Assembly (NCBI GenBank): GCA_003225315.1
Contig: QHZD01000045.1
Coordinates: 1-64,000 of the forward strand
DNA: 64,000 nt
Source of the DNA: Acidobacteriota bacterium
GTDB lineage: Bacteria; Acidobacteriota; Terriglobia; Acidiferrales; UBA7541
Direction: 5' to 3'
Below are positions 1 to 64,000 of this stretch, piece after piece. Below the pieces are notes generated by a model. It was not told where the DNA came from. It was given only the letters and a program-made list of their open reading frames with translations, and did no database searches. The translations under genes and the position numbers were made by a program. How positions within the stretch are numbered: the stretch's first letter is position 1; each line of letters begins with the position of its first letter.

Positions 1-44
1 TGTACTTTCATCGCCCGCTCCATGGCGACCCCGGTGTAAACCAT
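1..44 (-). CDS. IS transposase, N-terminal fragment (cut by window edge)
   Basis: The visible 14 codons read MVYTGVAMERAMKV and run off the left edge. The MERAMKV start resembles the N-terminus of helix-turn-helix/integrase-core transposases in the ISNCY or IS481-like group, recalled from memory and not searched. A second ATG at 23 is an alternative start. A GGGAGG stretch lies 13-18 bases before the first ATG. It reads out of the IS end at 91-140. Whether the rest of the gene is intact cannot be seen. Confidence 0.5.
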   Translation of the reverse strand, partial: MVYTGVAMERAMKV

Positions 45-90
45 CCCGGCAACCTCCCGGAATGCGGTCTACACCCAGCCGCCTCTCAAA

Positions 91-135
91 AGCGGACATT
101 TCACATGCTAATCAAGCGGACATATCATGTGCTAA
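91..135. repeat. Two direct terminal repeats of the IS
   Basis: Bases 91-111 and 115-135 both start AGCGGACAT, have CA at the same position and end TGCTAA, with four differences and a 3-base spacer. They lie between the transposase start and the outer IS boundary, as expected for transposase-binding repeats. Confidence 0.65.
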
Positions 136-157
136 CGACAGTTTCGGTTAATTCCTC

Positions 158-186
158 TTGACGAGCCCTCTTGCCTCTGGTACAGT
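158..186 (+). promoter_or_regulatory. Possible sigma70-type promoter
   Basis: TTGACG (158-163), a 17-base spacer and TACAGT (181-186). It points into the palindromic repeat at 278-404 and no plus-strand gene follows, so it may be a chance match or transcribe the repeat. Confidence 0.2.
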
Positions 187-277
187 AACTTCTGGGTACA
201 ATTGCAGCTAGTTCCTGTTCTCTCCTGTGCCCATCTATCCCTTCGCAACACACGAAAAGTGCGCTATTTCAGGCAAT

Positions 278-404
278 ATAAGTTCTTTAGATGCAACACT
301 TATGGAATCCCCTCGTATGTATTGCAGATAAAGGACTTACGCAATAGCTAAGTCTTTTAGATGCAACATTTACGAAAACCAGGGGGTGGGGGCGCTTACA
401 AGAT
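278..404 (-). repeat. Palindromic dispersed repeat, copy 1
   Basis: On the minus strand the unit has a C-rich lead (CCCCCACCCCC), a hairpin of two 25-base arms at 314-374 whose ends read GTAAATGTTGCATCTA and TAAGTCCTTT, and a trailing half-copy at 278-304 (AAGTGTTGCATCTAAAG). The same order recurs on the plus strand at 58369-58475, so this is a mobile or amplified intergenic repeat and not a one-off hairpin. No open reading frame of its own is convincing. Confidence 0.7.
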
Positions 405-444
405 TACGAGACTTGGACCTGGGGCAAGAAGTTGCCGAACCAGT

Positions 445-468
445 GGGACAGGCATTCTTGCCTGTCTC
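445..468. repeat. Short perfect hairpin
   Basis: GACAGGCA, loop TTCT, TGCCTGTC at 447-466, extendable by one GU and one GC pair. It sits about 110 bases downstream of the ClC gene end (minus strand) without a following T-run, so it looks like a repeat-family palindrome and not a classical terminator. The remainder of 141-575 holds nothing else I recognise. Confidence 0.45.
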
Positions 469-575
469 TTGTGAAGAGTGGCTTCCCAGTAGAATCAATA
501 GTCTATGAGTTGCCCATTCTGTAAGCCCTTTGTTTTTATATTCATCCATGTAATGGGGGGTACCCCCGGATCCCG

Positions 576-2438
576 CTAGGATTGCGTTCCCGCCTGATCT
601 TTCACTTCACCGCCTGGCAGGAAAAATCTGAAACTCAAAACTTGTTCGCGACGGCGCTCTTCTTCGAGGTGTCTTGCACGCGCTTTCAGCAGATCAGTCA
701 ACGAAATAAGCCCGAGGAATTTTCGAGAGGAGGGTTCCACCACCGGCATCCGCGTAATCCCCTTCTCCGCCATGCGATATACTACGGCGCGCAACGGTTC
801 ATTCGGGAATGCTTCCACTGCTTCTTTGCGCACCAGTTCGCCGAGCGTCCGCCGCTGGACGGCTTCGCCTTCCTGCTCGATGCGCTGAACAATGTCACCG
901 CGCGTCAGCACGCCGATAAACCGGCCATCCGCGCTTACCACCGGCAGCAACCGCTGGCTTTGGTGGCGTCTGGCATGGAGCGAGTGCTGGAACTCTCCGA
1001 GCGCTCGCGCCGCCGGCAACACCACGATATTCGACCGCATGACTTCACGCACAAACAGGATCTCGAGAGGATCGACCGCATATTCACGGCTCAAGTGGTA
1101 GCCGCGCCTGGCGACCTTTTCCGTCAAGATCGACCGTTTGAGCGTCAACACGGTGAACGCGTGCGCGATCACGCTTCCCACGAGCAGCGGCAAGAACACG
1201 TTGGCGTCGTGCGTCAGCTCAAACGCGAAAACGATGCTCGTAAACGGCGAACGCATCGTGCCGCCGAGAATCGCGCCCATGCTGATCAGTGGCCAGAAGC
1301 CCGCGCCTTCGTTGGGCAAAAACATGGCTTCGAGGCCGCCGAGTGCTCCGCCCATCATCAGCAGCGGCGCCAGTACGCCGCCCGATGTGCCCGAGCCGAG
1401 TGACACCGCCCAGATGAACCATTTGACCAGCAAAACGCCAAGAATCACTTTGGTCGTTACGCTTCCCTGGAGCAGCGCGCCTATGGTGTCGTAACCGACT
1501 CCAAGAGCCTGCGGAAAAATCAAGCCTCCCAATCCGATCGCCAGTCCGCCAATTGCCGGCCACCAAATCCAGTGAATCGGCAACTTTTGAAACGCATCCT
1601 CGGCCGCATACACGGAAAGCGTAGGCAAAGCTGAGAGCACTCCCGCAAGAAGTCCAACCAGCGCGCAGCCAAGCAGACCTTTTGGTCCGATGAAAAGCGG
1701 ATGAGCCGGCACCGGAAACAGTGGCTCAAAACCAAGCAAGTATCGCCGCACCACGGCGGCTACGGCGCTGGCCAGCGCCACCGGAATCAGGCTTCGCGGC
1801 TTCCACTCGAAGAGCAACAATTCGACAGCCAGCAAGACGGCCGCGACTGGCGAAGCAAACGTCGCGGACATTCCTCCTGCAGCGCCGGCCACCAGCAGCG
1901 TTTTGCGCTCGGCGCTTGTAAGGTGAAAGAGTTGCGCGATCATCGAGCCGAAGGCCCCGCCCGTCATGATGATCGGACCTTCCGCGCCGAACGGTCCGCC
2001 CGAGCCGATGGAGATCGCCGAAGAAATTGGTTTGAGGAGCGCAACCTTCGGCTCCACGCGGCTGCCGTTGATCAGAATCGCCTCGATGGCCTCCGGTATC
2101 CCGTGGCCGCGAATGCGTTCCGAACCGTATCGCGCCATGACTCCAATGATCAAAGCTCCGGCAATGGGGACGAGAATGCTGTACACACCGAGATGATTGC
2201 CCACCGGCGAAACCATCGCGCTGCCCCACCTGCCGAAGTAAAACAGGTTCGTGAACAACCCAATCAAACGCAACAGGGCCAGTGCGACGAACGCGCACAG
2301 CGCGCCGATGCCCATTGCCAGCGCGGATATCGAAATCGTCCGCGAAGTTGTCGAGAAATCGCCCAGCTCCTCATGGCGACCTCTGTTTCGTGTTTTTCCA
2401 GTGTTGCTTTGCGAATCTATCGCGCTGACGCTGGCCAA
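576..2438 (-). CDS. ClC-family chloride channel/transporter with CBS pair
   Basis: An inner-membrane chloride channel or H+/Cl- exchanger. About ten hydrophobic segments span residues 35-440. The ClC signature stretches are present: GHGIPE (about 111-116), GSGGPFGAEGP (about 145-155) with the gating glutamate, and GSGTSGGVLAP (about 345-355). The arginine usual in GREGP is an alanine. Two CBS domains follow (about 460-590), normally nucleotide-sensing. Length (620) fits CBS-containing bacterial ClCs. The start is a TTG at 2438, preceded by AGGGGA. It lies 30 bases downstream of a MarR gene, so the two are probably co-transcribed and controlled by the dyad at 2921-2939. Confidence 0.93.
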   Translation of the reverse strand: MASVSAIDSQSNTGKTRNRGRHEELGDFSTTSRTISISALAMGIGALCAFVALALLRLIGLFTNLFYFGRWGSAMVSPVGNHLGVYSILVPIAGALIIGVMARYGSERIRGHGIPEAIEAILINGSRVEPKVALLKPISSAISIGSGGPFGAEGPIIMTGGAFGSMIAQLFHLTSAERKTLLVAGAAGGMSATFASPVAAVLLAVELLLFEWKPRSLIPVALASAVAAVVRRYLLGFEPLFPVPAHPLFIGPKGLLGCALVGLLAGVLSALPTLSVYAAEDAFQKLPIHWIWWPAIGGLAIGLGGLIFPQALGVGYDTIGALLQGSVTTKVILGVLLVKWFIWAVSLGSGTSGGVLAPLLMMGGALGGLEAMFLPNEGAGFWPLISMGAILGGTMRSPFTSIVFAFELTHDANVFLPLLVGSVIAHAFTVLTLKRSILTEKVARRGYHLSREYAVDPLEILFVREVMRSNIVVLPAARALGEFQHSLHARRHQSQRLLPVVSADGRFIGVLTRGDIVQRIEQEGEAVQRRTLGELVRKEAVEAFPNEPLRAVVYRMAEKGITRMPVVEPSSRKFLGLISLTDLLKARARHLEEERRREQVLSFRFFLPGGEVKDQAGTQS

Positions 2439-2468
2439 TTGGTATCCCCTATCCTCTCTCGTGTGAAT

Positions 2469-2912
2469 TCACGGTTTCTTCCTGAGCTTGAAAGCATCGC
2501 CATTTTCCAGCAGTGCGCTAATAGCCTTCACCAGCGCGGCTCCGCTGGCGCGCAACTCGCCGATGCGGTCTCGCGCTACCTGTTCGAGCAGCTTTTCGCC
2601 GCGCGGGAGCAGCGTCACCAGGACGCGTCTGCGGTCATCCCGGCTGCGGCTTCGGCGCACGTAACCATGAGCTTCTAATCGATCAATTAGCTCAACGGCG
2701 CTGTGATGCTTTAGCGCCAGGCGGTCCGCCAGCGTGCGGATGGTCGCTTCCACGCCTCCGGGAAGCCCGCGAAGCGCCAGCAAGAGCAGATACTGCTGCG
2801 GCTCAAGGCCGGCAGTGCGCGCCACGGCGTCCCCGTCCCGGACAAACTTGCGAATGCGGTGGCGTAGCTCGGCAAGCGCCTGGTATTCCGCGGTGGTGAT
2901 TTCTTTCGCCAT
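2469..2912 (-). CDS. MarR-family transcriptional regulator
   Basis: A small winged-helix dimer that probably represses its own operon and the ClC gene behind it. I chose the ATG at 2912 (147 aa, MAKEITTAEYQ). The longer frame to 2948 would be translated through the operator dyad. The helix-turn-helix region reads TIRTLADRLALKHHSAVELI (about 57-76) and is followed by the MarR wing with RSRSRDDRRRVLVTLLPRGE. No good ribosome-binding site is seen, so translation may be leaderless or start elsewhere. The ligand is unknown. Confidence 0.88.
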   Translation of the reverse strand: MAKEITTAEYQALAELRHRIRKFVRDGDAVARTAGLEPQQYLLLLALRGLPGGVEATIRTLADRLALKHHSAVELIDRLEAHGYVRRSRSRDDRRRVLVTLLPRGEKLLEQVARDRIGELRASGAALVKAISALLENGDAFKLRKKP

Positions 2913-2915
2913 GAA

Positions 2916-2945
2916 ACAACTATATCGCAATGCGATATATGTTGT
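2916..2945. promoter_or_regulatory. Candidate MarR operator
   Basis: TATATCGCA, a central A, TGCGATATA: a perfect 9-base dyad at 2921-2939, flanked by ACAAC on the left and GTTGT on the right. It lies 9 bases before the MarR start codon, the usual place for autorepression by this family. Confidence 0.7.
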
Positions 2946-2978
2946 CACTTCTGCGGAGCCCGGCCCCCCCGCAAATCT

Positions 2979-3034
2979 GTCATTTCAACCGGAGGGACGG
3001 CGGTTTCTGCCGTCCCGGAGCGGAGAAATCTCTC
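2979..3034 (+). repeat. TGTCATTTC-type intergenic repeat with hairpin
   Basis: Starts TGTCATTTCAACCGGAG and ends GGAGCGGAGAAATCTCT, enclosing a perfect 8-base stem (2994-3001 with 3009-3016, GGGACGGC/GCCGTCCC). It resembles the widespread TGTCATTCCGAGCG...GAATCT repeats of GC-rich genomes and lies between the GNAT stop and the MarR operator. Confidence 0.45.
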
Positions 3035-3054
3035 TTCAACTTCGAAATTCACGA

Positions 3055-3519
3055 TTACAGCGGTTTGCGAAAGGATTTTTGCGTTTTGTAATGCTCGTAG
3101 CCGTGGCGTTCGTAGAACTTGTGCGCGCGTTCGCGAAGTACGTTCGAGCGCACGGACATGCCCTTACAGCCATGCTTGCGCGCCCAATCTTCGGCGGCGG
3201 CCAGCAGCAACGCGCCTGTTCCCAGGCTGCGCTGGCCTTCCGCGACAACCAGGCCATTTACTTCCGCCCGGATTTCCGCTTCGAGAAGGGGCTGCTTGCT
3301 CACGTGCGTCCAGCCGATCACTCCATCTTCCGGCGAGTCCGCCACGAATACCGCGTGCTGCGAGGCAGGCTTGATTCCCGCCAGCCTCTTGCGCATCTCC
3401 GTCGCCGTCGCCGGATACCCCAGCTGGCCGGAAAGAATCGCGATCCGCGGCGCGTCGGCACTCTTGGCTCGCCGGATCTTCAGCTTCTTTTCTTTCCCGT
3501 TCGATGTCGTCAGTCTCAA
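3055..3519 (-). CDS. GNAT-family N-acetyltransferase
   Basis: A 154-residue acetyl-CoA-dependent acetyltransferase of unknown substrate. The acetyl-CoA loop region reads VAEGQRSLGTGALLLAAAED (about 91-110), followed by GCKGMSVRSN and the C-terminal AHKFYERHGYEHYKTQKSF typical of GNAT motif B. The TTG start at 3519 overlaps the stop of the preceding AlkD-like frame, which suggests translational coupling. The first 12 residues may not belong, because an internal CTG (LKIRRAKS) is closer to the domain start. Confidence 0.85.
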   Translation of the reverse strand: MRLTTSNGKEKKLKIRRAKSADAPRIAILSGQLGYPATATEMRKRLAGIKPASQHAVFVADSPEDGVIGWTHVSKQPLLEAEIRAEVNGLVVAEGQRSLGTGALLLAAAEDWARKHGCKGMSVRSNVLRERAHKFYERHGYEHYKTQKSFRKPL

Positions 3520-4212
3520 GTCGCCTTCCGCCGCAGCCGGGACTGCACCACGGCGCTCTTCAATTCACGCAGTGCATCCGCGGCGATCCACCGCGCCGCG
3601 CGCGTATTCTGGCTGCGGATTCTCTCCGCGGCGCGAATTGCTTCCCGGTTCAATGGGATATTTCTCTTGCCGATATTTCGCAGCGCCCAGTTCACCGCTT
3701 TCCTCACGAAGTTCCTCTCGTCGTGTGCTTCCCGCTCGATCACCCGCAGGAATTTCACAAAGCGCGCATTCGGAGAAACCTTATCCTTATAGCTGAGATA
3801 TGCAACCAGCGAAAAACTGGCGCGCTTAGCAAACTCTTCCTGGCGCCGGCTCCACGCCGCTACTTTGCTCCAGGCCGGCTTGGCATACGCATAGAGATAG
3901 CAGCAAGCCGCATCCACCACGTCCCACGAATCGAAATCCCGCGCCCAGAGCTCCATCTCCGCAGCAGTTACTTTCTCCGGCTCGCCAATCAACGTTGCCA
4001 GGATTCGCGCTTCATGAACGCCAGTGGCCCAAATCTCCTGTGCCAGCCGATGGTCTTTTCCGATTCGCTTTGCAAGCGTGTGCAGCACTGGAGCAGAAAT
4101 ACCCAAGCGACTTGGGGACGTTCACCCCAAAGTACGCCATCTTCGCGCGCACTTTCGGATTCGCGAGCTTCTTGAGTTCGCGCAAGATGGCCGCCTTAGT
4201 CCACCGCGCCAC
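3516..4212 (-). pseudogene. Frameshifted DNA alkylation repair protein (AlkD-like)
   Basis: AlkD-type HEAT-repeat glycosylases remove alkylated bases. The N-terminal part (GTG at 4212, ending AKMAYFGVNVPKSLG) and the C-terminal part (starting LGISAPVLHTLAKRIGKD) are in different frames. They join naturally at FGVNVPKSLGISAP if one base is dropped near 4104-4120, where C/G runs occur. The C-terminal part keeps ARDFDSWDVVDAACC, the family's characteristic WD region, and runs to a normal end at 3516. This is either a real inactivating frameshift or a base error in the assembly. It follows dtd and mutM, a repair-gene context. Confidence 0.75.
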
Positions 4213-4234
4213 ATTCCTTTGCGTGCTAGGCCGC

Positions 4235-4684
4235 CTAGAATGTCTTGGCGGAATCGAGGAGGATTGTGACCGGGCCTTCATTGACCAACTCCACGGACAT
4301 CATCGCCTGGAAAATTCCAGTTGCCACGGCGACACCGAGTTTGCGCAACGCTCCGCAAAATTCCTCGTAGAGGGCTTTGGCCAATTCCGGCGGCGCCGCA
4401 GCAATGAAACTCGGCCGCCGCTGCCCGCGCGCATCGCCATAAAGCGTGAACTGCGAGACGACCAAGGCGCTGCCTTTCACATCCAGCAGCGAGCGGTTCA
4501 TCTTACCCTGCTCGTCCTCGAAGATGCGCAGGTTCGCGCACTTCTCCGCGAGCGCTATGGCGACAGCCGAAGTATCTTCACGGCCGACGCCCAACAAAAT
4601 CATCAGGCCGGCGCCAATTTCCTCCGTCACCTTCTCATCCACTTTTACTCGGGCGCGGCTGACTCTCTGAAGAACCGCCCGCAT
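4235..4684 (-). CDS. dtd: D-aminoacyl-tRNA deacylase
   Basis: Hydrolyses D-amino acids (and mischarged glycine) from tRNA in the cytoplasm. The 149 residues match the family length and start with [15 protein letters not shown]. The catalytic-loop motif SQFTLYGD (about 78-85) is present, and the cross-subunit motif appears as NEGPVTILL, close to the canonical NxGPVT. The start overlaps the mutM stop by one base, so the two are almost certainly co-translated. Confidence 0.96.
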
Positions 4685-5640
4685 TAGGATTTGCCTATGT
4701 TTCTCGGCGATTTCCCTGCGCGCTCTGCGCCTCTGCGTTTAGCTTTTCTTCTGTTTTTCACAAGTAACGGCAGCGCAGCAAAACGGCGCGGTGAAGGCTG
4801 ACATCTTGGACAAAAATAGCTGCTTCGGCCCGCCACAATTGCGCGGCGGATCGCCGTTTTGCAGCGATAACACTTTTTCCCCTCGCGCCCGTACGCCCGA
4901 TGGTGCCGCTGATATTCTCCCGGCTCGCCCGCCGCGTCAAGAAAATCGGAAATCGATGACCCGCGCAGCAGAATCGCTTTCCGCAAAATGTCCTGCAACG
5001 CGCGGCGCAGAGTTTCCGCATCTTTCCTGCTCAACTTCGTTCCCAACCGCGCCGGATGGATCCTGGCCCGCCATAGGCTCTCATCGGCGTAAATATTTCC
5101 GACGCCACGCAGCACGCTTTGGTCCAGCAGCAGCGCCTTAATCCGCGCGCGCCGTTCGCAAATTCTGTTCGCGAATTCTTCCTTGCTTACTTCGAGTGGA
5201 TCGGCGCCGAATCCAGCCAGCTCTTCGGCAAGCGAAGTTTTCGTCAGGTAAGCGATGCGGCCAAAACGCCGGGCATCCGTGTAACGCAATTCGCGCCCGT
5301 CATCCAAGAGCAAACAAACGTGGGTGTGTTTTTCGAGTGGCTGTCCTGCGGGACTCGGCGCGATCTGCCCGGTCATTCCCAAATGCACAAGCAGCGACGC
5401 CGGCGCGGCGTCTCCATTTGTGGCAGCACGGGTTTCCTCGTTCACCGCCGACAGCCGCAGCAACATGAATTTGCCGTAACGCTCGACGGCCTCGATCTGA
5501 CGACCCGGCAAATGTTGTTCCAGCGCGGCAGGGTCGTCGATGAAGTCCGTCTTACCCAGCGTGACGGAAAGAATTCGCCGCCCGAGAATCGCTTGCCGCA
5601 ATCCTCGCGCTACCGTCTCGACTTCTGGAAGTTCCGGCAT
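4684..5640 (-). CDS. mutM: Formamidopyrimidine-DNA glycosylase (Fpg/MutM)
   Basis: Base-excision repair glycosylase/AP lyase for 8-oxoguanine and formamidopyrimidines. The N-terminus [15 protein letters not shown] supplies the catalytic Pro and Glu. The helix-two-turn-helix region contains [20 protein letters not shown], and a C-terminal zinc finger has CYRC followed by CPRC. About 37 extra basic residues after the finger are an extension not usual for the family (318 aa against about 270). It starts immediately after the tricorn-like peptidase stop and overlaps dtd. Confidence 0.96.
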
Positions 5641-8600
5641 TTAGTCTTTGTGATAATTCGGATACGGCGGATGCTCCGGAATCACCACCGGGCTCTTCTT
5701 TAGCGCCTCCAGCGTGACTTCCACGGCCTTTTCCAGCTGCCGGTCATGCCCCGTGGCAACCGACGCCGGATCGTTTTCCACTTCAATATCCGGCGCGATT
5801 CCGCGGTTCTCCACTTCCCAGTCGCCTTTCAGGCCGTAGATGGCCACGCGTGGCGCCGTGACGTAACCGCTGTCCAGCAGCGGCGGATAGCCATAGATTC
5901 CCACTAGTCCGCCCCACGTGCGCGTGCCGACCAGCGGACCGATCTGGTCTTGTTTGAACATCCACGGCAGCGCGTCGCCACCTGATCCAGACATTTCGTT
6001 GATGATCATTGTTTTCGGCCCGTAGATTTGCGCGAGCGGCGAGCAGAACGCTTCACCTTCGCGCGAAATCGCGCAGTTCCGTAGCGGGCGCTTCAGCATG
6101 TCGACGATGTAATCCGCGACTTCGCCGCCATGGTTGTAGCGTTCGTCGATCACCGCGCCTTGCTTGCCGACTTGCGCAAAGTAGAAGCGGTTGAAGTTGA
6201 GGTAACCGCCGACAGCCGTGTCCGGAACGTGCACATACGCGAGCTTTCCTCCGCTCAGCTCGTCCACCCTCCGCCGGTTGTCTTCCTCCCAGGCGCGGTT
6301 GCGCAGAGGGAATTCACTTGGCAGCGGCACCACCGTGACCTCCCGCGCGTCTTTGCCGTCCGGGTTCGGACCAACCTTAATCTTGATTTGCTTCCCTGCC
6401 GTATTTTCAAAGAAGCTGTAAACCTCCGCTGGAGGCCGAACTTCGCGCCCTTCCACCCCGAGCAAATATTCGCCGGTCTTCACTTCCACGCCCGGTTGCG
6501 TGAGCGGGGCCCGGAGTTCAGGGTTCCAGTTCTCCCCATTGTAAATCCGCACAAAGCGGTAACGCCCGTTTTCGATTTTGTAGTCTGCGCCGAGCAAGCC
6601 GCCTTTCACTTCCCGCGGCTTGGGCACATCGCCACCACCCATGAACATGTGGCCGATGGTGATCTCCCCCAGCATTTCGTCGAAGAGGTAATTCAAATCG
6701 GCTCGTCCCGCCAGCCCCTTCAGGTAGGGAGCGTATTTCTTCTCCGCAGCATTGATGTCCAGTCCATGGTGATGCGGGTCGTAAAGGAAGTCGCGCTGGA
6801 TTCGCCAAACTTCGTGGTACATCTGGTTCCATTCGGCGCGCGGGTCAACGTAGACTTCCATCTCATCGAGCTTCAATGCGCCGTCGCCGGGCTTTGGCGC
6901 GGCGTCCGTTTTGGCGATGAACCATCCCTGCCCCTGCCGGTACAGCACTTTTTCGCCATTGGCAGAAACCGCGAATCCGTTGATCCCGCTGAGGAACGGC
7001 TCGGTCTTCCGTGTCGTCAAATCAAACTTTGAAACGGTCGCGGGAGTCTGCGGTTCGAACCGCGGCACATCGACGATCTCGGAGAGGAATAGCGTTCCAG
7101 CCTTGCCGACATCGAGGCCTACGTAATTCGCTGCTTTGATCGGCAGAGAGACGATTCGTTGCCCGATTCCATCCAAGTCGGTCGTGACTTTGACGGCCTC
7201 TTCTTTCTTCTCGCCTTCTTTACCCTTTTCGCCTTCCTTACTCTTGTCACCATCCTTCGCTTTATCCCCCGCTTTGTTCTTGTCGGCTTCTTTGCCTTTG
7301 TCTCCGCCTGCTGAATCCTTTTTTTCTTCAGCCGCTTTTTCTTCGTCGCTCTGCGGCTCCACTGGCGAGGGATCGCCCTTCTTGAGTACCGCCGCGTACA
7401 CGCTTCTGAGGACCGGATGCTGGAAGCTGGACAAATCCAGCCAACCTGCGGACAGGCCTACGTCCGTGCTCACTGCAAAGAACAGAGATTTTCCGGCCTT
7501 ATCGAACACCGGATATCGTGCGTCACTGATTCCGTCCGTGATTTGCGATTCTTTGCCGGTTTCCATCGAATACACGAAAACTGCCCTCAAGTGATTCGCA
7601 AGCAGCTTCGCGTACGTCAGCCATTTGCTGTCCGGCGACCATGTTTCGCTGAAACCGGACGTGGGATCATCGTAGCGGTCCGTCGTCACCTTAACGGGCG
7701 TGCCTTTTTCCACTTCGACGTACCACAGGTTCAGGCGCTTGTCGGTATACGCAATCTTCTTGCTGTCTGGCGACCACAACGGCCCGTAGAAATACGACGG
7801 AGGATTGCCTAGATTGATCTCTTTCACGGTCTTCGCGCCCGCTTGATCGGAGATGTGCAGAGCGTACTCGCCGGACTCGTCGGAAAAATAAGCGATCGAT
7901 TTCCCGTCCGGAGACCACGCGGGGTCGCGTTCGGCAACCGCGGGCGTCCGCGTCAAATTGCGAATGTCACCTTTTTCTCCCGGAACTGTAAGAATCTCGC
8001 CGCGGGCTTCGAACACGGCGCGCGCCCCAGTCGGAGATATCGCCGCGTTCTGAATCTTTTCGGCAACTTTCTCGTAGTGCGGTCGCGTGGCCGGCAGGTC
8101 ACCGGCAATTCGAATGCTTAACTTTTTCGATTTGCCGCTCGCTGGATCGAATAAATAAATTCCCCCAAATTGTTCGTAGACCAGCGTGTCCGGCCCTGCG
8201 GAAAGCGATTTAAAATCCAGCCCTTTGTTCTCGATCACCTGCTTGACGGTCTTGGTCCTCGTGTCATACGCGAAGAGCGCCACGGGCCCGGAACGGTCAG
8301 AAAGAAAATACACCGTGTCGCCGAACCATACCGGATGCTTGTCATTGGAATTCTCGCGCGGCACTTTTTCCAGCGCCAGGTCGCTCAAACGCACGATGTA
8401 GATAGGCGTCGTCTGTCCGCCGCGGTAGCGCTTCCAGGACGTTTGCCAGACTTCGTTTGGAACATACGCGATTCGCGTCCCGTCCGCCGAGAACCATGCA
8501 TCTTCGGAACGCCACATTGGAAAAACATCCGCGGGACCACCTTCGACGGGAACGCTGTAGAGCCTGTCAAAGTCCGCATAAGCTTCGCGCCCGGAGTGAA

Positions 8601-8970
8601 AGAGCACGCGCTTCCCGTCCGGAGTCCATCCCACGGCGATATCGGCCGCGGGATGCCAAGTCAACCGCCGCGGCTCACCGCCCTCCGCCGGCATGACGAA
8701 CACATCTATGTTTCCGTCATACTGGCCTGAAAACGCGATCCATTTTCCATCTGGCGAAAACACCGGCAGCCCTTCGTGCCCGCCTGTCGTCAACTGGCGC
8801 GCATCACCGCCGTCGCGCGGTACGCTCCAGAGGTAGCCGCCGTAAGCAAAAACCACGTGGTTCTTGCTTACGGTCGGCGAATGCGCCAGCAGCGGCGCCT
8901 CTTCCGCCGCGCGGGACGTCACTGCGGAAGTTGCTAAAAGACCGATCAGGATTGCCATTCGAAAGCGCAT
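5641..8970 (-). CDS. Tricorn-like S41 peptidase, exported
   Basis: A large peptidase that in tricorn systems degrades oligopeptides. I start it at the ATG at 8970 (GGGAGGAAG just upstream), giving a signal peptide ending near TSRAAEE. Seven or more WD40/TolB-like beta-propeller repeats (SPDGKWIAFSG, TPDGKRVLF, SPDSKKIAY) fill about residues 30-520. A highly charged K/E/D/G linker lies near 555-605, a PDZ-like segment near 830-900, and the S41 core near 920-1060 with the nucleophile region MSGSGGDALPW. The export signal suggests periplasmic peptide breakdown. It heads a run with mutM and dtd without any gap. Confidence 0.92.
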   Translation of the reverse strand: MRFRMAILIGLLATSAVTSRAAEEAPLLAHSPTVSKNHVVFAYGGYLWSVPRDGGDARQLTTGGHEGLPVFSPDGKWIAFSGQYDGNIDVFVMPAEGGEPRRLTWHPAADIAVGWTPDGKRVLFHSGREAYADFDRLYSVPVEGGPADVFPMWRSEDAWFSADGTRIAYVPNEVWQTSWKRYRGGQTTPIYIVRLSDLALEKVPRENSNDKHPVWFGDTVYFLSDRSGPVALFAYDTRTKTVKQVIENKGLDFKSLSAGPDTLVYEQFGGIYLFDPASGKSKKLSIRIAGDLPATRPHYEKVAEKIQNAAISPTGARAVFEARGEILTVPGEKGDIRNLTRTPAVAERDPAWSPDGKSIAYFSDESGEYALHISDQAGAKTVKEINLGNPPSYFYGPLWSPDSKKIAYTDKRLNLWYVEVEKGTPVKVTTDRYDDPTSGFSETWSPDSKWLTYAKLLANHLRAVFVYSMETGKESQITDGISDARYPVFDKAGKSLFFAVSTDVGLSAGWLDLSSFQHPVLRSVYAAVLKKGDPSPVEPQSDEEKAAEEKKDSAGGDKGKEADKNKAGDKAKDGDKSKEGEKGKEGEKKEEAVKVTTDLDGIGQRIVSLPIKAANYVGLDVGKAGTLFLSEIVDVPRFEPQTPATVSKFDLTTRKTEPFLSGINGFAVSANGEKVLYRQGQGWFIAKTDAAPKPGDGALKLDEMEVYVDPRAEWNQMYHEVWRIQRDFLYDPHHHGLDINAAEKKYAPYLKGLAGRADLNYLFDEMLGEITIGHMFMGGGDVPKPREVKGGLLGADYKIENGRYRFVRIYNGENWNPELRAPLTQPGVEVKTGEYLLGVEGREVRPPAEVYSFFENTAGKQIKIKVGPNPDGKDAREVTVVPLPSEFPLRNRAWEEDNRRRVDELSGGKLAYVHVPDTAVGGYLNFNRFYFAQVGKQGAVIDERYNHGGEVADYIVDMLKRPLRNCAISREGEAFCSPLAQIYGPKTMIINEMSGSGGDALPWMFKQDQIGPLVGTRTWGGLVGIYGYPPLLDSGYVTAPRVAIYGLKGDWEVENRGIAPDIEVENDPASVATGHDRQLEKAVEVTLEALKKSPVVIPEHPPYPNYHKD

Positions 8971-9136
8971 TCTTCCTCCCGGAAAAGATTCCACCGCGAC
9001 TTGGAAATTATGCTAGTCAGCGAAACGGACGCATTTCGCTTCGTCTTGTTCTTTGGAATCCGCCACCACGCAGAAACCCACCTCTTGTCAGACGCAAAAA
9101 GGGCCAAATATGTTTTCAAAAAAAAATGGCGCGGAA

Positions 9137-9937
9137 TCACTGAATAATGGCAAACACGCGCACCGCTCCGCCCGAGCCGCCTTCTAGTTTTATCGGCGCC
9201 ACAATCAAGGACGCGCCCGCTTCGGGCAGTTCGCTCAGGTCAGCCAAATTTTCGAGGTGATACAATCCGGCGCTCAACGAGACGTGATGCACCGCAAAAT
9301 CCTCAGACGCGCCGTAGTCGATGCTCAGCGTATCGCACCCCAGCCCACTCACTTTCCGCAAAATCAGCGCTTTCGCCGCTTCCACGGAAAACCCCGGAAA
9401 GTGCATCTTATCCTTGGCATCTTGATTCCGGTACTTCCGCACGTCCGGCCAGCGTGACGACCATCCCGTCCTGAGCAGCACAATCGCGCCTTCGGGAATT
9501 GGTCCGTACTTCTTTTCGAATTCCTCGATGCGTGCGGCGGGTAGCTGATAATCCGCATCCTTGCTGCTTTCGGCGCGGACGTCGATCACCACCGCTGGCC
9601 CGAACAATTGTTTTAGGGGGATTTGGTCAACCGTGGTTTTTCCTGGTGGAAAATGCGCCGGCGCATCCAAATGCGTCCCATAGTGCTCCAGCATCCAGAA
9701 GCTCCGCGTAAAGTAGCCGTTCTTTTCGATGGTTGCATTGACTTTTGCTTCGAAGAACTTTTCATCCCCGGGCCATGGCACAAGTTTGTCGTTAATCGCG
9801 TAACTCAGGTCCAGGATGCGCGCTTTGGGGGATGGGACTCCTTCAGGCGTCGAATCGTTATGATCTTTGCGTAAGGAGAACATGGATAGAGCAGCAAGAA
9901 TGACGACAGCGATGCTGGCGCGGCCAATGGCAGCCAT
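9137..9937 (-). CDS. Cyclase/kynurenine formamidase-like hydrolase, exported
   Basis: Member of the metal-dependent cyclase family (PF04199), which includes kynurenine formamidases and related amidohydrolases. The metal-binding signature HYGTHLDAPAHF is present near residue 85, with a downstream catalytic stretch GLGCDTLSIDYGAS. The N-terminus (MAAIGRASIAVVILAALSMF) is a signal peptide or anchor, so the enzyme probably acts outside the cytoplasm. The substrate cannot be told from the sequence; no tryptophan-catabolism neighbour is present. Confidence 0.88.
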   Translation of the reverse strand: MAAIGRASIAVVILAALSMFSLRKDHNDSTPEGVPSPKARILDLSYAINDKLVPWPGDEKFFEAKVNATIEKNGYFTRSFWMLEHYGTHLDAPAHFPPGKTTVDQIPLKQLFGPAVVIDVRAESSKDADYQLPAARIEEFEKKYGPIPEGAIVLLRTGWSSRWPDVRKYRNQDAKDKMHFPGFSVEAAKALILRKVSGLGCDTLSIDYGASEDFAVHHVSLSAGLYHLENLADLSELPEAGASLIVAPIKLEGGSGGAVRVFAIIQ

Positions 9938-10019
9938 CTCTCACCTCAATTCACACCGCAACAAGGCGGCCTCTCACTGTTCCGCGTTTACGTGTTGAAC
10001 ATTCACCATCGGTCCGCCA

Positions 10020-10478
10020 TCATGGCAATGGAATTCCCGGTGTCGCGACAATCCCCGCCATGCGCAGGATGTCCTGATACTCCTGGTCGGTGAGCTGCGA
10101 AACGATCAACCGCACATTCTTCAGCAATTTCATTTTCTTCAGCGCGGGATTGGCGCGCATCTCCACGAGTGACACCTGCCGGGGGAGCTTCTCGAACGCC
10201 CGCAGGTCCGCGACAAGGTTCTTTCCCTTGTGGTCGTGAGGGTCTGGGTAGGGATCTCGCGTGACTTCGGCGATCGAATAAAGCGCGCGCTCCGGCGCCG
10301 AGTGGTAGCACAGTACCCGGTCGCCCTTGCGGACCTGTTTCAAGGCGCGAATGGCATCAGGCTTCGCCCCGGCCCCGTCCCACATCTCCTTGCCCTTTAC
10401 GAAGAGGGTGTCCCAGTGATAATGGTGCGGGTCGGCGCTGAAGATCCAGTAGTGTCGTTGAACGGTCGGTATCGCCAT
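10020..10478 (-). CDS. EVE domain protein
   Basis: A 152-residue protein that is all EVE domain, a PUA-like fold thought to bind modified nucleobases. The start MAIPTVQRHYWIFSADP and the internal MWDGAGAKPDAIRALKQVRK followed by GDRVLCYHSAPERAL are characteristic. It stands alone between the cyclase and the Rieske gene with no restriction or modification partner nearby. EVE proteins occur in housekeeping as well as defence settings, so no defence role is claimed. Confidence 0.88.
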   Translation of the reverse strand: MAIPTVQRHYWIFSADPHHYHWDTLFVKGKEMWDGAGAKPDAIRALKQVRKGDRVLCYHSAPERALYSIAEVTRDPYPDPHDHKGKNLVADLRAFEKLPRQVSLVEMRANPALKKMKLLKNVRLIVSQLTDQEYQDILRMAGIVATPGIPLP

Positions 10479-10628
10479 CGAGGCTTCGGGTCGGCAGCAA
10501 TATACACGCTGGCACTGAAAAAGCGAAACAAAATGTGAGCGTTACGCGAGGGAAACCTTTGGCGCTAACCGCAGGCGGAATTGGCCATATTCCGGCAAAA
10601 GAAACGTAACTTATTTATTTTCAATGCT

Positions 10629-10943
10629 TTAACAGGGGCTATCGGTGTCCACGAAAATGTCTTCCCCGCGAACTTCGACGCGGTAGCAATCCACACCCAC
10701 CGCTGGGTTCTGGCTGATCTTACCGGTCGTCACGTCGTATTGCCACCCATGCCACGGGCAAGTCACTATGTTCTTGTCCATGACACCTTGGCCCAGCGGC
10801 CCGCCGCGATGCAGGCAGGTATTGTTGATAGCATAGAACTTGCCCCCTGCATTGGCCAGGGCAATCGCTTTGCCTTCCACCTGGAACTCTCGAATCGTTC
10901 CCGGCGTGATTTCATTCGTCTTCGCTGCTCGCGCAAACGCCAT
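10629..10943 (-). CDS. Rieske [2Fe-2S] ferredoxin-like protein
   Basis: A 104-residue soluble Rieske protein. Cluster ligands are in [11 protein letters not shown] (C43, H45) and CPWHGWQYD (C62, H65), the canonical CxH and CxxH pair. There is no signal peptide, so it is a cytoplasmic electron carrier, for example for an oxygenase or nitrite-reductase small-subunit role. No oxygenase is adjacent. nuoB lies 100 bases upstream on the same strand, but shared transcription is not evident. Confidence 0.92.
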
Positions 10944-11043
10944 CTTCGCTGGCCTCTCCCCTTCCGTCCGTCTCTGGGTTACCTGCTCTCTGTACTGAAT
11001 TCCACCGTTCCCGATCCAATTTCTGCTTTCCTATTTCCAGGCT

Positions 11044-11604
11044 CTATCGCGGTTCCGGGGTTTGCGCCACCATTACTCCCTTTTTGAACTCTTCCACCAT
11101 CTGCGGTTTCAAGCGCACTTCCGTGGGCCGCTTCGCCAGCGTCATCTGGTCGATTTTGTCTTGCAGCTTCAGCAGCGCGAAGAATAGCCCTTCAGGCCGC
11201 GGGGGGCATCCCACAACATACACATCCACTGGTACGATGCGATCCACGCCTTGCAAAACCGAATACGCATTGAACGGCCCGCCCACACTGGAACAGGCTC
11301 CCATCGAAATGCACCACTTTGGATCCGGCATCTGTTCCCACACACGCTTGAGCACCGGCGCCATCTTCAGCGTTACCGTACCCGCAACGATCATCAAATC
11401 CGCTTGCCGCGGCGACGGCCGGAACACTTCGGCTCCGAAGCGCGCCATATCGAACCGCGAAGTTGTTGAAGCGATCATCTCAATCGCGCAGCAGGCCAGC
11501 CCGAACGTCAGGGGCCAAATGGCGCTCTTGCGGGCCCAGTTAAACACGTAGTCCACCGACGTAATCATGAAATTCTTTTCGAAGCGTTGATCCAGTACGC
11601 CCAT
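11044..11604 (-). CDS. nuoB: NADH-quinone oxidoreductase subunit B
   Basis: Carries cluster N2 of complex I, passing electrons to quinone. Ligand motifs are all present: [19 protein letters not shown] and VGCPPRPEG. 186 residues is normal. The start at 11604 has GGAAGGA upstream. Unusually, no nuoA, nuoC or other complex I gene is beside it. This copy is therefore either part of a scattered nuo set or an extra paralogue. Confidence 0.95.
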
Positions 11605-11769
11605 TGGTCGATCCTTCCTTGATGAAGCCGAGTATATTCACGGTCCGCCCAGGAGTCAAAACCCTCTGCGACCTCCATAGAAGCCATTGCATAACCTGGT
11701 TTCGGTTCAATGGAATCAATAACTTAGCGAGGTTGTGCAATATGCTCTAGACGGATTTGCGAACTGCTC

Positions 11770-12594
11770 CTAAGTCCGCTGAATGTCCCTAAGCTTGCGC
11801 GACATTGTTTTCCAATACGTGCCGGGACGCAGGCGTTGCAGGATGTCGATTTTGTAAGCATCCGAGCCGATCAGGATTCGTGGCTCGCGACGTTCCACTC
11901 CGCGCAGAATCCGTGTCGCTGCCGCCTCAGGTGAAGTCCGGAAAAGCCGCTCGAATCGGGCAACCTCTTCCTCACGTCCGGTTCTTGTAACGCCGGCTCC
12001 AATGCGCGCGCGGCGGGCAATCGCTGTGCGGATTCCGCCTGGGTGCACGCAGGAAACACGCACCGAAGTGCCCTCAAGTTCATGCCGCAGGCATTCCGTA
12101 AATCCGCGCACCGCAAATTTGCTGGCGGAGTACGCAGGCTGACCCGGCGGAGCGATTAATCCAAAAACGCTCGAAAGGTTCACGATGTGCGCGCGCTCTT
12201 CCCGCTTCAGCACCGGCAAAAAATATTTCACGCCATACACGGTGCCCCAGAAATTGATGTTCATCAGCCAGCGAAAATCATCCAGCGAGATCTCCTCGAA
12301 CGTGCCCTCCAGCGCGACACCCGCGTTGTTGATCAGCAGGGTTACGCACCCGTGCTTCTTTCTGACGTCCTTCGCGAACAGGCACATGGCTTTCTCGTCG
12401 GCGACGTCCAAAATGTGGGTGGTGATTAGCGCGCCCTTTTTCTCCAACGACCGCACCGTCTGCTGCAGGCCCGCTTCGTCAATGTCCGCGAGTGCCAGCC
12501 CTGAATGCGTGGCCGCCAACTGCTGCGCAAGGGCACGTCCGATACCGGAGCCCGCCCCTGTCACCACGGCCGTTCCTTCACTTAGAAATGACAT
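11770..12594 (-). CDS. Short-chain dehydrogenase/reductase
   Basis: A classical SDR of 274 residues. The NAD(P)-binding TGAGSGIGRA is at about 12-21, NNAG near 89, and the catalytic YSASK near 155. After the active site comes CVHPGGIRTAIARRARIG. Substrate unknown; the C-terminal 60 residues resemble acidobacterial and mycobacterial SDRs annotated as acetoin or lipid-related oxidoreductases. No operon partner. Confidence 0.92.
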   Translation of the reverse strand: MSFLSEGTAVVTGAGSGIGRALAQQLAATHSGLALADIDEAGLQQTVRSLEKKGALITTHILDVADEKAMCLFAKDVRKKHGCVTLLINNAGVALEGTFEEISLDDFRWLMNINFWGTVYGVKYFLPVLKREERAHIVNLSSVFGLIAPPGQPAYSASKFAVRGFTECLRHELEGTSVRVSCVHPGGIRTAIARRARIGAGVTRTGREEEVARFERLFRTSPEAAATRILRGVERREPRILIGSDAYKIDILQRLRPGTYWKTMSRKLRDIQRT

Positions 12595-12669
12595 TGGAAT
12601 TCCGCGCTGCGCGGCAGTTCTATCACACGCGGGAGAAGTCAGCCACTTGTTTCATTCCAGGCATTTGTT

Positions 12670-13362
12670 TCATTTTTTGGCGGCGTAAATGAGCAGCGCG
12701 CCTTCGGCCTTGAAAGCTCGCAGCTGCTCCGCGTCGCGAAACCAACGGCCGGTGTAAACGTCCGGAGACGGGGAACGATCTACAATGCGTTCGTGTGCGA
12801 CATTCTTGAATCCCGCGTCACGAAATAATCCGGACCATTCGTCAGCGGAAAGAAGATGCGTTTGCACCGTGAGAAGACTTCCCCACTGGTGGCAATACGG
12901 ATTGTCGCGGTAATAGTTGATCAGAATCCACGCCGAGCCGCTTTCGCTGAGCACGCGGAAAATGTCTTTGAGGCCGGCGCCGGGATCGGGCCAGTAATAC
13001 GACGATTCGACGGAAATTACGCGCGAGAAAAGACTTGGTTGCCAAGGAATTTGCGCCACTTCCCCTGCAACAAAGATCAAATTGTCGAAATCAACGCTGC
13101 TGCGCCGGGCGTGGCGGATCATTTCGTCTGAAATGTCCATCCCCACCACGCGGCCCTCAGGCACCAGCTTTGCCAGCCGCCGTGAAAGCCACCCCGCGCC
13201 GCAACCCACGTCCAGGACGCTGTCGGTTGGCGCGAGCCGCATCTTCTCCAGTACCGGCAGCGTGATGGGCAAGTGCTCCTGCTCCATCCCTTCGCCACGC
13301 CCCGCTTCCGCCCAGCGGTTGAATTCCTCGCGCAATGAATCGTTGGAAGTGATCTCAGGCAT
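12670..13362 (-). CDS. Class I SAM-dependent methyltransferase
   Basis: A 230-residue methyltransferase with motif I VLDVGCGAGWLSRRLAKL (about 47-64), the acidic end of beta-2 (VVGMDIS) and motif IV around VISVESSYYWPDP. The start MPEITSND at 13362 places it 11 bases after the thiC stop, so it is probably in the thiC transcript; a longer frame to 13599 overlaps thiC and is less likely. The acceptor is unknown. Confidence 0.88.
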   Translation of the reverse strand: MPEITSNDSLREEFNRWAEAGRGEGMEQEHLPITLPVLEKMRLAPTDSVLDVGCGAGWLSRRLAKLVPEGRVVGMDISDEMIRHARRSSVDFDNLIFVAGEVAQIPWQPSLFSRVISVESSYYWPDPGAGLKDIFRVLSESGSAWILINYYRDNPYCHQWGSLLTVQTHLLSADEWSGLFRDAGFKNVAHERIVDRSPSPDVYTGRWFRDAEQLRAFKAEGALLIYAAKK

Positions 13363-13373
13363 TCGTTGAAAAA

Positions 13374-14825
<1,452 letters not shown>

Positions 14826-14963
14826 TCAGAAACCGCAGCCCGCGTCTCGCAACAAGAAAATATCGCGAAACCACGATGCACCGGTCTTGAAATCAAATTA
14901 TGGCACCTGGGGATGGACGCGGCAACTTCGCGCCGGCTGGATATTGAATCCTCAGTATGTTTG

Positions 14964-15563
14964 TCATGACGGTTTCTTGGTTGGGTCGGGCTCCGGGATG
15001 GAAGGATCCCAGGTATTGGCGGAGACGAGGCGTGCGTCTTTGTTCGCTTCGGGCTCTGCTTCCGGCTTTGCTTCCGCTTGCGTTTCTATCTTTCCCTTCG
15101 TCTCCACTCCTGTTGATGTGCTGGAATCCGAGGCGGAGCCGAGAGCGGAGGCTTGGCTGGTGTCCGTGTTTTCGCCTGCGACAAGAACGTCTATAGGTGC
15201 AGGTTTCGTGCGGTAGACGATACCGGCGGCGGTGTCGGCGTCAATTTGCGGCAGCGTGCGGAGAAGCAGGCTGCTGATATAGGAGAGCACGGCTGCGCGG
15301 CGAGGGGAGATGCGGTTCTGGGCCAGGAGTTCATAGAGATGCTTCAGGGAATAGTTGATGCCCTGAGCGGTTTGGAAGCCTTCGAAATTTCGGACCAGCT
15401 GAGGGAAGTGATCGGCGGCCTGCTCCTGAATTTGTTCGGCGCGATGCTGCCGACAAAGGCTGGAGTGCGCGTCGGAAACGGAAAGACGGCAACGGCGGCC
15501 TGTAGCGGTGCGGTAGGTGCAACGGGCGGTCGGAACGATGGGATTAGCAGTTTGCGATTTCAT
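14964..15563 (-). CDS. Unknown protein with Cys/His zinc-like motif
   Basis: I do not recognise a named family, though proteins of this layout recur in acidobacteria. The ATG at 15563 has GAGGAAAAA upstream and gives 199 residues. Residues 14-39 contain C-x8-C-x11-C-x3-H (RCTYRT, RRCRLS, LCRQH), a likely metal site. A helical middle (60-125) follows, then a low-complexity A/E/K/S/T tail that ends WDPSIPEPDPTKKPS. It has a strong promoter at 15773-15801, leaving a leader of about 200 bases. Confidence 0.72.
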   Translation of the reverse strand: MKSQTANPIVPTARCTYRTATGRRCRLSVSDAHSSLCRQHRAEQIQEQAADHFPQLVRNFEGFQTAQGINYSLKHLYELLAQNRISPRRAAVLSYISSLLLRTLPQIDADTAAGIVYRTKPAPIDVLVAGENTDTSQASALGSASDSSTSTGVETKGKIETQAEAKPEAEPEANKDARLVSANTWDPSIPEPDPTKKPS

Positions 15564-15684
15564 TTTTTCCTCGCAGAGACGTGGGATACCACACCCCGGG
15601 TGGTTTTTGGCAAAGAGTGCAGAAACGGCTGAAAACAAATGAGATAGCGTTTTGCGCGGCGCAAAAAAGTGGGCAAGCAACAGG

Positions 15685-15725
15685 AAGTAAAGGAGATAGA
15701 GCAGGTAAAGGAGCGAAGAGCGGTA
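15685..15725 (+). repeat. Purine-rich GTAAAGGA-type repeats
   Basis: GGAAGTAAAGGAGATAGAGC followed by AGGTAAAGGAGCG. The same GTAAAGGA-type run occurs at 25885-25923. Here it lies in the transcribed leader of the minus-strand gene, where it reads as a pyrimidine tract. Confidence 0.35.
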
Positions 15726-15772
15726 GGGCGAAGGGCTGGCTGGGCGGAAGTGGAGTCGATGTTTCACGACAC

Positions 15773-15801
15773 AAGATACCACAAAATATATAATTTGTCA
15801 A
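15773..15801 (-). promoter_or_regulatory. Strong sigma70-type promoter, twin of the one at 58673
   Basis: On the minus strand: TTGACA (15796-15801), a 17-base spacer ending TTTTGTGG, and TATCTT (15773-15778). The same arrangement, including GTGG just before the -10 box and CTCGTT upstream, is found at 58673-58701. It would transcribe the 199-residue protein gene. Bases 15802-16013 beyond it are AT-rich near the promoter and otherwise hold nothing I recognise. Confidence 0.7.
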
Positions 15802-16013
15802 GTATAATTATAGTACTAGTATTTAACGAGAAGGCCTATTTGTTCGAACGGACCCACAAAGAGAAGAAAACAAAGGGGTAGAGCTCACTGGGGGCGGGGG
15901 AAAATCCCGGGGACAGCAAACGAGGAGCGGAAAATTCAAAAACCGCCTCGGCCGTTGATGCCTGGTCCACGTGCCAGGGCGTCTCGGCGGACCGGGGCTT
16001 GCTCACCCCCAAC

Positions 16014-17014
16014 TCACTCCCTGGCTTCTCGTTTTGACGCAGCCATCTCGGCCATCGCCGCAAGCTCTTGTTCGGTGTAGTCCTTCACGTGGTTTCCGGG
16101 CGCGTCCGTCATCAAGCTCAATTCATTCAGCACACCATAGTGAATCTCAGTATTGTGCTTCCCTATGATTCTAGAACGTAATAAGCGGTAGTGCCGATAC
16201 TTCGGCCTGCCCGAATAGAATCTGTAGGAGATGTTCGCGCAAATATCTGCGATCTGGACTCCCATGAAGTGTCCGGATTTCACAAAGTGAACGTGGTTCT
16301 TGAAGAGGTCAGACCAATCGATGAAGCCTCGGGCGTGGCCATATCTTCTGTTGAAGGGATGGTCCCTTTCAGACCATTCTTTTGGAGTCATCATCGGGTC
16401 CTTGACTGATGTGCTGTAGAGAAAGTTCCGCAGCCATTCCTTCCAGAATTGAATATGTGTAGATTTCTCGATGAAGCTCTGGTCTATAAGAATTTCAATG
16501 TTTTCGAACTCGCAGTCATCAGCCTCTTCTGCGAACAAAACGATACTGTGCTGAATGGAAAGATGAATCGCATTTCCTAGAGAACAAATCCACATCAAAT
16601 TTTCAGGACTCCGTTCTTCCATCCATCTGGCCATCCTTCGGAAGAAATCTTCAATGAGTGGTCTACCAGTTTCGCGTCCCAACTTCGCAGTGGCGCGCAA
16701 TACGTCCGCCGAGTCTTTGATGAATTGTTCTGCTATCTTTTTTGCGAAGAGAGTCGTTTTTGTTCCAGCCAGCGTCAGTCTTAGGCGGGGGCTATTCAGA
16801 ATCACTGAATTTACGAAGGATGCTTGTTGCGCTGTCGACAGGTCTGTGGCTTTGAGTTCAGAACCCGTTGTGAATACGGCTGCCTGCCCTTCCACGCGCT
16901 GAAATTGGATGTGATGCCGTCAAGAGTCCGGTCCGAGATAGTGACTCCGCAAAACAAGGAGACTCCGTGAGTTGTCCAGGAAAAACCGCCCGAGTCATCG
17001 ATAAAAATCTTCAC
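16014..17014 (-). pseudogene. DUF3800 protein, frameshifted
   Basis: The N-terminal 42 residues (MKIFIDDSGGFSW at the start, 17014) have the Asp-containing beginning of DUF3800, an RNase H-like fold seen in phage and defence-linked loci. After FSAWKGRQ the frame is lost. The continuation starts near 16895 in another frame (VEGQAAVFTTGSELKATDL) and runs to 16014. It contains the family's late GVQIADICANISYRFYS segment. A one-base shift near 16880-16895 would restore a protein of about 330 residues. Either a true pseudogene or an assembly error. Confidence 0.7.
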
Positions 17015-17332
17015 ACTAATATCCCTTGCTTCCTGCTAGTTTACAGCAGCTGCTTTGGCGAAAGGTAAGGCCCAAGGGGCTATGAGCATCTACCGCCTGG
17101 AGCATGCCGAGCCTCCGGATGACGGAGAAAGGGCCCGAAGGCGGATCACAATCCCGAAGAGCCCATCGACAAAGTCTGGCGTAATGCGCGACAGCCCGGT
17201 TCGATTCCCAAGGGGAAATACGATACGCTCTGCGGGACAGAATTTGGCGTTTGACGACGCCAAGGCGCAGAGAACATTTCCGACAAAGCCCACAAGAATA
17301 ACGCAACGCGCGCGGTAGCGCGCAAAGCCGCC
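17015..17332. other. Intergenic, no gene recognised
   Basis: This 318-base gap separates the minus-strand DUF3800 gene from the plus-strand permease and should hold both promoters. I see no clear -35/-10 pair. A GGTTCGATTCCC string near 17197 imitates a tRNA T-arm but has no matching stem. Confidence 0.4.
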
Positions 17333-18625
17333 TTGCTGCCTTTCGTATTCGTGATGTTTGCCTACGCCACGGGCGGGCCATTCGGGCTGGAAGACATGGT
17401 CACGACGAGCGGGCCTGGGCTGACACTGCTCTATCACCTGTTCATTCCGTTTTTCTGGTGCATTCCCGTTTCGCTGGTGGCGGCGGAACTGACGACGGCG
17501 ATTCCCGTCGAAGGCGGATTCTACCGCTGGGTGCGCGCCGCGTTCGGCGACTTCTGGGGATTCCTGGCAGGGTGGTGGAACTGGAGCGCGTCGTTCCTGC
17601 TGGCCGCCGCCTATGCCGTGCTGACGACGGACTATCTGAGCTTTTATTTCCCGGCGATTGTGGGATGGAAGCACCACCTGGTGAGTGTGCTCATCATCGC
17701 CGCGATCGCATGGATCAACGTGCGCGGGATTCAGATGGTCGGCGCGGTCTCCACGGTGCTGGAACTTTTCGTATTGCTGGTGATCGCGGCGCTGTGCGCC
17801 ATCGCGGCGAGCAAGTGGCATCACAACCCGTTTGTGCCGCTGGTGCCGCCGCACGTTCCGCCGTTTCAAGTCTTCGGCGCGGGACTGGCGCTGGGTTTGT
17901 GGCTTTACTCCGGCTACGAGCAAGTGTCCAGTGTTGCGGAAGAAGTGGAAAACCCGCAGCGGAGTTATCCGCGGGCGCTGGCGATTGTGGTGCCGCTTTC
18001 GATGGCCACGTATTTCCTGCCAACGATGTTTTCACTCGCCGCGCTCGGCGACTGGCAGAAGTGGCACACCGGATATTTTTCCGGCGCAGCGGCGTTGATT
18101 GGCGGGCCGTGGCTGGGCTTTGCGATGACCATCGCCGCGATGGTCACCAATCTTTCGCTGCTGAACGCCACGGTGCTGACCAGCACGCGCATGCCGTCGA
18201 CGATGGCGGAAGACGGCTACTTGCCGGCGGCGTTTTCCGCGCGGCACCCGCGCTACGGCACGCCGTGGATCGCCATCATTGTCTCCTCGATTATTTACGC
18301 GCTGCTGGCGCGGAAAACGATGGTGCAGCTCTTGACCGTGTACGTGTGGCTGCGCATCGGAGTAACCGTGCTGACGGTGCTGGCATCGTGGCGATTGCGC
18401 AAGACGAAGCCGGATTTGCGGCGGCCGTTCCGCATTCCTTGGGGACGGGCTGGGCTGATTTACGTGGTGGCCGCGCCGCTCGCGATGAGCGTTGTCGCGC
18501 TCGTGGCCAGCGATCCCTTTGCCCGAAAGTGGGGGCCTATTCCGGTTCTGATCGGCCTGGTGATGTATTTTGTGTTTCGGAAATTACTGGCAGGAAAAGC
18601 CGACGCCGGCCCGCAACCTATGTGA
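17333..18625 (+). CDS. APC-family amino acid/polyamine permease
   Basis: Inner-membrane uptake carrier with about twelve hydrophobic segments. The first helix carries FAYATGGPFGLEDMV, the unwound G-rich region that binds substrate in APC transporters. The EGGFYRWVRAAFGDFWGFLA stretch is typical of TM2-3. The start is uncertain: TTG at 17333 leaves almost nothing before TM1, and the frame is open back to 17255 with only an ATT at 17276. Its stop overlaps the stop of the convergent PuuB-like oxidase by 8 bases, and a shared role in amine use is possible. Confidence 0.88.
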   Translation: MLPFVFVMFAYATGGPFGLEDMVTTSGPGLTLLYHLFIPFFWCIPVSLVAAELTTAIPVEGGFYRWVRAAFGDFWGFLAGWWNWSASFLLAAAYAVLTTDYLSFYFPAIVGWKHHLVSVLIIAAIAWINVRGIQMVGAVSTVLELFVLLVIAALCAIAASKWHHNPFVPLVPPHVPPFQVFGAGLALGLWLYSGYEQVSSVAEEVENPQRSYPRALAIVVPLSMATYFLPTMFSLAALGDWQKWHTGYFSGAAALIGGPWLGFAMTIAAMVTNLSLLNATVLTSTRMPSTMAEDGYLPAAFSARHPRYGTPWIAIIVSSIIYALLARKTMVQLLTVYVWLRIGVTVLTVLASWRLRKTKPDLRRPFRIPWGRAGLIYVVAAPLAMSVVALVASDPFARKWGPIPVLIGLVMYFVFRKLLAGKADAGPQPM

Positions 18626-19916
18626 AGAAATCGAGGATTTTGTACCAAGCGCCAGCGAGAGGAAGCGCCCAGGTGTTGCCGCTGCGCAGGCCGAAGGGAG
18701 CGGCGGGAAACTTGATGCCGCCGAAGGGAATGTCGTTGGGTTCGCCGCAAATGAGGCCGGCGAGCTTCGCACCGAACCAGGTTGCGGCGGCGACGCCGTG
18801 GCCGGCAAAGCCCGCGGCAAAATACATTCCGTCGAGTTTCCCCGCGTGCGGCATGACGTCGAGAGTGAAATCGAGAGTGCCGCCCCAGACGAATTCGACT
18901 TTCACCCCGCGCAGTTGCGGGTACACGCCGATCATGCCGCGGCGGAGAATCTCGGCGCTCCGGCGCACGGTATTTTCCGTTTCCGGGAAAAAGGCGGCGC
19001 GGCCTCCGAAAAGCATGCGATTGTCCGGCGTGAGCCGGTAGTAATAGAGAAAATGTTTGGAGTCGTAGATCATGCGATTGCGCGGGCTGAGTTCGCGGGC
19101 GAGGTCCGCTGGAAGAATTTCCGTGGCGATGATGTAGGAACCGATGGGAATGATTTTCTTTCGCAGCACGGGGGTGGCTTCGGTTGTGTATGCGCCGCCG
19201 GCAAGAATCACTTCGCGCGCCGTGACAGCGCCTTTTGAAGTTTGCACGCGAAATTTGCGTCCGCCGGTGCTTTTCTCCGGCTCAATCGAGACAACGCGCG
19301 TGCGATCGTAAAGGCATGCGCCGGCGCGGTGTGCGGCATGCGCGAGTCCGGCAACGTAGCGCGCGGGGTTCAGGCCGGCGCTGGTTTCGTCGACTATGCC
19401 GCCGAAATAAATGTCCGAGCCGATTTCGGCGCGTAGCTCGCTTCTTGGAACGATGCGCAGCGCGTGATTGAACTCGCGCTTGATCAGCGCGGCGGATTCT
19501 TCGTAGTCATCGAAGTGCGATTGCTTACAGGCAACTTCCAGATGGCCGCAACGCGAGAAATTGCAGTCGATATTTTCTTCGCGGACGATCTGCTCGACGC
19601 AGTCGATGGAGTCGAGAGACGCGGCGTACATTCTTCGAACGGCTTCCCTGCCGTAACGTTTGATTAGTGCGGGGACCGGCAGCTTCATGCCGGTAAGGAC
19701 CATGCCACCGTTTCGCGAACTGGCACCCCAGCCTAGCGTTTCAGCTTCGAACACCGCGACGTTTACGGCGCGTTTCGCGAGCGCTCGCGCAGCGGAGAGG
19801 CCGCAGTAACCGCCTCCGACTATGGCGACGTCGATGGAATCAGGAAAACCGGGAGAGGCGGCTACTTCCGGCGAATCTACGGTGGTCGCCCAGAAATTTT
19901 TCTCTTGGATGGGCAT
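18618..19916 (-). CDS. FAD-dependent amine/amino-acid oxidase, PuuB-like
   Basis: A 432-residue DAO-family flavoprotein. The dinucleotide-binding motif DVAIVGGGYCGLSAARALAK is at about 28-47, and NGGMVLTGMK and GGAYTTEATP match gamma-glutamylputrescine oxidoreductase-type enzymes. The C-terminus has FAAGFAGHGVAAATWFGAKL, the usual FAD-closing motif. It is convergent with the permease. A role in oxidising polyamines or similar amines is inferred from family and neighbour only. Confidence 0.87.
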   Translation of the reverse strand: MPIQEKNFWATTVDSPEVAASPGFPDSIDVAIVGGGYCGLSAARALAKRAVNVAVFEAETLGWGASSRNGGMVLTGMKLPVPALIKRYGREAVRRMYAASLDSIDCVEQIVREENIDCNFSRCGHLEVACKQSHFDDYEESAALIKREFNHALRIVPRSELRAEIGSDIYFGGIVDETSAGLNPARYVAGLAHAAHRAGACLYDRTRVVSIEPEKSTGGRKFRVQTSKGAVTAREVILAGGAYTTEATPVLRKKIIPIGSYIIATEILPADLARELSPRNRMIYDSKHFLYYYRLTPDNRMLFGGRAAFFPETENTVRRSAEILRRGMIGVYPQLRGVKVEFVWGGTLDFTLDVMPHAGKLDGMYFAAGFAGHGVAAATWFGAKLAGLICGEPNDIPFGGIKFPAAPFGLRSGNTWALPLAGAWYKILDFFT

Positions 19917-20064
19917 GAAATAAATTGGCGCGGGGAGATTCTAGCATTGGATGCAGACCGAAAAACAACCGAGGGGAGAGCTCACAAAAAAGAGACGGCA
20001 GAGAACATCGGTGCATCTGCCGCCTCTTCGCGCAGGTTATTTCAAGGAACAAAGTTCGCGTTGT

Positions 20065-20340
20065 TTATTCTTCGTCGCCGTCGAGGCCGTCGACGGGCGT
20101 GATGGTGCCGAAGAGGCCGTCCTGTTCGCCGTTAATGCCAGCAGTGAAGAACAAAGTGTTCGCTGGCCCGGCGTTTGCGTCGTTGCCGAAGGTGAGAGAC
20201 CAAAGCCCATCGATGGTCAGGACGGAATCGTCGGGATTCTTCACGAAGCCGATGAATTTGTACGTGAAGCCGTTGAACGCGGCAATCTTGCCGCTGCCGA
20301 AATTGCCTACGAGAATGGCGTTTTTATTCCAGGATGCGAA
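20065..20340 (-). pseudogene. TIGR03118-family C-terminal remnant
   Basis: About 90 codons with no start codon: WNKNAILVGNFGSGKIAAFN, then IDGLWSLTFGN and TLFFTAGINGEQDGLFG, the characteristic end of TIGR03118 beta-propeller proteins (normally about 350-400 residues, exported). The upstream frame has no homology and is occupied by the truncated histidine kinase, whose stop (20324) lies inside this fragment. A deletion that removed the 3' part of the kinase and the 5' part of this gene explains the arrangement best. Confidence 0.75.
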
Positions 20341-21640
20341 CAGATGCCGAAGAAGGACTCTGAAACGGACTATCCGGGGAAGAGCTGCTCGCCGGTCCGC
20401 GCATACTGGAAACGGCTGACTGGGCAAGGCGGACCTGCTGCTGGATTTCGTAGGCGAGACGACGCTCCTGGGGCGAGAGAGAAGGATTGTCAGCAAGCAA
20501 TCCGGAGTAGCCGAAGATGGCGGTAAGAGGATTGTTGATCTCGTGAGCGGCGCCCGAGGATAGACGGCCAAGAGCCGCGAGCTTCTGCGAAAGCGCGATG
20601 CGTTCCTGGACTGTTTTCAAACTCTCGTAGGAGGATTCCGTAAGGGCAACCAGGCGCTGAAGCTCGCGTTCAAGAACGTAGAGCCTGAGGAAACCCAGCG
20701 CGCCGAGAAAAAACATAGCGCCAAGGATCAGACGCAGGCGGAATGTGATTACCACTCCGGGGTCGGAGTCTTCGAGATAACCGTATATCGCGAGCAATGG
20801 CAAGGAAACAATTGCGATCATGCCGAGGCGCGCGGTCCATAATCCCTGACGATCGGATTCTGCCGGGGCTGAGTCGGAAGAAGGCTGGAGATTCGAACCA
20901 ATGGCAAAAGCGTAGATGATCCAGAGGTCACCCAGGCTAAGGGGCACATCATAGATACTTCCTGAATAGTATTTGCCGGCGGCCAAGGCAAGGCCCTGAA
21001 TGAGATTTGCGAGCGCAAAGACCATGTTGCCCAGGCAAGCATGGCCGTAAAACCTGCGCCAGGGTCCTGTCGTCCTTCGCCAAAGCACAAGCAAAACGAG
21101 GACGACCGACGATTGCTCGGCCAGAACCAAGAAATAGTTGGCGCGATTATACGAAGCGAAATTGTTGACCACGGTGAGCCACGGCACGACAAAGTAGCAA
21201 TAGAGGCATAGCCACCACGAAAGCAAAAAGGCGAAATCAATACGCCGGAAACGCAGATCACTGGCGGCGGATTCCGAATGGGGACGAAAAGCAAGGGCCG
21301 CAAGCATGAGGGCGGGCACGAGGAAAAAGAAACCGTCACCAATTAGAGGATTGGGGGCCGATTTCTTAAGTAGGACTTCGGAGTAAGACCAATAGGAATA
21401 GGAAGAGAAAAGAAAGGTAAAAGCGGCGGTGTTCAGAAGCCAGAACATGCGCGCGGGGCCAGTGGAAGAGCGAGAATTTAGTCCGCAGAGAATGAGCAGG
21501 ACCCCGGTGAGGATCAGCGACGCGATGTCGCCTATGACGGTGGCGGCATAACTCTCCTTCAGAGCAAAGGCGGCCAGTGTCTGAGCGACAGTGGTTATGA
21601 TGGCCACTTTGAGGCAAATGGATTGTGTCCGCGCGAACAA
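20324..21640 (-). CDS. Membrane histidine kinase lacking the ATPase domain
   Basis: 438 residues. About eight hydrophobic segments span residues 10-330, then a helical linker and the DHp domain. The H-box is intact (LGRLSSGAAHEINNPLTAIF, His near 366) and the second DHp helix ends at AQSAVSSMR. Only 25 unrelated S/P-rich residues follow, so the HATPase domain is absent. The TTG start at 21640 is preceded by GGAGGA across the stop of the upstream kinase (2 bases apart), so the two are translationally coupled. It may be a decayed gene, or the acceptor half of a two-protein kinase. Confidence 0.85.
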   Translation of the reverse strand: MFARTQSICLKVAIITTVAQTLAAFALKESYAATVIGDIASLILTGVLLILCGLNSRSSTGPARMFWLLNTAAFTFLFSSYSYWSYSEVLLKKSAPNPLIGDGFFFLVPALMLAALAFRPHSESAASDLRFRRIDFAFLLSWWLCLYCYFVVPWLTVVNNFASYNRANYFLVLAEQSSVVLVLLVLWRRTTGPWRRFYGHACLGNMVFALANLIQGLALAAGKYYSGSIYDVPLSLGDLWIIYAFAIGSNLQPSSDSAPAESDRQGLWTARLGMIAIVSLPLLAIYGYLEDSDPGVVITFRLRLILGAMFFLGALGFLRLYVLERELQRLVALTESSYESLKTVQERIALSQKLAALGRLSSGAAHEINNPLTAIFGYSGLLADNPSLSPQERRLAYEIQQQVRLAQSAVSSMRGPASSSSPDSPFQSPSSASVRILE

Positions 21641-21642
21641 AG

Positions 21643-23469
21643 TTAGCTTTCCTCCGCGGGAGCAAGATTCGGCAGGCTGATGCGAGAGGCTCCTTCCCTC
21701 GCGCCGGGAAGGCTGATAGTAAAGACGGCGCCGCCCCCCACTCGATCACGGCAAGAAATATCGCCGCCGTGTTGGCGGACAATGCCGTAACAAGTGCTCA
21801 AGCCAAGGCCGACACCCTTGCCCACACCTTTGGTGGTGTAGAAAGGGTCGAAGACGTGTTCCGGCTCCAACAACCCGCCTCCACTGTCGGCGAATTCGAC
21901 CTCGACCTGCTGGTTCACCACGCGCAAGGTGATGACAAGAGAACCCGAACCCTTTTCTTCCACGGCATCGACGCCATTGCCGATGATCTGAAGAAATACC
22001 TGGAGAATGCGGCTGGAATCGGCCGCAACACTGGGAATCTCGCCTTCTGATTTGATTTCCAGTTGAACGCGAGGGTTTTGTCCCACCCGGGTCAAGCCGA
22101 CGGCAGCTGAGAGCAGCTGGCGCAGATCGACACTGGTAATTTCCAGCGGTGATTCGCAGGCGAAACTAAGCATGTTATTGAGCAGCGCGTCCGTGCGGTG
22201 GGCTTGGCTCACTAGTTTTTCCACCATCCCACGCGTGGGAGAGCCGACCGCGGCATCTCTTATCAAAGTCGTGGAAGAGTTGAGCGTGGCAGCCACGGCT
22301 TTCTTGACTATATTGGCGACGCGGGCCACAACCTGACCGAGCGAGGCGAGCTTTTCGACCTGGAGCATTCGTTGGCGCGTATTCGAGAGGCTGGCACAGG
22401 CAAGATTAGCCTCACGGAGCGAGCAAATCAGGTCGGAGCTCAAGAGGTCTTGTTTGAGAGAGAGGAGCGCTGTCAGAATCAGCATGGCGAGGAACGTAGC
22501 GAGAACACGGAAGCGTCCAATGTTGTCAGAGAGACCGGTGGAACCAAGCAAGGCAAACCCTATGAGAGGAGTGGAGAGCGTAGCCAGCATGGCGATGCGA
22601 GCCGGCAACAGAACCACGGCCCGCGAAGATTTGGAATGAACGCCGGTGAGCGGAGATGGAGCGGAACGCACGGGAAGATTGCCACCCAGAATTGCGAAGT
22701 AGGCGATTCCGGCGACGGAGGTCAATAGTGGGAGATCGTAGAGGCTTCCGGAATAGTACTTGCCCTCGTCGATGGCGACGTTGGCGATCATGGAGGACAG
22801 AGTGTAGAGAGCGAAAGACGCCCAATAGAGGCGATAGAGATTCCGCCACGCGCCTTGTGCTCGCAAGGCCACAATTCCGAGGACGGAAACGAAAATGATA
22901 TGCCCAAGGGTATCTATGGTATTGAAATGGAAACTATAAACACCATCCTCGTTCACAACGAACCTGTAGGGAATGACCCACATGGCATAGCAATAAAACC
23001 AGTAGACCAGCAGAAACGAAAAGTCTAGAAAACCAAGAATGCGAAAACGGCGTGTGAGCTGGGACTGAGGCTCAATGGCAAGCGCCGCAACGAGCGGCAC
23101 GAGCTTGAGGAAAAGCAAGGTGTCGCCAACAGGCGTCTGAGGCGCCGATACGCGGAGAACTATTTCATATTCCGTCCACTGGGCGACACCGAAGATCCAA
23201 AAGGCGATGCCCGCAGATGAAAACAACCAGAAAATGCGGGCGGCGCCGTGGCTCGCGAAAGCGTTTCGAACCATGAAGGTAGCCGCGACCAAAAGAAAAC
23301 CGAGTTCCGCCAAATCACCAAATGCAGAAAGGGCAAAACCCCGCTTGCCCCAATGCGCCACGCAAAAGGCGATCAACAGAACAATGGAAAATAAGATCGG
23401 GTAGAGGCGAGGCCAAGGAGCCATGCCTCGGCCGTCGATGCGCTGTTCAATTTTTTCTGATGATGGCAA
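21643..23469 (-). CDS. Membrane histidine kinase lacking the phospho-acceptor His
   Basis: 608 residues with about eight hydrophobic segments (20-340), the same plan as the next gene (both contain GKYYSGS-YD--L). At the H-box position it reads LGQVVARVANIVKKAVAAT (377-395) where HEINNPL is expected, so the His is gone. The ATPase domain is intact: N-box IIGNGVDAV (about 496-504), DSGGG, FDPFYTTK and GVGKGVGLGLS. It should bind ATP but cannot autophosphorylate on its own H-box. No response regulator is adjacent. Confidence 0.9.
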   Translation of the reverse strand: MPSSEKIEQRIDGRGMAPWPRLYPILFSIVLLIAFCVAHWGKRGFALSAFGDLAELGFLLVAATFMVRNAFASHGAARIFWLFSSAGIAFWIFGVAQWTEYEIVLRVSAPQTPVGDTLLFLKLVPLVAALAIEPQSQLTRRFRILGFLDFSFLLVYWFYCYAMWVIPYRFVVNEDGVYSFHFNTIDTLGHIIFVSVLGIVALRAQGAWRNLYRLYWASFALYTLSSMIANVAIDEGKYYSGSLYDLPLLTSVAGIAYFAILGGNLPVRSAPSPLTGVHSKSSRAVVLLPARIAMLATLSTPLIGFALLGSTGLSDNIGRFRVLATFLAMLILTALLSLKQDLLSSDLICSLREANLACASLSNTRQRMLQVEKLASLGQVVARVANIVKKAVAATLNSSTTLIRDAAVGSPTRGMVEKLVSQAHRTDALLNNMLSFACESPLEITSVDLRQLLSAAVGLTRVGQNPRVQLEIKSEGEIPSVAADSSRILQVFLQIIGNGVDAVEEKGSGSLVITLRVVNQQVEVEFADSGGGLLEPEHVFDPFYTTKGVGKGVGLGLSTCYGIVRQHGGDISCRDRVGGGAVFTISLPGAREGASRISLPNLAPAEES

Positions 23470-23737
23470 AGTCTTCTATCTCGGCTCAAGAACTTAGATT
23501 CGGAGCCCGGTGACCTAGCCGTGCTCCCCTGATGCGTAAAGAGAATGAGGAAGAGAGGGCGCCGACAGTTTGTGGCGGCGGGCAACGGTTACTTCTATTA
23601 TCGGAGGAATTCTGTGAGGTGGCGCAAGTTTATCGGGTGAGGACTACGATTAGTACAGAGACAAAGGCGGGACATTCGCGCCGAAAAACACTGAAATTCG
23701 GAAAAAAGCCGAGAAGAACCTAGCGAAGAGTGTCCCC

Positions 23738-25135
23738 CTAGGCTCGGCGAAGGACGATGAGGCTGATCTCGGGAGGGACGCCGAGGCGGACGGGGGCGCC
23801 GACCGTGCCCAAGCCGCGATTCACATAGAGATGGGCAACGGGAGACAAGTGAGAGTCAAGGAGCAACGGACTGGACGTCTGGGAGGCGGAAGCGTTCGCA
23901 GCAGCACGATCAGTGGCAGCTGGCGAAAAAAGCGGACGCTGGTAAAGGCCGGCAATGTAATCGGTGATAAAGCGCGCGGGACTAAGGCGGTGATCGAGAA
24001 TTTCGACCTGAATCTGTCCGCCGTGGGTGTGACCGGCGAGGGAAACCTCGATGCCGAGTTCGGCGGCGCGATTGAAAGAGTTTGGATTGTGCGACAGGAG
24101 AATGTTGGGCATGTCGCGGCGAACGAGTGGCTCGACATTCGAAAGGGTCTGCTGTCTCTGGCCGTTGCGCATGCGTTCACGCTGGTAATCGACCCCGATG
24201 AGGTTGAACTTGGCGCCCTTGAAAGTGATTAGCGCGTTTTCCTGGCGCAGCAGCTTCATGCCGGCCTGGGAGTAGCGATAAGCCGCTTCGTCTTCGGCGC
24301 GCGCGTATATTTCGTGGTTGCCGTTGCATCCCCAGGTACCAAGCGGAGCGTACAGACGGCGAACTTCGTCGACGCAATCGGCAATCGAATCGCCACTTCC
24401 GGTGATGAGATCGCCGGTGACGACAGCGAGGTCGGCGCCGAGACCATTCGCCATATCCACGGCGCGGCGCACCTGCGCGGTAGACATATAGCCGCTAAGG
24501 TGAATATCGCTGATTTGCACGATCTGCATGCCGTCGAGAGCGGACGGAAGATTGGGGACAGGTATCTCAATGTGACGGACCTGGTAGTTCAGGCGCTCGG
24601 CAGCGAAACCATACACGGCGCCAAGAAAAGGAGCGGCCCCGGCGGCAGCAGTGGCGGCGCGAAAAAAGTATCGGCGGCCGGGATCGGCAACGGTCTCAGC
24701 AGCGGCCGAAGCGGACTCTGCAGCGAGTGGATTGGGAGTAGATTTCTTGGCAGTTGCGGGGTGCAGCCATCGCCAGAGGCGTTCCAACCCGTGGACCGCC
24801 TTGACCGCGATATAGGCGAAGAGCGCGCTGAAAAACCAGAGACCACCGATAACCGTCACGATGGAACTGTGCCGCGTGAAGGATGCGCGCCCGAACACCA
24901 AACCTTGAGCCGTAGTAACGATTACGAGCAGGAGCAGAACGATATAGGCCAACCGGGGAGTGATTCGGAGCGCCGTCCGGCCCCAATGCGAGGTCACACG
25001 CCAGAGGGAGCGGTACCAGAAGCGCTGCGAAAGATACAGCAGCGTCAGGATACTTAAACCGATGGCAATGCGCAGAAACTGAAAGCCCCAATTCACTGTA
25101 ATGGCGCCCCTAATCGCAAAATATGAGTTTAGCAT
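23738..25135 (-). CDS. Membrane-anchored metallophosphoesterase
   Basis: 465 residues from the ATG at 25135 (a longer frame has no support). About four hydrophobic segments occupy residues 10-130, then the calcineurin-like domain with a full metal-binding set: QISDIHLSGYM, VVTGDLITGSGD, GCNGNHEIYA, LLSHNPNSF and LAGHTHGGQI. This YkuE/YaeI-like group includes phospholipid pyrophosphatases, and the membrane part suggests an envelope substrate. The 268-base gap to the kinase start (23470-23737) holds nothing I recognise. Confidence 0.92.
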   Translation of the reverse strand: MLNSYFAIRGAITVNWGFQFLRIAIGLSILTLLYLSQRFWYRSLWRVTSHWGRTALRITPRLAYIVLLLLVIVTTAQGLVFGRASFTRHSSIVTVIGGLWFFSALFAYIAVKAVHGLERLWRWLHPATAKKSTPNPLAAESASAAAETVADPGRRYFFRAATAAAGAAPFLGAVYGFAAERLNYQVRHIEIPVPNLPSALDGMQIVQISDIHLSGYMSTAQVRRAVDMANGLGADLAVVTGDLITGSGDSIADCVDEVRRLYAPLGTWGCNGNHEIYARAEDEAAYRYSQAGMKLLRQENALITFKGAKFNLIGVDYQRERMRNGQRQQTLSNVEPLVRRDMPNILLSHNPNSFNRAAELGIEVSLAGHTHGGQIQVEILDHRLSPARFITDYIAGLYQRPLFSPAATDRAAANASASQTSSPLLLDSHLSPVAHLYVNRGLGTVGAPVRLGVPPEISLIVLRRA

Positions 25136-25307
25136 GCGAAGGTTGGGAATTTTGCATGACGAAGACGGCTTTACTGCGTAAGATGAACCCCCCGCGGGGG
25201 CCAGGTATGTTTGGGAGAGTCGATGCTGGTTAAAGGAAACGCCTTGCTTGGCGGCGCGTCTGAAGGAATGAACGTCCGGCTTTTGGGCGTAACGGAGGGA
25301 AGGGAAA

Positions 25308-25883
25308 ATGAAGAAACTCAAGTGGGTGGCAGGTCTAGCCTTGGCCATGGGGTTGGCGGTGTTGCCGGCATTGGCACAGGATGCGGCAAAGAAGGCACCG
25401 CCGAAACCAGCGCCGAGTCCTTCGCAGGCGGTGCTGGAGCAGTGGAACGAAATCGGACGGAAATTGATCACCATTGCGGAGGATTTGCCGGAAGATAAGT
25501 ACGATTACAAACCGAATCCGGATTCGAGGACGTTTCGCGGGGTGCTGCTGCATGTCACCGCGTCGATGTATTACTTTACGGACACCGCGCAAGGAAAAAA
25601 ACCTCGGTATCCGGACGATCCCAAGCCAGCCGACTTGAAGATTAACAGTAAGGCCGACCTGGTGACGTTCGTAAAACAGTGTGTGAGCGACGGTGCCGAC
25701 GTGATCAAGGCAAAGGGCGACAAGGGACTGAATGAGGCGGTGAATGACGGCGGGCCCCACTTGGACCGGCTGTATGACTTGGCTTACGGGTTGATCGAAC
25801 ACTCTGGAGAACACTACGGCAACCTGGTGGTGTATTACCGGGCCAACGGGATGGTGCCGCCGGAGTCGAGACCCAAGAAATAA
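25308..25883 (+). CDS. Exported DinB-like protein
   Basis: 191 residues with a signal peptide (MKKLKWVAGLALAMGLAVLP, cleavage after ALA). The DinB four-helix fold is indicated by LLHVTASMYY and the C-terminal EHSGEHYGNLVVYYR, which together supply the His ligands of a metal site. Many such exported DinB proteins occur in acidobacteria; function unknown. A GGAGGGAAGGG tract is a strong ribosome-binding site, and a good terminator follows. Confidence 0.85.
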   Translation: MKKLKWVAGLALAMGLAVLPALAQDAAKKAPPKPAPSPSQAVLEQWNEIGRKLITIAEDLPEDKYDYKPNPDSRTFRGVLLHVTASMYYFTDTAQGKKPRYPDDPKPADLKINSKADLVTFVKQCVSDGADVIKAKGDKGLNEAVNDGGPHLDRLYDLAYGLIEHSGEHYGNLVVYYRANGMVPPESRPKK

Positions 25884-25884
25884 T

Positions 25885-25923
25885 GAGGTAAAAGAAGTAA
25901 AGGACGTAAAGGAAGTTAAGGAA
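25885..25923 (+). repeat. Purine-rich GTAAAGGA-type repeats
   Basis: GGTAAAAGAAGTAAAGGACG followed by TAAAGGAAGTTAAGGAAAAG directly after the DinB stop. Similar to 15685-15725. Confidence 0.35.
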
Positions 25924-25926
25924 AAG

Positions 25927-25963
25927 CAGGGCGCGGTGCATGAGCATCGCGCCCTGTTTTTTT
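25927..25963 (+). terminator. Intrinsic terminator after the DinB gene
   Basis: A 13-base stem (CAGGGCGCGGTGC with GCATCGCGCCCTG, one GU pair), loop ATGA and seven T residues. Placed 43 bases after the stop codon. Confidence 0.93.
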
Positions 25964-25979
25964 GTTTGCCTTGAAACCC

Positions 25980-26004
25980 AAGCCCAGCATGCTTGCGGCC
26001 CTAC
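25980..26004 (-). repeat. REP-like element with GTAG tetranucleotide (degenerate)
   Basis: On the minus strand GTAG is followed by GGCCGCAAGCATGCTGGGCT, an imperfect palindrome around GCATGC. The layout matches the two clearer GTAG-hairpin elements at 62654 and 62843. Confidence 0.4.
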
Positions 26005-26025
26005 AAGTTGGGCGATCAAAATAGG

Positions 26026-28197
26026 CTAAGGAGTGGCAGCGCCAGCGACGCCGTTTTCGAGCAGGGCGATGAGTTGCGCGGGATCGCTAGTTGGAGGCAG
26101 ACACGTTTGGCCGAAGCAAACGACGGCGAGCGGTTTGCCGGATAGGAGATGAGGGAGAGTTTCTTTGAGAGCGCCAGCGAGATGAACCTGCGGAGTTTCG
26201 GGCGTGACACGAAGGACAGATTTGCCGAAGCGGAAGACGCGGTGAGCAGCGGCTTCGAGGGCATGGGCGGCGGGATTGTTGGGGGGGCCAGCGATAACCA
26301 CCTGGCTGGGATGATGGGCGAAAAGCGTGGCAGCGAGACCGTATGTGGCGGCGAAGAGGCCGTACTGCGGAGCGATGCCGGCAAAGGCTTCGAGCGTTTT
26401 TTGGGCGAAAGCGCGGTAGCGATCGTCGCCTGTGAAAGCGTGCATTCGAATGAGGGCGATGGCAGCGACGGAATTGGCGCCGGGCGTGGGTGAATCCTGA
26501 AAAGGCTTGCGGCGCACGTCGAGGCCACCCATGGGCGCGGCGTCGGAAGGACGATCGAAAAAGCCACCGCCTTCGGCGTCGCCGTAGCGGGAGATGGCTA
26601 GGTCTATGGTTTTCTGCGCGGCGCTGAAATAGCGGGGATCGAGAGTGGTTTCGTAGGCGTCGAGAAGCGCGAGGACGCTGAAGACTTGGTCGTCGAGCGA
26701 GCCTTCAAGAATGGGCCCGCCGATGCGATGGCCGAAACCGCGCGTTTCAGTCCAGGCTTCTTTCAGCATGCGATCGAGAGTTTTCAGGGCGAACTTGCGA
26801 CAGTCTTCTGCGATCCAAGCCGTGCCGACGATGCGCGCGGCCTCAAGATAGGCCGAGACAAACATCGCATTCCAGGAGACGTACATCGTTTTGTCGACGA
26901 AAGGCGTGGAACGGTCCGCGCGCGCCTTGAGCATCTTTGCTTCGGCGTGCAGCTTGATTCGGACAACTTCGTCTTCGTCTTTTTTGAGGATTTGAGCGAT
27001 CTCCGAGAATTCACGAGCGATCCAAAGAACATTCTTAGCCGGATTGAGATGCATCTCTCCGTGTGGCTCAACATCATAGTAGAGCTCTATCACCCGCGAT
27101 TCTTCGGGCGCGAGAACGGCACGAACTTCGCCAAGCGTCCAGGTGAAGTAGTCACCATCGTCATCCAATGAATAGTCGGCGTCCTGGCTGGCGTAAAATC
27201 CGCCGTTCTCCTGGTCAGACAGAACTTCGTTAACCCACCGAATGATCCCTTCGGCGAGTTCTCCGAAAACTGAAGACTTCGGATGCCAATTTGCATCCGG
27301 CTTGCGGGTGCTTTCGTCATCGGCGCTCCATGAAAAAAGCGAAGCGTGGAGATAATTCTTGAGCAGTTCGGAATTGTCGTACGACATTTTCTCGAAATGG
27401 GGGACGAGCCAGCGTTCATCGACGGAATAGCGATGGAAGCCGCCGGCGAGCTGGTCGTAAACGCCGCCGCGGGCCATTTTTTCGAGGGTGGTTTCGGCCA
27501 TGGCGAGCAAATGTTTTTCTTTCGTTTGTTGATAGCGCTCAAGGACGAGATCGATAGCCGAGGAGTGCGGGAATTTCGGGGCACGGCCAAAACCGCCGTT
27601 CTTGATGTCGAAAAGCTGGGTGATGGATTTGACCTGCGCTTCAACGACGCCGAGATCGAAATCGCCGCGGGCGCCGGTGAAGACTTCCGCCTGCGAGACG
27701 GCGTCGGCAAGAGAGTTGGCGGCGCGCTCGAGTTCGGCGCGTTTGTTGCGATAAGAATCGGCGACGGCGAGAAGAAGGCGGCGGAATCCGGGGCGACCCA
27801 TCTGGTCCTCGGGCGGGAAATAGGTACCGCCAAAAAACGGTTTGCCGTCGGAAAGAAGGAAGCCTGTGAGCGGCCAGCCGCCCTGTCCGGAAATGGCACT
27901 GATGGCGGACTGGTAGCGCGAATCAACGTCGGGGCGCTCGTCGCGGTCGACTTTCACGGCGACGAAATGCTCGTTGATGATTTTCGCGAGCTCGGCGTTC
28001 TCGTAGGATTCGCGGTCGATGACGTGGCACCAGTGGCACCAGACGGCACCGATATCGAGGAGGATGGGTTTGTCTTCGGATTTGGCGCGGGCAAAAGCTG
28101 CGTCGCCCCATTCGTGCCAGTCGATGGGCTGATGCGCTGCGGAGCGCAGGTACGGGCTGGCGGAGTCTTTGAGGCGGTTTTCAGGATGGTTGGTCAA
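26026..28197 (-). CDS. Thioredoxin-domain protein, YyaL/SPATA20 (DUF255) family
   Basis: 723 residues. The N-terminal DUF255 thioredoxin-like domain has YLRSAAHQPIDWHEWGDAAF and the redox site GAVWCHWCHVID (CxxC near 52-55). The rest is an alpha/alpha toroid related to N-acylglucosamine epimerases, with GGVYDQLAGGFHRYSVDERW and HFEKMSYDN. The family is widespread and its reaction is still uncertain. It is the last of four minus-strand genes (moaA, nadA, DUF2203, this one) but gaps of about 100 bases separate them. Confidence 0.93.
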   Translation of the reverse strand: MTNHPENRLKDSASPYLRSAAHQPIDWHEWGDAAFARAKSEDKPILLDIGAVWCHWCHVIDRESYENAELAKIINEHFVAVKVDRDERPDVDSRYQSAISAISGQGGWPLTGFLLSDGKPFFGGTYFPPEDQMGRPGFRRLLLAVADSYRNKRAELERAANSLADAVSQAEVFTGARGDFDLGVVEAQVKSITQLFDIKNGGFGRAPKFPHSSAIDLVLERYQQTKEKHLLAMAETTLEKMARGGVYDQLAGGFHRYSVDERWLVPHFEKMSYDNSELLKNYLHASLFSWSADDESTRKPDANWHPKSSVFGELAEGIIRWVNEVLSDQENGGFYASQDADYSLDDDGDYFTWTLGEVRAVLAPEESRVIELYYDVEPHGEMHLNPAKNVLWIAREFSEIAQILKKDEDEVVRIKLHAEAKMLKARADRSTPFVDKTMYVSWNAMFVSAYLEAARIVGTAWIAEDCRKFALKTLDRMLKEAWTETRGFGHRIGGPILEGSLDDQVFSVLALLDAYETTLDPRYFSAAQKTIDLAISRYGDAEGGGFFDRPSDAAPMGGLDVRRKPFQDSPTPGANSVAAIALIRMHAFTGDDRYRAFAQKTLEAFAGIAPQYGLFAATYGLAATLFAHHPSQVVIAGPPNNPAAHALEAAAHRVFRFGKSVLRVTPETPQVHLAGALKETLPHLLSGKPLAVVCFGQTCLPPTSDPAQLIALLENGVAGAATP

Positions 28198-28236
28198 GGT
28201 TTCTCACAATTTGAAGAAGCGAGAAACGGGCAGTTG

Positions 28237-28263
28237 AGGTCCTTCGCTTCGCTCAGGATGACA
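28237..28263 (-). repeat. TGTCATCCTGAGCG intergenic repeat
   Basis: Minus strand TGTCATCCTGAGCGAAGCGA followed by AGGACCT, a short repeat found between genes of many GC-rich bacteria. Related to the copy at 2979-3034. Confidence 0.5.
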
Positions 28264-28321
28264 GCAAGAAAAATGCGGCCGGACTAAAGTCCTGCCTTTA
28301 CACAAACAAGCAAAACCAAAA

Positions 28322-28804
28322 CTACTGGACGGTGTCGCCGGGGCCGAGGTCGCGCGGGTCGAGCGGTTTACGGTTAGCGAATCCTTCGTCCTGGCGATGA
28401 TAAAAACGGATGCGGTCTTCGCCGAGCTTCCAGCAGAGGTAGACGTCCTGATGGTTGATGACGGCGGGAAAATCAAGGAGGCCGACGTCGAGATCCTTGA
28501 CCAGGCAACCGGTTTCGAGAATGCGATTGAGCGCTGTCTTGAGTGTTTCGGCAAGTTGCTGGTGCTCCATGCGGACGGCAGCCAATTTTTCATATGGGAC
28601 GATTATGCCGCCCATCATCATGATGCGCGCGGAAACGGCTGCTAGCTCGTTTTCCAAGCCCGAGAGCTTTTTGCGGGAATCCATGGCCTCGACGAGAAAA
28701 GGCTCGAGTTCCTGGCGCGCGCGTTCGGCTTCGGTCAGCGTGAAAAGGCGCTGCGGCGGTTCCGGAGTCTCGTCCTGCTCCTGATCATCGTCTTCGTCTG
28801 CCAT
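28322..28804 (-). CDS. DUF2203 protein
   Basis: 160 residues from the ATG at 28804 (MADEDDDQEQDE). The DUF2203 marks are clear: FTLTEAERARQELEPFLVEA near the start, and the C-terminal VKDLDVGLLDFP, VYLCWKLGEDRIRFYH and PLDPRD. The fold is helical and the function unknown. An acidic N-terminal dozen is extra. It sits 86 bases downstream of nadA. Confidence 0.85.
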   Translation of the reverse strand: MADEDDDQEQDETPEPPQRLFTLTEAERARQELEPFLVEAMDSRKKLSGLENELAAVSARIMMMGGIIVPYEKLAAVRMEHQQLAETLKTALNRILETGCLVKDLDVGLLDFPAVINHQDVYLCWKLGEDRIRFYHRQDEGFANRKPLDPRDLGPGDTVQ

Positions 28805-28890
28805 CGTTTTTCCGTTCCGGGGACAAAGAGGCACAGAGGGGACAGAGTGCTCATCACGCAGCGCAAAGCAAAAGTCCGTCCTATTCGATG

Positions 28891-30060
28891 CTAACGCAAA
28901 CTCAGCATGCGGTCGAGAGCAACCCGCGCATGGTGTCGAGTGCGTTCGTCAACGGAAATGCGGTTAACGACGTTGCCCTCGCCCAGATTTTCGAGCGCCC
29001 AGAGGAGATGCTGCGGCGTGATGCGAAACATGGTGGTGCAAACGCAAACGCTGGGATCGAGCGAGATGACCTTGTGGTTTTTCAATTCCTTGCCAAGACG
29101 ATTGACGAGGTGGATTTCGGTGCCGACGGCCCACTCAGTGCCTGCCGGAGAAGCCTGGATGGCTTTGATGATGCTTTCAGTCGAACCGATTTGGTCGGCG
29201 GCGTCGGCGACCTCGAAGCGGCATTCTGGGTGAACAATGACGCGAATGCCGGGATGCTGGCGGCGGACGCGCTCAACTTGCTGCGGCGTGAAGCGCTGAT
29301 GAACCGAGCAATAGCCCTTCCAGAGGATAATGCGCGCGTTGCGAATCGCTTCCGGCGTGTTTCCGCCAAAATCCTGGCAGGGATCCCAGACGATCATTTG
29401 GTCAAGCGGGATGCCCATGCGATAGCCGGTGTTGCGTCCCAGGTGCTCGTCGGGAAGGAAGAGAACTTTCTCGCCACCCTCGAAAGCCCAGTTCATGACA
29501 GCCGCGGCGTTGGAGCTGGTGCAGATCGAGCCGCGGTTCTCGCCGGTGAAGGCTTTGATGGCTGCAGTCGAGTTCATGTAGGTGACAGGGACGACCTTGC
29601 GCACATCGAGGAGCGATGAGAGTTCGTGCCAGCAGGCTTCCACCTGGCCGATGTCGGCCATATCCGCCATGGAGCAGCCGGCATTGAGGTCAGGAAGAAT
29701 GACGGTTTGGTGCTGGCGGCGGAGGATATCGGCGCTCTCTGCCATGAAATGCACACCGCAGAAGACGATATAACGGCCCTCGGCCTGCGAAGCCTGGAAG
29801 GAGAGTTTAAGGGAATCACCGCGGAAGTCGGCAAACTTAACGACCTCGTCGCGCTGGTAGTGGTGGCCCAGAATGACAACGTCGTTGCCGAGACGGGCTT
29901 TGGCGGCAGCGATGCGGTCGTCGAGGGTATTGTCTGGCACCAAGAGGTAGGAATCGAAGTCGCATCCTACGCCGGCTTCGATTTCGGGGGCGTGGAGGGT
30001 GGGCGGCTGGTCCACGCCGATGAAGATGCTGCTATCCGATATCGAAACTAGGTTGCCCAT
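28891..30060 (-). CDS. nadA: Quinolinate synthase A
   Basis: Condenses iminoaspartate with dihydroxyacetone phosphate to quinolinate, the first committed NAD precursor, using a [4Fe-4S] cluster. Family stretches seen are DVVILGHHYQRDEVVKFADF, FCGVHFMAESADILR, GCSMADMAD, HPECRFEV and CVCTTMFRITPQHLLWALEN, which supply the three cluster cysteines. 389 residues is typical of the longer NadA form. nadB and nadC are not in the window. Confidence 0.96.
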   Translation of the reverse strand: MGNLVSISDSSIFIGVDQPPTLHAPEIEAGVGCDFDSYLLVPDNTLDDRIAAAKARLGNDVVILGHHYQRDEVVKFADFRGDSLKLSFQASQAEGRYIVFCGVHFMAESADILRRQHQTVILPDLNAGCSMADMADIGQVEACWHELSSLLDVRKVVPVTYMNSTAAIKAFTGENRGSICTSSNAAAVMNWAFEGGEKVLFLPDEHLGRNTGYRMGIPLDQMIVWDPCQDFGGNTPEAIRNARIILWKGYCSVHQRFTPQQVERVRRQHPGIRVIVHPECRFEVADAADQIGSTESIIKAIQASPAGTEWAVGTEIHLVNRLGKELKNHKVISLDPSVCVCTTMFRITPQHLLWALENLGEGNVVNRISVDERTRHHARVALDRMLSLR

Positions 30061-30153
30061 GGGGTGTGTTTCGTCTGCTTTAGAGGTCGATGCTAAGCGG
30101 TCCCTGATCCCTGCTTGGAAACCTCATTTTCTCATATTCCCGATAATTTGCCA

Positions 30154-31137
30154 CTACCCGCCGATAAAGACCATGGTGCGGGAAGGCGGTACAAAACCGG
30201 GCTCATTGATGTGGTGCCCCTCTTCTTTTTCCATCACAATTGAGCTGATGTAGGCTACCAGATCGTCGTCGGAGGCTCCTTCCCGGAGCAGCGCACGCAG
30301 GTCGTGGTCTTCCTTGCTGAAAAGACAGGTTCGGAGCTTGCCATCCGCAGTCAGGCGGATGCGGGAACAATGGCCGCAGAAAGGCTGGGTCACGGGGGCA
30401 ATCAGACCGATTTCGCCGGGTGCGCCGTCGGCAAAGCGGTACTTGCGGGCGGTTTCGCTGCGCTCGTGGGGTATCTGCATGAGCGGCCAACGAGTGTGGA
30501 TCCGTTGGTGGACTTCCGCAGCGGGCACGACTAAGCCGTGGGTCCAGTGGCGGTCGGCGTCGAGCGGCATGAATTCAATATAGCGCATGATGACGCCGGT
30601 TTCGCGGGCGAACAAAGCAAAGGCTTCGACTTCGTCGTCATTGATGCCACGAACCAAGACGGCGTTCACCTTCGCAGGGGCCAACCGCGATTTCTGCGCG
30701 ACGTCAATGCTGTGCATCACGGTTGAAAAGGATTTGGTTCTGGTGATGCGCTCGAATTTCCCGGGATCGAGAGAATCAAGGCTGATGTTGATACGGCGGA
30801 GGCCGGAGGCCAGGAGGCGATCGCACCGTTCGGCGAGCAGGTGGCCGTTGGTGGTCATCGAGAGGTCCTCGACGCCGAGGGCATGGAGGCGGGCTAGATA
30901 GTCCTCGACGCCGTCGCGGACGAGCGGCTCGCCGCCAGTGATGCGAATCTTACGGATGCCCAAGCTAAGGAAGACCCTGGCTAGGCGATCGAGTTCCGGC
31001 CAGGAGAGAATTTCGTCGTGGTCACGGTAATTTTCTGGGTCGGCGGACCGGCAGTAGACGCACCGGAAGTTGCAGCGGTCCGTGATAGAGATGCGCAGGT
31101 CGGTGATCTGGCGGCCAAATTTGTCATGGAGGATCAT
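30154..31137 (-). CDS. moaA: GTP 3',8-cyclase MoaA
   Basis: First step of molybdenum-cofactor synthesis, GTP to 3',8-cyclo-7,8-dihydro-GTP. The radical SAM cluster is in DRCNFRCVYCRS (CxxxCxxC, about 22-33). The second cluster is in CGHCSRIRLTADGKLRTCLF, and the C-terminus ends FIGG, the conserved double Gly needed for activity. 327 residues. The long upstream gap contains a strong hairpin that may be regulatory (see 31314-31341). Confidence 0.96.
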   Translation of the reverse strand: MILHDKFGRQITDLRISITDRCNFRCVYCRSADPENYRDHDEILSWPELDRLARVFLSLGIRKIRITGGEPLVRDGVEDYLARLHALGVEDLSMTTNGHLLAERCDRLLASGLRRINISLDSLDPGKFERITRTKSFSTVMHSIDVAQKSRLAPAKVNAVLVRGINDDEVEAFALFARETGVIMRYIEFMPLDADRHWTHGLVVPAAEVHQRIHTRWPLMQIPHERSETARKYRFADGAPGEIGLIAPVTQPFCGHCSRIRLTADGKLRTCLFSKEDHDLRALLREGASDDDLVAYISSIVMEKEEGHHINEPGFVPPSRTMVFIGG

Positions 31138-31516
31138 GGTACCGTCGCATTCGTTGGATGCAATTGCCGACTACCTTGGCGCACTGCCAGCCTTTAAAAC
31201 AAAACCGCCCGATCCAGTGCTAGGAATCAGGCATTCACCGAAAAAGTACGCATTTTCGGCGTAATCGCTCCTTTCCAAGCACGGGCAAACCCAAAGGGCT
31301 CACCACAAGCGGGAGGCTTGGACGTTTCCGTCCAAACCCTCAGCCCCAACGATTCCTCGGAGCATCGCCCCAGAAGCCATGGGTTATCTCTCCCGTAGGC
31401 TTCAGGGGTCGGAGTTACGGCCATAGTGTACGCCGCCCGCCATAAGTTCGCAATTGGGCACGGAAAGCCACCGCTAAGGACGGCCCTTCGGATTGTGGTA
31501 GAGTTTTGGCCACGCC
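31138..31516. other. Divergent intergenic region
   Basis: The 379-base gap between moaA (minus) and the saccharopine dehydrogenase-like gene (plus). Apart from the hairpin listed separately, a GCCGAAAATGCG/CGCATTTTCGGC-like stretch near 31246-31263 and a CCTTTGGG/CCCAAAGG arm near 31290 suggest an extended fold. No reading frame is convincing. Confidence 0.4.
31314..31341 (-). ncRNA. Candidate structured leader RNA of moaA
   Basis: On the minus strand, upstream of moaA: GAGG, bulge, TTGGACG, GAAA tetraloop, CGTCCAA, bulge, CCTC, i.e. a 7-base perfect stem capped by a GNRA loop inside a 4-base outer stem. GCCTCCCGC follows it. moaA is a classic site for the Moco RNA motif, which also contains a GNRA-type hairpin, but I cannot confirm the consensus by eye. 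The hairpin ends about 180 bases before the moaA start. Confidence 0.4.
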
Positions 31517-32698
31517 ATGCGGATCTTCGTTCTAGGGGCTGGGGCGACCGGCTCTCTTCTCGCGCAATTGCTGGAGCGGCAAGGACATACGGTCTGGTGC
31601 GGAGACCGCGATCCGGAGCGCGCGCGGCGCTTCCTGGGAAAGAAAAGCACCATCGCGGTAACGGAAGTGAACGCGCGAAACCTGCGCGGAATCGTGAAGA
31701 CCGCGAAGGGCTGCCAGCTTATCATTAACGCTTCGGCCTCCGTTTTTAACGAGATCGTGTTGCGGGCCGCGCTGCGGCTGCGCGCGCATTACTTAGACTT
31801 AAGCTCCCACCTGACACGCCACCCTTTCAAGGCCGAGCAATTCCGCTATGCGAAGAAATTCGAAGAAAAGAACCGCTTGGCACTGATCAATGCCGGAGTG
31901 GCGCCTGGTCTGACAAATTTGCTGGTGAAGCGCGCTGCGGAATTGCTGGACGAAGTTCACAACGTGCACATCCGCCTATACGAAAGCAGCGAAAGCGATG
32001 ACCCCATTTCTCAGTGGTCGCCGGAAGTATCGTTCGACGAGGCGATCTCGCACCCGCGCGTCTATCGCGGCGGAAGATTTCAGTTAGGCAAGCGTTTCTC
32101 CGAAGTCGAAAAATTCCGGTTCCCAGAACCCATTGGGACAGTGCGGGTGTTCCTGGCCGCCCAAGACGAAGTGGCCACTCTTTCCCGTTTCATTCCCATG
32201 CGGGAGCTCGACGTAAAAATCGGCGGAAACGAGATCGACCGGCTGCGGCGCTGGCACAAACTGGGGAAATTATCGAAATCTCGCGGAATGTTGAGGCGCC
32301 ACTTTCCGCAAACCTATTCCCCTCGCATGATCGCCAAGCTGATTCGGCAAGGAATTTTACAGAATGCGCGGTTCGCCGCGGCTGTTCTGGTGCGAGGAGT
32401 AAAGCACAACAAGAAGGACGATCTGCTCCTCGTGATCCGCAGCGATTGCATGTTTCCAACGCTCTATCAGATACGGCAGCAAGGACGATTTACGACGCCA
32501 GTGGCCTATGCCACCGCGCACGTTGCCGCGCTCTTCATCAAGTTTTTCCCTCGGGACCTCGCCGGCGTTTTCGCGCCAGAGATGCTCCCCGCAGAAACCC
32601 GGCGAGCCATTCTCGTGGGACTCCGCAACGGCGGCATCCGGATCACGCACAAGACGACTCTATTAAAGCACACGAGTGAGGACGAGGAGGAATTGTAG
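31517..32698 (+). CDS. Saccharopine dehydrogenase-like oxidoreductase
   Basis: 393 residues with an N-terminal Rossmann motif (MRIFVLGAGATGSLLAQLLE) and the GVAPGLTNLLVKRAAELLDE segment typical of the saccharopine dehydrogenase-like superfamily. Members include lysine-pathway enzymes, carboxynorspermidine synthase and lipid-related reductases, and the sequence alone does not choose. It is a single plus-strand gene in a minus-strand region, divergent from moaA and convergent with the DUF1326 gene. Confidence 0.83.
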   Translation: MRIFVLGAGATGSLLAQLLERQGHTVWCGDRDPERARRFLGKKSTIAVTEVNARNLRGIVKTAKGCQLIINASASVFNEIVLRAALRLRAHYLDLSSHLTRHPFKAEQFRYAKKFEEKNRLALINAGVAPGLTNLLVKRAAELLDEVHNVHIRLYESSESDDPISQWSPEVSFDEAISHPRVYRGGRFQLGKRFSEVEKFRFPEPIGTVRVFLAAQDEVATLSRFIPMRELDVKIGGNEIDRLRRWHKLGKLSKSRGMLRRHFPQTYSPRMIAKLIRQGILQNARFAAAVLVRGVKHNKKDDLLLVIRSDCMFPTLYQIRQQGRFTTPVAYATAHVAALFIKFFPRDLAGVFAPEMLPAETRRAILVGLRNGGIRITHKTTLLKHTSEDEEEL

Positions 32699-32763
32699 CT
32701 CGTCAGCCGCGCTCTGCTATCCACCGGCAAAGCGCGGCCGCCGGCGCCGATCCGAATCGACGA

Positions 32764-33507
32764 TCAGTCCGCAGAGGCGGGCTTTGCATTACCAGAAAAG
32801 TGGATAGTAATCAGGAATCCATTCGTCCCGTCGTAAGAAAACTTGTGACCGTCTCCTTCGAAGGCCTCGTGTTTGCTCTTCCACATGCGAAAGCCGTCGT
32901 TGGATTGCGCGCCCCAGTATTTCAAATTGTGTATGACGACTTCGCGGCTGGAGTTATCGCCCTTGACCTTTTCAAGGATGACTTCGCCTTTGCCGTCGTT
33001 CATCTTGGCGTGCGCGACACCCGTCTTAGCGTCCACGTTCCATGAAAATGCAGCGGTTTGCACGGCCTTCTTTTGCCAGGGGATCGGATACAGCTGCCCG
33101 AGGACGTCGGCAAGCGCGGCCTGCTGCTCTTTGGTGACGCTGGGATCAAAGTTCACCACCAGCCAGGAATCCTTGCCGGTGCTCCAATCGCTGCCCAGAT
33201 CGGTAGCGATCCAGACCTTGGCGCCATCCAACTTGACGTCCTTGTAAGAGCCTTTATCTACTTTCAGAACCAGGTTGGCACGGCAGAAGTGCTCTTCCGC
33301 GTGGTGCTCGGCCATTGCCATGTGGTTGGTGGAATGGTCGTTGAAGTAGCAGGGACAGAACATGTCGCAGCTGCAGGCTTCGATGTAGCTGGCGGTCATA
33401 TCAAAATCGGGTTTAGAGGTTTTCTCTTGCGCGGGAGAAGTGAAGTAGACGAGACCGAGTGCGAGCGCAAGGAGAGGAACTGCAAGCATTCGAGACGGAC
33501 GAAGCAT
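32764..33507 (-). CDS. Exported DUF1326 protein
   Basis: 247 residues with a signal peptide (ending near FTSPAQE) and the DUF1326 core. The Cys-rich start EACSCDMFCPCYF (about 44-56) is followed by a His-rich stretch (HHAEEHFCRA) that looks metal-binding. The function of the domain is unknown. A perfect AGGAGG lies 5 bases before the ATG. The gene is transcribed alone, 95 bases upstream of the convergent intergenic gap. Confidence 0.83.
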   Translation of the reverse strand: MLRPSRMLAVPLLALALGLVYFTSPAQEKTSKPDFDMTASYIEACSCDMFCPCYFNDHSTNHMAMAEHHAEEHFCRANLVLKVDKGSYKDVKLDGAKVWIATDLGSDWSTGKDSWLVVNFDPSVTKEQQAALADVLGQLYPIPWQKKAVQTAAFSWNVDAKTGVAHAKMNDGKGEVILEKVKGDNSSREVVIHNLKYWGAQSNDGFRMWKSKHEAFEGDGHKFSYDGTNGFLITIHFSGNAKPASAD

Positions 33508-33603
33508 TTATCCTCCTAAGAAAATAAGTGTAGGGCCCAACCGAAGTTGTGGCGAGTCTACTCCTGAGACTTAGGAGCGGCAAGCCCCATGTTTGCGTAA
33601 TTG

Positions 33604-33804
33604 TCAGCAGCAGCGATTGGGTTTGGAATAGCGGCGGTTGAGCTGTTCCACGTAAAACTCGGCCGGAGAGAGTGTGCGGCACGAACTGGATCGCCTGCCT
33701 TTCGAACGGAGGTAGCTTTCATAGGCGGCGTCGCCGCACCATTCACGAAGGCCGCGCCAGAAACGGCGCAGAAAACGCGACGCAGATTTTGCGGCATGTC
33801 GCAT
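33604..33804 (-). CDS. YbdD/YjiX family small protein
   Basis: 66 residues: LRRFWRGLREWCGDAAYESY, then LSPAEFYVEQLNRRYSKPNRCC, the signature of the small proteins encoded directly after CstA (YbdD) or BtsT (YjiX) in many bacteria. The start codon overlaps the cstA stop by one base (TGATG), so it is translationally coupled. Its role in transport is not established. Confidence 0.9.
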   Translation of the reverse strand: MRHAAKSASRFLRRFWRGLREWCGDAAYESYLRSKGRRSSSCRTLSPAEFYVEQLNRRYSKPNRCC

Positions 33805-35891
33805 CAGTCGTCCCCATGGGAGGCGCCGGAGTAGTCCGCAGCCCAGCGCGTGGCGATGTACGGGGATTCGTGAAGCGCCGATTCCTTGCGGCGGCTGAGA
33901 ATCGCGTACCAGTGCGCGAGCGCCTCGACAATTAGAACAAGAATCATGGCGGCAAGAACGCCCGTAACGCCGGCATCGAGGCGCTGGTTGAAAATGAGGC
34001 GTTGTGTCTCGGCGATTCTCTCAGTGGGAATCTTTCCAGCCGCAATCTGCGCGGCCAGGGCTTTCGCATAGGCAAGGAAACCGATGCGCGGATTGGCATC
34101 GAAGATTTTCTGGTAGCTCGCCGTCATGGTGATGGTGACGAGCCACGCCATCGGCAGCAGCGTCACCCAGATCCACTTGAGGCGGCCCATTTTCATCAGG
34201 ATGGTCGTGGCAACAACGAGTGCGACGGCGGCAAGCAATTGATTAGAGATGCCGAAAAGCGGCCAGAGCGAATTGATTCCGCCGAGCGGATCAACGACGC
34301 CCTGATAGAGAAAATAGCCCCACAGAGCGACGATGATGGCGCTGGAGAGCAGGACGCCCGGCATCCAGCCAGTGCGGCCAAAGGGCTTCCAGAAGCGGGC
34401 GCCGAGATCCTGCACCATGAATCGTCCCACGCGCGTACCCGCGTCAAGCACGGTAAGAATAAAGAGCGCTTCGAACATGATTGCAAAGTGATACCAGATG
34501 CTGAGAAGACGCTCGCCGCCAATCGTATTTGAAAAAATTTGCGCCATGCCTACGGCCAGGGAAGGCGCGCCACCGGCACGATTCCAAAGAGTGATCTCGC
34601 CGACCTTGTGAGCGAGATCGGTCATAGTCTGTGCCTGCAGCGGATAACCCCATCCGCTGATCGTTGCGGCAGCAGCATCTCCCGCGCCGCCGACGATGCT
34701 GGGGGGACTGTTGATCGCGAAATAAACGCCCGGCGGCATGGCGCACGCGGCCACCATAGCCATCACGCCGACAAACGATTCGAGCAGCATCGCGCCGTAG
34801 CCGATGAAGCGAGCATGACTCTCGCGAAGAATCATCTTCGGCGTGGTGCCGGAAGAAATCAGCGAATGGAATCCGCTGATTGCGCCGCAGGCAATGGTTA
34901 TGAAACAAAAAGGAAAAATCTTTCCGGCAAAGACAGGACCAGTGCCGTCAATGAAGCGTGTGAGCGGCGGCATTAGAACTTGTGGCCGGACAAACAGGAT
35001 CCCGGCGGCAAGAGAAAAAATGGCGCCGGCCTTGATGAATGCACTGAGATAGTCGCGCGGCGCCAGCAGCAACCAAACCGGCAAGGCAGATGCCGCGAAG
35101 CCGTATGCAATGATGGCGAATGCGAGCGCAATGCCGCTCAAGGTGAACACGCGTGACCAGGAGGGAGAGTCGGCAACCCACTGCCCGGCGACAACCACAA
35201 AGAGTACAAGCGCGACGCCCATGACGGACGCTTCGAGTACCCGGCCTGGCCGCACAAAGCGAAGATAGAGCCCCAGAAGCAGCGCAATAGGAATGGTCAT
35301 CGCCAAGGTGAAAGTAGCCCAGGGAGAGGATTTGAGAGCGTTCACGACGACGAGGCCAATCACGGCCAGAAGAATCGTCATGATGGCGAGCACAGCCAGT
35401 TGGGCGATGAAGCCGCCGCGCTCGCTGACTTCTTCGCGGGCCATTTGGCCAATCGATTTTCCGTCGCGGCGTATCGAGCAAAAAAGAATCACAAAATCCT
35501 GCACGCAGCCCGCGAATGCCGCGCCGGCAATCAGCCAGAGCGTTCCCGGCAAATAGCCAAACTGCGCGGCGAGCGTCGGTCCGACGAGCGGCCCAGGCCC
35601 GGCGATTGCGGCGAAGTGGTGGCCGAAGAGAACCCATTTGTTGGTGGGCACGAAGTCGCGGCCGTCGTCATGGCGCTCGCAGGGCGTGGCGCGGGTGTCG
35701 TCGAGGGCGAGAACTTTGGCGGCCACGAAGGCGGAATAGAGCCTGTACGCCACCAGATAGCAGCACACTGCAGCCACAACGAACCAGGTAGCGTTGAGCG
35801 GTTCGCCGCGATGCAGCGCGATGGAGCCAAGTGCGCCGGCGCCTAGAACCGCGACGGCTATCCAACCGACGATGCTAAAGATGCGTTTCAT
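33804..35891 (-). CDS. cstA: Carbon starvation protein A (CstA), peptide/pyruvate transporter
   Basis: 695 residues with about sixteen to eighteen hydrophobic segments. The conserved FGHHFAAIAGPGPLVGPTLA and HSLISSGTTPKMI are clear. CstA proteins import peptides or pyruvate during carbon limitation. The gene overlaps the upstream S10 carboxypeptidase by 4 bases and is followed by ybdD, an arrangement that couples extracytoplasmic peptide trimming with uptake. Confidence 0.95.
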   Translation of the reverse strand: MKRIFSIVGWIAVAVLGAGALGSIALHRGEPLNATWFVVAAVCCYLVAYRLYSAFVAAKVLALDDTRATPCERHDDGRDFVPTNKWVLFGHHFAAIAGPGPLVGPTLAAQFGYLPGTLWLIAGAAFAGCVQDFVILFCSIRRDGKSIGQMAREEVSERGGFIAQLAVLAIMTILLAVIGLVVVNALKSSPWATFTLAMTIPIALLLGLYLRFVRPGRVLEASVMGVALVLFVVVAGQWVADSPSWSRVFTLSGIALAFAIIAYGFAASALPVWLLLAPRDYLSAFIKAGAIFSLAAGILFVRPQVLMPPLTRFIDGTGPVFAGKIFPFCFITIACGAISGFHSLISSGTTPKMILRESHARFIGYGAMLLESFVGVMAMVAACAMPPGVYFAINSPPSIVGGAGDAAAATISGWGYPLQAQTMTDLAHKVGEITLWNRAGGAPSLAVGMAQIFSNTIGGERLLSIWYHFAIMFEALFILTVLDAGTRVGRFMVQDLGARFWKPFGRTGWMPGVLLSSAIIVALWGYFLYQGVVDPLGGINSLWPLFGISNQLLAAVALVVATTILMKMGRLKWIWVTLLPMAWLVTITMTASYQKIFDANPRIGFLAYAKALAAQIAAGKIPTERIAETQRLIFNQRLDAGVTGVLAAMILVLIVEALAHWYAILSRRKESALHESPYIATRWAADYSGASHGDD

Positions 35892-37447
35892 CTTGCTGGA
35901 TTTACGGGGATGCTGGATCTAATGAACTGCGCAATGTCCGCCTTGAGCTTGGCAAGCGACGGCGGGTGTACGTACATCATGTGGCCCGCTTCGTAGTAAG
36001 CGCCACTGAGATGGCCGCGCAACGTCGGGTCGAGGGCGAGATGGTCGAAGGTGTAGTCCGCGGCAAAAAACGGCGTAGCCAGGTCGTAGTAGCCCTTGGC
36101 CACAAAAACATGCAGGAACGGGTTTTGCGTCATGGCACCGCGCAGCGTCTCTGCCACGTTGACATAGCGATTCTCGTACGGAGCGTAATTCCACGGACGC
36201 ACGCGCCCGGTCAGAACTTCATAGGGAAGGTCGCTGTCAAACTTGAGGTCGTTGCGCGCATAATCATTCAACATTCCTGAGTAGGGGCCAATGATCGCCG
36301 CGATGCTGGGGTCAAACTCTGGGCGTTCACCTGCGGCGTCGCGATCGATGCCGGTGAAGCGCGCGTCGATGCGGCCGATAGTGCGGCGTTCGCTGCGTAG
36401 GAGTTCCTTCGTGAAGCGCTGGATTTCGATGCGCAGATTGGTGCGGTCTATGTAGTCGGGGGAAAGCCCGGTCAGGCGCGCGACCTTCTGTATGATCTCC
36501 ACGCGCCGAGCGCTGGGCAGAGCATCCCCCGTCATGAGCGAATCGGTGTATTCTCCTACCGCGAATTTGCGCGATTCTTCGATGGCCTTCTCAACGCCGC
36601 CACCCTGCAAATCCGGCGGAAGCTTCTTGTGATACCACGCAATGGCAGTGTATGTCGGCAAATAGAGGATATACGGCAGGTCATTGCCGGCGTCGAACTC
36701 GGCCGTCTCAAAATTCAAGATCGAGGAAATCAGCACGATGCCATTCAGATACATGCCGTAGCGCTGTTGGAGATAGCCGGAAAGGCCCGCGGCGCGCGTA
36801 GTGCCATAGCTTTCACCGGCAAGAAATTTCGGCGAAGACCAGCGCTTGTTGCGCGTGGCATACAGCCGGATGAAATCGGCGACGGACTCGACGTCTGGCG
36901 TTATACCGTGAAACTGCTGCGGCGCTTCGCCTGGAACTGCACGGCTGTATCCCGTAGAGACGGGATCGATGAACACGAGATCGCTGATGTCGAGGAGTGA
37001 CACGTCATTGTCCACCAGTTTGTAAGGCGGTGGAAGAAGCGATCCCGCATCGCCCATCTGGACGCGCCGCGGACCGAAAAGGCCAAGATGCAGCCACACC
37101 GACGAGGAACCCGGGCCTCCGTTGAAGCTGAAAGTAAGCGGCCGATGGCTTGGGTCGCTAACATCATCCTTGGTGTAAGCGACGTAGAAAATGCTGGCTT
37201 TAGGCGTGCCGTCTTCAAGCTTCAACAGAATCGTGCCGGCCGTCGCCGTGTATTTGATTTCCTGTCCGCCGATCTTCAGGGAATGCTTGGTCTGAACGAC
37301 TTTTTCCTCAGGAATTGGCGGCTTCTTTTCTTCTTTCGGCTTTTCCGCGGTCTTATCCTGCGGCGGTGCCTGCTGCTGGGCAAGGCTCAGATCAGATCGC
37401 AAGAACAACAGAGCGATAGCACCAAAATAACGAACTGAAGGCTTCAT
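35888..37447 (-). CDS. S10-family serine carboxypeptidase, exported
   Basis: 519 residues. A signal peptide (to about residue 23, LSLAQQQ) and a charged P/K/E linker precede the alpha/beta-hydrolase fold. The oxyanion-side motif FNGGPGSSSVWLH and nucleophile LAGESYGTTRAAGL are intact, and the catalytic His lies near the end (YEAGHMMYVHPPS). It removes C-terminal residues from peptides in the periplasm. It is first in the operon with cstA and ybdD and divergent from the serine hydrolase at 37641. Confidence 0.94.
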   Translation of the reverse strand: MKPSVRYFGAIALLFLRSDLSLAQQQAPPQDKTAEKPKEEKKPPIPEEKVVQTKHSLKIGGQEIKYTATAGTILLKLEDGTPKASIFYVAYTKDDVSDPSHRPLTFSFNGGPGSSSVWLHLGLFGPRRVQMGDAGSLLPPPYKLVDNDVSLLDISDLVFIDPVSTGYSRAVPGEAPQQFHGITPDVESVADFIRLYATRNKRWSSPKFLAGESYGTTRAAGLSGYLQQRYGMYLNGIVLISSILNFETAEFDAGNDLPYILYLPTYTAIAWYHKKLPPDLQGGGVEKAIEESRKFAVGEYTDSLMTGDALPSARRVEIIQKVARLTGLSPDYIDRTNLRIEIQRFTKELLRSERRTIGRIDARFTGIDRDAAGERPEFDPSIAAIIGPYSGMLNDYARNDLKFDSDLPYEVLTGRVRPWNYAPYENRYVNVAETLRGAMTQNPFLHVFVAKGYYDLATPFFAADYTFDHLALDPTLRGHLSGAYYEAGHMMYVHPPSLAKLKADIAQFIRSSIPVNPAR

Positions 37448-37640
37448 AGTTGGCGGAACTCCCTTTCAAACTTCGCAAACCGCAAAACTGTGACGTGCGG
37501 CATCGTATGCGAGAGTTCGCACAGCGTCAATCGTCTGGGACGCAATGCTGAAGCAAGCCTCATTTGCGAATTCTTTTGCATCGCGTGGATTCACGGATAC
37601 AATGCGACCTCGAATGAACGTGCGTCCAAAGGGGAGTGGC

Positions 37641-39533
37641 ATGCGTAGCATTGAATTCCATGCCGCTATTTCATTGGTCGCCGCCGCGATATTGCTGACT
37701 CCGACCCAGAGCATCGCACAGCAAAAAGCCGAACTGCCACATCCGAAGACCCTTCAGGAATTGCAGCAGGCCATGAAGGATGTTCTGGAAAAAGAACACG
37801 TCCCGGGAGCCGGCGTGGCACTCGTAGCGAATGGAGTGGTTCTCTGGTGCGGCGGAATCGGCGATGCGGACATCGCTACGAAACGAGCCGTCAGTTGCGA
37901 CACGGAATTTCGCGTGGGCTCGATCAGCAAGACCTTCGTCGCGCTGGCTCTGCTGAAATTACAGGAAGAAGGACGAGTCAACCTTTATGCGCGGTTGCAG
38001 GATGCCGCGCCGGAAATTCCGTTCAAGAACAATTGGGAGGCCATGCATCCCGTTCGAATCGTGCATCTCCTCGAGCACACCGCGGGATTCGACGACATGG
38101 AGCCGAGCGAAGTTTACAACTTGCGTGATCGCGACGACTTTCCGCTGCTCGGCGTGTTCAAGCGATTCAAGAATCCGCAAACGGCCCGCTGGCCTCCGGG
38201 AACTCGAATGTCCTATTCCAATCCGGGGAATGCGATTGCGGGCTACTTGATCGAAAAAGTTACGGGAAAACCTTTCGATCAGTACATCCGCGAAACGTTC
38301 TTGCGGCCAATGGGGATGGAACACGCCGATTATCCGCTCACCGACGCAGGCCGAGCCCTGCTTGCAACCGCCTATGAAGGCAATCCGCCGAAACCTTCTG
38401 GGTACCCGTTCATCTATCTGCGGCCGGCCGGGGACCTGAAAGCTTCGCCAGGCGAACTGGCTAAGCTCGTGCAATTTCTTCTGCGTCGCGGACAGGCGGG
38501 AGACGCGCAACTGGTGAATTCCGAATCGATCTTGCGAATGGAAGCGCCGGAAACTACGCTCGCAGCGAAAAACGGCCTTCGCCTTGGGTATGGCCTCTGC
38601 AATTACACCAGCGTGGAAGGCGGCGTGGTGACGCACGGCCACGACGGCGGAATCGACGGCTTCATTTCTTCCTACCGCTACATGCCGGAGCAGAATTGGG
38701 GCTACGTGATTCTGCTGAACAGCGACAATTCCCAGCGGGCGCTCGAGAGCTTGAATCACCTGGCCATCGACTTTCTCTCCAAGGATTTTTCGAAGCCGCA
38801 AATGCCTGCGATCGATCTTCCGGTAAGCGAGTTGAAGAGATTCACGGGTTTTTACGCACTGCGCGCGCCGCGAAGCCAACTGTTTGCGTTTCTGGATGAC
38901 TTGGCTGGTGGGACGCGCATTCGCGTGATCAATGGCAAGCTGACGCGCTCTGGGCTATTCGGACGGCCAGAGCCGCTACTCTACGTCGGCAAGAACCTCT
39001 TTCGCGGAGAGAAAGAACCGGAGGGAACGACGGTATTTTTCGTCACGCAAAGTGGCGATTGGGCGGTCGCGGGCGAGGGCGTTTCTTACAGCGAGCGGAG
39101 CAGCCTCGCCCTGCCCTTTCTTCGCATCGCACTGCTCTCTCTGAGCCTGTTTTTCATGCTGACTTCTTTGCCGTACGCGCTCGTGTGGCTTTTCTTGAAA
39201 CTCATCGATGCCATGAAGGACGTGCGCCACCTCTCAGTCCGCGTGGTGCCGCTGTCTGCGACGCTGACACTGCTCATCGTGCCGCTCTGTGTGATGAGGC
39301 TGGGCGGCACGCAATTCGGTTCGTTCAATCTCTGGACTGCGGGGATCTTCCTCGGAACATTTTTCTTCCCGCTGCTGTCGATCGTCGGACTGGTCCTGGT
39401 CCTCCGTGTGCCGAAAGAGGAAATCAACCGCGCCGTGAGGATCCATTCGCTCCTGGTTTCCTCGGCCTGCTGCGTGCTTACGGCTTTTCTCTGGTCGTGG
39501 CACTTGCTTGCGTTGCGATTATGGGCACCGTGA
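37641..39533 (+). CDS. Beta-lactamase-family serine hydrolase with C-terminal membrane domain
   Basis: 630 residues from the ATG at 37641 (GGGGAG 6 bases upstream); an earlier start at 37545 would add a tail before the signal peptide MRSIEFHAAISLVAAAILL. The class C-like active site is complete: SISKTF (SxxK, near 99), YSNPGN (YxN) and HGHDGG. After the catalytic domain come a small beta domain and four hydrophobic segments (about 495-630). Family members hydrolyse peptidoglycan-related or other esters and amides. Substrate unknown. Confidence 0.9.
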   Translation: MRSIEFHAAISLVAAAILLTPTQSIAQQKAELPHPKTLQELQQAMKDVLEKEHVPGAGVALVANGVVLWCGGIGDADIATKRAVSCDTEFRVGSISKTFVALALLKLQEEGRVNLYARLQDAAPEIPFKNNWEAMHPVRIVHLLEHTAGFDDMEPSEVYNLRDRDDFPLLGVFKRFKNPQTARWPPGTRMSYSNPGNAIAGYLIEKVTGKPFDQYIRETFLRPMGMEHADYPLTDAGRALLATAYEGNPPKPSGYPFIYLRPAGDLKASPGELAKLVQFLLRRGQAGDAQLVNSESILRMEAPETTLAAKNGLRLGYGLCNYTSVEGGVVTHGHDGGIDGFISSYRYMPEQNWGYVILLNSDNSQRALESLNHLAIDFLSKDFSKPQMPAIDLPVSELKRFTGFYALRAPRSQLFAFLDDLAGGTRIRVINGKLTRSGLFGRPEPLLYVGKNLFRGEKEPEGTTVFFVTQSGDWAVAGEGVSYSERSSLALPFLRIALLSLSLFFMLTSLPYALVWLFLKLIDAMKDVRHLSVRVVPLSATLTLLIVPLCVMRLGGTQFGSFNLWTAGIFLGTFFFPLLSIVGLVLVLRVPKEEINRAVRIHSLLVSSACCVLTAFLWSWHLLALRLWAP

Positions 39534-39547
39534 CACGGCTGCCGCAG

Positions 39548-40870
39548 TCAAGACGAGCGGCCAGCTACGTAGTTACGCGTAATCTTGTTCACAGAGATGG
39601 TTCCCGCCTGGCGCATGATGGTGCGCAACTCGCGGCGCAGGATTTCGAGCACGGCCTCGACACCCGGCTGGCCGAATGCGGCCAGCCCCCACGCATGAGG
39701 GCGACCGATGCCAACTGCAGACGCGCCGAACGCTAGAGCTTTGAACACGTCCGTGCCCCGCCGGATGCCCCCGTCCACAATGACGGGGATTTTCCCGGAA
39801 ACGCCTTCGATCACTTCTGGCAGGCTCTCGATGGTCGGGCGAAGCGTCTCTTCAGCGCGCCCGCCGTGATTCGAGACCATCAGACCGTCCACGCCGTGCT
39901 CCACCGCGAGCTGCGCGTCTTCGCGCGTGACGATTCCCTTGATCAGCAGCTTCACGGTTACGGTATCGCGCAGCCGCTTCACGAAATCCCAATTCATGTT
40001 CGGAGGTTGCACGGCGGTGACGTTCGAAAGATCCAGGCCATTGAGCATCGGTTTCCGGGCTGCGTATGCGGCGAAGCCTCCGGTGCCCGCTCTGGGCCTG
40101 CCGCGCGCAAAGCCCGTGTAAGCGCTCTGATGGCAAGCAGAGCATTCCCTTTTATCCACGAGCTGCGAACGAAATAGAGTTTCGCGGTTGCTCCCCTCCT
40201 GCAGGTCCACGGTGAGGACAATCGCGGGGGAGCCGGCAGCTTCGGCGCGTTTAACGATCGCCCCGCTGACTTCCCAAACATTCGTTGGATAAAGCTGCTG
40301 CCATACTGGCGTACCCGCTGCGGCGGTTACGTCCTCAATGGATGAAGTGGCAACCGTGGACAACATCATGAGGTGTCCTTTGGCACGTGCGGCGCGGGCC
40401 ACCGCGACTTCGCCTTCAGGATGGAAAGCTTTCTGAGCGCTCACCGGAGAGAGCACGATTGGCGAGTTCCACTTCGTTCCGAAAAGGTTCACGGACATGT
40501 CGGTGTTCTCAACGTCAACGAGGCGGCGTGCTCGAATCTGGATCCGCGAATAGCCTTCGCGATTTGCTCGCACTGTTCCGTCATCGTCCACGCCCGTGGA
40601 GAGGTAGCCAAAATGTGCTGGAGGCAGTATCTTGCGCGCCGCAGGCTCAAAATCCATCACATCGAAGGCCTGGTCCGGAGAAGTAATTGCACCGTCGCTT
40701 TGCTGCAGGGAATCGAGCCAGCCAATAAATTTCTTATCCGTGACTTCGCCCGCCGCGAGAAGGCTGGAGAACGAACCAGCCAGAAAGCCCGGGCCGGCCA
40801 GCAGCGGACTTGCCGACACCATCTTTAGGAATTTTCTCCGAGTCTTGATTTCATCGTTGGTGCGATTCAT
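39548..40870 (-). CDS. Tat-exported FMN-dependent alpha-hydroxy-acid oxidase/dehydrogenase
   Basis: 440 residues. The N-terminus TRRKFLKMVSASPLLAGPG is a Tat-type signal (R-R-x-F-L-K). The TIM-barrel body has the FMN-dependent active-site block VSNHGGR and the phosphate-binding DGGIRRGTDVFKALAFGA, as in lactate or glycolate oxidases. A CSACHQ insertion near 236-241 forms a CxxCH, the covalent heme-c motif; with periplasmic export a heme could be attached. Probably oxidises lactate or a similar acid. Convergent with the serine hydrolase. Confidence 0.88.
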   Translation of the reverse strand: MNRTNDEIKTRRKFLKMVSASPLLAGPGFLAGSFSSLLAAGEVTDKKFIGWLDSLQQSDGAITSPDQAFDVMDFEPAARKILPPAHFGYLSTGVDDDGTVRANREGYSRIQIRARRLVDVENTDMSVNLFGTKWNSPIVLSPVSAQKAFHPEGEVAVARAARAKGHLMMLSTVATSSIEDVTAAAGTPVWQQLYPTNVWEVSGAIVKRAEAAGSPAIVLTVDLQEGSNRETLFRSQLVDKRECSACHQSAYTGFARGRPRAGTGGFAAYAARKPMLNGLDLSNVTAVQPPNMNWDFVKRLRDTVTVKLLIKGIVTREDAQLAVEHGVDGLMVSNHGGRAEETLRPTIESLPEVIEGVSGKIPVIVDGGIRRGTDVFKALAFGASAVGIGRPHAWGLAAFGQPGVEAVLEILRRELRTIMRQAGTISVNKITRNYVAGRSS

Positions 40871-40886
40871 GGTCCCTCTCCTTTTT

Positions 40887-41576
40887 CTATTCCGGCAACG
40901 AAGTGAAGCGCACTAGCGGGTAGAGATCGCGAAAGACCTTGGAGGCCTCGCGCGGAAAAGTAGCTCGCATAGCTACGGAAGGGCTGAATTTGCGTCGTAC
41001 AATCCACGCCAATATCTTTTTCCAATCCTCCGGAGCCGTGGGCCAGCCGTCGTGCTTGGTCCATTCTCCTTTCACCATCTTGTACCAATAGCTTTCGTAG
41101 CGGCGGCCGAGGCGCTTCTCTTGTTTTGCGACCCAGCGGGAATCCGCCGTCACGCGCGGCTCGGCGATCAGCGCAATCGTGGACTCTTTGCGCTTTCCTC
41201 CCGAGTAGATTCGGAAGCCTGCCGTAACCGTATTCACGGCAAGGCCAACGTAGAGCTGTCCAGTTTCTCGTTTGACTGGCGGAGGAACGGAAAATTTCAG
41301 GTACATATGGGTTTTGTAAAGCGTCTTGTCCTTCGCAAAACGAATGTCCCGGTTGATCCGCGAAAAATTCGCGCCGGTTCGGCTGGAGGTATCGAAACGA
41401 GAATCGAGTTCCAGAGCCGTGGGCGTGAGTTCTTCCAGCAAGCGCCGGAAGGGCTGAACGATGGCGGCCTGATAGCGGTCGCGGTTCGCTTCCATCCACT
41501 CCTTGCGATTGTGGCGGCCCAGGTCCTTGAAAAACTGGAACGTTTCGCGGGTGAACACAGGGTTCTTCGTTGCCAT
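40887..41576 (-). CDS. DUF2461 protein
   Basis: 229 residues, entirely the DUF2461 domain: FTRETFQFFKDLGRHNRKEW near the start, RINRDIRFAKDKTLYKTHMY in the middle, and KRLGRRYESYWYKMVKG later. Widespread in bacteria and of unknown biochemistry. It lies 16 bases upstream of the flavin oxidase gene, so the two may share a transcript. Confidence 0.87.
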   Translation of the reverse strand: MATKNPVFTRETFQFFKDLGRHNRKEWMEANRDRYQAAIVQPFRRLLEELTPTALELDSRFDTSSRTGANFSRINRDIRFAKDKTLYKTHMYLKFSVPPPVKRETGQLYVGLAVNTVTAGFRIYSGGKRKESTIALIAEPRVTADSRWVAKQEKRLGRRYESYWYKMVKGEWTKHDGWPTAPEDWKKILAWIVRRKFSPSVAMRATFPREASKVFRDLYPLVRFTSLPE

Positions 41577-41706
41577 AGGGCCTCAGTCCCGAACACAGGC
41601 GTGCCGTAGTGCCCCACAGCCTACACGATTCCGGGGCGAGGTCAATTCATTGGCTGATCCAGATTGGCTCTTGCTGGGATGCATCCGGGCCAGCTAGTCT
41701 GCGGGA

Positions 41707-42363
41707 ATGAGCAACTTCACTCCGACCGAAAGAACAAGAGTCCGGCGCAAGCCTGAGCGCGGCAGCTACGACCGCGAGCTGATCTACTCCATTCTCGATG
41801 AAGCCTTTGTCTGCCATCTCGCCTTCATCGCCGATGGCCAGCCCTTCGTCGTCCCAACAAACTACGTGCGTGTGGGCGACAAACTCTTCCTCCACGGCTC
41901 CACGGCAAGCCGCCTGATGAAAACGTTGGCGAGTGGCGCGCCATTTTGCTTGAGCGTGACGCTTCTCGACGGCATCGTATGCGCGCCGTCGGCCACGGGC
42001 CACTCGGTCAACTACCGTTCCGTCGTGGTGATGGGCCAGGCCGAGCCAGTAGAGGGTGACGCCGCGAAACTGGCGGCCATGCGCGATTTCGTCGAGTACG
42101 TGATCCGCGGCCGCTGGTCCACCGTGCGCCCGCCGACCGAACAGGAATTAAAAGGCACGATGGTGGTGTCCGTGCCGCTGGTGGAAGCTTCCGCCAAAGT
42201 GCGCACCGGCTTCGCGGTCAATGATGAGGAAGATTACGCGACGCCGACGTGGACCGGCGTGATTCCGATGAAATGGTCGTCGCTACCGCCCGTGCCAGAC
42301 CCGCGCGGCAATTCTTCTATAGCTCCGCCGCCAAACATTCAACACTATTCCCGGCCGCAATAG
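41707..42363 (+). CDS. Pyridoxamine 5'-phosphate oxidase-like flavin protein
   Basis: 218 residues with the split-barrel FMN-binding fold: RGSYDRELIYSILDEAFVCH, LAFIADGQPFVVPTNYVR and YRSVVVMGQAEPV. Proteins of this group (PF12900-like) bind FMN, F420 or heme and many act in detoxification. Substrate unknown. Single gene, divergent from the DUF2461 gene. Confidence 0.85.
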   Translation: MSNFTPTERTRVRRKPERGSYDRELIYSILDEAFVCHLAFIADGQPFVVPTNYVRVGDKLFLHGSTASRLMKTLASGAPFCLSVTLLDGIVCAPSATGHSVNYRSVVVMGQAEPVEGDAAKLAAMRDFVEYVIRGRWSTVRPPTEQELKGTMVVSVPLVEASAKVRTGFAVNDEEDYATPTWTGVIPMKWSSLPPVPDPRGNSSIAPPPNIQHYSRPQ

Positions 42364-42419
42364 CCCCTGGCCATGAATTACTCTAACCACACAAAGTTGT
42401 ATTGAGTTTTTGCCGGGAT

Positions 42420-43058
42420 CTATTTTGATTGTGATCCGGAGAATGCTGACGCCAGCCCCAGCGCGATCAGCCCTCCCCCAGAGATGTTTCGCTGAGCGCG
42501 GCGAAGACGCAGGCTGCTTCGAATGCGTTCGGCGACGGTCCCAGCAATCACGGCGTAAACGGAGTCGCTGCACCAACCCATCAGGGCAAACAAGGTTCCC
42601 AATTGCAGGATTTGGAGCGTCATGTGTCCGCGCGCTGGATCGACAAATTGCGGCAGAAAGGCCAGAAAGAAGAGCGCCGTCTTGGGATTGAGCAAATTCA
42701 CTAGCAGGCCTTGACCGTAGAGGCGAATCGGTTTCGTTTCGCCCGTATCGGCTTCTACAAGCTGCTCATCCTTGCGCCGCAGCGTCTTAATTCCGAGATA
42801 GATCAGGTAGGCCGCGCCGAGATACTTTATAAACTGAAACGCCACCACCGAAGAAGCCAACAGCGCGGAAATCCCCAGAGCCGCCGCAACCACGTGGCAC
42901 AGCGTCCCGGTCACGATGCCCAAGACGGAAACAAGACCCGCCGCGCGTCCATGCCCGATGCTCCGGCTGACCACGTACGTCACCGCTGGACCGGGGATCA
43001 CCAACAGAATCGCGGCTCCAGTGATGAACAACAACAGTGAGGAATGGCTGATCAACAT
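42420..43058 (-). CDS. LysE/RhtB-family amino acid exporter
   Basis: 212 residues with six hydrophobic segments. The family signature GPAVTYVVSRSIGHGRAAGL is at about 24-43, and NPKTALFFLAFLPQFV near 129-144. Exports amino acids or homoserine-lactone-like compounds; the precise substrate cannot be inferred. Confidence 0.92.
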   Translation of the reverse strand: MLISHSSLLLFITGAAILLVIPGPAVTYVVSRSIGHGRAAGLVSVLGIVTGTLCHVVAAALGISALLASSVVAFQFIKYLGAAYLIYLGIKTLRRKDEQLVEADTGETKPIRLYGQGLLVNLLNPKTALFFLAFLPQFVDPARGHMTLQILQLGTLFALMGWCSDSVYAVIAGTVAERIRSSLRLRRAQRNISGGGLIALGLASAFSGSQSK

Positions 43059-43080
43059 AGCGCCAGGACTCGCTCACAAG

Positions 43081-43308
43081 TCAGTTGCAGCCACAACCAC
43101 CACCGCAGCAACTCCCCCCGCCGCCCGAGAAGCCGCCGGATGATTTGGTTGAAGCGCCGTTCGCACCATTCGCCGAACTGAAGACGGAGAGCTGGATCGC
43201 GTTGCGCTTCCCCGCGCATTTCGGGCAGGCAATCTCCTGCATCTTATTCAGCACAATTTTTTCAAAGTGCGTCTGACAATCCTCGCAGATGTATTCGTAT
43301 ATTGGCAT
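43081..43308 (-). CDS. FmdB-type zinc-ribbon protein
   Basis: 75 residues: MPIYEYICEDCQTHFEKIV, then IACPKCAGK, giving two CxxC knuckles of the FmdB putative regulatory zinc ribbon. The C-terminus is a Gly/Cys tail (GGGGSCCGGGCGCN). Function unknown. Confidence 0.92.
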   Translation of the reverse strand: MPIYEYICEDCQTHFEKIVLNKMQEIACPKCAGKRNAIQLSVFSSANGANGASTKSSGGFSGGGGSCCGGGCGCN

Positions 43309-43373
43309 CTTCAGACCTCGATCTGATTTCCCTGAACAATTATAGCAGCCTCACGCAATCCTTCCTCTATGCG

Positions 43374-43410
43374 AAAAAACAATGGCTCCATGCCTTGCAT
43401 GGAGCCATTG
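43374..43410 (-). terminator. Intrinsic terminator of the radical SAM gene
   Basis: A perfect 14-base stem, CAATGGCTCCATGC with GCATGGAGCCATTG and a 3-base loop, followed on the minus strand by six T residues (43374-43379). It is 24 bases beyond the stop codon. Confidence 0.94.
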
Positions 43411-43434
43411 AAATCTGCGGACTTGACAGACTAC

Positions 43435-45636
43435 CTAATCGCCTGCGACGGCTTCCGCTGCCTTTTCATCATGCGTGGCTGGGGCACCGTTCCCGTTGGA
43501 ATGCCCGTTGCCATTACCATTGGCCGGAGCAATGGTGACCGGCTTGCCTGCGTTGGCGAAATTGGCGGGCACTGCCTTGGCGATGTCGCTGACCGTGCCA
43601 ATCTGCACGACCGCCGGCTGGGGCTTCTTCAGCACCAGCTCTTCGTAAATCGCGCGGACCTTGGCCTGCTCTTCGTAAGCCTTTTTGCGGCGAGCGCGCT
43701 CTTCTTCGGCTGCGGTCAGCGGAACGTCGTGCTCCAAGTGGCGAACACGCGCTGCATCTTCCGAGTCGATCTTCAGCGAATGCTCGTAGCTCTGCAGGTT
43801 GACATTCTTGCCCTTGGCGTAGATTTCATGCTTACCGTGCGTCTTGTACCACTCGGCCACCGTCGCGTTCTTGTGCATGTTCTCGATGATCTGCCGCCAT
43901 CCCACGCCGGTGTTGTACGCGCAGAAGCTGATCTCGCCCTGCTGCGTCGCGTATGGGATGATGCACATTTCCGTGCGGCGGAAGTCGTAGTTGAACAAGT
44001 CCTGGAACCACATTCCCGCGATGAACAGGAAGTTCCACGGATCGCTCTGGCGGCGCTTCATGGCGTCTTCATACGTGCGCTCCGGAGAAGTACGGCCATA
44101 CTTCGTTTCGGACTTCTTGGTCAACGCCCAGGTCTTGTCAAACTTCTTGAAGAGGTCGTACAGTTTGAGCCCCTTCGGCCCCTGGAACGGGTGGTAGTTC
44201 TTCAAGAGGGCCATGGCCATCATGAAGTTTGAGAAACTCTTGCCGCGGGCCGCGTCGGTAATCGCGGTAACGTCTTTCGTGAGTTGTTCAGCGTCCAGGA
44301 AGCGCGGAACGGGCGCCCATTCCTTCGTCTCCTTGTTGATCATCAGCGCCGTGCCAACGCCGCAGTTCGGGTGGCAGCCGCAGGAGAGGGATCCCCAATT
44401 CGACTCTTGACCCTTGACCATGTCCGAGAATCCGGCAAACGTGCTGATAAACGAAATCGGGAACCAGTCGCGCGTCGGCTCCACCTTGCCCACCTGGCTG
44501 CTGACGTCCTTCGCAAGGTGCGAGAGCGTGTAGCGCTGCCGCAAGCGACGTTCCGGGGTGATGTCCTCGTCGCGCCCGGTGAATGAAACCGGCTGGAAGC
44601 TCACAAACGCGATCTTCTTGGGGTTTTCCATCGCAAACTTCACGACCGTGCCTACCTGGTCGTTGTTCACGTTGTTGACGATAGTCACCACCAGCACGAT
44701 TTCGATGCCCGCCTCGTGCATGTTCTCGATGGCGCGCAGCTTCACGTCAAATAAGTTGCCGATCTGCCGGTGGCTGTTAGCGTCGTTGCCGATGCCGTCG
44801 AATTGCAGGTAGGCATAACGCATGCCCGCCTCAAACGCCTTTTTGCAGAACTCCTTGCTCTTGGCGAACTCGATGCCGTTGGTCGCGGCCTGCACGCTGT
44901 TGTAGCCGATCTTCCGGGCATACGCGACCGCGTCCAGGAAGTACGGGCTCATGGTCGGTTCGCCGCCCGAGAACTGCACGGACATCTGGCGCCGCGGCTT
45001 GATTTTCAGCGCGTTGTCCAGGATTTCTTTAACTTCTTCCCAGCCCAGCTCGTGCACGTAGCCGACCTGGTTAGCGTCCATGAAGCAGGGATCGCACATC
45101 ATGTTGCAGCGGTTCGTCAGGTCGACGGTAAGCACCGACCCACGGCCATACCGCACCGTCGAAGAGCCGTGCTTGTGAAGATCTTCGTCGTTGTGGGCGG
45201 GAATGTCGCGGCCGGGGAACTGCTTCTCAATCCAGCTTAGGAACTTGGAATCAATGGCCATCATGTCTTCGTAGTGGCCGTGGAGCGGGCAATCCTTCAC
45301 CATCCAGACCTGCCCATCGCGCTCGATAATCTGCGCCTTGATCTCGCCGACCTTTTCGTGCATCAGGTCGCGCCAGTCTTTTTTGCCGGCAATGATCGCC
45401 TCGCGCGCTTCTTTCACGCACGCGGGGCAAAGCGAATCCGTCTGCCTCGGGAAGCCCAGCGTTGGCTTGGTCTTCTCCCACGATTTCAGCAGCGGCTTGT
45501 CCGACCACTTCGGCGTAACCGAAGGATTGGGATTGCGCTTGTTGAAGAACTGGATGGTGTTAAACGTGATTCCAGCGGCTTTGCAGACCACCCAATCAAA
45601 CGTTCTTGCGATTTGCGTGCCTACTTGATTCGGCAT
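43435..45636 (-). CDS. Large radical SAM protein, MJ0619/Tes-like
   Basis: 733 residues. The SAM-cluster motif CNMMCDPC (CxxxCxxC) is at 177-184, preceded by an N-terminal ribbon-like part with LCPAC (69-73) and CPLHG (116-120). SCGCHPNCGVGTAL near 410-425 likely holds a further cluster. This order matches the MJ0619 group, which includes tetraether-lipid synthase and the bacterial enzyme proposed for membrane-spanning lipids in acidobacteria. The assignment to a lipid role is inference. The last 100 residues are a charged coil and a G/N/A-rich tail. GGAGGATAGAGG precedes the ATG; it is monocistronic with a strong terminator. Confidence 0.85.
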   Translation of the reverse strand: MPNQVGTQIARTFDWVVCKAAGITFNTIQFFNKRNPNPSVTPKWSDKPLLKSWEKTKPTLGFPRQTDSLCPACVKEAREAIIAGKKDWRDLMHEKVGEIKAQIIERDGQVWMVKDCPLHGHYEDMMAIDSKFLSWIEKQFPGRDIPAHNDEDLHKHGSSTVRYGRGSVLTVDLTNRCNMMCDPCFMDANQVGYVHELGWEEVKEILDNALKIKPRRQMSVQFSGGEPTMSPYFLDAVAYARKIGYNSVQAATNGIEFAKSKEFCKKAFEAGMRYAYLQFDGIGNDANSHRQIGNLFDVKLRAIENMHEAGIEIVLVVTIVNNVNNDQVGTVVKFAMENPKKIAFVSFQPVSFTGRDEDITPERRLRQRYTLSHLAKDVSSQVGKVEPTRDWFPISFISTFAGFSDMVKGQESNWGSLSCGCHPNCGVGTALMINKETKEWAPVPRFLDAEQLTKDVTAITDAARGKSFSNFMMAMALLKNYHPFQGPKGLKLYDLFKKFDKTWALTKKSETKYGRTSPERTYEDAMKRRQSDPWNFLFIAGMWFQDLFNYDFRRTEMCIIPYATQQGEISFCAYNTGVGWRQIIENMHKNATVAEWYKTHGKHEIYAKGKNVNLQSYEHSLKIDSEDAARVRHLEHDVPLTAAEEERARRKKAYEEQAKVRAIYEELVLKKPQPAVVQIGTVSDIAKAVPANFANAGKPVTIAPANGNGNGHSNGNGAPATHDEKAAEAVAGD

Positions 45637-45994
45637 AAACCTCTATCCTCCACTTTCAAGAATGCCTGTCACTCAACCCTTGCTTGATTTCGAGCCCATT
45701 CAATCGCCGGAGCTAACTCCAAACGATTGCCCCCGGGCTCACTTATGTGTGCCTCAAAACCGTACCACGAATACCGTAGTACGCCCAATAAGTCTTTGGA
45801 CACCTATAGCTTGCCGGTTGCCGGGGGCGGAAGCCAGCAACTTGCATTGAACGGTCGAAATTGGGCATTAAACGGCAATAGGGAGCAGCCAACTGCAATT
45901 TCCCTAATGCCAAAAAGGGGGTTACTAGTAGTCCGAATGGGCTGGAACTTTCGGCTTCTGAGGAAGATTTCTGGACGTTTCGCAAAGAGACTTT
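45637..45994. other. Intergenic, no gene recognised
   Basis: The 358-base upstream region of the radical SAM gene, which should hold its promoter. GTACCACGAATACCGTAGTAC at 45764-45784 has GTAC at both ends and might be an operator. Nothing else stands out. Confidence 0.35.
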
Positions 45995-47071
45995 TTATTC
46001 GTTGAGCGCCGGCCGGAGAACCGCGATCACAAAATGCGCGAAATTTGACGCTCCTTCATCCAATTGCAGCCAACGCACTGCGCAATGGTCCGCGAGATAC
46101 TTCGCAACGCGCGGCTCGGCAATTCCCAAGTGTTCGGCGAGCCGCGGCTTAATCGATTCCATTCCACGCCGGCTTGATCCGCGCGATAAGTTAGCAATCG
46201 CGATGCGCAGCGTCTGGCAAGCTTCCACATAGTAATAGCTCGTCAAGTCCGAGTCCGTCAGCACAAATACACCCGGGCCTGCAGGCGCGCGATCCGCTTC
46301 TTCCAGTTTGGCGGGCGGGCAAGTCATCAGTCTGCGAAACTGCATTTCCAACAAAGAAATCCGGGAAGAGAGCCCGGGATCGCCGTAGCGGCCCTTCACG
46401 CTTGGTCCGCCCGGCTCCCCAATCGGCTCGACGGGCAGGCTGGGTATCGCGCGGCTGTGTGTCGCTCGTGGAGGAGTCGGCTCGGCTGATTCAGTGAAAG
46501 CGGCCGCGGATGACAGCCCGCGAACCGGCACTTCGGCTGGGTGGCGACCCGGAGCAACTTCTGGTTCCCTCACAGCGCCGCCCTTGCGTCGATTCCGGCC
46601 ACCGCGGCGTCCTCGCCGACGGCCTTTTCTCTCAGGTCCTGCAGGCGCATTCGCTGAACTTTCTGTCGCCTGCTGGATTTCGCTGCTGACCGCCACCGAT
46701 GATTCGAGCGCTTCCGGGTTCTGTTCGAATGGCAATTCCGGTTCCGGCGTCGAAACTGCCGGCGGAGTCAGGGCAAACTCCGCCCCGACTGGAGCTTCTG
46801 ATTCCAAAGCGATCTCGCCAGGCGCTCCACCAAGCCGGACCGCAGCTTCCTGGGCCTTGGTTTTCCAGTCCGCTCGGCGAAATCTTTGCGCCGCCGCCGA
46901 GTACCACTTCGCGGCATCGGCATTTTGCCCGGAGAATTCAAAATACTTCGCCAGCTCGAACGCCACCATGGCGTCCCGCGTCTTTTGAAAGAGATTCGAA
47001 AGTTGCCCCGCGGGGTCTTTGCTGGTGCGCGCTCGGCGGATGCGGGCGGTAATCTGTTTCCAGTCGGTCAT
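45995..47071 (-). CDS. TPR-like, basic-linker protein with GIY-YIG-like C-terminus
   Basis: 358 residues, family not recognised. Residues 1-85 are helical with a TPR-like repeat (AMVAFELAKYFEFSGQNADA). Residues 85-225 are disordered, with a very basic block RKGRRRGRRGGRNRRKGG near 150-167 that suggests nucleic-acid binding. The C-terminal 100 residues have GVFVLTDSD, SYYYVEACQTLR and a late FVIAVLRPALNE, the spacing of GIY-YIG folds, but with the key residues changed. Function unknown; RNA association is a guess from the basic linker. Confidence 0.7.
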   Translation of the reverse strand: MTDWKQITARIRRARTSKDPAGQLSNLFQKTRDAMVAFELAKYFEFSGQNADAAKWYSAAAQRFRRADWKTKAQEAAVRLGGAPGEIALESEAPVGAEFALTPPAVSTPEPELPFEQNPEALESSVAVSSEIQQATESSANAPAGPERKGRRRGRRGGRNRRKGGAVREPEVAPGRHPAEVPVRGLSSAAAFTESAEPTPPRATHSRAIPSLPVEPIGEPGGPSVKGRYGDPGLSSRISLLEMQFRRLMTCPPAKLEEADRAPAGPGVFVLTDSDLTSYYYVEACQTLRIAIANLSRGSSRRGMESIKPRLAEHLGIAEPRVAKYLADHCAVRWLQLDEGASNFAHFVIAVLRPALNE

Positions 47072-47222
47072 TTCTTGCTTGCATTGTAGCAGTGGAATGC
47101 CTCATCGGCCAGCAAACTCCGCCCGCGCAAGGGGGCGTTACTTTTCCGCGCAGAAAACGCTTATCAATTGACGGCATGAAGTTTACTCAGTATTCTTCCG
47201 TCAGCCCTCTTGGAGGAGTTCG

Positions 47223-48020
47223 ATGACGCGACTGCGCGTTGCCCGTCTAACCGGCTTGAGCAGCGTTGCCACCAAGGGCATTGACCATCTCGCGGTCGCC
47301 AGCGGAATAGGAAGCTTCTCATTCGTCAGCCGCAATGATTGCATCGCAATTTCAAAAAGCTTTCTTGCCCTAATCGTCGTATTCTCGCTCCTTACCGCGC
47401 CCCTCTTGGCCACTCCTTCTTCCTGGCTCGGTACAATTGTGTATGCCGATCGCGCTCGCTTTGCCACTGGGCAGGCTTCCGTTGGCGCAACCATTTTTAG
47501 CGGCGATAGACTCAGCACCGACCAGTCTGGCGGCGTCCAGGTTCGCGCTGGTGCTGCCCGTTTTCTCCTCCATGGCGCGAGCATGGCCACGTTCTCTCAG
47601 GAGGATGCGACTCCGGCTGCAACTTTGGCTTTAGGCACAGCTACTTTTTCAACTGCCAATTCGAAAGCGTTCGCACTGCACGTGGCTTCTGCTGTAATTC
47701 GGCCGAGCTCCGATCGGCCCACCATCGGACAAGTTACAGTACTGAGTCCCAAGGAATTGATCGTCAAGAGCACCCGTGGTTCACTGAGTATCGCTGTAGA
47801 AGATGATGTGCGCGAGATTCCGGAGGGCGCCGCGTATCGTGTCGTTCTGGATCCCAGCGCCGCCGATCCACAGGGTCCGCGCGGCGCGGGCACCAAGGGT
47901 TATGGTGGACCACCTCGCAAACCCGCCAAGGACAAGTTTATCTGGTACGCCGTTGGTGTCGCCGGAGCAATCACCGTGTGGGCCGTGCATGAAGCCCTCG
48001 AAAGCCCCGACCGGCCTTAG
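47223..48020 (+). CDS. Membrane protein with FecR-like domain
   Basis: 265 residues. GGAGGAG precedes the ATG. A hydrophobic segment (about 46-64, FLALIVVFSLLTAPLLA) is followed by a beta-rich extracytoplasmic part (YADRARFATGQASVGATIFS, GDRLSTDQSGGVQVRAG, LGTATFST) resembling FecR/LPS-assembly sugar-binding repeats. A final hydrophobic helix (WYAVGVAGAITVWAV, about 240-255) ends it. No sigma factor partner is adjacent. Confidence 0.72.
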   Translation: MTRLRVARLTGLSSVATKGIDHLAVASGIGSFSFVSRNDCIAISKSFLALIVVFSLLTAPLLATPSSWLGTIVYADRARFATGQASVGATIFSGDRLSTDQSGGVQVRAGAARFLLHGASMATFSQEDATPAATLALGTATFSTANSKAFALHVASAVIRPSSDRPTIGQVTVLSPKELIVKSTRGSLSIAVEDDVREIPEGAAYRVVLDPSAADPQGPRGAGTKGYGGPPRKPAKDKFIWYAVGVAGAITVWAVHEALESPDRP

Positions 48021-48398
48021 TCTTCTCCCTTGGGTTTCACACCTCCAACCGGGCCCGTCCCCGAATAATTGCACCTTGGGGGGTTTTCCTGCGAGACATT
48101 GCTGAATCCACCTGATTGTCTTCGCGTTGTAAATAAGTCATAAACACGACCGTGCGAGGGCGTGTCGAATGCACGCAGCGGCATAAGTTGTGATGAATAG
48201 CAGAGCGGGTGTTCCAGAGACAAGCAAATATCGATCCTAAGATCAAAAACAACGCAGCATTTCTTCAAGGCTCTGAACCCCGCGCGGTTCGTCTCCATTG
48301 CAAAAGGTCGTCACAGACTTAAGCGTGTGCGTGCTCGAATGAGTTCGTGCGTGCTTGTAGGTGTTTACTAAGAACTGCTACCCCCAGCCAGCAAGTAG
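48021..48398. other. Intergenic, no gene recognised
   Basis: 378 bases between two plus-strand genes. GTGTGCGTGCTCG and GTTCGTGCGTGCTTG near 48327-48357 form a loose direct repeat. No promoter or terminator is convincing. Confidence 0.35.
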
Positions 48399-49946
48399 AT
48401 GAACATGAAAAAAGTAAATCCAGCCGTAGCCGTGTGTCTCGCGTTCGCTCTATCTTCCATAGGATGCGCGGGAAGCACCTCCAAAATGAACAATGGCGGG
48501 CAGAACGGCGGCTCTGTCGCGCTGAATGGCAATTACGCGTTTACATTTAGCGGAATCACCGGCGGCCCTGGCTATTCGGAGCCTTTTGCCGCGGTAGGAA
48601 GGTTCACCGCCGACGGAGCCGGGAATCTGACCAACGGCGAAGTGGACACCAACGGCATTGGCTCGGGAGCCGTGCTGACCGCGCAATCGTTTAAGGGGAC
48701 ATATACCATCGGCTCCGACCACCGGGGCGTGATGGCGCTGGACATTCCCGGCCACAGCAAGCTTGCCTTCGCCATGATGCCCGACGGCAACGCGCAATTC
48801 ATCGGGATGGACATTGCCGGAGGCTCAGGAACGATCGGCTCGGGGACCATAGAAAAGGTGGATACATCTGCGTTCAGTGCGGCCAGAATAACAGGCGATT
48901 ATGCCTTTGGTTTCTCCGGATTGGATGCCAACAACAATCGTGAGGCGTTAGTAGGGCGCTTTACTTCGAACGGCGCTGGCACTTTTACTAACGGGGCAGC
49001 GGACGCCAACGCTTCAACCGGCAGCAATCCGGCTACAATGAATGCTGCGACTTACACTCTGCCCGACAAATCCAGCGGCAGGGGCTCGATGAATCTCTCA
49101 TTGGTTGCCGGCGGAACGCCACGGAACTTGAATTTCGTCTCTTACGTCGTGAATGCGGGAAAACTTTTTGCCATGGGGTCAGACCCGGTCGCTGGTTCGA
49201 CTCCGCTTCTGAATGGCGCTGTCCTTCGCCAGCAAACTCCCTCTGGGGGGTTCTCCAACGCCTCGATGAAGGACGGTACGGTGATTTACCTAACTGGGCT
49301 CTCCGTGTGCGGGACCGCACCAGGCTCGTCCCCCAACGTTTTCGTGGGTTTGCTCAACTCCGATGGCAATGGCGGCGTCAATCTGACCTTCGACCAGAAT
49401 TGCGGCGGCTCGGCAACCTCCGCTGTCAATCAGGTCGGAACGTACAATGTGGCAAGCAATGGACGGGCATCGATTCTGGCCGGTGGCGCTCCGGCCGTCG
49501 CCTACCTTGTAAGTCCGAACACCGCCTTCATCATGGGCTCGGATAGTTCCGTTTTGTTTGGGTTGGGAGAACCCCAGGTTGTGACTTCGTTCACAAACAG
49601 CCAAGTAAAGGGTGCGTATGCCGGGTTGGCATCCAGCCCGGCTACGTTTGGTGTCACCACGTTTTCCGGAGAGTTCTCGGCTGACGGCTCTAGCCCGACC
49701 GGAAACATGACCGGTGTTGAAGATATTGTTGCATCGAACGGGCCAAAATCAGGCGTCGCGTTCAAGTCCACGTACTCTCTGAGCTCGTCGGTGGCAAATG
49801 GAAGGGGGACCATGCAGGTTGCTTCTGGCCGGGGAGGGAACGCCATCGTCTATTTGGTCTCTCCGTCGAAGTTCGTTGCCGTTTCGACGGACGACCGCAA
49901 CCCCGCAATCATGATCTTCGCGCAAGCCATGACCTCACCGAACTAG
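48399..49946 (+). CDS. Secreted lipoprotein with four beta-rich repeats
   Basis: 515 residues. A lipoprotein signal ends in LSSIGCAG (lipobox Cys near 25). The mature part has four related units of about 110-120 residues marked by GNYAFTFSGI, GRFTADGAGNLTNG, GDYAFGFSGL, GRFTSNGAGTFTNG, FVGLLNSDGNGGVNLT and GEFSADGSSPTGNMTG. Proteins of this design are abundant in acidobacteria and are of unknown function; surface display or adhesion is a guess. Confidence 0.75.
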   Translation: MNMKKVNPAVAVCLAFALSSIGCAGSTSKMNNGGQNGGSVALNGNYAFTFSGITGGPGYSEPFAAVGRFTADGAGNLTNGEVDTNGIGSGAVLTAQSFKGTYTIGSDHRGVMALDIPGHSKLAFAMMPDGNAQFIGMDIAGGSGTIGSGTIEKVDTSAFSAARITGDYAFGFSGLDANNNREALVGRFTSNGAGTFTNGAADANASTGSNPATMNAATYTLPDKSSGRGSMNLSLVAGGTPRNLNFVSYVVNAGKLFAMGSDPVAGSTPLLNGAVLRQQTPSGGFSNASMKDGTVIYLTGLSVCGTAPGSSPNVFVGLLNSDGNGGVNLTFDQNCGGSATSAVNQVGTYNVASNGRASILAGGAPAVAYLVSPNTAFIMGSDSSVLFGLGEPQVVTSFTNSQVKGAYAGLASSPATFGVTTFSGEFSADGSSPTGNMTGVEDIVASNGPKSGVAFKSTYSLSSSVANGRGTMQVASGRGGNAIVYLVSPSKFVAVSTDDRNPAIMIFAQAMTSPN

Positions 49947-50113
49947 TCTTGCTGGCTCTTTCTCACGAATCTGCATGACCACTTCACGAATCGCCTTGAG
50001 CACCGCATCAGCATCGATCGCGTGTCGACCTAGCCGGCAAGTGGAAAGTGGCGTCACAAGATTGCTCCATATGAAGAGAAGAATAGCGTCCAGGTTCCGA
50101 CTCGACGCAGGAA

Positions 50114-52033
50114 CTACGGGGCGGTCGGCGCTCCTATGGCCTGCAAGATGCGCGTATAGCGTGGTGAGTTTTGCAGTGAATTGAATTCGTGATACTGCCT
50201 GATGAACAACAACCTTCCATTGTGCTGCTCCAAAGCGCTCTCCAGTAAAGTCAGAGCTTTTTCACGATCGCCCAGCACACTGTAGATTCCGGCCAAGTCC
50301 ACAAGCGAAACATGACGCCGCTTCTCTTCGGATTCCAACCGGCGCAAAATCATGAGTCCTTCTTTCTTCTCGCCGCCCTCTATGAGTGCCCGAGCGAGGT
50401 CTGCTTGTCCCTCAAGCGTTTCCCCCGCGAGGCTCACCCCTTTCCTATAGGCTGCAATTGCCTCTGGAAACATATTGTGTGACTCATATGCGTAGCCGAA
50501 GTGCACATACTGCCGCGTATAGCTTGGGTCGAGCGCGATGGTCTTCTTGAACTGCGCCAGGGCTTCATCGAAACAACCCGCCTTCAAGTAGGCCAATCCC
50601 AGGTGCGAGTTCATGTGCGACGAAAGTGGATCCAATCGCAACAAGAACTGTGACTCCTGGAGCGCTTCTTCGTGGCGGCCCGCCAGCGTGAGGTAATGGG
50701 AGTACGAGTGATGGGCCTCCTCGTAAGCGGGCTTCAGCTCCAGCGCGCGCTTGTACTCGCGCTCCGCGTCGGTCCACTTCCACTCGCTATAGAACAGCGC
50801 GTTAGCCAAAGAGACGTGAGCTTCCGCCAAGTCCGGATTGATGCTGAGCGCTCGCAAGGCAGCCTGCTTCGAGAGGGCAAAGGCCTTTTCAGGAGCCAGA
50901 TCAGCGTCAGCCTGTTCGGCGTACGCGTCTGCCTGCCCGGCGTAACCTAGCGCGAAATTCGGGTCGCGTTCGATGGCACGCTGAAAGTACTGTAGCGCCA
51001 CTGCGATGGTCGTATCGGTCTTGTTGTCGAGCAACAGGTGCCGTCCTTTGAGATACGCTGAGTACGCCTCCCAGCTCAGCGGCGTTGCGGGCTGAGGCGC
51101 TCCTCGGCGCTGGCCTAGCCCGATGTCGATACGCCGCGCGATCGTCTGGGCAACATCCGATTGCAACTCAACGACGTCCTTGAAGCCGCGGTCGAAGCTC
51201 TCCGACCAGACGTGCATCTGGTCACTCACGCGGATAAGCTGCGCGGTAACGCGCACACGCGACCCAGCTTCGCGCACGCTGCCTTCCAGCACATAGTCGA
51301 CACCCAGCTCGTGTCCGATCTGGTCAATACCCTTGCCGCTGTTCTTGTATTTCACCGCCGACGTACGAGCGATGACGCCGAGCCGCTTCGGATCCAAAGC
51401 CCCGAGCTGCGAAATCATCTCTTCTGTCATGCCGTCGGCGAAAAACTCCTGGCTCGGGTCTCCAGTGAGGTTCTGGAAGGGCAGCACAACGATGCGCATC
51501 TGCGTCGCCAGATGTTTCGGCGTCGCGACCCGATAAGCGATCACCACGGCAATCAGCAGCACCATGGCGCCAAACGCCACTGACAGTCGCGCACGCGAAT
51601 TGCGTAGCACCGAAGGCGTGCTCGCAGCTAGATTCTTCCTACTCTCTTCGTGCCTTTCAGATGAAACCTTCTGTGATGGACCTTCCGCCGCTGTCGTCGG
51701 CACAGTTTTCGCAATAAACCGATACCCGCGCCGCGGCAAGGTTGCGATGACGCGCGGACGTTCTGCGTCATCGTTGAGAACTGCCCGGATCTGCTTAATG
51801 GCCTGGTTGATGGCCAGATCGAAATCGACGAAGGTGTCGCCCGGCCAAACGTGGTCGCGCAGCTCCTGGCGGGTGATCAGCTCGCCAGGACGACTGGCGA
51901 GATACGCCAGGATTTTGAACGGCTGAGGCTGCAGTCTTAGAGAGGAGCCTTGTTTCCGTAATTCCTCGGCAGCGAGGTCGAGTTCGTAGTTCTCGAAACG
52001 GATGACGCTCGGATTTTGCGTCCGCAGACGCAT
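50114..52033 (-). CDS. CadC-like winged-helix regulator with TolB-like domain and TPRs
   Basis: 639 residues from the ATG at 52033 (MRLRTQN). An OmpR/CadC-type winged helix (about 8-100, PGELITRQELRDHVWPGDTF and LPRRGYRFIA) is followed by a single transmembrane helix (AFGAMVLLIAVVIAYRVA). A TolB N-terminal-like domain (RIVVLPFQNLTGDPSQEFFA, VLEGSVREAGSRVRVTAQLI) and about eight TPRs complete it. It should bind DNA from the membrane while sensing something outside. Divergent from the rhodanese gene at 52181, a plausible target. Confidence 0.9.
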   Translation of the reverse strand: MRLRTQNPSVIRFENYELDLAAEELRKQGSSLRLQPQPFKILAYLASRPGELITRQELRDHVWPGDTFVDFDLAINQAIKQIRAVLNDDAERPRVIATLPRRGYRFIAKTVPTTAAEGPSQKVSSERHEESRKNLAASTPSVLRNSRARLSVAFGAMVLLIAVVIAYRVATPKHLATQMRIVVLPFQNLTGDPSQEFFADGMTEEMISQLGALDPKRLGVIARTSAVKYKNSGKGIDQIGHELGVDYVLEGSVREAGSRVRVTAQLIRVSDQMHVWSESFDRGFKDVVELQSDVAQTIARRIDIGLGQRRGAPQPATPLSWEAYSAYLKGRHLLLDNKTDTTIAVALQYFQRAIERDPNFALGYAGQADAYAEQADADLAPEKAFALSKQAALRALSINPDLAEAHVSLANALFYSEWKWTDAEREYKRALELKPAYEEAHHSYSHYLTLAGRHEEALQESQFLLRLDPLSSHMNSHLGLAYLKAGCFDEALAQFKKTIALDPSYTRQYVHFGYAYESHNMFPEAIAAYRKGVSLAGETLEGQADLARALIEGGEKKEGLMILRRLESEEKRRHVSLVDLAGIYSVLGDREKALTLLESALEQHNGRLLFIRQYHEFNSLQNSPRYTRILQAIGAPTAP

Positions 52034-52180
52034 GGCATGCCACGTTGAGCCGGGATTATAGCCCAAAAGTCCCTTTCGCTCGTATGGCTTACCTCATCAC
52101 CTCTCCATCACTCATAAAGCATCGCCTGACCATTGCGTCGCGGAAGGCCTCGGTGCACCGTAACCGCCTAGGAGGACACC

Positions 52181-53038
52181 ATGCTTAACTTCCAGAATCG
52201 CTTTGCACGGTCCACTCAGGTATTTGGCGCTTTGATAGCCATCGGCATCAGCTTCTTGCTGCCGGTTCAAGCACAGTGCCCGGCAACCCCAAACATCTTT
52301 CAAACCAGTCTGCTCGAACCACCCCAGCCCGGAAAAGAGATAACGACCGAACGGCTTCAGCAGATCCTGGCGTCCGGCAGCATGCCGGTCTTCGACGTTC
52401 GCTTCGAACTGGAGTACGCCATCTCGCACATCCCGGGAGCCATCAATATCCCTCCCCTCAACAACACTTCTGCGGATCGCGAAGTGAACCAGATCTCCGC
52501 CCTTTTCCCCAAGAATCCACACGCCGAATTCGTCCTGACCTGCAATGGGCCATTCTGCGGGAAAAGCAAACGCGTGGCGGCAGGATTGGCTGCATCAGCC
52601 ACGGGCTATGACAGTTTTTACCGGTATCAGCTCGGGTTACCCGTGTGGCGCGCATTGGGCAACACCGTCCAAACTGATTTCGAGGGACTTGCCTATATCT
52701 TTAATCGTGACCGCACCGCTGTCTTTGTTGACGCTCGCACCTCACAGGACTTCGTCGCCGACACGGTCGCCTGCGCCGTGAATATCCAGCCGGGCGAAGC
52801 GACGGCGGCCAATGACGACGGCCGTCTGCCGCTCTGGGACAAGGGCGCGCGCGTCGTCGTCTTCGCAGATGATCCTCAGCTAGCGAGGAAAGTTGCTGCC
52901 GAAATCGCCAAGAAAGCGTATTGGAGCAGCAGTTACTTCAGCGGTACCTTCGCGGACCTCGAACACAGTCGCCTCCGCATCCATAGTTGGCGCCGGTGCC
53001 ACAGCAACATGCATCGTGCCGAACCTGACGATGAGTAG
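52181..53038 (+). CDS. Exported tandem rhodanese-like protein
   Basis: 285 residues; AGGAGG precedes the ATG. A signal peptide ends near VQAQCPA. Domain 1 (about 55-150) has PVFDVRFELEYAISHIPGA and an active-site Cys in LTCNGPFCGKS. Domain 2 (about 175-265) has AVFVDARTSQDFVADTVACA, but its loop reads VVFADDPQLARK with Asp where Cys is expected, so it is probably not catalytic. A thiosulfate or sulfide transfer role outside the cytoplasm is inferred. Confidence 0.85.
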   Translation: MLNFQNRFARSTQVFGALIAIGISFLLPVQAQCPATPNIFQTSLLEPPQPGKEITTERLQQILASGSMPVFDVRFELEYAISHIPGAINIPPLNNTSADREVNQISALFPKNPHAEFVLTCNGPFCGKSKRVAAGLAASATGYDSFYRYQLGLPVWRALGNTVQTDFEGLAYIFNRDRTAVFVDARTSQDFVADTVACAVNIQPGEATAANDDGRLPLWDKGARVVVFADDPQLARKVAAEIAKKAYWSSSYFSGTFADLEHSRLRIHSWRRCHSNMHRAEPDDE

Positions 53039-53153
53039 ATCTTACGTCCCGGAGGTCGATCCTCGGCGCGCGGGCCACTTGTTTTCAATCTCTTCTTGTG
53101 GGCAGGCGCGATGTTAATAGGCAATTTCCATCTTTTCAGCAAGCATAACTAAC

Positions 53154-53196
53154 GAGGGTGCCCCGCCCTTCGGGTTTGGTTTTTCGAAGGGTGGGC
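53154..53196. repeat. GGGTGCCCC(A/G)CCCTT hairpin repeat
   Basis: GCCCCGCCCTTCG, a 12-base loop and CGAAGGGTGGGC (53160-53196) form a long stem, with GAGGGTG just before it. This GGGTGCCCC-type hairpin recurs in acidobacterial intergenic DNA, from memory. It lies between convergent genes and could also act as a bidirectional terminator. Confidence 0.5.
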
Positions 53197-53236
53197 AATT
53201 CTCTGCTTCGCACTTTTGTCCATAACGCGCTTGCAC

Positions 53237-53614
53237 CTACAACCCCGCAATCACTTCAATCTCCACGAGCGCGTCCTTCGGCAAGCGCGCCACCTGCACC
53301 GTCGACCGCGCCGGCGGTGCCGACGTGAAATACTTCGCGTACACTTCATTCATGGTCGCAAAATCGTTCATATCCTTCAGAAAAACCGTCGTCTTCACCA
53401 CGTGATGCAAATTTGAACCTGCCGCCTCCAGAATTCCTTTCACGTTCTCAAGCGTCCGTTCCGTCTGCTGACGGATTTCCGCTCCGGCCATCTCCCCGGT
53501 CTTCGGATCCAGCGCTACCTGCCCGGAGACGTACAAGAATCCGTTCGCCCGGATCGCTTGCGAATACGGCCCGATGGGTTTTGGCCCCCTGTCGGTCAGA
53601 ATCACGTCTCTCAT
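53237..53614 (-). CDS. RidA-family 2-iminobutanoate/2-iminopropanoate deaminase
   Basis: 125 residues of the YjgF/YER057c/UK114 family, which hydrolyses reactive enamine/imine intermediates. [20 protein letters not shown], then the catalytic Arg in [20 protein letters not shown]. The start overlaps the stop of the upstream lipoprotein gene by 4 bases, so they are co-translated. Confidence 0.96.
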
Positions 53615-55125
53615 GGTGCGCTCTCCTTTTCAGGTTTGGTCGTCGTCGCGGCTGTTTCCCGGTAGCGCATGCGAAACTCTTCCGGCACTCCCGGCCGCTT
53701 CATCCATAACCGCACGAACTCGGCGGTACTCTGATGTGTTTCCTGATCGAAAGCGGCAATCAAGTCACTGAGTTCCAAGTCTCGCTCCCTGCGAGCATAC
53801 AGCATGTGGCTGATCGCTTTTCGAAACACGTCGCGCCCATAGCGGTCCTGCAACGCATAGAAAAAAAGAAAGCTCTTTGCTCGCACCACGGCTGGCTCTT
53901 CCGGTCGGCGGGCTGCAACATCGTCCGGGATCAATTGCAGTGCTCGCCGAATCGTTTCCATGCGCGAATCCGTTCCTTCCGCGGCTTCTCGGCCAATCGA
54001 CGCCGCAAACGCCGGAAGCGCGGAGAGCGGAGGCTCCCGCTCGAGGAATCCTGGATTCTGCGCGTAACCGAGCCGGCTCGCAGCCAGCGATGGAGCCGCT
54101 GCCACCGCGAGTTTTGGCATGCCCTCGTTGAGATCCACCATCAGCGTGTCCGGAGAAACCATTTCGGCAGAGACGCTCTCCTTTTCTTCGCCCAACAGCT
54201 TGGCTATCGTTGCATTAAGATTCGTGAAGCATCCAGGCGTCAACGGGCATTCCACAATCCATGTTGTGGATGAATCCTTGCTGCGCGCCCCGAACATGGA
54301 ATCGTACGCTTCCATCGTTCGAACGAGTGCATCGCTTGCTCCACGCAACCCCGCGGCCTCCTGCGCCTTGCGCGTCCACAAAGTAATCTTTTCCTTGCCG
54401 CCGATTTCCGAGTACGTGTAGCGTCCCGCGATCACGAAGGGATAATGGTCGTTCACGCTTTGCGCTGCGCGGATATTCATCTCTCCGTTCCTGCGCGAAG
54501 TTCTCGTTTGCCGGCCGCTGGTGTGCACCAGAAATCCATCCGGCACGCTGACATTCATTTCCCATTTCTTCGGCGGCACTCCGCCTGTGGCAAACAGGCC
54601 TCGCGACGGCAGCAATTCCGGACTCCACCCCTCGGCTGGCAGAAAAAAAGCATCCGCAGTAAAGCTCAAGGCCGTCTCGCCCGTCGCTGCCGGTAAATAC
54701 TCCACGGAGAGACGCAAAGTGTGCCGCGCGGAGACCTTCCACTGCTGCGGAAGTGAAATCAGTGCGTTTCGCGGGCGCTCCGTCGAAACTCCTGTTGTGA
54801 GCAACGTTGCATCCCAGGTAGCGTGCGGCTCCTCAAAATGGAAACGCCGCCGTCCCGGCAGGCGCAATTCCAGTTCGCTGAGCGGCTGGTTGCCGGTATT
54901 CCTCAGCGCGTATTCCGCCTCGATTCGAATGCGCGGCTCCGGAGCCGGAACAAACTGCACGCGCAACTGCTGCCTTTCGATGGTGTAACCGGGACCAAGC
55001 GGCGCAACGCACCCCGCCGTCCCGAGGGCCACCATTGCAGAAAGGGCTGCATACGCAAGACGCGACTGGACTCGAGCGCGCAAAGCAATTTGATTGTATC
55101 GGGGAAAAGTCAGAAGCAAAAGCAA
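53611..55125 (-). CDS. M1-peptidase-like lipoprotein without the zinc motif
   Basis: 504 residues. A hydrophobic N-terminus ends in [10 protein letters not shown] (lipobox). The N-terminal half resembles the beta domain of M1 aminopeptidases ([20 protein letters not shown]), the middle has [10 protein letters not shown], and the C-terminal helices look gluzincin-like ([20 protein letters not shown]). I find no HExxH anywhere, so it is probably not an active M1 peptidase. Function unknown. Overlaps the RidA gene. Confidence 0.75.
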
Positions 55126-55248
55126 CGCGCCACAGTCTGCAGCCTTCGGAATTGCCTGCGGCTTTTCAGCTTGTCGCGTTGCGTAAAGATTCCAAGTGCG
55201 AGGGCGCTCCGGATTCAGAAAATGCGGAAGATTCGAATCAGAGCGGCG

Positions 55249-55857
55249 CTACCTGCGGCGTCCGCGCACACGCTTGAAGTCAGTTCCGGAATGATTGCGC
55301 TTGGCTTCGCGCGATGCCGCTTCCTTATCAGCTTGCGCGTCCGTCATGCCTTCGTTGATGCGCTCGAGAATTTGTTTTTCCGTGAGCCCGGTGTTTTTCA
55401 GACGGCCGATTTCCGCGCTGCTCATGGTGCGCTGGCCCTTAAGTCTCCGGTGCAAAATGAAATCGACGGCGGGATCGGAAAGCCCCACCAGCCGCAGCAT
55501 AACGGCATCGGTGCTAATAGCGTCCAGTTGATCGACTTTTGCAATTTCCAGAATCACTGGCTCGGCGTACCCCGCGCGTGCGAGGCCGACAGTGGCATCC
55601 GCGCTGCCAAAGGGGTGCTCGTGCTGGTGCGCGTTGGCAACCAGAGTGACGCAAGCGTCGTCCGTGATCCCTGCTTGTTTCAGTTTTACGAGCTGCGCGA
55701 CTTCGTTATCGGAAGTGTTCAGTTTTTTCAGATCTTCGACGTTGCTGGACCACATTCCCGCCTGATCCAGCGGACGATAATCCGTGAGCGGATGCATATC
55801 GCATCCGCTCGTACGGAAGAGGACTACCAACCCGAGAAGTATGAACTTACACCGCAT
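55249..55857 (-). CDS. Lipoprotein of unknown function
   Basis: 202 residues. MRCKFILLGLVVLFRTSGCD is a lipoprotein signal with Cys19. The mature part is helical with two similar segments (EVAQLVKLKQAGITDDACVT and IGRLKNTGLTEKQILERINE) that suggest a repeated three-helix module. The C-terminus is very basic (KRNHSGTDFKRVRGRRR). No family recognised. It lies downstream of the (p)ppGpp synthetase stop region on the other side of a 186-base gap. Confidence 0.7.
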   Translation of the reverse strand: MRCKFILLGLVVLFRTSGCDMHPLTDYRPLDQAGMWSSNVEDLKKLNTSDNEVAQLVKLKQAGITDDACVTLVANAHQHEHPFGSADATVGLARAGYAEPVILEIAKVDQLDAISTDAVMLRLVGLSDPAVDFILHRRLKGQRTMSSAEIGRLKNTGLTEKQILERINEGMTDAQADKEAASREAKRNHSGTDFKRVRGRRR

Positions 55858-56043
55858 GATTCCATTCTATCGGGGACAACAGTGAGAGCAGGAAACTGTG
55901 CTTTGCAAGGTACCCGTGCGAAAGGACAGGTCGCAAAAACTGACCGAACGACAAAGAAAAAATGACGTCATAACATTTTGTGTCGTGATGAATTTGGTGC
56001 CGTGTATATTGCGAGTGGAACTCATTTTTGTGGCCGAATCGGA

Positions 56044-58266
<2,223 letters not shown>

Positions 58267-58312
58267 GGTTTAGTTTACGCCGGAAAGGGAGCCTCCGGGC
58301 AGAAGCAGGATG

Positions 58313-58330
58313 GTGCGTGACGAGTGACGA
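58313..58330 (+). repeat. Short cgagtga-type tract
   Basis: GCGTGACGAGTGACGA, two or so units of the 7-base repeat seen as a long array at 62696-62817. It borders palindromic repeat copy 2. Confidence 0.35.
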
Positions 58331-58368
58331 TCCAGAGGATTAAGAATGAGGGCAAGAATGAGGGCAAC

Positions 58369-58475
58369 CCCACCCCTATGTTTTTTGTAAGTGTTGCATC
58401 TAGAGGACTTAGGTTGGGCGTAAGTCCTTTGCTTGCAACACTTGCGGACTGCCGTGTAAGTGTTGATTTTAAAGG
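58369..58475 (+). repeat. Palindromic dispersed repeat, copy 2
   Basis: C-rich lead (CCCCACCCC), a hairpin of two 25-base arms at 58387-58445 (GTAAGTGTTGCATCTA at the left, TAAGTCCTTT starting the right arm, 9-base loop) and a trailing half-copy at 58456-58475. It aligns with the minus strand of 278-404 over the whole unit. It lies in the probable leader of the RSH gene, in antisense orientation. Confidence 0.7.
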
Positions 58476-58672
58476 GGTTGGCAGATGGGCGCTTGACCGC
58501 CTCGACCCCTTCCCCTCACCATTTTTGTAAGAGATTGACACGGCAGGGTTTAGAGGGTGGGGGTCGGCTAAAAATGTGAGAGGAAAGAGCTTAGAGGCGA
58601 ATCGGTTAGGGGCAGAGAGGAACGTTGAAATCGGAGGGCTTCGGCGAGGGTGGCGTCTGACTATCATACAAT

Positions 58673-58701
58673 ATATTACCACGAAGTACCGTACTTGTCA
58701 A
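58673..58701 (-). promoter_or_regulatory. Strong sigma70-type promoter, twin of the one at 15773
   Basis: Minus strand: TTGACA (58696-58701), a 17-base spacer ending TTCGTGG, and TAATAT (58673-58678). CTCGTT lies upstream, as at 15801 onward. It points toward the RSH gene about 400 bases away. Confidence 0.7.
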
Positions 58702-58776
58702 TTAAAATTTGGAAGTGGTTTAGACTGAACGAGATAGCCTGAGGTGGCCCGGGCAAATTTCGAGGGGAGTGTGGGA

Positions 58777-58854
58777 ATGACAGCGGTGTACAAGGCCAGG
58801 CTCGAGAATTGGAAACGCGAGCTAACGTCAGAACTCGTAAGAAACGGAGGATGA
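58777..58854 (+). CDS. Possible 25-residue peptide
   Basis: ATG at 58777 with GAGGGGAG upstream; the peptide reads MTAVYKARLENWKREL and ends ELVRNGG. The final GGAGGATGA doubles as ribosome-binding site and stop before a second tiny frame, ATGAAAATGATGCGGCACCC, of 12 codons. It could be a leftover of a gene or a real small ORF pair. No homology known to me. The rest of 58267-58977 holds only the repeats, promoter and hairpin listed. Confidence 0.25.
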   Translation: MTAVYKARLENWKRELTSELVRNGG

Positions 58855-58937
58855 AAATGATGCGGCACCCAATCGTAACCAGCGGCTAAGGGCCTGCAAC
58901 CCGCCAATCAGCACAATTCCTCGCTACACGGATAAAT

Positions 58938-58963
58938 GGGGAGCCTGATTTCTCAAGCTCCCT
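58938..58963 (-). terminator. Probable terminator of the three-gene cassette
   Basis: Minus strand GGGAGCTTGA, GAAA tetraloop, TCAGGCTCCC: a 10-base stem with one mismatch-type pair, 15 bases past the stop at 58978. The T-run is weak (CATTTATC), so a processing or stabilising hairpin is also possible. Confidence 0.55.
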
Positions 58964-58977
58964 GGTCTGTGTTTGAT

Positions 58978-59865
58978 TTACTTATGTTTGAGGAATCGAA
59001 TGACTCGCTTTCCGTTCGCGTCCGTCTCGGCTTTTGCTGCTGTGGACAAACCCAGACGGTAATCATTCCGATCTGCATCAAAGAGGAGGTTCCACACAAG
59101 AATCCCTCGGAAGAATTGACCGCCGTGAGGGGGAGTCCACGAACTTACGCCGTCTAGTGCTTGAAGCAGAAGCGTTCTCGCGGGAATGTTTGAGCCACCG
59201 ATAGTAAGCTCCACATCCTGCAAAGGGTCGCTCGAGAGGCCGACGGTGCCTAAGTAAACTTTCACGCCGCTAGTGGCAGAAAGCGTATCCACAATTAGCC
59301 GCAGTGTTTCCCTGGCGCTGCGTTGCAGCACAGGTATGCTGATAACGGTGTCCAGAAGAACGTCCACTGCTTCGTCTCTTCCCGCGTCATCTCTTCTCGA
59401 CACGCCAATGACTGCATACCGCCCTTCCGCTTCCTTGCGAACGACGAATTTGCCGGGGTTGCCGCTGGCATTGTAGTCAGATGCGAGTTTTTGCAGAACC
59501 TGCTCCTCCTCGTCCCCCGATGAGACCGTCGCAGGTTCGCGGAAATTACTCTGAAAGAAGCCGCCCGACACCCGCGTCGCACCCTTGGCGTTCGGATGGT
59601 TCGCTCGCCACACGGGGTCAGTGCTATCCACTAGATCGAAATGGCTTCGGTATGGCGGTTCTTCAAAGTCAACGGTCCAGCCGTATTCTTGGCTGATGGC
59701 CTCAATCGCTTGCCTTAGCGGCCTCGGGTCATTCGCCGTCAAGGTTCCTCCGGTCCCACGGTGCTCTATGATTCCGGCGTCCATAAAGGACGGTTTTGCC
59801 GGGGCCTGTGCCAGGAGTAACGAAGGAACGCCAAGCAGAAAGCAAAAAGCAAGCATTCGTTTCAT
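58978..59865 (-). CDS. Unknown secreted protein C of cassette
   Basis: 295 residues with a signal peptide (MKRMLAFCFLLGVPSLLLAQ). Family not recognised. Residues 185-245 (VLQRSARETLRLIVDTLSAT, then DPLQDVELTIGGSNIPARTL and LLQALDG) look like the STN/secretin N0-type alpha-beta fold, which often contacts outer-membrane machinery. The C-terminus is a short basic tail. It starts one base after the stop of the gene before it, so it belongs to the same operon. Confidence 0.78.
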   Translation of the reverse strand: MKRMLAFCFLLGVPSLLLAQAPAKPSFMDAGIIEHRGTGGTLTANDPRPLRQAIEAISQEYGWTVDFEEPPYRSHFDLVDSTDPVWRANHPNAKGATRVSGGFFQSNFREPATVSSGDEEEQVLQKLASDYNASGNPGKFVVRKEAEGRYAVIGVSRRDDAGRDEAVDVLLDTVISIPVLQRSARETLRLIVDTLSATSGVKVYLGTVGLSSDPLQDVELTIGGSNIPARTLLLQALDGVSSWTPPHGGQFFRGILVWNLLFDADRNDYRLGLSTAAKAETDANGKRVIRFLKHK

Positions 59866-59866
59866 G

Positions 59867-60892
59867 TTATCTTGCCTCCTTCGCTGTCACATGGCGATGG
59901 TCGCGCCAAGCCACCACAGAAAACGTGTCCCCAGAATTCAAAGTGCGCGCCCACCAAGTTGACTGGCGTCCGCTTCGATACGCGAACCCCACCGGAATAC
60001 CGCACTCGCCATCTCGGCAGACCTCTTCTGAGTTCGGGTTGTTATCGACAGTGATCGTGATGTCGTCTGTGCGATACTGCCACCAAGTGTTCGCATTGCA
60101 CATGATCTGCATTCCCTGATGGATGGTTGTTACACATGGGAATGTGACTCCATTTGAGGGTCCATTCTGCACGATGTAGTCCAAATCGCCGAGATCCCAC
60201 CCGATGGAGTCGTACCCCCAGTGGTTGTGTTCAGAAACTCCCGCGACAGTTCCAACAGTCCATTGGGAACCTTGAACCCCTGGATGTTGCGCAAGCCTTG
60301 AGCCGGGCCACCAGCAGGCGTTTGCTCCCGGTGCAGCGTTAACTTCTTGATTATAATAACCGTCGAAGCTGTCTCCAGCGGTGTCACTGATAGTCATGTC
60401 GAACTGCTCGCGGTAACTTCCCCCGTTAAATCCTTGATCGGTAGTTGCCTCGGTTGAAGGCGAGAGGCAACCTAGAATGCCGGGACAACCGCTGTTGCCC
60501 CAAAATGTGCCCACAACGCTGCAGATGGCATCCCCGTCCCAACACCAAGGATACGTTACGCCCGGATCGCCGGACATTTGTTCGTTGTCGGTCACAGAGA
60601 AATAACAAGTTGGACAGCCGTTCGCGGAGTAGCTCCAGTGGTCAACGTTGTCGAGATCATTCTCGGCACCGACGTGATGCGTGGCCGTGTTCATTGGACA
60701 TCCTGGACCCGGAAAAACGTCGGCATACCCCTGCATTGTAACCGACGTGTAAATGTTATAACCATCTCGTGAAATGCCGGTGTAAACGCTGAAGTGGGGA
60801 GACAATGTTGTCGCGCAGCCTTGGCCGTGCGCTGCAGAGCAGTCCAACAGTAGTATCAACGATCCGAACAGGAACAGAATCGAGCGGTTCAT
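59867..60892 (-). CDS. Unknown secreted Cys-rich protein B of cassette
   Basis: 341 residues with a signal peptide (MNRSILFLFGSLILLLDCSA, cleavage near AHGQG). The mature part has more than a dozen Cys (CPTCYFS, PWCWDGDAICSV, CPGILGCLS, VCRDGECGIP), so disulfides are likely, and it is rich in W, G, N and Y. No domain recognised. Spacing of 3 bases from the gene before and 1 base to the gene after shows it is the middle gene of the cassette. Confidence 0.78.
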   Translation of the reverse strand: MNRSILFLFGSLILLLDCSAAHGQGCATTLSPHFSVYTGISRDGYNIYTSVTMQGYADVFPGPGCPMNTATHHVGAENDLDNVDHWSYSANGCPTCYFSVTDNEQMSGDPGVTYPWCWDGDAICSVVGTFWGNSGCPGILGCLSPSTEATTDQGFNGGSYREQFDMTISDTAGDSFDGYYNQEVNAAPGANACWWPGSRLAQHPGVQGSQWTVGTVAGVSEHNHWGYDSIGWDLGDLDYIVQNGPSNGVTFPCVTTIHQGMQIMCNANTWWQYRTDDITITVDNNPNSEEVCRDGECGIPVGFAYRSGRQSTWWARTLNSGDTFSVVAWRDHRHVTAKEAR

Positions 60893-60895
60893 TTT

Positions 60896-61408
60896 TCAGT
60901 CCTCCGTCACTTTCATATTTTTCTTTTGCGACACGACAAAGGAATGTATCTTTACCACGCCTCGGGATGACAACCGCACACTAATCGTGTCCCGCGTGGA
61001 CTGAACGAGGTCATCGAGTTTCTTCAGCAAAGTGTGGACATCTGTTGTCTTATTGCGTGCCGCAGCCGCTGTAGCAGCGTCGTTGTATTCGGACACGAGA
61101 GCGTCGTACTTCGCTCTGAAATCTGAAAGGATGCTAACCAAAATCCGTTGATCCGTGTCCTCGACGCCAGTTTTCATAAGGTGCGCACGCTGGCGCTTTT
61201 GTGCAGCTTCGGTCGGATTTTGGCCTGTCGAAACCGCGACGAGGTATAGGCGATACGCAACCGAATCTGGAATGAGTTCAGGATGAACCGCACCATCGAT
61301 TAGGTTTGGTGCGACGTGTTGATGCTGCGGTGGAGATGACTGTGCCCATGCCCCGAATGCGAACGCGAGCATGAGCACACTTACAACTGCAGTGAGGTAC
61401 CGAGTCAT
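60896..61408 (-). CDS. Unknown secreted helical protein A of cassette
   Basis: 170 residues with a signal peptide (MTRYLTAVVSVLMLAFAFGA, cleavage near AWA). A short P/H-rich start is followed by helices with coiled-coil character (DFRAKYDALVSEYNDAATAA, TLLKKLDDLVQSTRDTI). No family recognised. AAAGGAG lies 7 bases before the ATG. First gene of the tight secreted-protein operon; 61409-61679 upstream should hold its promoter. Confidence 0.78.
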   Translation of the reverse strand: MTRYLTAVVSVLMLAFAFGAWAQSSPPQHQHVAPNLIDGAVHPELIPDSVAYRLYLVAVSTGQNPTEAAQKRQRAHLMKTGVEDTDQRILVSILSDFRAKYDALVSEYNDAATAAAARNKTTDVHTLLKKLDDLVQSTRDTISVRLSSRGVVKIHSFVVSQKKNMKVTED

Positions 61409-61599
61409 GCGTAGCTCCTTTCAGAATTTGCGGGAGCGCGCCGAGGCTAGAATCGTGGCAGCATCCGGTTCGCTCGGAACGGCTCGGGCGGGATGCCCCC
61501 ACGTTCAATAACCGAGCGCTAAAACCTACAGCAACCTCAACTACGTGTCTGACTCTAGGAAAACACGGTTCTAAGAGCAAGGCCCAATACAGCGCCAAT

Positions 61600-61625
61600 C
61601 GCGCAAAAATGGCGCAGTTTGCGCG
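61600..61625. promoter_or_regulatory. Inverted repeat, possible operator
   Basis: CGCGCAAA, a 10-base spacer, TTTGCGCG: a perfect 8-base inverted repeat between the HTH gene and the secreted cassette. It is a plausible binding site for the regulator encoded just upstream, though AraC-type proteins usually prefer direct repeats. Confidence 0.4.
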
Positions 61626-61679
61626 TCTTTACAACTTTGCAAGGGCGGCCCTTGTGTCCGTGTCTCATTCGTGGCTAAT

Positions 61680-62057
61680 TTATATGTTTTCAACCTTGAG
61701 CCGCGTGTCTTGTGCATCCAAGAGCTGACGAGCTACACGAAAACGGAGTTCCTCCGGGGAAGAGCCAGAAGCACGTTTAATTGCTCGTGCGAAAGAACTG
61801 GCAGACTTGAACCCCACAGCAAAGCATAGTTCCTTGATCGCCATCGTAGGCTGAGACGCACAAAGACTTCTAACCCTTGTCAGGAGAATTCCTTCTCGGA
61901 GTCGCCTGAAGGTTCCACCGGTTGACGTACTGACTGCTTTCTCGATTGTTCGTCGGCTGACCTGCAAGTTTTTCGAAATATCCAGGAGCGTTTTCGAAGG
62001 GCTTTCGTGCAAACAAATGGATATCTCTTCAAAAAGTAGTCTCCAATCGTAGGACAT
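61680..62057 (-). CDS. Short AraC-type HTH regulator
   Basis: 125 residues from the ATG at 62057. Almost the whole protein is an AraC C-terminal DNA-binding domain with two HTH units: TLLDISKNLQVSRRTIEKAV and AIKELCFAVGFKSASSFARA, followed by IKRASGSSPEELR. There is no room for a ligand-binding domain. It lies 271 bases upstream of the secreted cassette on the same strand and probably controls it. The start of the frame overlaps the stop of a small upstream ORF. Confidence 0.85.
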   Translation of the reverse strand: MSYDWRLLFEEISICLHESPSKTLLDISKNLQVSRRTIEKAVSTSTGGTFRRLREGILLTRVRSLCASQPTMAIKELCFAVGFKSASSFARAIKRASGSSPEELRFRVARQLLDAQDTRLKVENI

Positions 62058-62059
62058 GG

Positions 62060-62302
62060 TCAACCCTCCCGTATGCCGATCAAACCAGCGTAGTGACGAG
62101 AAAAGTGAACCGGGTGGTCGGTCTGAACATCAAATGCTCTTTCGAATGCGGGGCGGTGGAGAAATTGCGGTACGAAGGAAATAGAGACAGAAAGGACGAG
62201 GAGTCTTTGGGCGGCGCGCAAGGACTGGGAGAGGATCGCCGAAATGTGCTGAACGAACGAAGGATAGAAACGGTGCTTGCGATGGAACATGATATTTGAC
62301 AT
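62060..62302 (-). CDS. Small ORF upstream of the AraC-type gene
   Basis: 80 residues, MSNIMFHRKHRFYPSFVQ onward, moderately hydrophobic between residues 20 and 45 and rich in His/Arg/Phe. It has a strong ribosome-binding site (AGAAAGGAGC, 7 bases before the ATG), close to that of secreted protein A. Its stop overlaps the HTH gene start region, so it could couple translation. No family recognised; it may be a leader peptide. Confidence 0.5.
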   Translation of the reverse strand: MSNIMFHRKHRFYPSFVQHISAILSQSLRAAQRLLVLSVSISFVPQFLHRPAFERAFDVQTDHPVHFSRHYAGLIGIREG

Positions 62303-62653
62303 GGACTTGCTCCTTTCTGAGCGTGAAGGTTTTGAGTGTGAAGGCGGGCCGGACCAAGGATGGATTGGGGTTACGAGGAAGTTGGCTGAGGCGTTGTGTT
62401 CGAGGCAGAGGGGTGGGAGAGGCCGCCAGGGAGATTAGAGGTTGACGTAGTGGGCTAGACTACGATTTGTTTGTCTGATGTTCTATTTGACGGGCCGTAA
62501 TTGCCAAAGCCAGCCCTTGTCGGAGGGCAGGATATAGTGATTGGGGGGATGGTCAATCAGTAGAATGCCGGAGTTGAGGGCAGAGCGGATTACCGAGTTT
62601 AGTTATGGGCCGCCTAAAACCTGTAGTTCTAGGTTGAGCCAAAAAGTAAGAAT
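62303..62653. other. Intergenic, no gene recognised
   Basis: Should contain the promoter of the small ORF/HTH pair. TTGACG at 62432 and a GTAGTGGGCTAGACTAC inverted repeat near 62437-62453 are the only things that stand out. Confidence 0.35.
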
Positions 62654-62676
62654 GCCGGGCTGAAGCCCGGCGCTAC
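62654..62676 (-). repeat. REP-like element with GTAG tetranucleotide
   Basis: Minus strand: GTAG, one base pair of spacing, then a perfect hairpin GCCGGGCT-TC-AGCCCGGC. A GTAG or GGAG tetranucleotide beside a hairpin is the mark of REPs moved by RAYT transposases. Confidence 0.6.
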
Positions 62677-62695
62677 GCACTGTAGTAGGAGAGGA

Positions 62696-62817
62696 AGTGG
62701 CGAGTGGCGAGCGGCGAGTGACGGGTGGCGAGTGACGAGTGGCGAGTGGCGAGTGGCGAGTGACGAGTGGTGGGTGGCCGGTGGCGAGTGGCGAGTGACG
62801 AGTGACGAGTGACGAGT
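62696..62817 (+). repeat. Minisatellite of 7-base units (cgagtgg/cgagtga)
   Basis: About seventeen tandem 7-base units, mostly GTGGCGA or GTGACGA, with a few variants (GCGGCGA, GTGGTGG, GTGGCCG). A short tract of the same unit lies at 58313-58330. Confidence 0.9.
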
Positions 62818-62842
62818 TTCAAACAAAGCCGAAGAGAGATTC

Positions 62843-62866
62843 CTCAGGCCTAAAGGCCTGAGCTAC
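62843..62866 (-). repeat. REP-like element with GTAG tetranucleotide
   Basis: Minus strand: GTAG followed directly by a perfect 8-base stem CTCAGGCC, loop TTTA, GGCCTGAG. Same layout as 62654-62676, from the other side of the minisatellite. Nothing else is seen up to 62953. Confidence 0.6.
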
Positions 62867-62953
62867 AACTCGGAATGACCGGTGTGGGCGAGCGGCCGCC
62901 CGAGAGGAGCGCCCTAATGAATCGGTTTATTACAGGCGATTTGCGCGGCAGGC

Positions 62954-63805
62954 TCAGCTGGTTTGCTGAGGCTGCTCGGCGCGCTTCTGCTTGATTTCCT
63001 TGACCTTGTCGACCAGGTCGTCGGCCTGCTTCTTCAGGCTGGCGCGCTCTTCGGCGCTTTCCACCATATCCGCCTTGCGGCGATAGAGGAGATTCAAGTA
63101 GGCCATGGCATCGTCGTAGTCAGGCTTGACCTGGATGGATTTCTGCAAGTTGGTGATGCCTTCGTCCACGAGAGGGCCATACTTTGAGGCGTATTCGGTG
63201 CGAACGGCTGGAGGGAGCGGATCGTCATCCCGCACTTGCTTGTTGACGTGATCCTTGTTATAGGCAGCGCGCAACTCGCCATTGGAGCGGTAAGCGAGGG
63301 TCCAATCAATTACACCGATCCAATAATAAGGCTCAGGGTCATTGGGCCTCAGCTGGATGTGCCTCTGATGGTAGGACTTGGACTCCTCAAATTTCTTGGG
63401 GTCGAAGGGAGTGCCGGCCATCTGGAAAAGGATGGAGCCGGTGCCATCGACGGCGCTCAGATTGTTGTGGTCCATTTCAAGGACTTCCTTGAACTCCTCA
63501 ACAGCCGCGTTGCCGAGACGCATGTTCTGCTCCGAAGGCGCGCCGGGGATGTACTGGCTGGCATAAGCAGTGGCCAGGTAGAGGCGGGCATTGAGCAAGC
63601 CAGGATCGAGATCCTTGGCTTTCTTGAAATCCTCGATAGCCGCGTCGTACTGAGCGCCCTTATAAGCGGCAACACCCTTATTGAGGAGGTCGCGAGCCTT
63701 CAATTTATTGCAGCCGGAGCCACAGATAGCCAGAATCACGAACGCGGCAAAGGCCAAAGCGCGGCGAATCCAAGTGGAATCAATCACCGATGATGCATGA
63801 GTCAT
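62954..63805 (-). CDS. TPR lipoprotein
   Basis: 283 residues from the ATG at 63805, chosen for AGGGATGG about 8 bases upstream; a longer frame to 63838 exists. The lipoprotein signal ends AICGSGCNK. Repeats follow: NKGVAAYKGAQYDAAIEDFK, NLSAVDGTGSILFQMAGT, PNDPEPYYWIGVIDWTLAYR and EGITNLQKSIQVKPDYDDAM, giving about four TPRs, then a charged C-terminal coil. Probably a periplasmic scaffold. It follows an ExbD-like gene, suggesting an envelope energy-transduction context. Confidence 0.87.
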   Translation of the reverse strand: MTHASSVIDSTWIRRALAFAAFVILAICGSGCNKLKARDLLNKGVAAYKGAQYDAAIEDFKKAKDLDPGLLNARLYLATAYASQYIPGAPSEQNMRLGNAAVEEFKEVLEMDHNNLSAVDGTGSILFQMAGTPFDPKKFEESKSYHQRHIQLRPNDPEPYYWIGVIDWTLAYRSNGELRAAYNKDHVNKQVRDDDPLPPAVRTEYASKYGPLVDEGITNLQKSIQVKPDYDDAMAYLNLLYRRKADMVESAEERASLKKQADDLVDKVKEIKQKRAEQPQQTS

Positions 63806-63899
63806 CGAAGCATCCATCCCTGCTGTGCGTGACCCCAAAATGGCCGGGGCCAGCGCCCGGAAATTTCACGTCTGCCCTGCGAGGGGCACTCTAAAACCG

Positions 63900-64000
63900 T
63901 CAGAAAGCCTTTTCCAGTTCCGGCGACAGCAAGCCAACTGACGCGATTCCCGAGGTGTGCATGACATCGATCACTTGAGCCACGACCCCAAATTCGACCG
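63900..64000 (-). CDS. ExbD/TolR-like protein, C-terminal fragment (cut by window edge)
   Basis: The last 32 codons are visible. VEFGVVAQVIDVMHTSGIAS and VGLLSPELEKAF match the periplasmic C-terminal domain of ExbD/TolR (usual form YGxVVxVIDxxxxAGVxKVGLVT). The partner proteins of the TonB/Tol motor would lie to the right. It is 94 bases upstream of the TPR lipoprotein gene. Confidence 0.75.
   Translation of the reverse strand, partial: VEFGVVAQVIDVMHTSGIASVGLLSPELEKAF

Follow-up and report, generated by a model that had tools for sequence, protein, structure and literature searches.

Two adjacent genes in the window analysed here (the whole stretch of 64,000 nucleotides, from a soil acidobacterium) encode membrane proteins of the histidine kinase type with complementary defects, and the question they raise is whether the two together make up one split kinase, as a first-pass annotation had suggested, or are duplicates in decay, which was its alternative. 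We designate the upstream gene UP and the downstream gene DN; the features considered are as follows.

21643..23469, reverse strand: UP, membrane histidine kinase of 608 aa, with intact CA and with Asn386 replacing the phospho-acceptor His
22312..22314, reverse strand: AAT codon for Asn386 at the UP phospho-acceptor position (from sequence and alignment)
21703..22020, reverse strand: CA/ATPase domain of UP, with N, G1, F and G2 motifs all intact
21641..21655, reverse strand: UP/DN junction, with GGAGG, UP stop codon, 2-base gap and DN TTG start
20324..21640, reverse strand: DN, membrane protein of 438 aa that has a signalling helix and the whole DHp (HisKA) hairpin but no CA
20543..20545, reverse strand: CAC codon for His366, the DN phospho-acceptor, within HExxNP; invariant in 7/7 orthologues
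20399..20572, reverse strand: HisKA/DHp domain of DN (Pfam; profile match to known DHp regions)

Domain content and the UP/DN junction

Pfam and alignment confirmed the division of parts that the first-pass annotation had described, namely an intact ATPase domain and an H-box without His in UP, and a perfect H-box with both DHp helices but no ATPase domain in DN; its coordinates, strand and frames were also correct. HATPase_c was found at UP residues 484-589 (E 6.2e-18), and HisKA was undetected there by Pfam up to E 1; the UP H-box reads VARVANIVKKAVAAT, in which Asn386 sits where the His is expected. HisKA was found at DN residues 357-414 (E 8.8e-10), and HATPase_c was absent from the Pfam scan of this protein; the DN H-box, AAHEINNPLTAIF, contains His366, and a DN profile matched the DHp region of ZraS (9jfj) and of LvrB (8vc9). 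The DN frame stops 24 residues past DHp helix 2, the corresponding distance being 15-24 residues across 7/7 orthologues. The combination of HisKA and HATPase_c that defines a class I kinase is present only in UP and DN taken together, and in neither alone. The HPt/P1, P3 and CheW-like P5 domains of split CheA are absent, Pfam up to E 1 giving only HisKA and HATPase_c. Both genes have TTG as the putative start codon, and an in-frame ATG is also present at UP residue 16. Single-chain AlphaFold models were poor (pLDDT 57 for UP and 60 for DN).

Translational coupling of UP and DN is likely. The genes lie 2 bases apart, as had been noted, but the ribosome-binding site does not span the UP stop codon as had been claimed: GGAGG (21655-21651) is contained in the final codons of UP and lies shortly before the stop. 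In genomes G021 and G030, UP and DN overlap by 4 bases, with no gap. At the other end of DN, a C-terminal remnant of a TIGR03118 gene abuts the stop codon in the window genome, from which it was suspected that a deletion had shortened DN. Comparison with G001 revealed that the window genome has lost ~1 kb starting immediately past the DN stop, with DN itself intact; this comparison and the orthologues ruled the suspicion out. G001 and G002, which are separate assemblies, have the same UP and DN residues, so that the defects are not due to chance or to sequencing error. No receiver-type gene was recognised by eye beside the pair among the listed frames of the window and six relatives.

Conservation of the pair and selection on its parts

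We observed an adjacent, co-oriented UP-DN pair in 7 of 36 genomes of the genus, in three kinds of neighbourhood and in three clades (G000-2, G021/G030 and G022/G025). Every DN orthologue keeps H, E, N(H+4) and P of HExxNP, lacks CA and ends just after the DHp with an open frame, at identities down to about 42%. The UP orthologues have intact CA motifs in 7/7, N or T at H+4 in 0/7 and the Pro in 0/7; the His is lost in five and kept in two (G022, G025). Thus, when homologous loci were compared as the first-pass annotation had proposed, the pair and the loss of CA from DN proved conserved at 7/7 loci, and loss of the UP His at only 5/7. Two complete kinases, or a single kinase, at the locus had been named as evidence against a split kinase, and were seen in none of the 7 genomes.

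Neutral substitution had been named likewise; instead, both genes are under purifying selection, including their membrane, DHp and CA parts. Values of dN/dS for the whole genes were 0.12-0.16 for UP and 0.08-0.29 for DN, those for the UP CA were 0.06-0.13 (4 comparisons) and those for the DN DHp were 0-0.14. The CA had the lowest dN/dS of the long UP domains in 3/4 comparisons; the value of 0.69 for the UP DHp in the closest pair rests on three substitutions. Between the three clades, identity over the regulator-docking segment (H..H+23) was 0.75 in DN versus 0.14 in UP, and identity over the dimer helix (H-20..H-1) was 0.60 in DN versus 0.58 in UP. By these observations CA and His are located on different polypeptides and both halves are retained together under selection, as in a split kinase, and UP lacks the conserved regulator-binding DHp surface that accompanies the missing His in DivL.

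Reciprocal loss among related kinases

Reciprocal loss was also observed in unlinked paralogues, designated X (CA degenerate) and Y (CA motifs retained), of genera g51 and g95, which belong to another family of the same class; it was seen in 38/38 genomes in which both copies were read. These are the 20 g51 and 18 g95 genomes with both copies visible among the matches listed from a search of 300 genomes sampled from a larger group; 137 of the 300 matched at E<=1e-70, with four candidates scored per genome, and the matches listed included at least 21 g51 and at least 19 g95 genomes. A change or gap at even one of five motif residues (N, G1 D, G1 G, two G2 G) sufficed for CA to be scored as lost, and the class therefore spans everything from a single change to ruin. 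The CA dN/dS of degenerate X was 3.3-4.4 times that of the Y CA (four genome pairs), and 13/20 g51 Y copies retain the His, having lost H+4 only (one also has E to D). In G476 (g95) X has lost CA and Y is only a contig-end piece, with CA intact and no H-box; neither copy matched at E<=1e-60 in G577 (g51).

Thirteen genomes of other genera were also read (10 in which two full-length kinases were visible, with G426, G429 and G431 added): 10 X/Y pairs were intact and 3 had one-sided loss. X has lost the CA motifs in G426 and G429 while Y retains both His and H+4, contrary to strict reciprocity. The loss in G430 is in Y, at H+4, and X is complete. Left out of these counts were G403, with two adjacent copies that both have His and CA motifs, the first being broken in frame, and G436, G465 and G470, with one copy each, in which the H-box is intact and the CA frame broken. 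The complete paralogue pairs, which belong to another family of the class and mostly lie apart in the genome, look like the state before a split. Wherever both copies were read, a DN or X without CA has a partner with CA motifs, those in G426 being read across a frame break.

Background rows were also read away from the pair loci: of 50 distinct ones, one was cut by a contig end and removed, and the other 49 comprised 40 complete kinases, 4 without His and 5 whose CA motifs are incomplete (four X-type kinases and L051, which has a gap at G1). The view that UP and DN alone are odd in the family is untrue, given these relatives without His and the degenerate CA in part of the X clade. The His is replaced by Arg in L040, L041, L153 and L158, and no homologous partner was seen adjoining these four, two of which lie near contig ends; His loss alone, therefore, does not prove a split.

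In a large tree that included 10/20 g51 and 8/18 g95 genomes, UP formed one clade (100/98) and DN another (100/100). UP grouped with the complete kinase L195 (100/99) and not with Y, so that we read the g1 UP/DN split and the X/Y splits as separate, and orthology of the two kinds of pair is disfavoured. DN fell with X and a GGDEF paralogue (94/97) with weak internal order (11/0), a placement that supersedes the position of DN next to X (91/80) in a first tree of 60 rows. Within the genus, the UP tree joins G000-2 with G021/G030 (100/84) and the DN tree joins G021/G030 with G022/G025 (92/81); given this disagreement, the UP His may have been lost in a single event or repeatedly.

Reciprocal loss occurred in three lineages. 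We lean towards the view, which G426 and G429 weaken somewhat, that in this family of acidobacterial membrane kinases homodimeric enzymes became obligate heterodimers on three or more separate occasions, each time by the same reciprocal loss, in which one paralogue would drop the ATPase and the other would drop the phosphatase residue and then the His. The genomes would then represent a graded series, from complete paralogues through one-sided loss and reciprocal loss to deletion of the CA, with the genes adjacent.

Proposed mechanism and its alternatives

The conserved pairing (7/36), complementary losses and purifying selection support the split-kinase reading, and we consider it likely that UP and DN are obligate partners in a heterodimeric split kinase, with UP phosphorylating DN in trans; judged from their sequences, the two probably work only as a pair. 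The multi-helix membrane sensor and the signalling/dimerisation helix are common to both subunits, which would pair via their DHp helices, whereupon the UP CA would bind ATP and phosphorylate His366 of DN. DN is the only subunit that retains the general-base E, the phosphatase Asn at H+4 and the surface for docking a response regulator; it would pass the phosphate to a putative unlinked response regulator and probably dephosphorylate that regulator too. The pair may have originated by duplication of a complete kinase followed by reciprocal loss, with CA lost from DN and, presumably in this order, the phosphatase residue, the docking surface and the His lost from UP. The UP-to-DN reaction would be impossible if the CA geometry were strictly cis. 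Counted against the heterodimer were the UP His in G022/G025, the His of g51 Y copies, the non-reciprocal cases G426, G429 and G430, and the lack of a recognised linked regulator.

That these are two decaying duplicates without joint function seems barely credible, although each gene lacks one part essential for autonomous kinase activity and, in the window genome, a deletion has truly disrupted the adjoining TIGR03118 gene. Against decay stand the purifying selection acting on both genes in their membrane, DHp and CA parts, the constant end point and open frame of DN in 7 genomes, and complementary losses in those 7 and in 38 genomes elsewhere; we rejected it on the grounds of conservation and dN/dS. 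Alternatively, UP could be a DivL-like pseudokinase regulator and DN a Spo0B-like phosphotransfer protein charged by another kinase or regulator, such that the two may interact and yet UP does not phosphorylate DN. There is precedent in DivL, which has CA boxes and a Tyr in place of the His and acts without kinase activity (PMC4211667), and a DHp-only DN is what is expected of a phosphotransfer protein. We regard this as unlikely: the UP CA motifs are invariant and their domain is the most constrained of the long ones in 3/4 comparisons; CA motifs occur in the partner wherever both copies were read; and the DHp patch by which DivL binds its regulator is conserved, whereas the equivalent in UP is the least conserved part of its DHp (0.14).

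UP and DN might instead form separate homodimers, with UP phosphorylating DN between dimers, as in CheA3/CheA4, which operate by transient contact (PMC3591291); conservation of the dimerisation helix in both proteins would suit such an arrangement. The shared membrane sensor and coil, the closeness of the genes and their common descent seem to favour a heterodimer, and we consider separate homodimers very unlikely.

Relation to known systems

Split kinases as such are already known (CheA3/CheA4, FasBC), and the heterodimeric split kinase proposed here differs from each of them. Intersubunit complementation between a His-less and a kinase-dead subunit was reportedly obtained in 1993 by Ninfa for NtrB and by Swanson for CheA, with engineered laboratory mutants; UP and DN are natural genes. 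In HK1/HK2 of Mycobacterium tuberculosis the ATPase and His domain are on two proteins, as in UP/DN, but these are a single kinase cut in two beside its own regulator and not paralogues each with a sensor. HK1 and HK2 cooperate with TcrA (PMC9274095), and Rv0600c-Rv0601c-Rv0602c is listed as the HK1-HK2-TcrA set (PMC8965865). FasB/FasC of group A Streptococcus, like UP/DN, are two sensor-kinase-like genes in one operon; they form a heterodimer by two-hybrid assay, and one kinase domain is proposed to phosphorylate the DHp His of the other (PMC12675982). However, FasC still has a dispensable kinase domain and FasB candidate His residues, and the Fas operon includes a response regulator (PMC12675982), whereas no regulator was recognised by eye beside UP and DN, whose losses are fixed in the genome. 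Trans-phosphorylation is described for CheA3/CheA4 of Rhodobacter sphaeroides (PMC3591291), which like Synechocystis Hik36/Hik43 (PMC7656254) have His and ATPase on separate polypeptides; split CheA uses P1/HPt acceptor domains, whereas UP and DN are HisKA/DHp membrane proteins sharing the same sensor. DivL of Caulobacter resembles UP in that the His is replaced and the CA boxes are kept, but it senses phosphorylated DivK via its conserved DHp patch (PMC4211667), and UP is without that conservation and has a dedicated CA-less neighbour. In the literature searched on heterodimeric, split, pseudo- or reciprocal-loss kinases, which was mostly non-subscription, we found no acidobacterial split kinase among the titles listed, nor any report of membrane HisKA kinases that had undergone such reciprocal loss repeatedly.

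The UP/DN case supplies a concrete, conserved partner that carries the mirror-image loss, and the phylogenetic series shows how a kinase split may arise and recur. For annotation, a reciprocal partner should be sought before a His-less or ATPase-less kinase is called dead. It becomes testable whether evolution can make sensor kinases into obligate heterodimers combining two inputs, and whether split kinases, with kinase and phosphatase separated, behave like switches as has been predicted. If the heterodimer reading is true, the enzyme would be divided into donor and acceptor subunits, each with its own sensor, and the pair could be a coincidence detector.

Organization of the UP and DN genes

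The window lies on contig C33 of a 4.98-Mb acidobacterial genome (G000). A first-pass annotation had read two of its genes as a possible split histidine kinase, with an ATPase (CA) domain in the upstream product, UP, and the HisKA hairpin bearing the phospho-acceptor His (DHp), without CA, in the downstream one, DN. Pfam matches agree with that assignment:

21643-23469, minus strand: UP, membrane kinase gene; 608 aa, TTG start; HATPase_c at E 6.2e-18, HisKA absent
20324-21640, minus strand: DN; 438 aa, TTG start; HisKA at E 8.8e-10, HATPase_c absent

UP precedes DN with 2 bases between them, as first described; the ribosome-binding site, which had been placed across the UP stop, is instead a GGAGG just ahead of it. 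Both products have a multi-helix membrane region, for which no Pfam family was found at E<1, and a long signalling helix; in alignment, window UP is 25-27% identical to seven DN proteins. By coordinates, HATPase_c lies in the same frame for 23 of the 26 HisKA matches in G000. The others are DN and two short frames without a HATPase_c match beside HisKA:

G000:C9:4660-4839: HisKA match in a frame of 229 aa
G000:C1:353985-354149: HisKA match below Pfam's cut-off, in a frame of 261 aa

Beyond DN there is a further, separate feature:

20065-20322, minus strand: C-terminal remnant of a TIGR03118 protein (profile positions 260-335 of 336)

In G001 (L024), a near relative, the stretch after DN is about 1.05 kb longer and includes a 424-aa frame ending in the same C-terminus, so the window genome has a deletion that begins right after the DN stop.

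Conservation of the pair and of its residues

A search with UP showed the two genes side by side in 7 of 36 genomes of the genus (g1): G000, G001, G002, G021, G030, G022 and G025. Judging gene names by eye, there are 3 kinds of neighbourhood (G000-G002; G021/G030, by formate dehydrogenase-like genes; G022/G025, by a pirin-like gene), across which the genes stay together with a spacing of 2 to 41 bases, for the starts used here, or a 4-base overlap. The DN profile revealed no further CA-less DN in 89 family, 95 order and 399 class-drawn genomes, the last scored at four candidates per genome. The remaining matches, part of which were read residue by residue, were open frames of at least 552 aa, except in G073, where a contig end truncates the frame, and in G081, where it is broken (452 aa).

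Among these seven carriers, the two losses recur fully for DN and partly for UP. DN lacks CA in 7/7, ending 15-24 residues past DHp helix 2, and keeps H, E (H+1; H+n denotes n residues past the His position), N (H+4) and P (H+5) throughout. All seven UP proteins keep the N, G1, F, K and G2 residues of CA; at the His position five have lost His (Asn in four, Asp in one) and G022 and G025 keep it, E at H+1 is present in 2/7, and neither N/T at H+4 nor P at H+5 is found in any. Both E, as general base, and the H+4 phosphatase residue serve the acceptor side of the reaction, so by these residues DN is a full acceptor and UP solely a donor. The motif HE/DxxN/T is given in PMC3591291.

Between the three clades of carriers, the 20 residues ahead of the His position, a stretch of the dimer helix, show 60% identity for DN and 58% for UP. 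Response regulators dock on the segment from H to H+23, where identity is 75% for DN (54/72 comparisons) and 14% for UP (10/72).

Selection on the two genes

The first-pass annotation had offered two decaying duplicates as the alternative. We estimated dN/dS by the Nei-Gojobori method in four genome pairs, with synonymous sites near saturation for G021/G030, and observed no neutral pattern: whole-gene values were 0.12-0.16 for UP and 0.08-0.29 for DN, with 0.06-0.13 for the UP CA domain and 0-0.14 for the DN signalling helix plus DHp. For the corresponding UP segment, three pairs gave 0.13-0.14; the closest pair gave 0.69, a value based on three substitutions. Seven of eight values for the C-terminal tails were computable and three exceeded 1, which indicates weak constraint on the tails. 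The low values for both genes exclude decay as a general explanation. Sequence error is unlikely at the key residues, since separate assemblies agree, although the genomes are mostly drafts in which some copies are frame-broken or truncated at contig ends.

A kinase without His is by itself no proof of a split, because relatives of this kind without a partner beside the gene exist (4/49). Three single kinases of the family, L040 (G046), L041 (G045) and L158 (G048), are otherwise complete with Arg at the phospho-acceptor position; no homologous partner was seen at these loci, two of which (L040 and L041) are close to contig ends.

Paralogues X and Y in family f11

Family f11 of the class has two paralogues of the same kinase family, X and Y, on different contigs. 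In genus g95, X has an intact HExxNP box and has lost the CA motifs, and Y has intact CA motifs with His replaced by Ser or Gly, in 18/18 genomes with both copies read. In g51, X likewise keeps its H-box and has lost the CA motifs (20/20); Y keeps the CA motifs (20/20) and has lost the H+4 Asn/Thr in 19/20 and His in 7/20, every copy being without one or both. Among 13 genomes of other genera, X and Y are both intact where read in 10, including G431, where a contig end interrupts CA of Y. The single loss in G430 is H+4 of Y; in G426 and G429, CA motifs of X are lost and Y keeps His and H+4. These one-sided losses run in both directions, and the reciprocal association is thus strong but short of absolute.

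Constraint on the CA domain of degenerate X is relaxed, with dN/dS of 0.31-0.55 over four comparisons. In those genome pairs CA of Y gave 0.07-0.15, and two comparisons of complete X gave 0.08-0.15 for its CA. For degenerate X, the DHp region remained at 0.07-0.22.

Three other arrangements were observed. By eye, the X gene in its acceptor form without CA motifs (L062, L063, L064, L185, L187) adjoins, divergently, DegS/NarX-type kinase-like and NarL-type regulator-like genes, a possible route for the output of X. In a third f11 paralogue, the same membrane sensor domain and its signalling helix are followed by an apparent GGDEF (diguanylate cyclase) domain in place of DHp-CA, the motif being recognized by eye in L173, L175 and L177; L180, L181 and L183 are other membrane-only matches. 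At L338 (G403:C4:51000-56500) two adjacent family members show no reciprocal loss: each has His and CA motifs, and the first copy is frame-broken.

Order and number of losses

In a tree of 112 proteins with the H-box columns removed, UP formed a clade (100/98) grouping with the complete kinase L195 (100/99), and DN another (100/100). X formed a clade (100/99) with complete members inside, in which X of g51 (100/100) stood apart from X of g95 (100/100), which grouped with complete X of g123 (97/87). Y of g95 and Y of g51 were each a clade (100/100); their relative placement among complete Y was poorly supported, so the separateness of these two clades rests mainly on X. The g51 Y clade included L153 (G053:C206), from a family f1 assembly and a near copy of Y of G511, from another family, which may be contamination or a recent transfer.

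Some copies lack H+4 and still have His (12/17 in one read set, G583 in another, and UP of G022 and G025), which suggests loss of the phosphatase residue ahead of His as the usual order, with G511 as the exception. Because members of one genus do not count as independent cases, the 38/38 of g51 and g95 stand for two lineages, with g1 adding a third. From the tree positions, the best reading is that reciprocal loss occurred three times or more: in g1, where the genes are linked, and separately in g51 and g95.

Proposed mechanism

Engineered heterodimers of NtrB and CheA with the same pair of defects were reportedly used to show trans-phosphorylation. Among natural systems, the closest analogue of UP/DN is FasB/FasC (PMC12675982). 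An ancestral homodimer would have had two CA domains and two acceptors, and one of each would suffice if phosphorylation occurs in trans. The simplest account of UP and DN, as we propose from their sequences, is that they would form an obligate heterodimer in which UP phosphorylates DN in trans.
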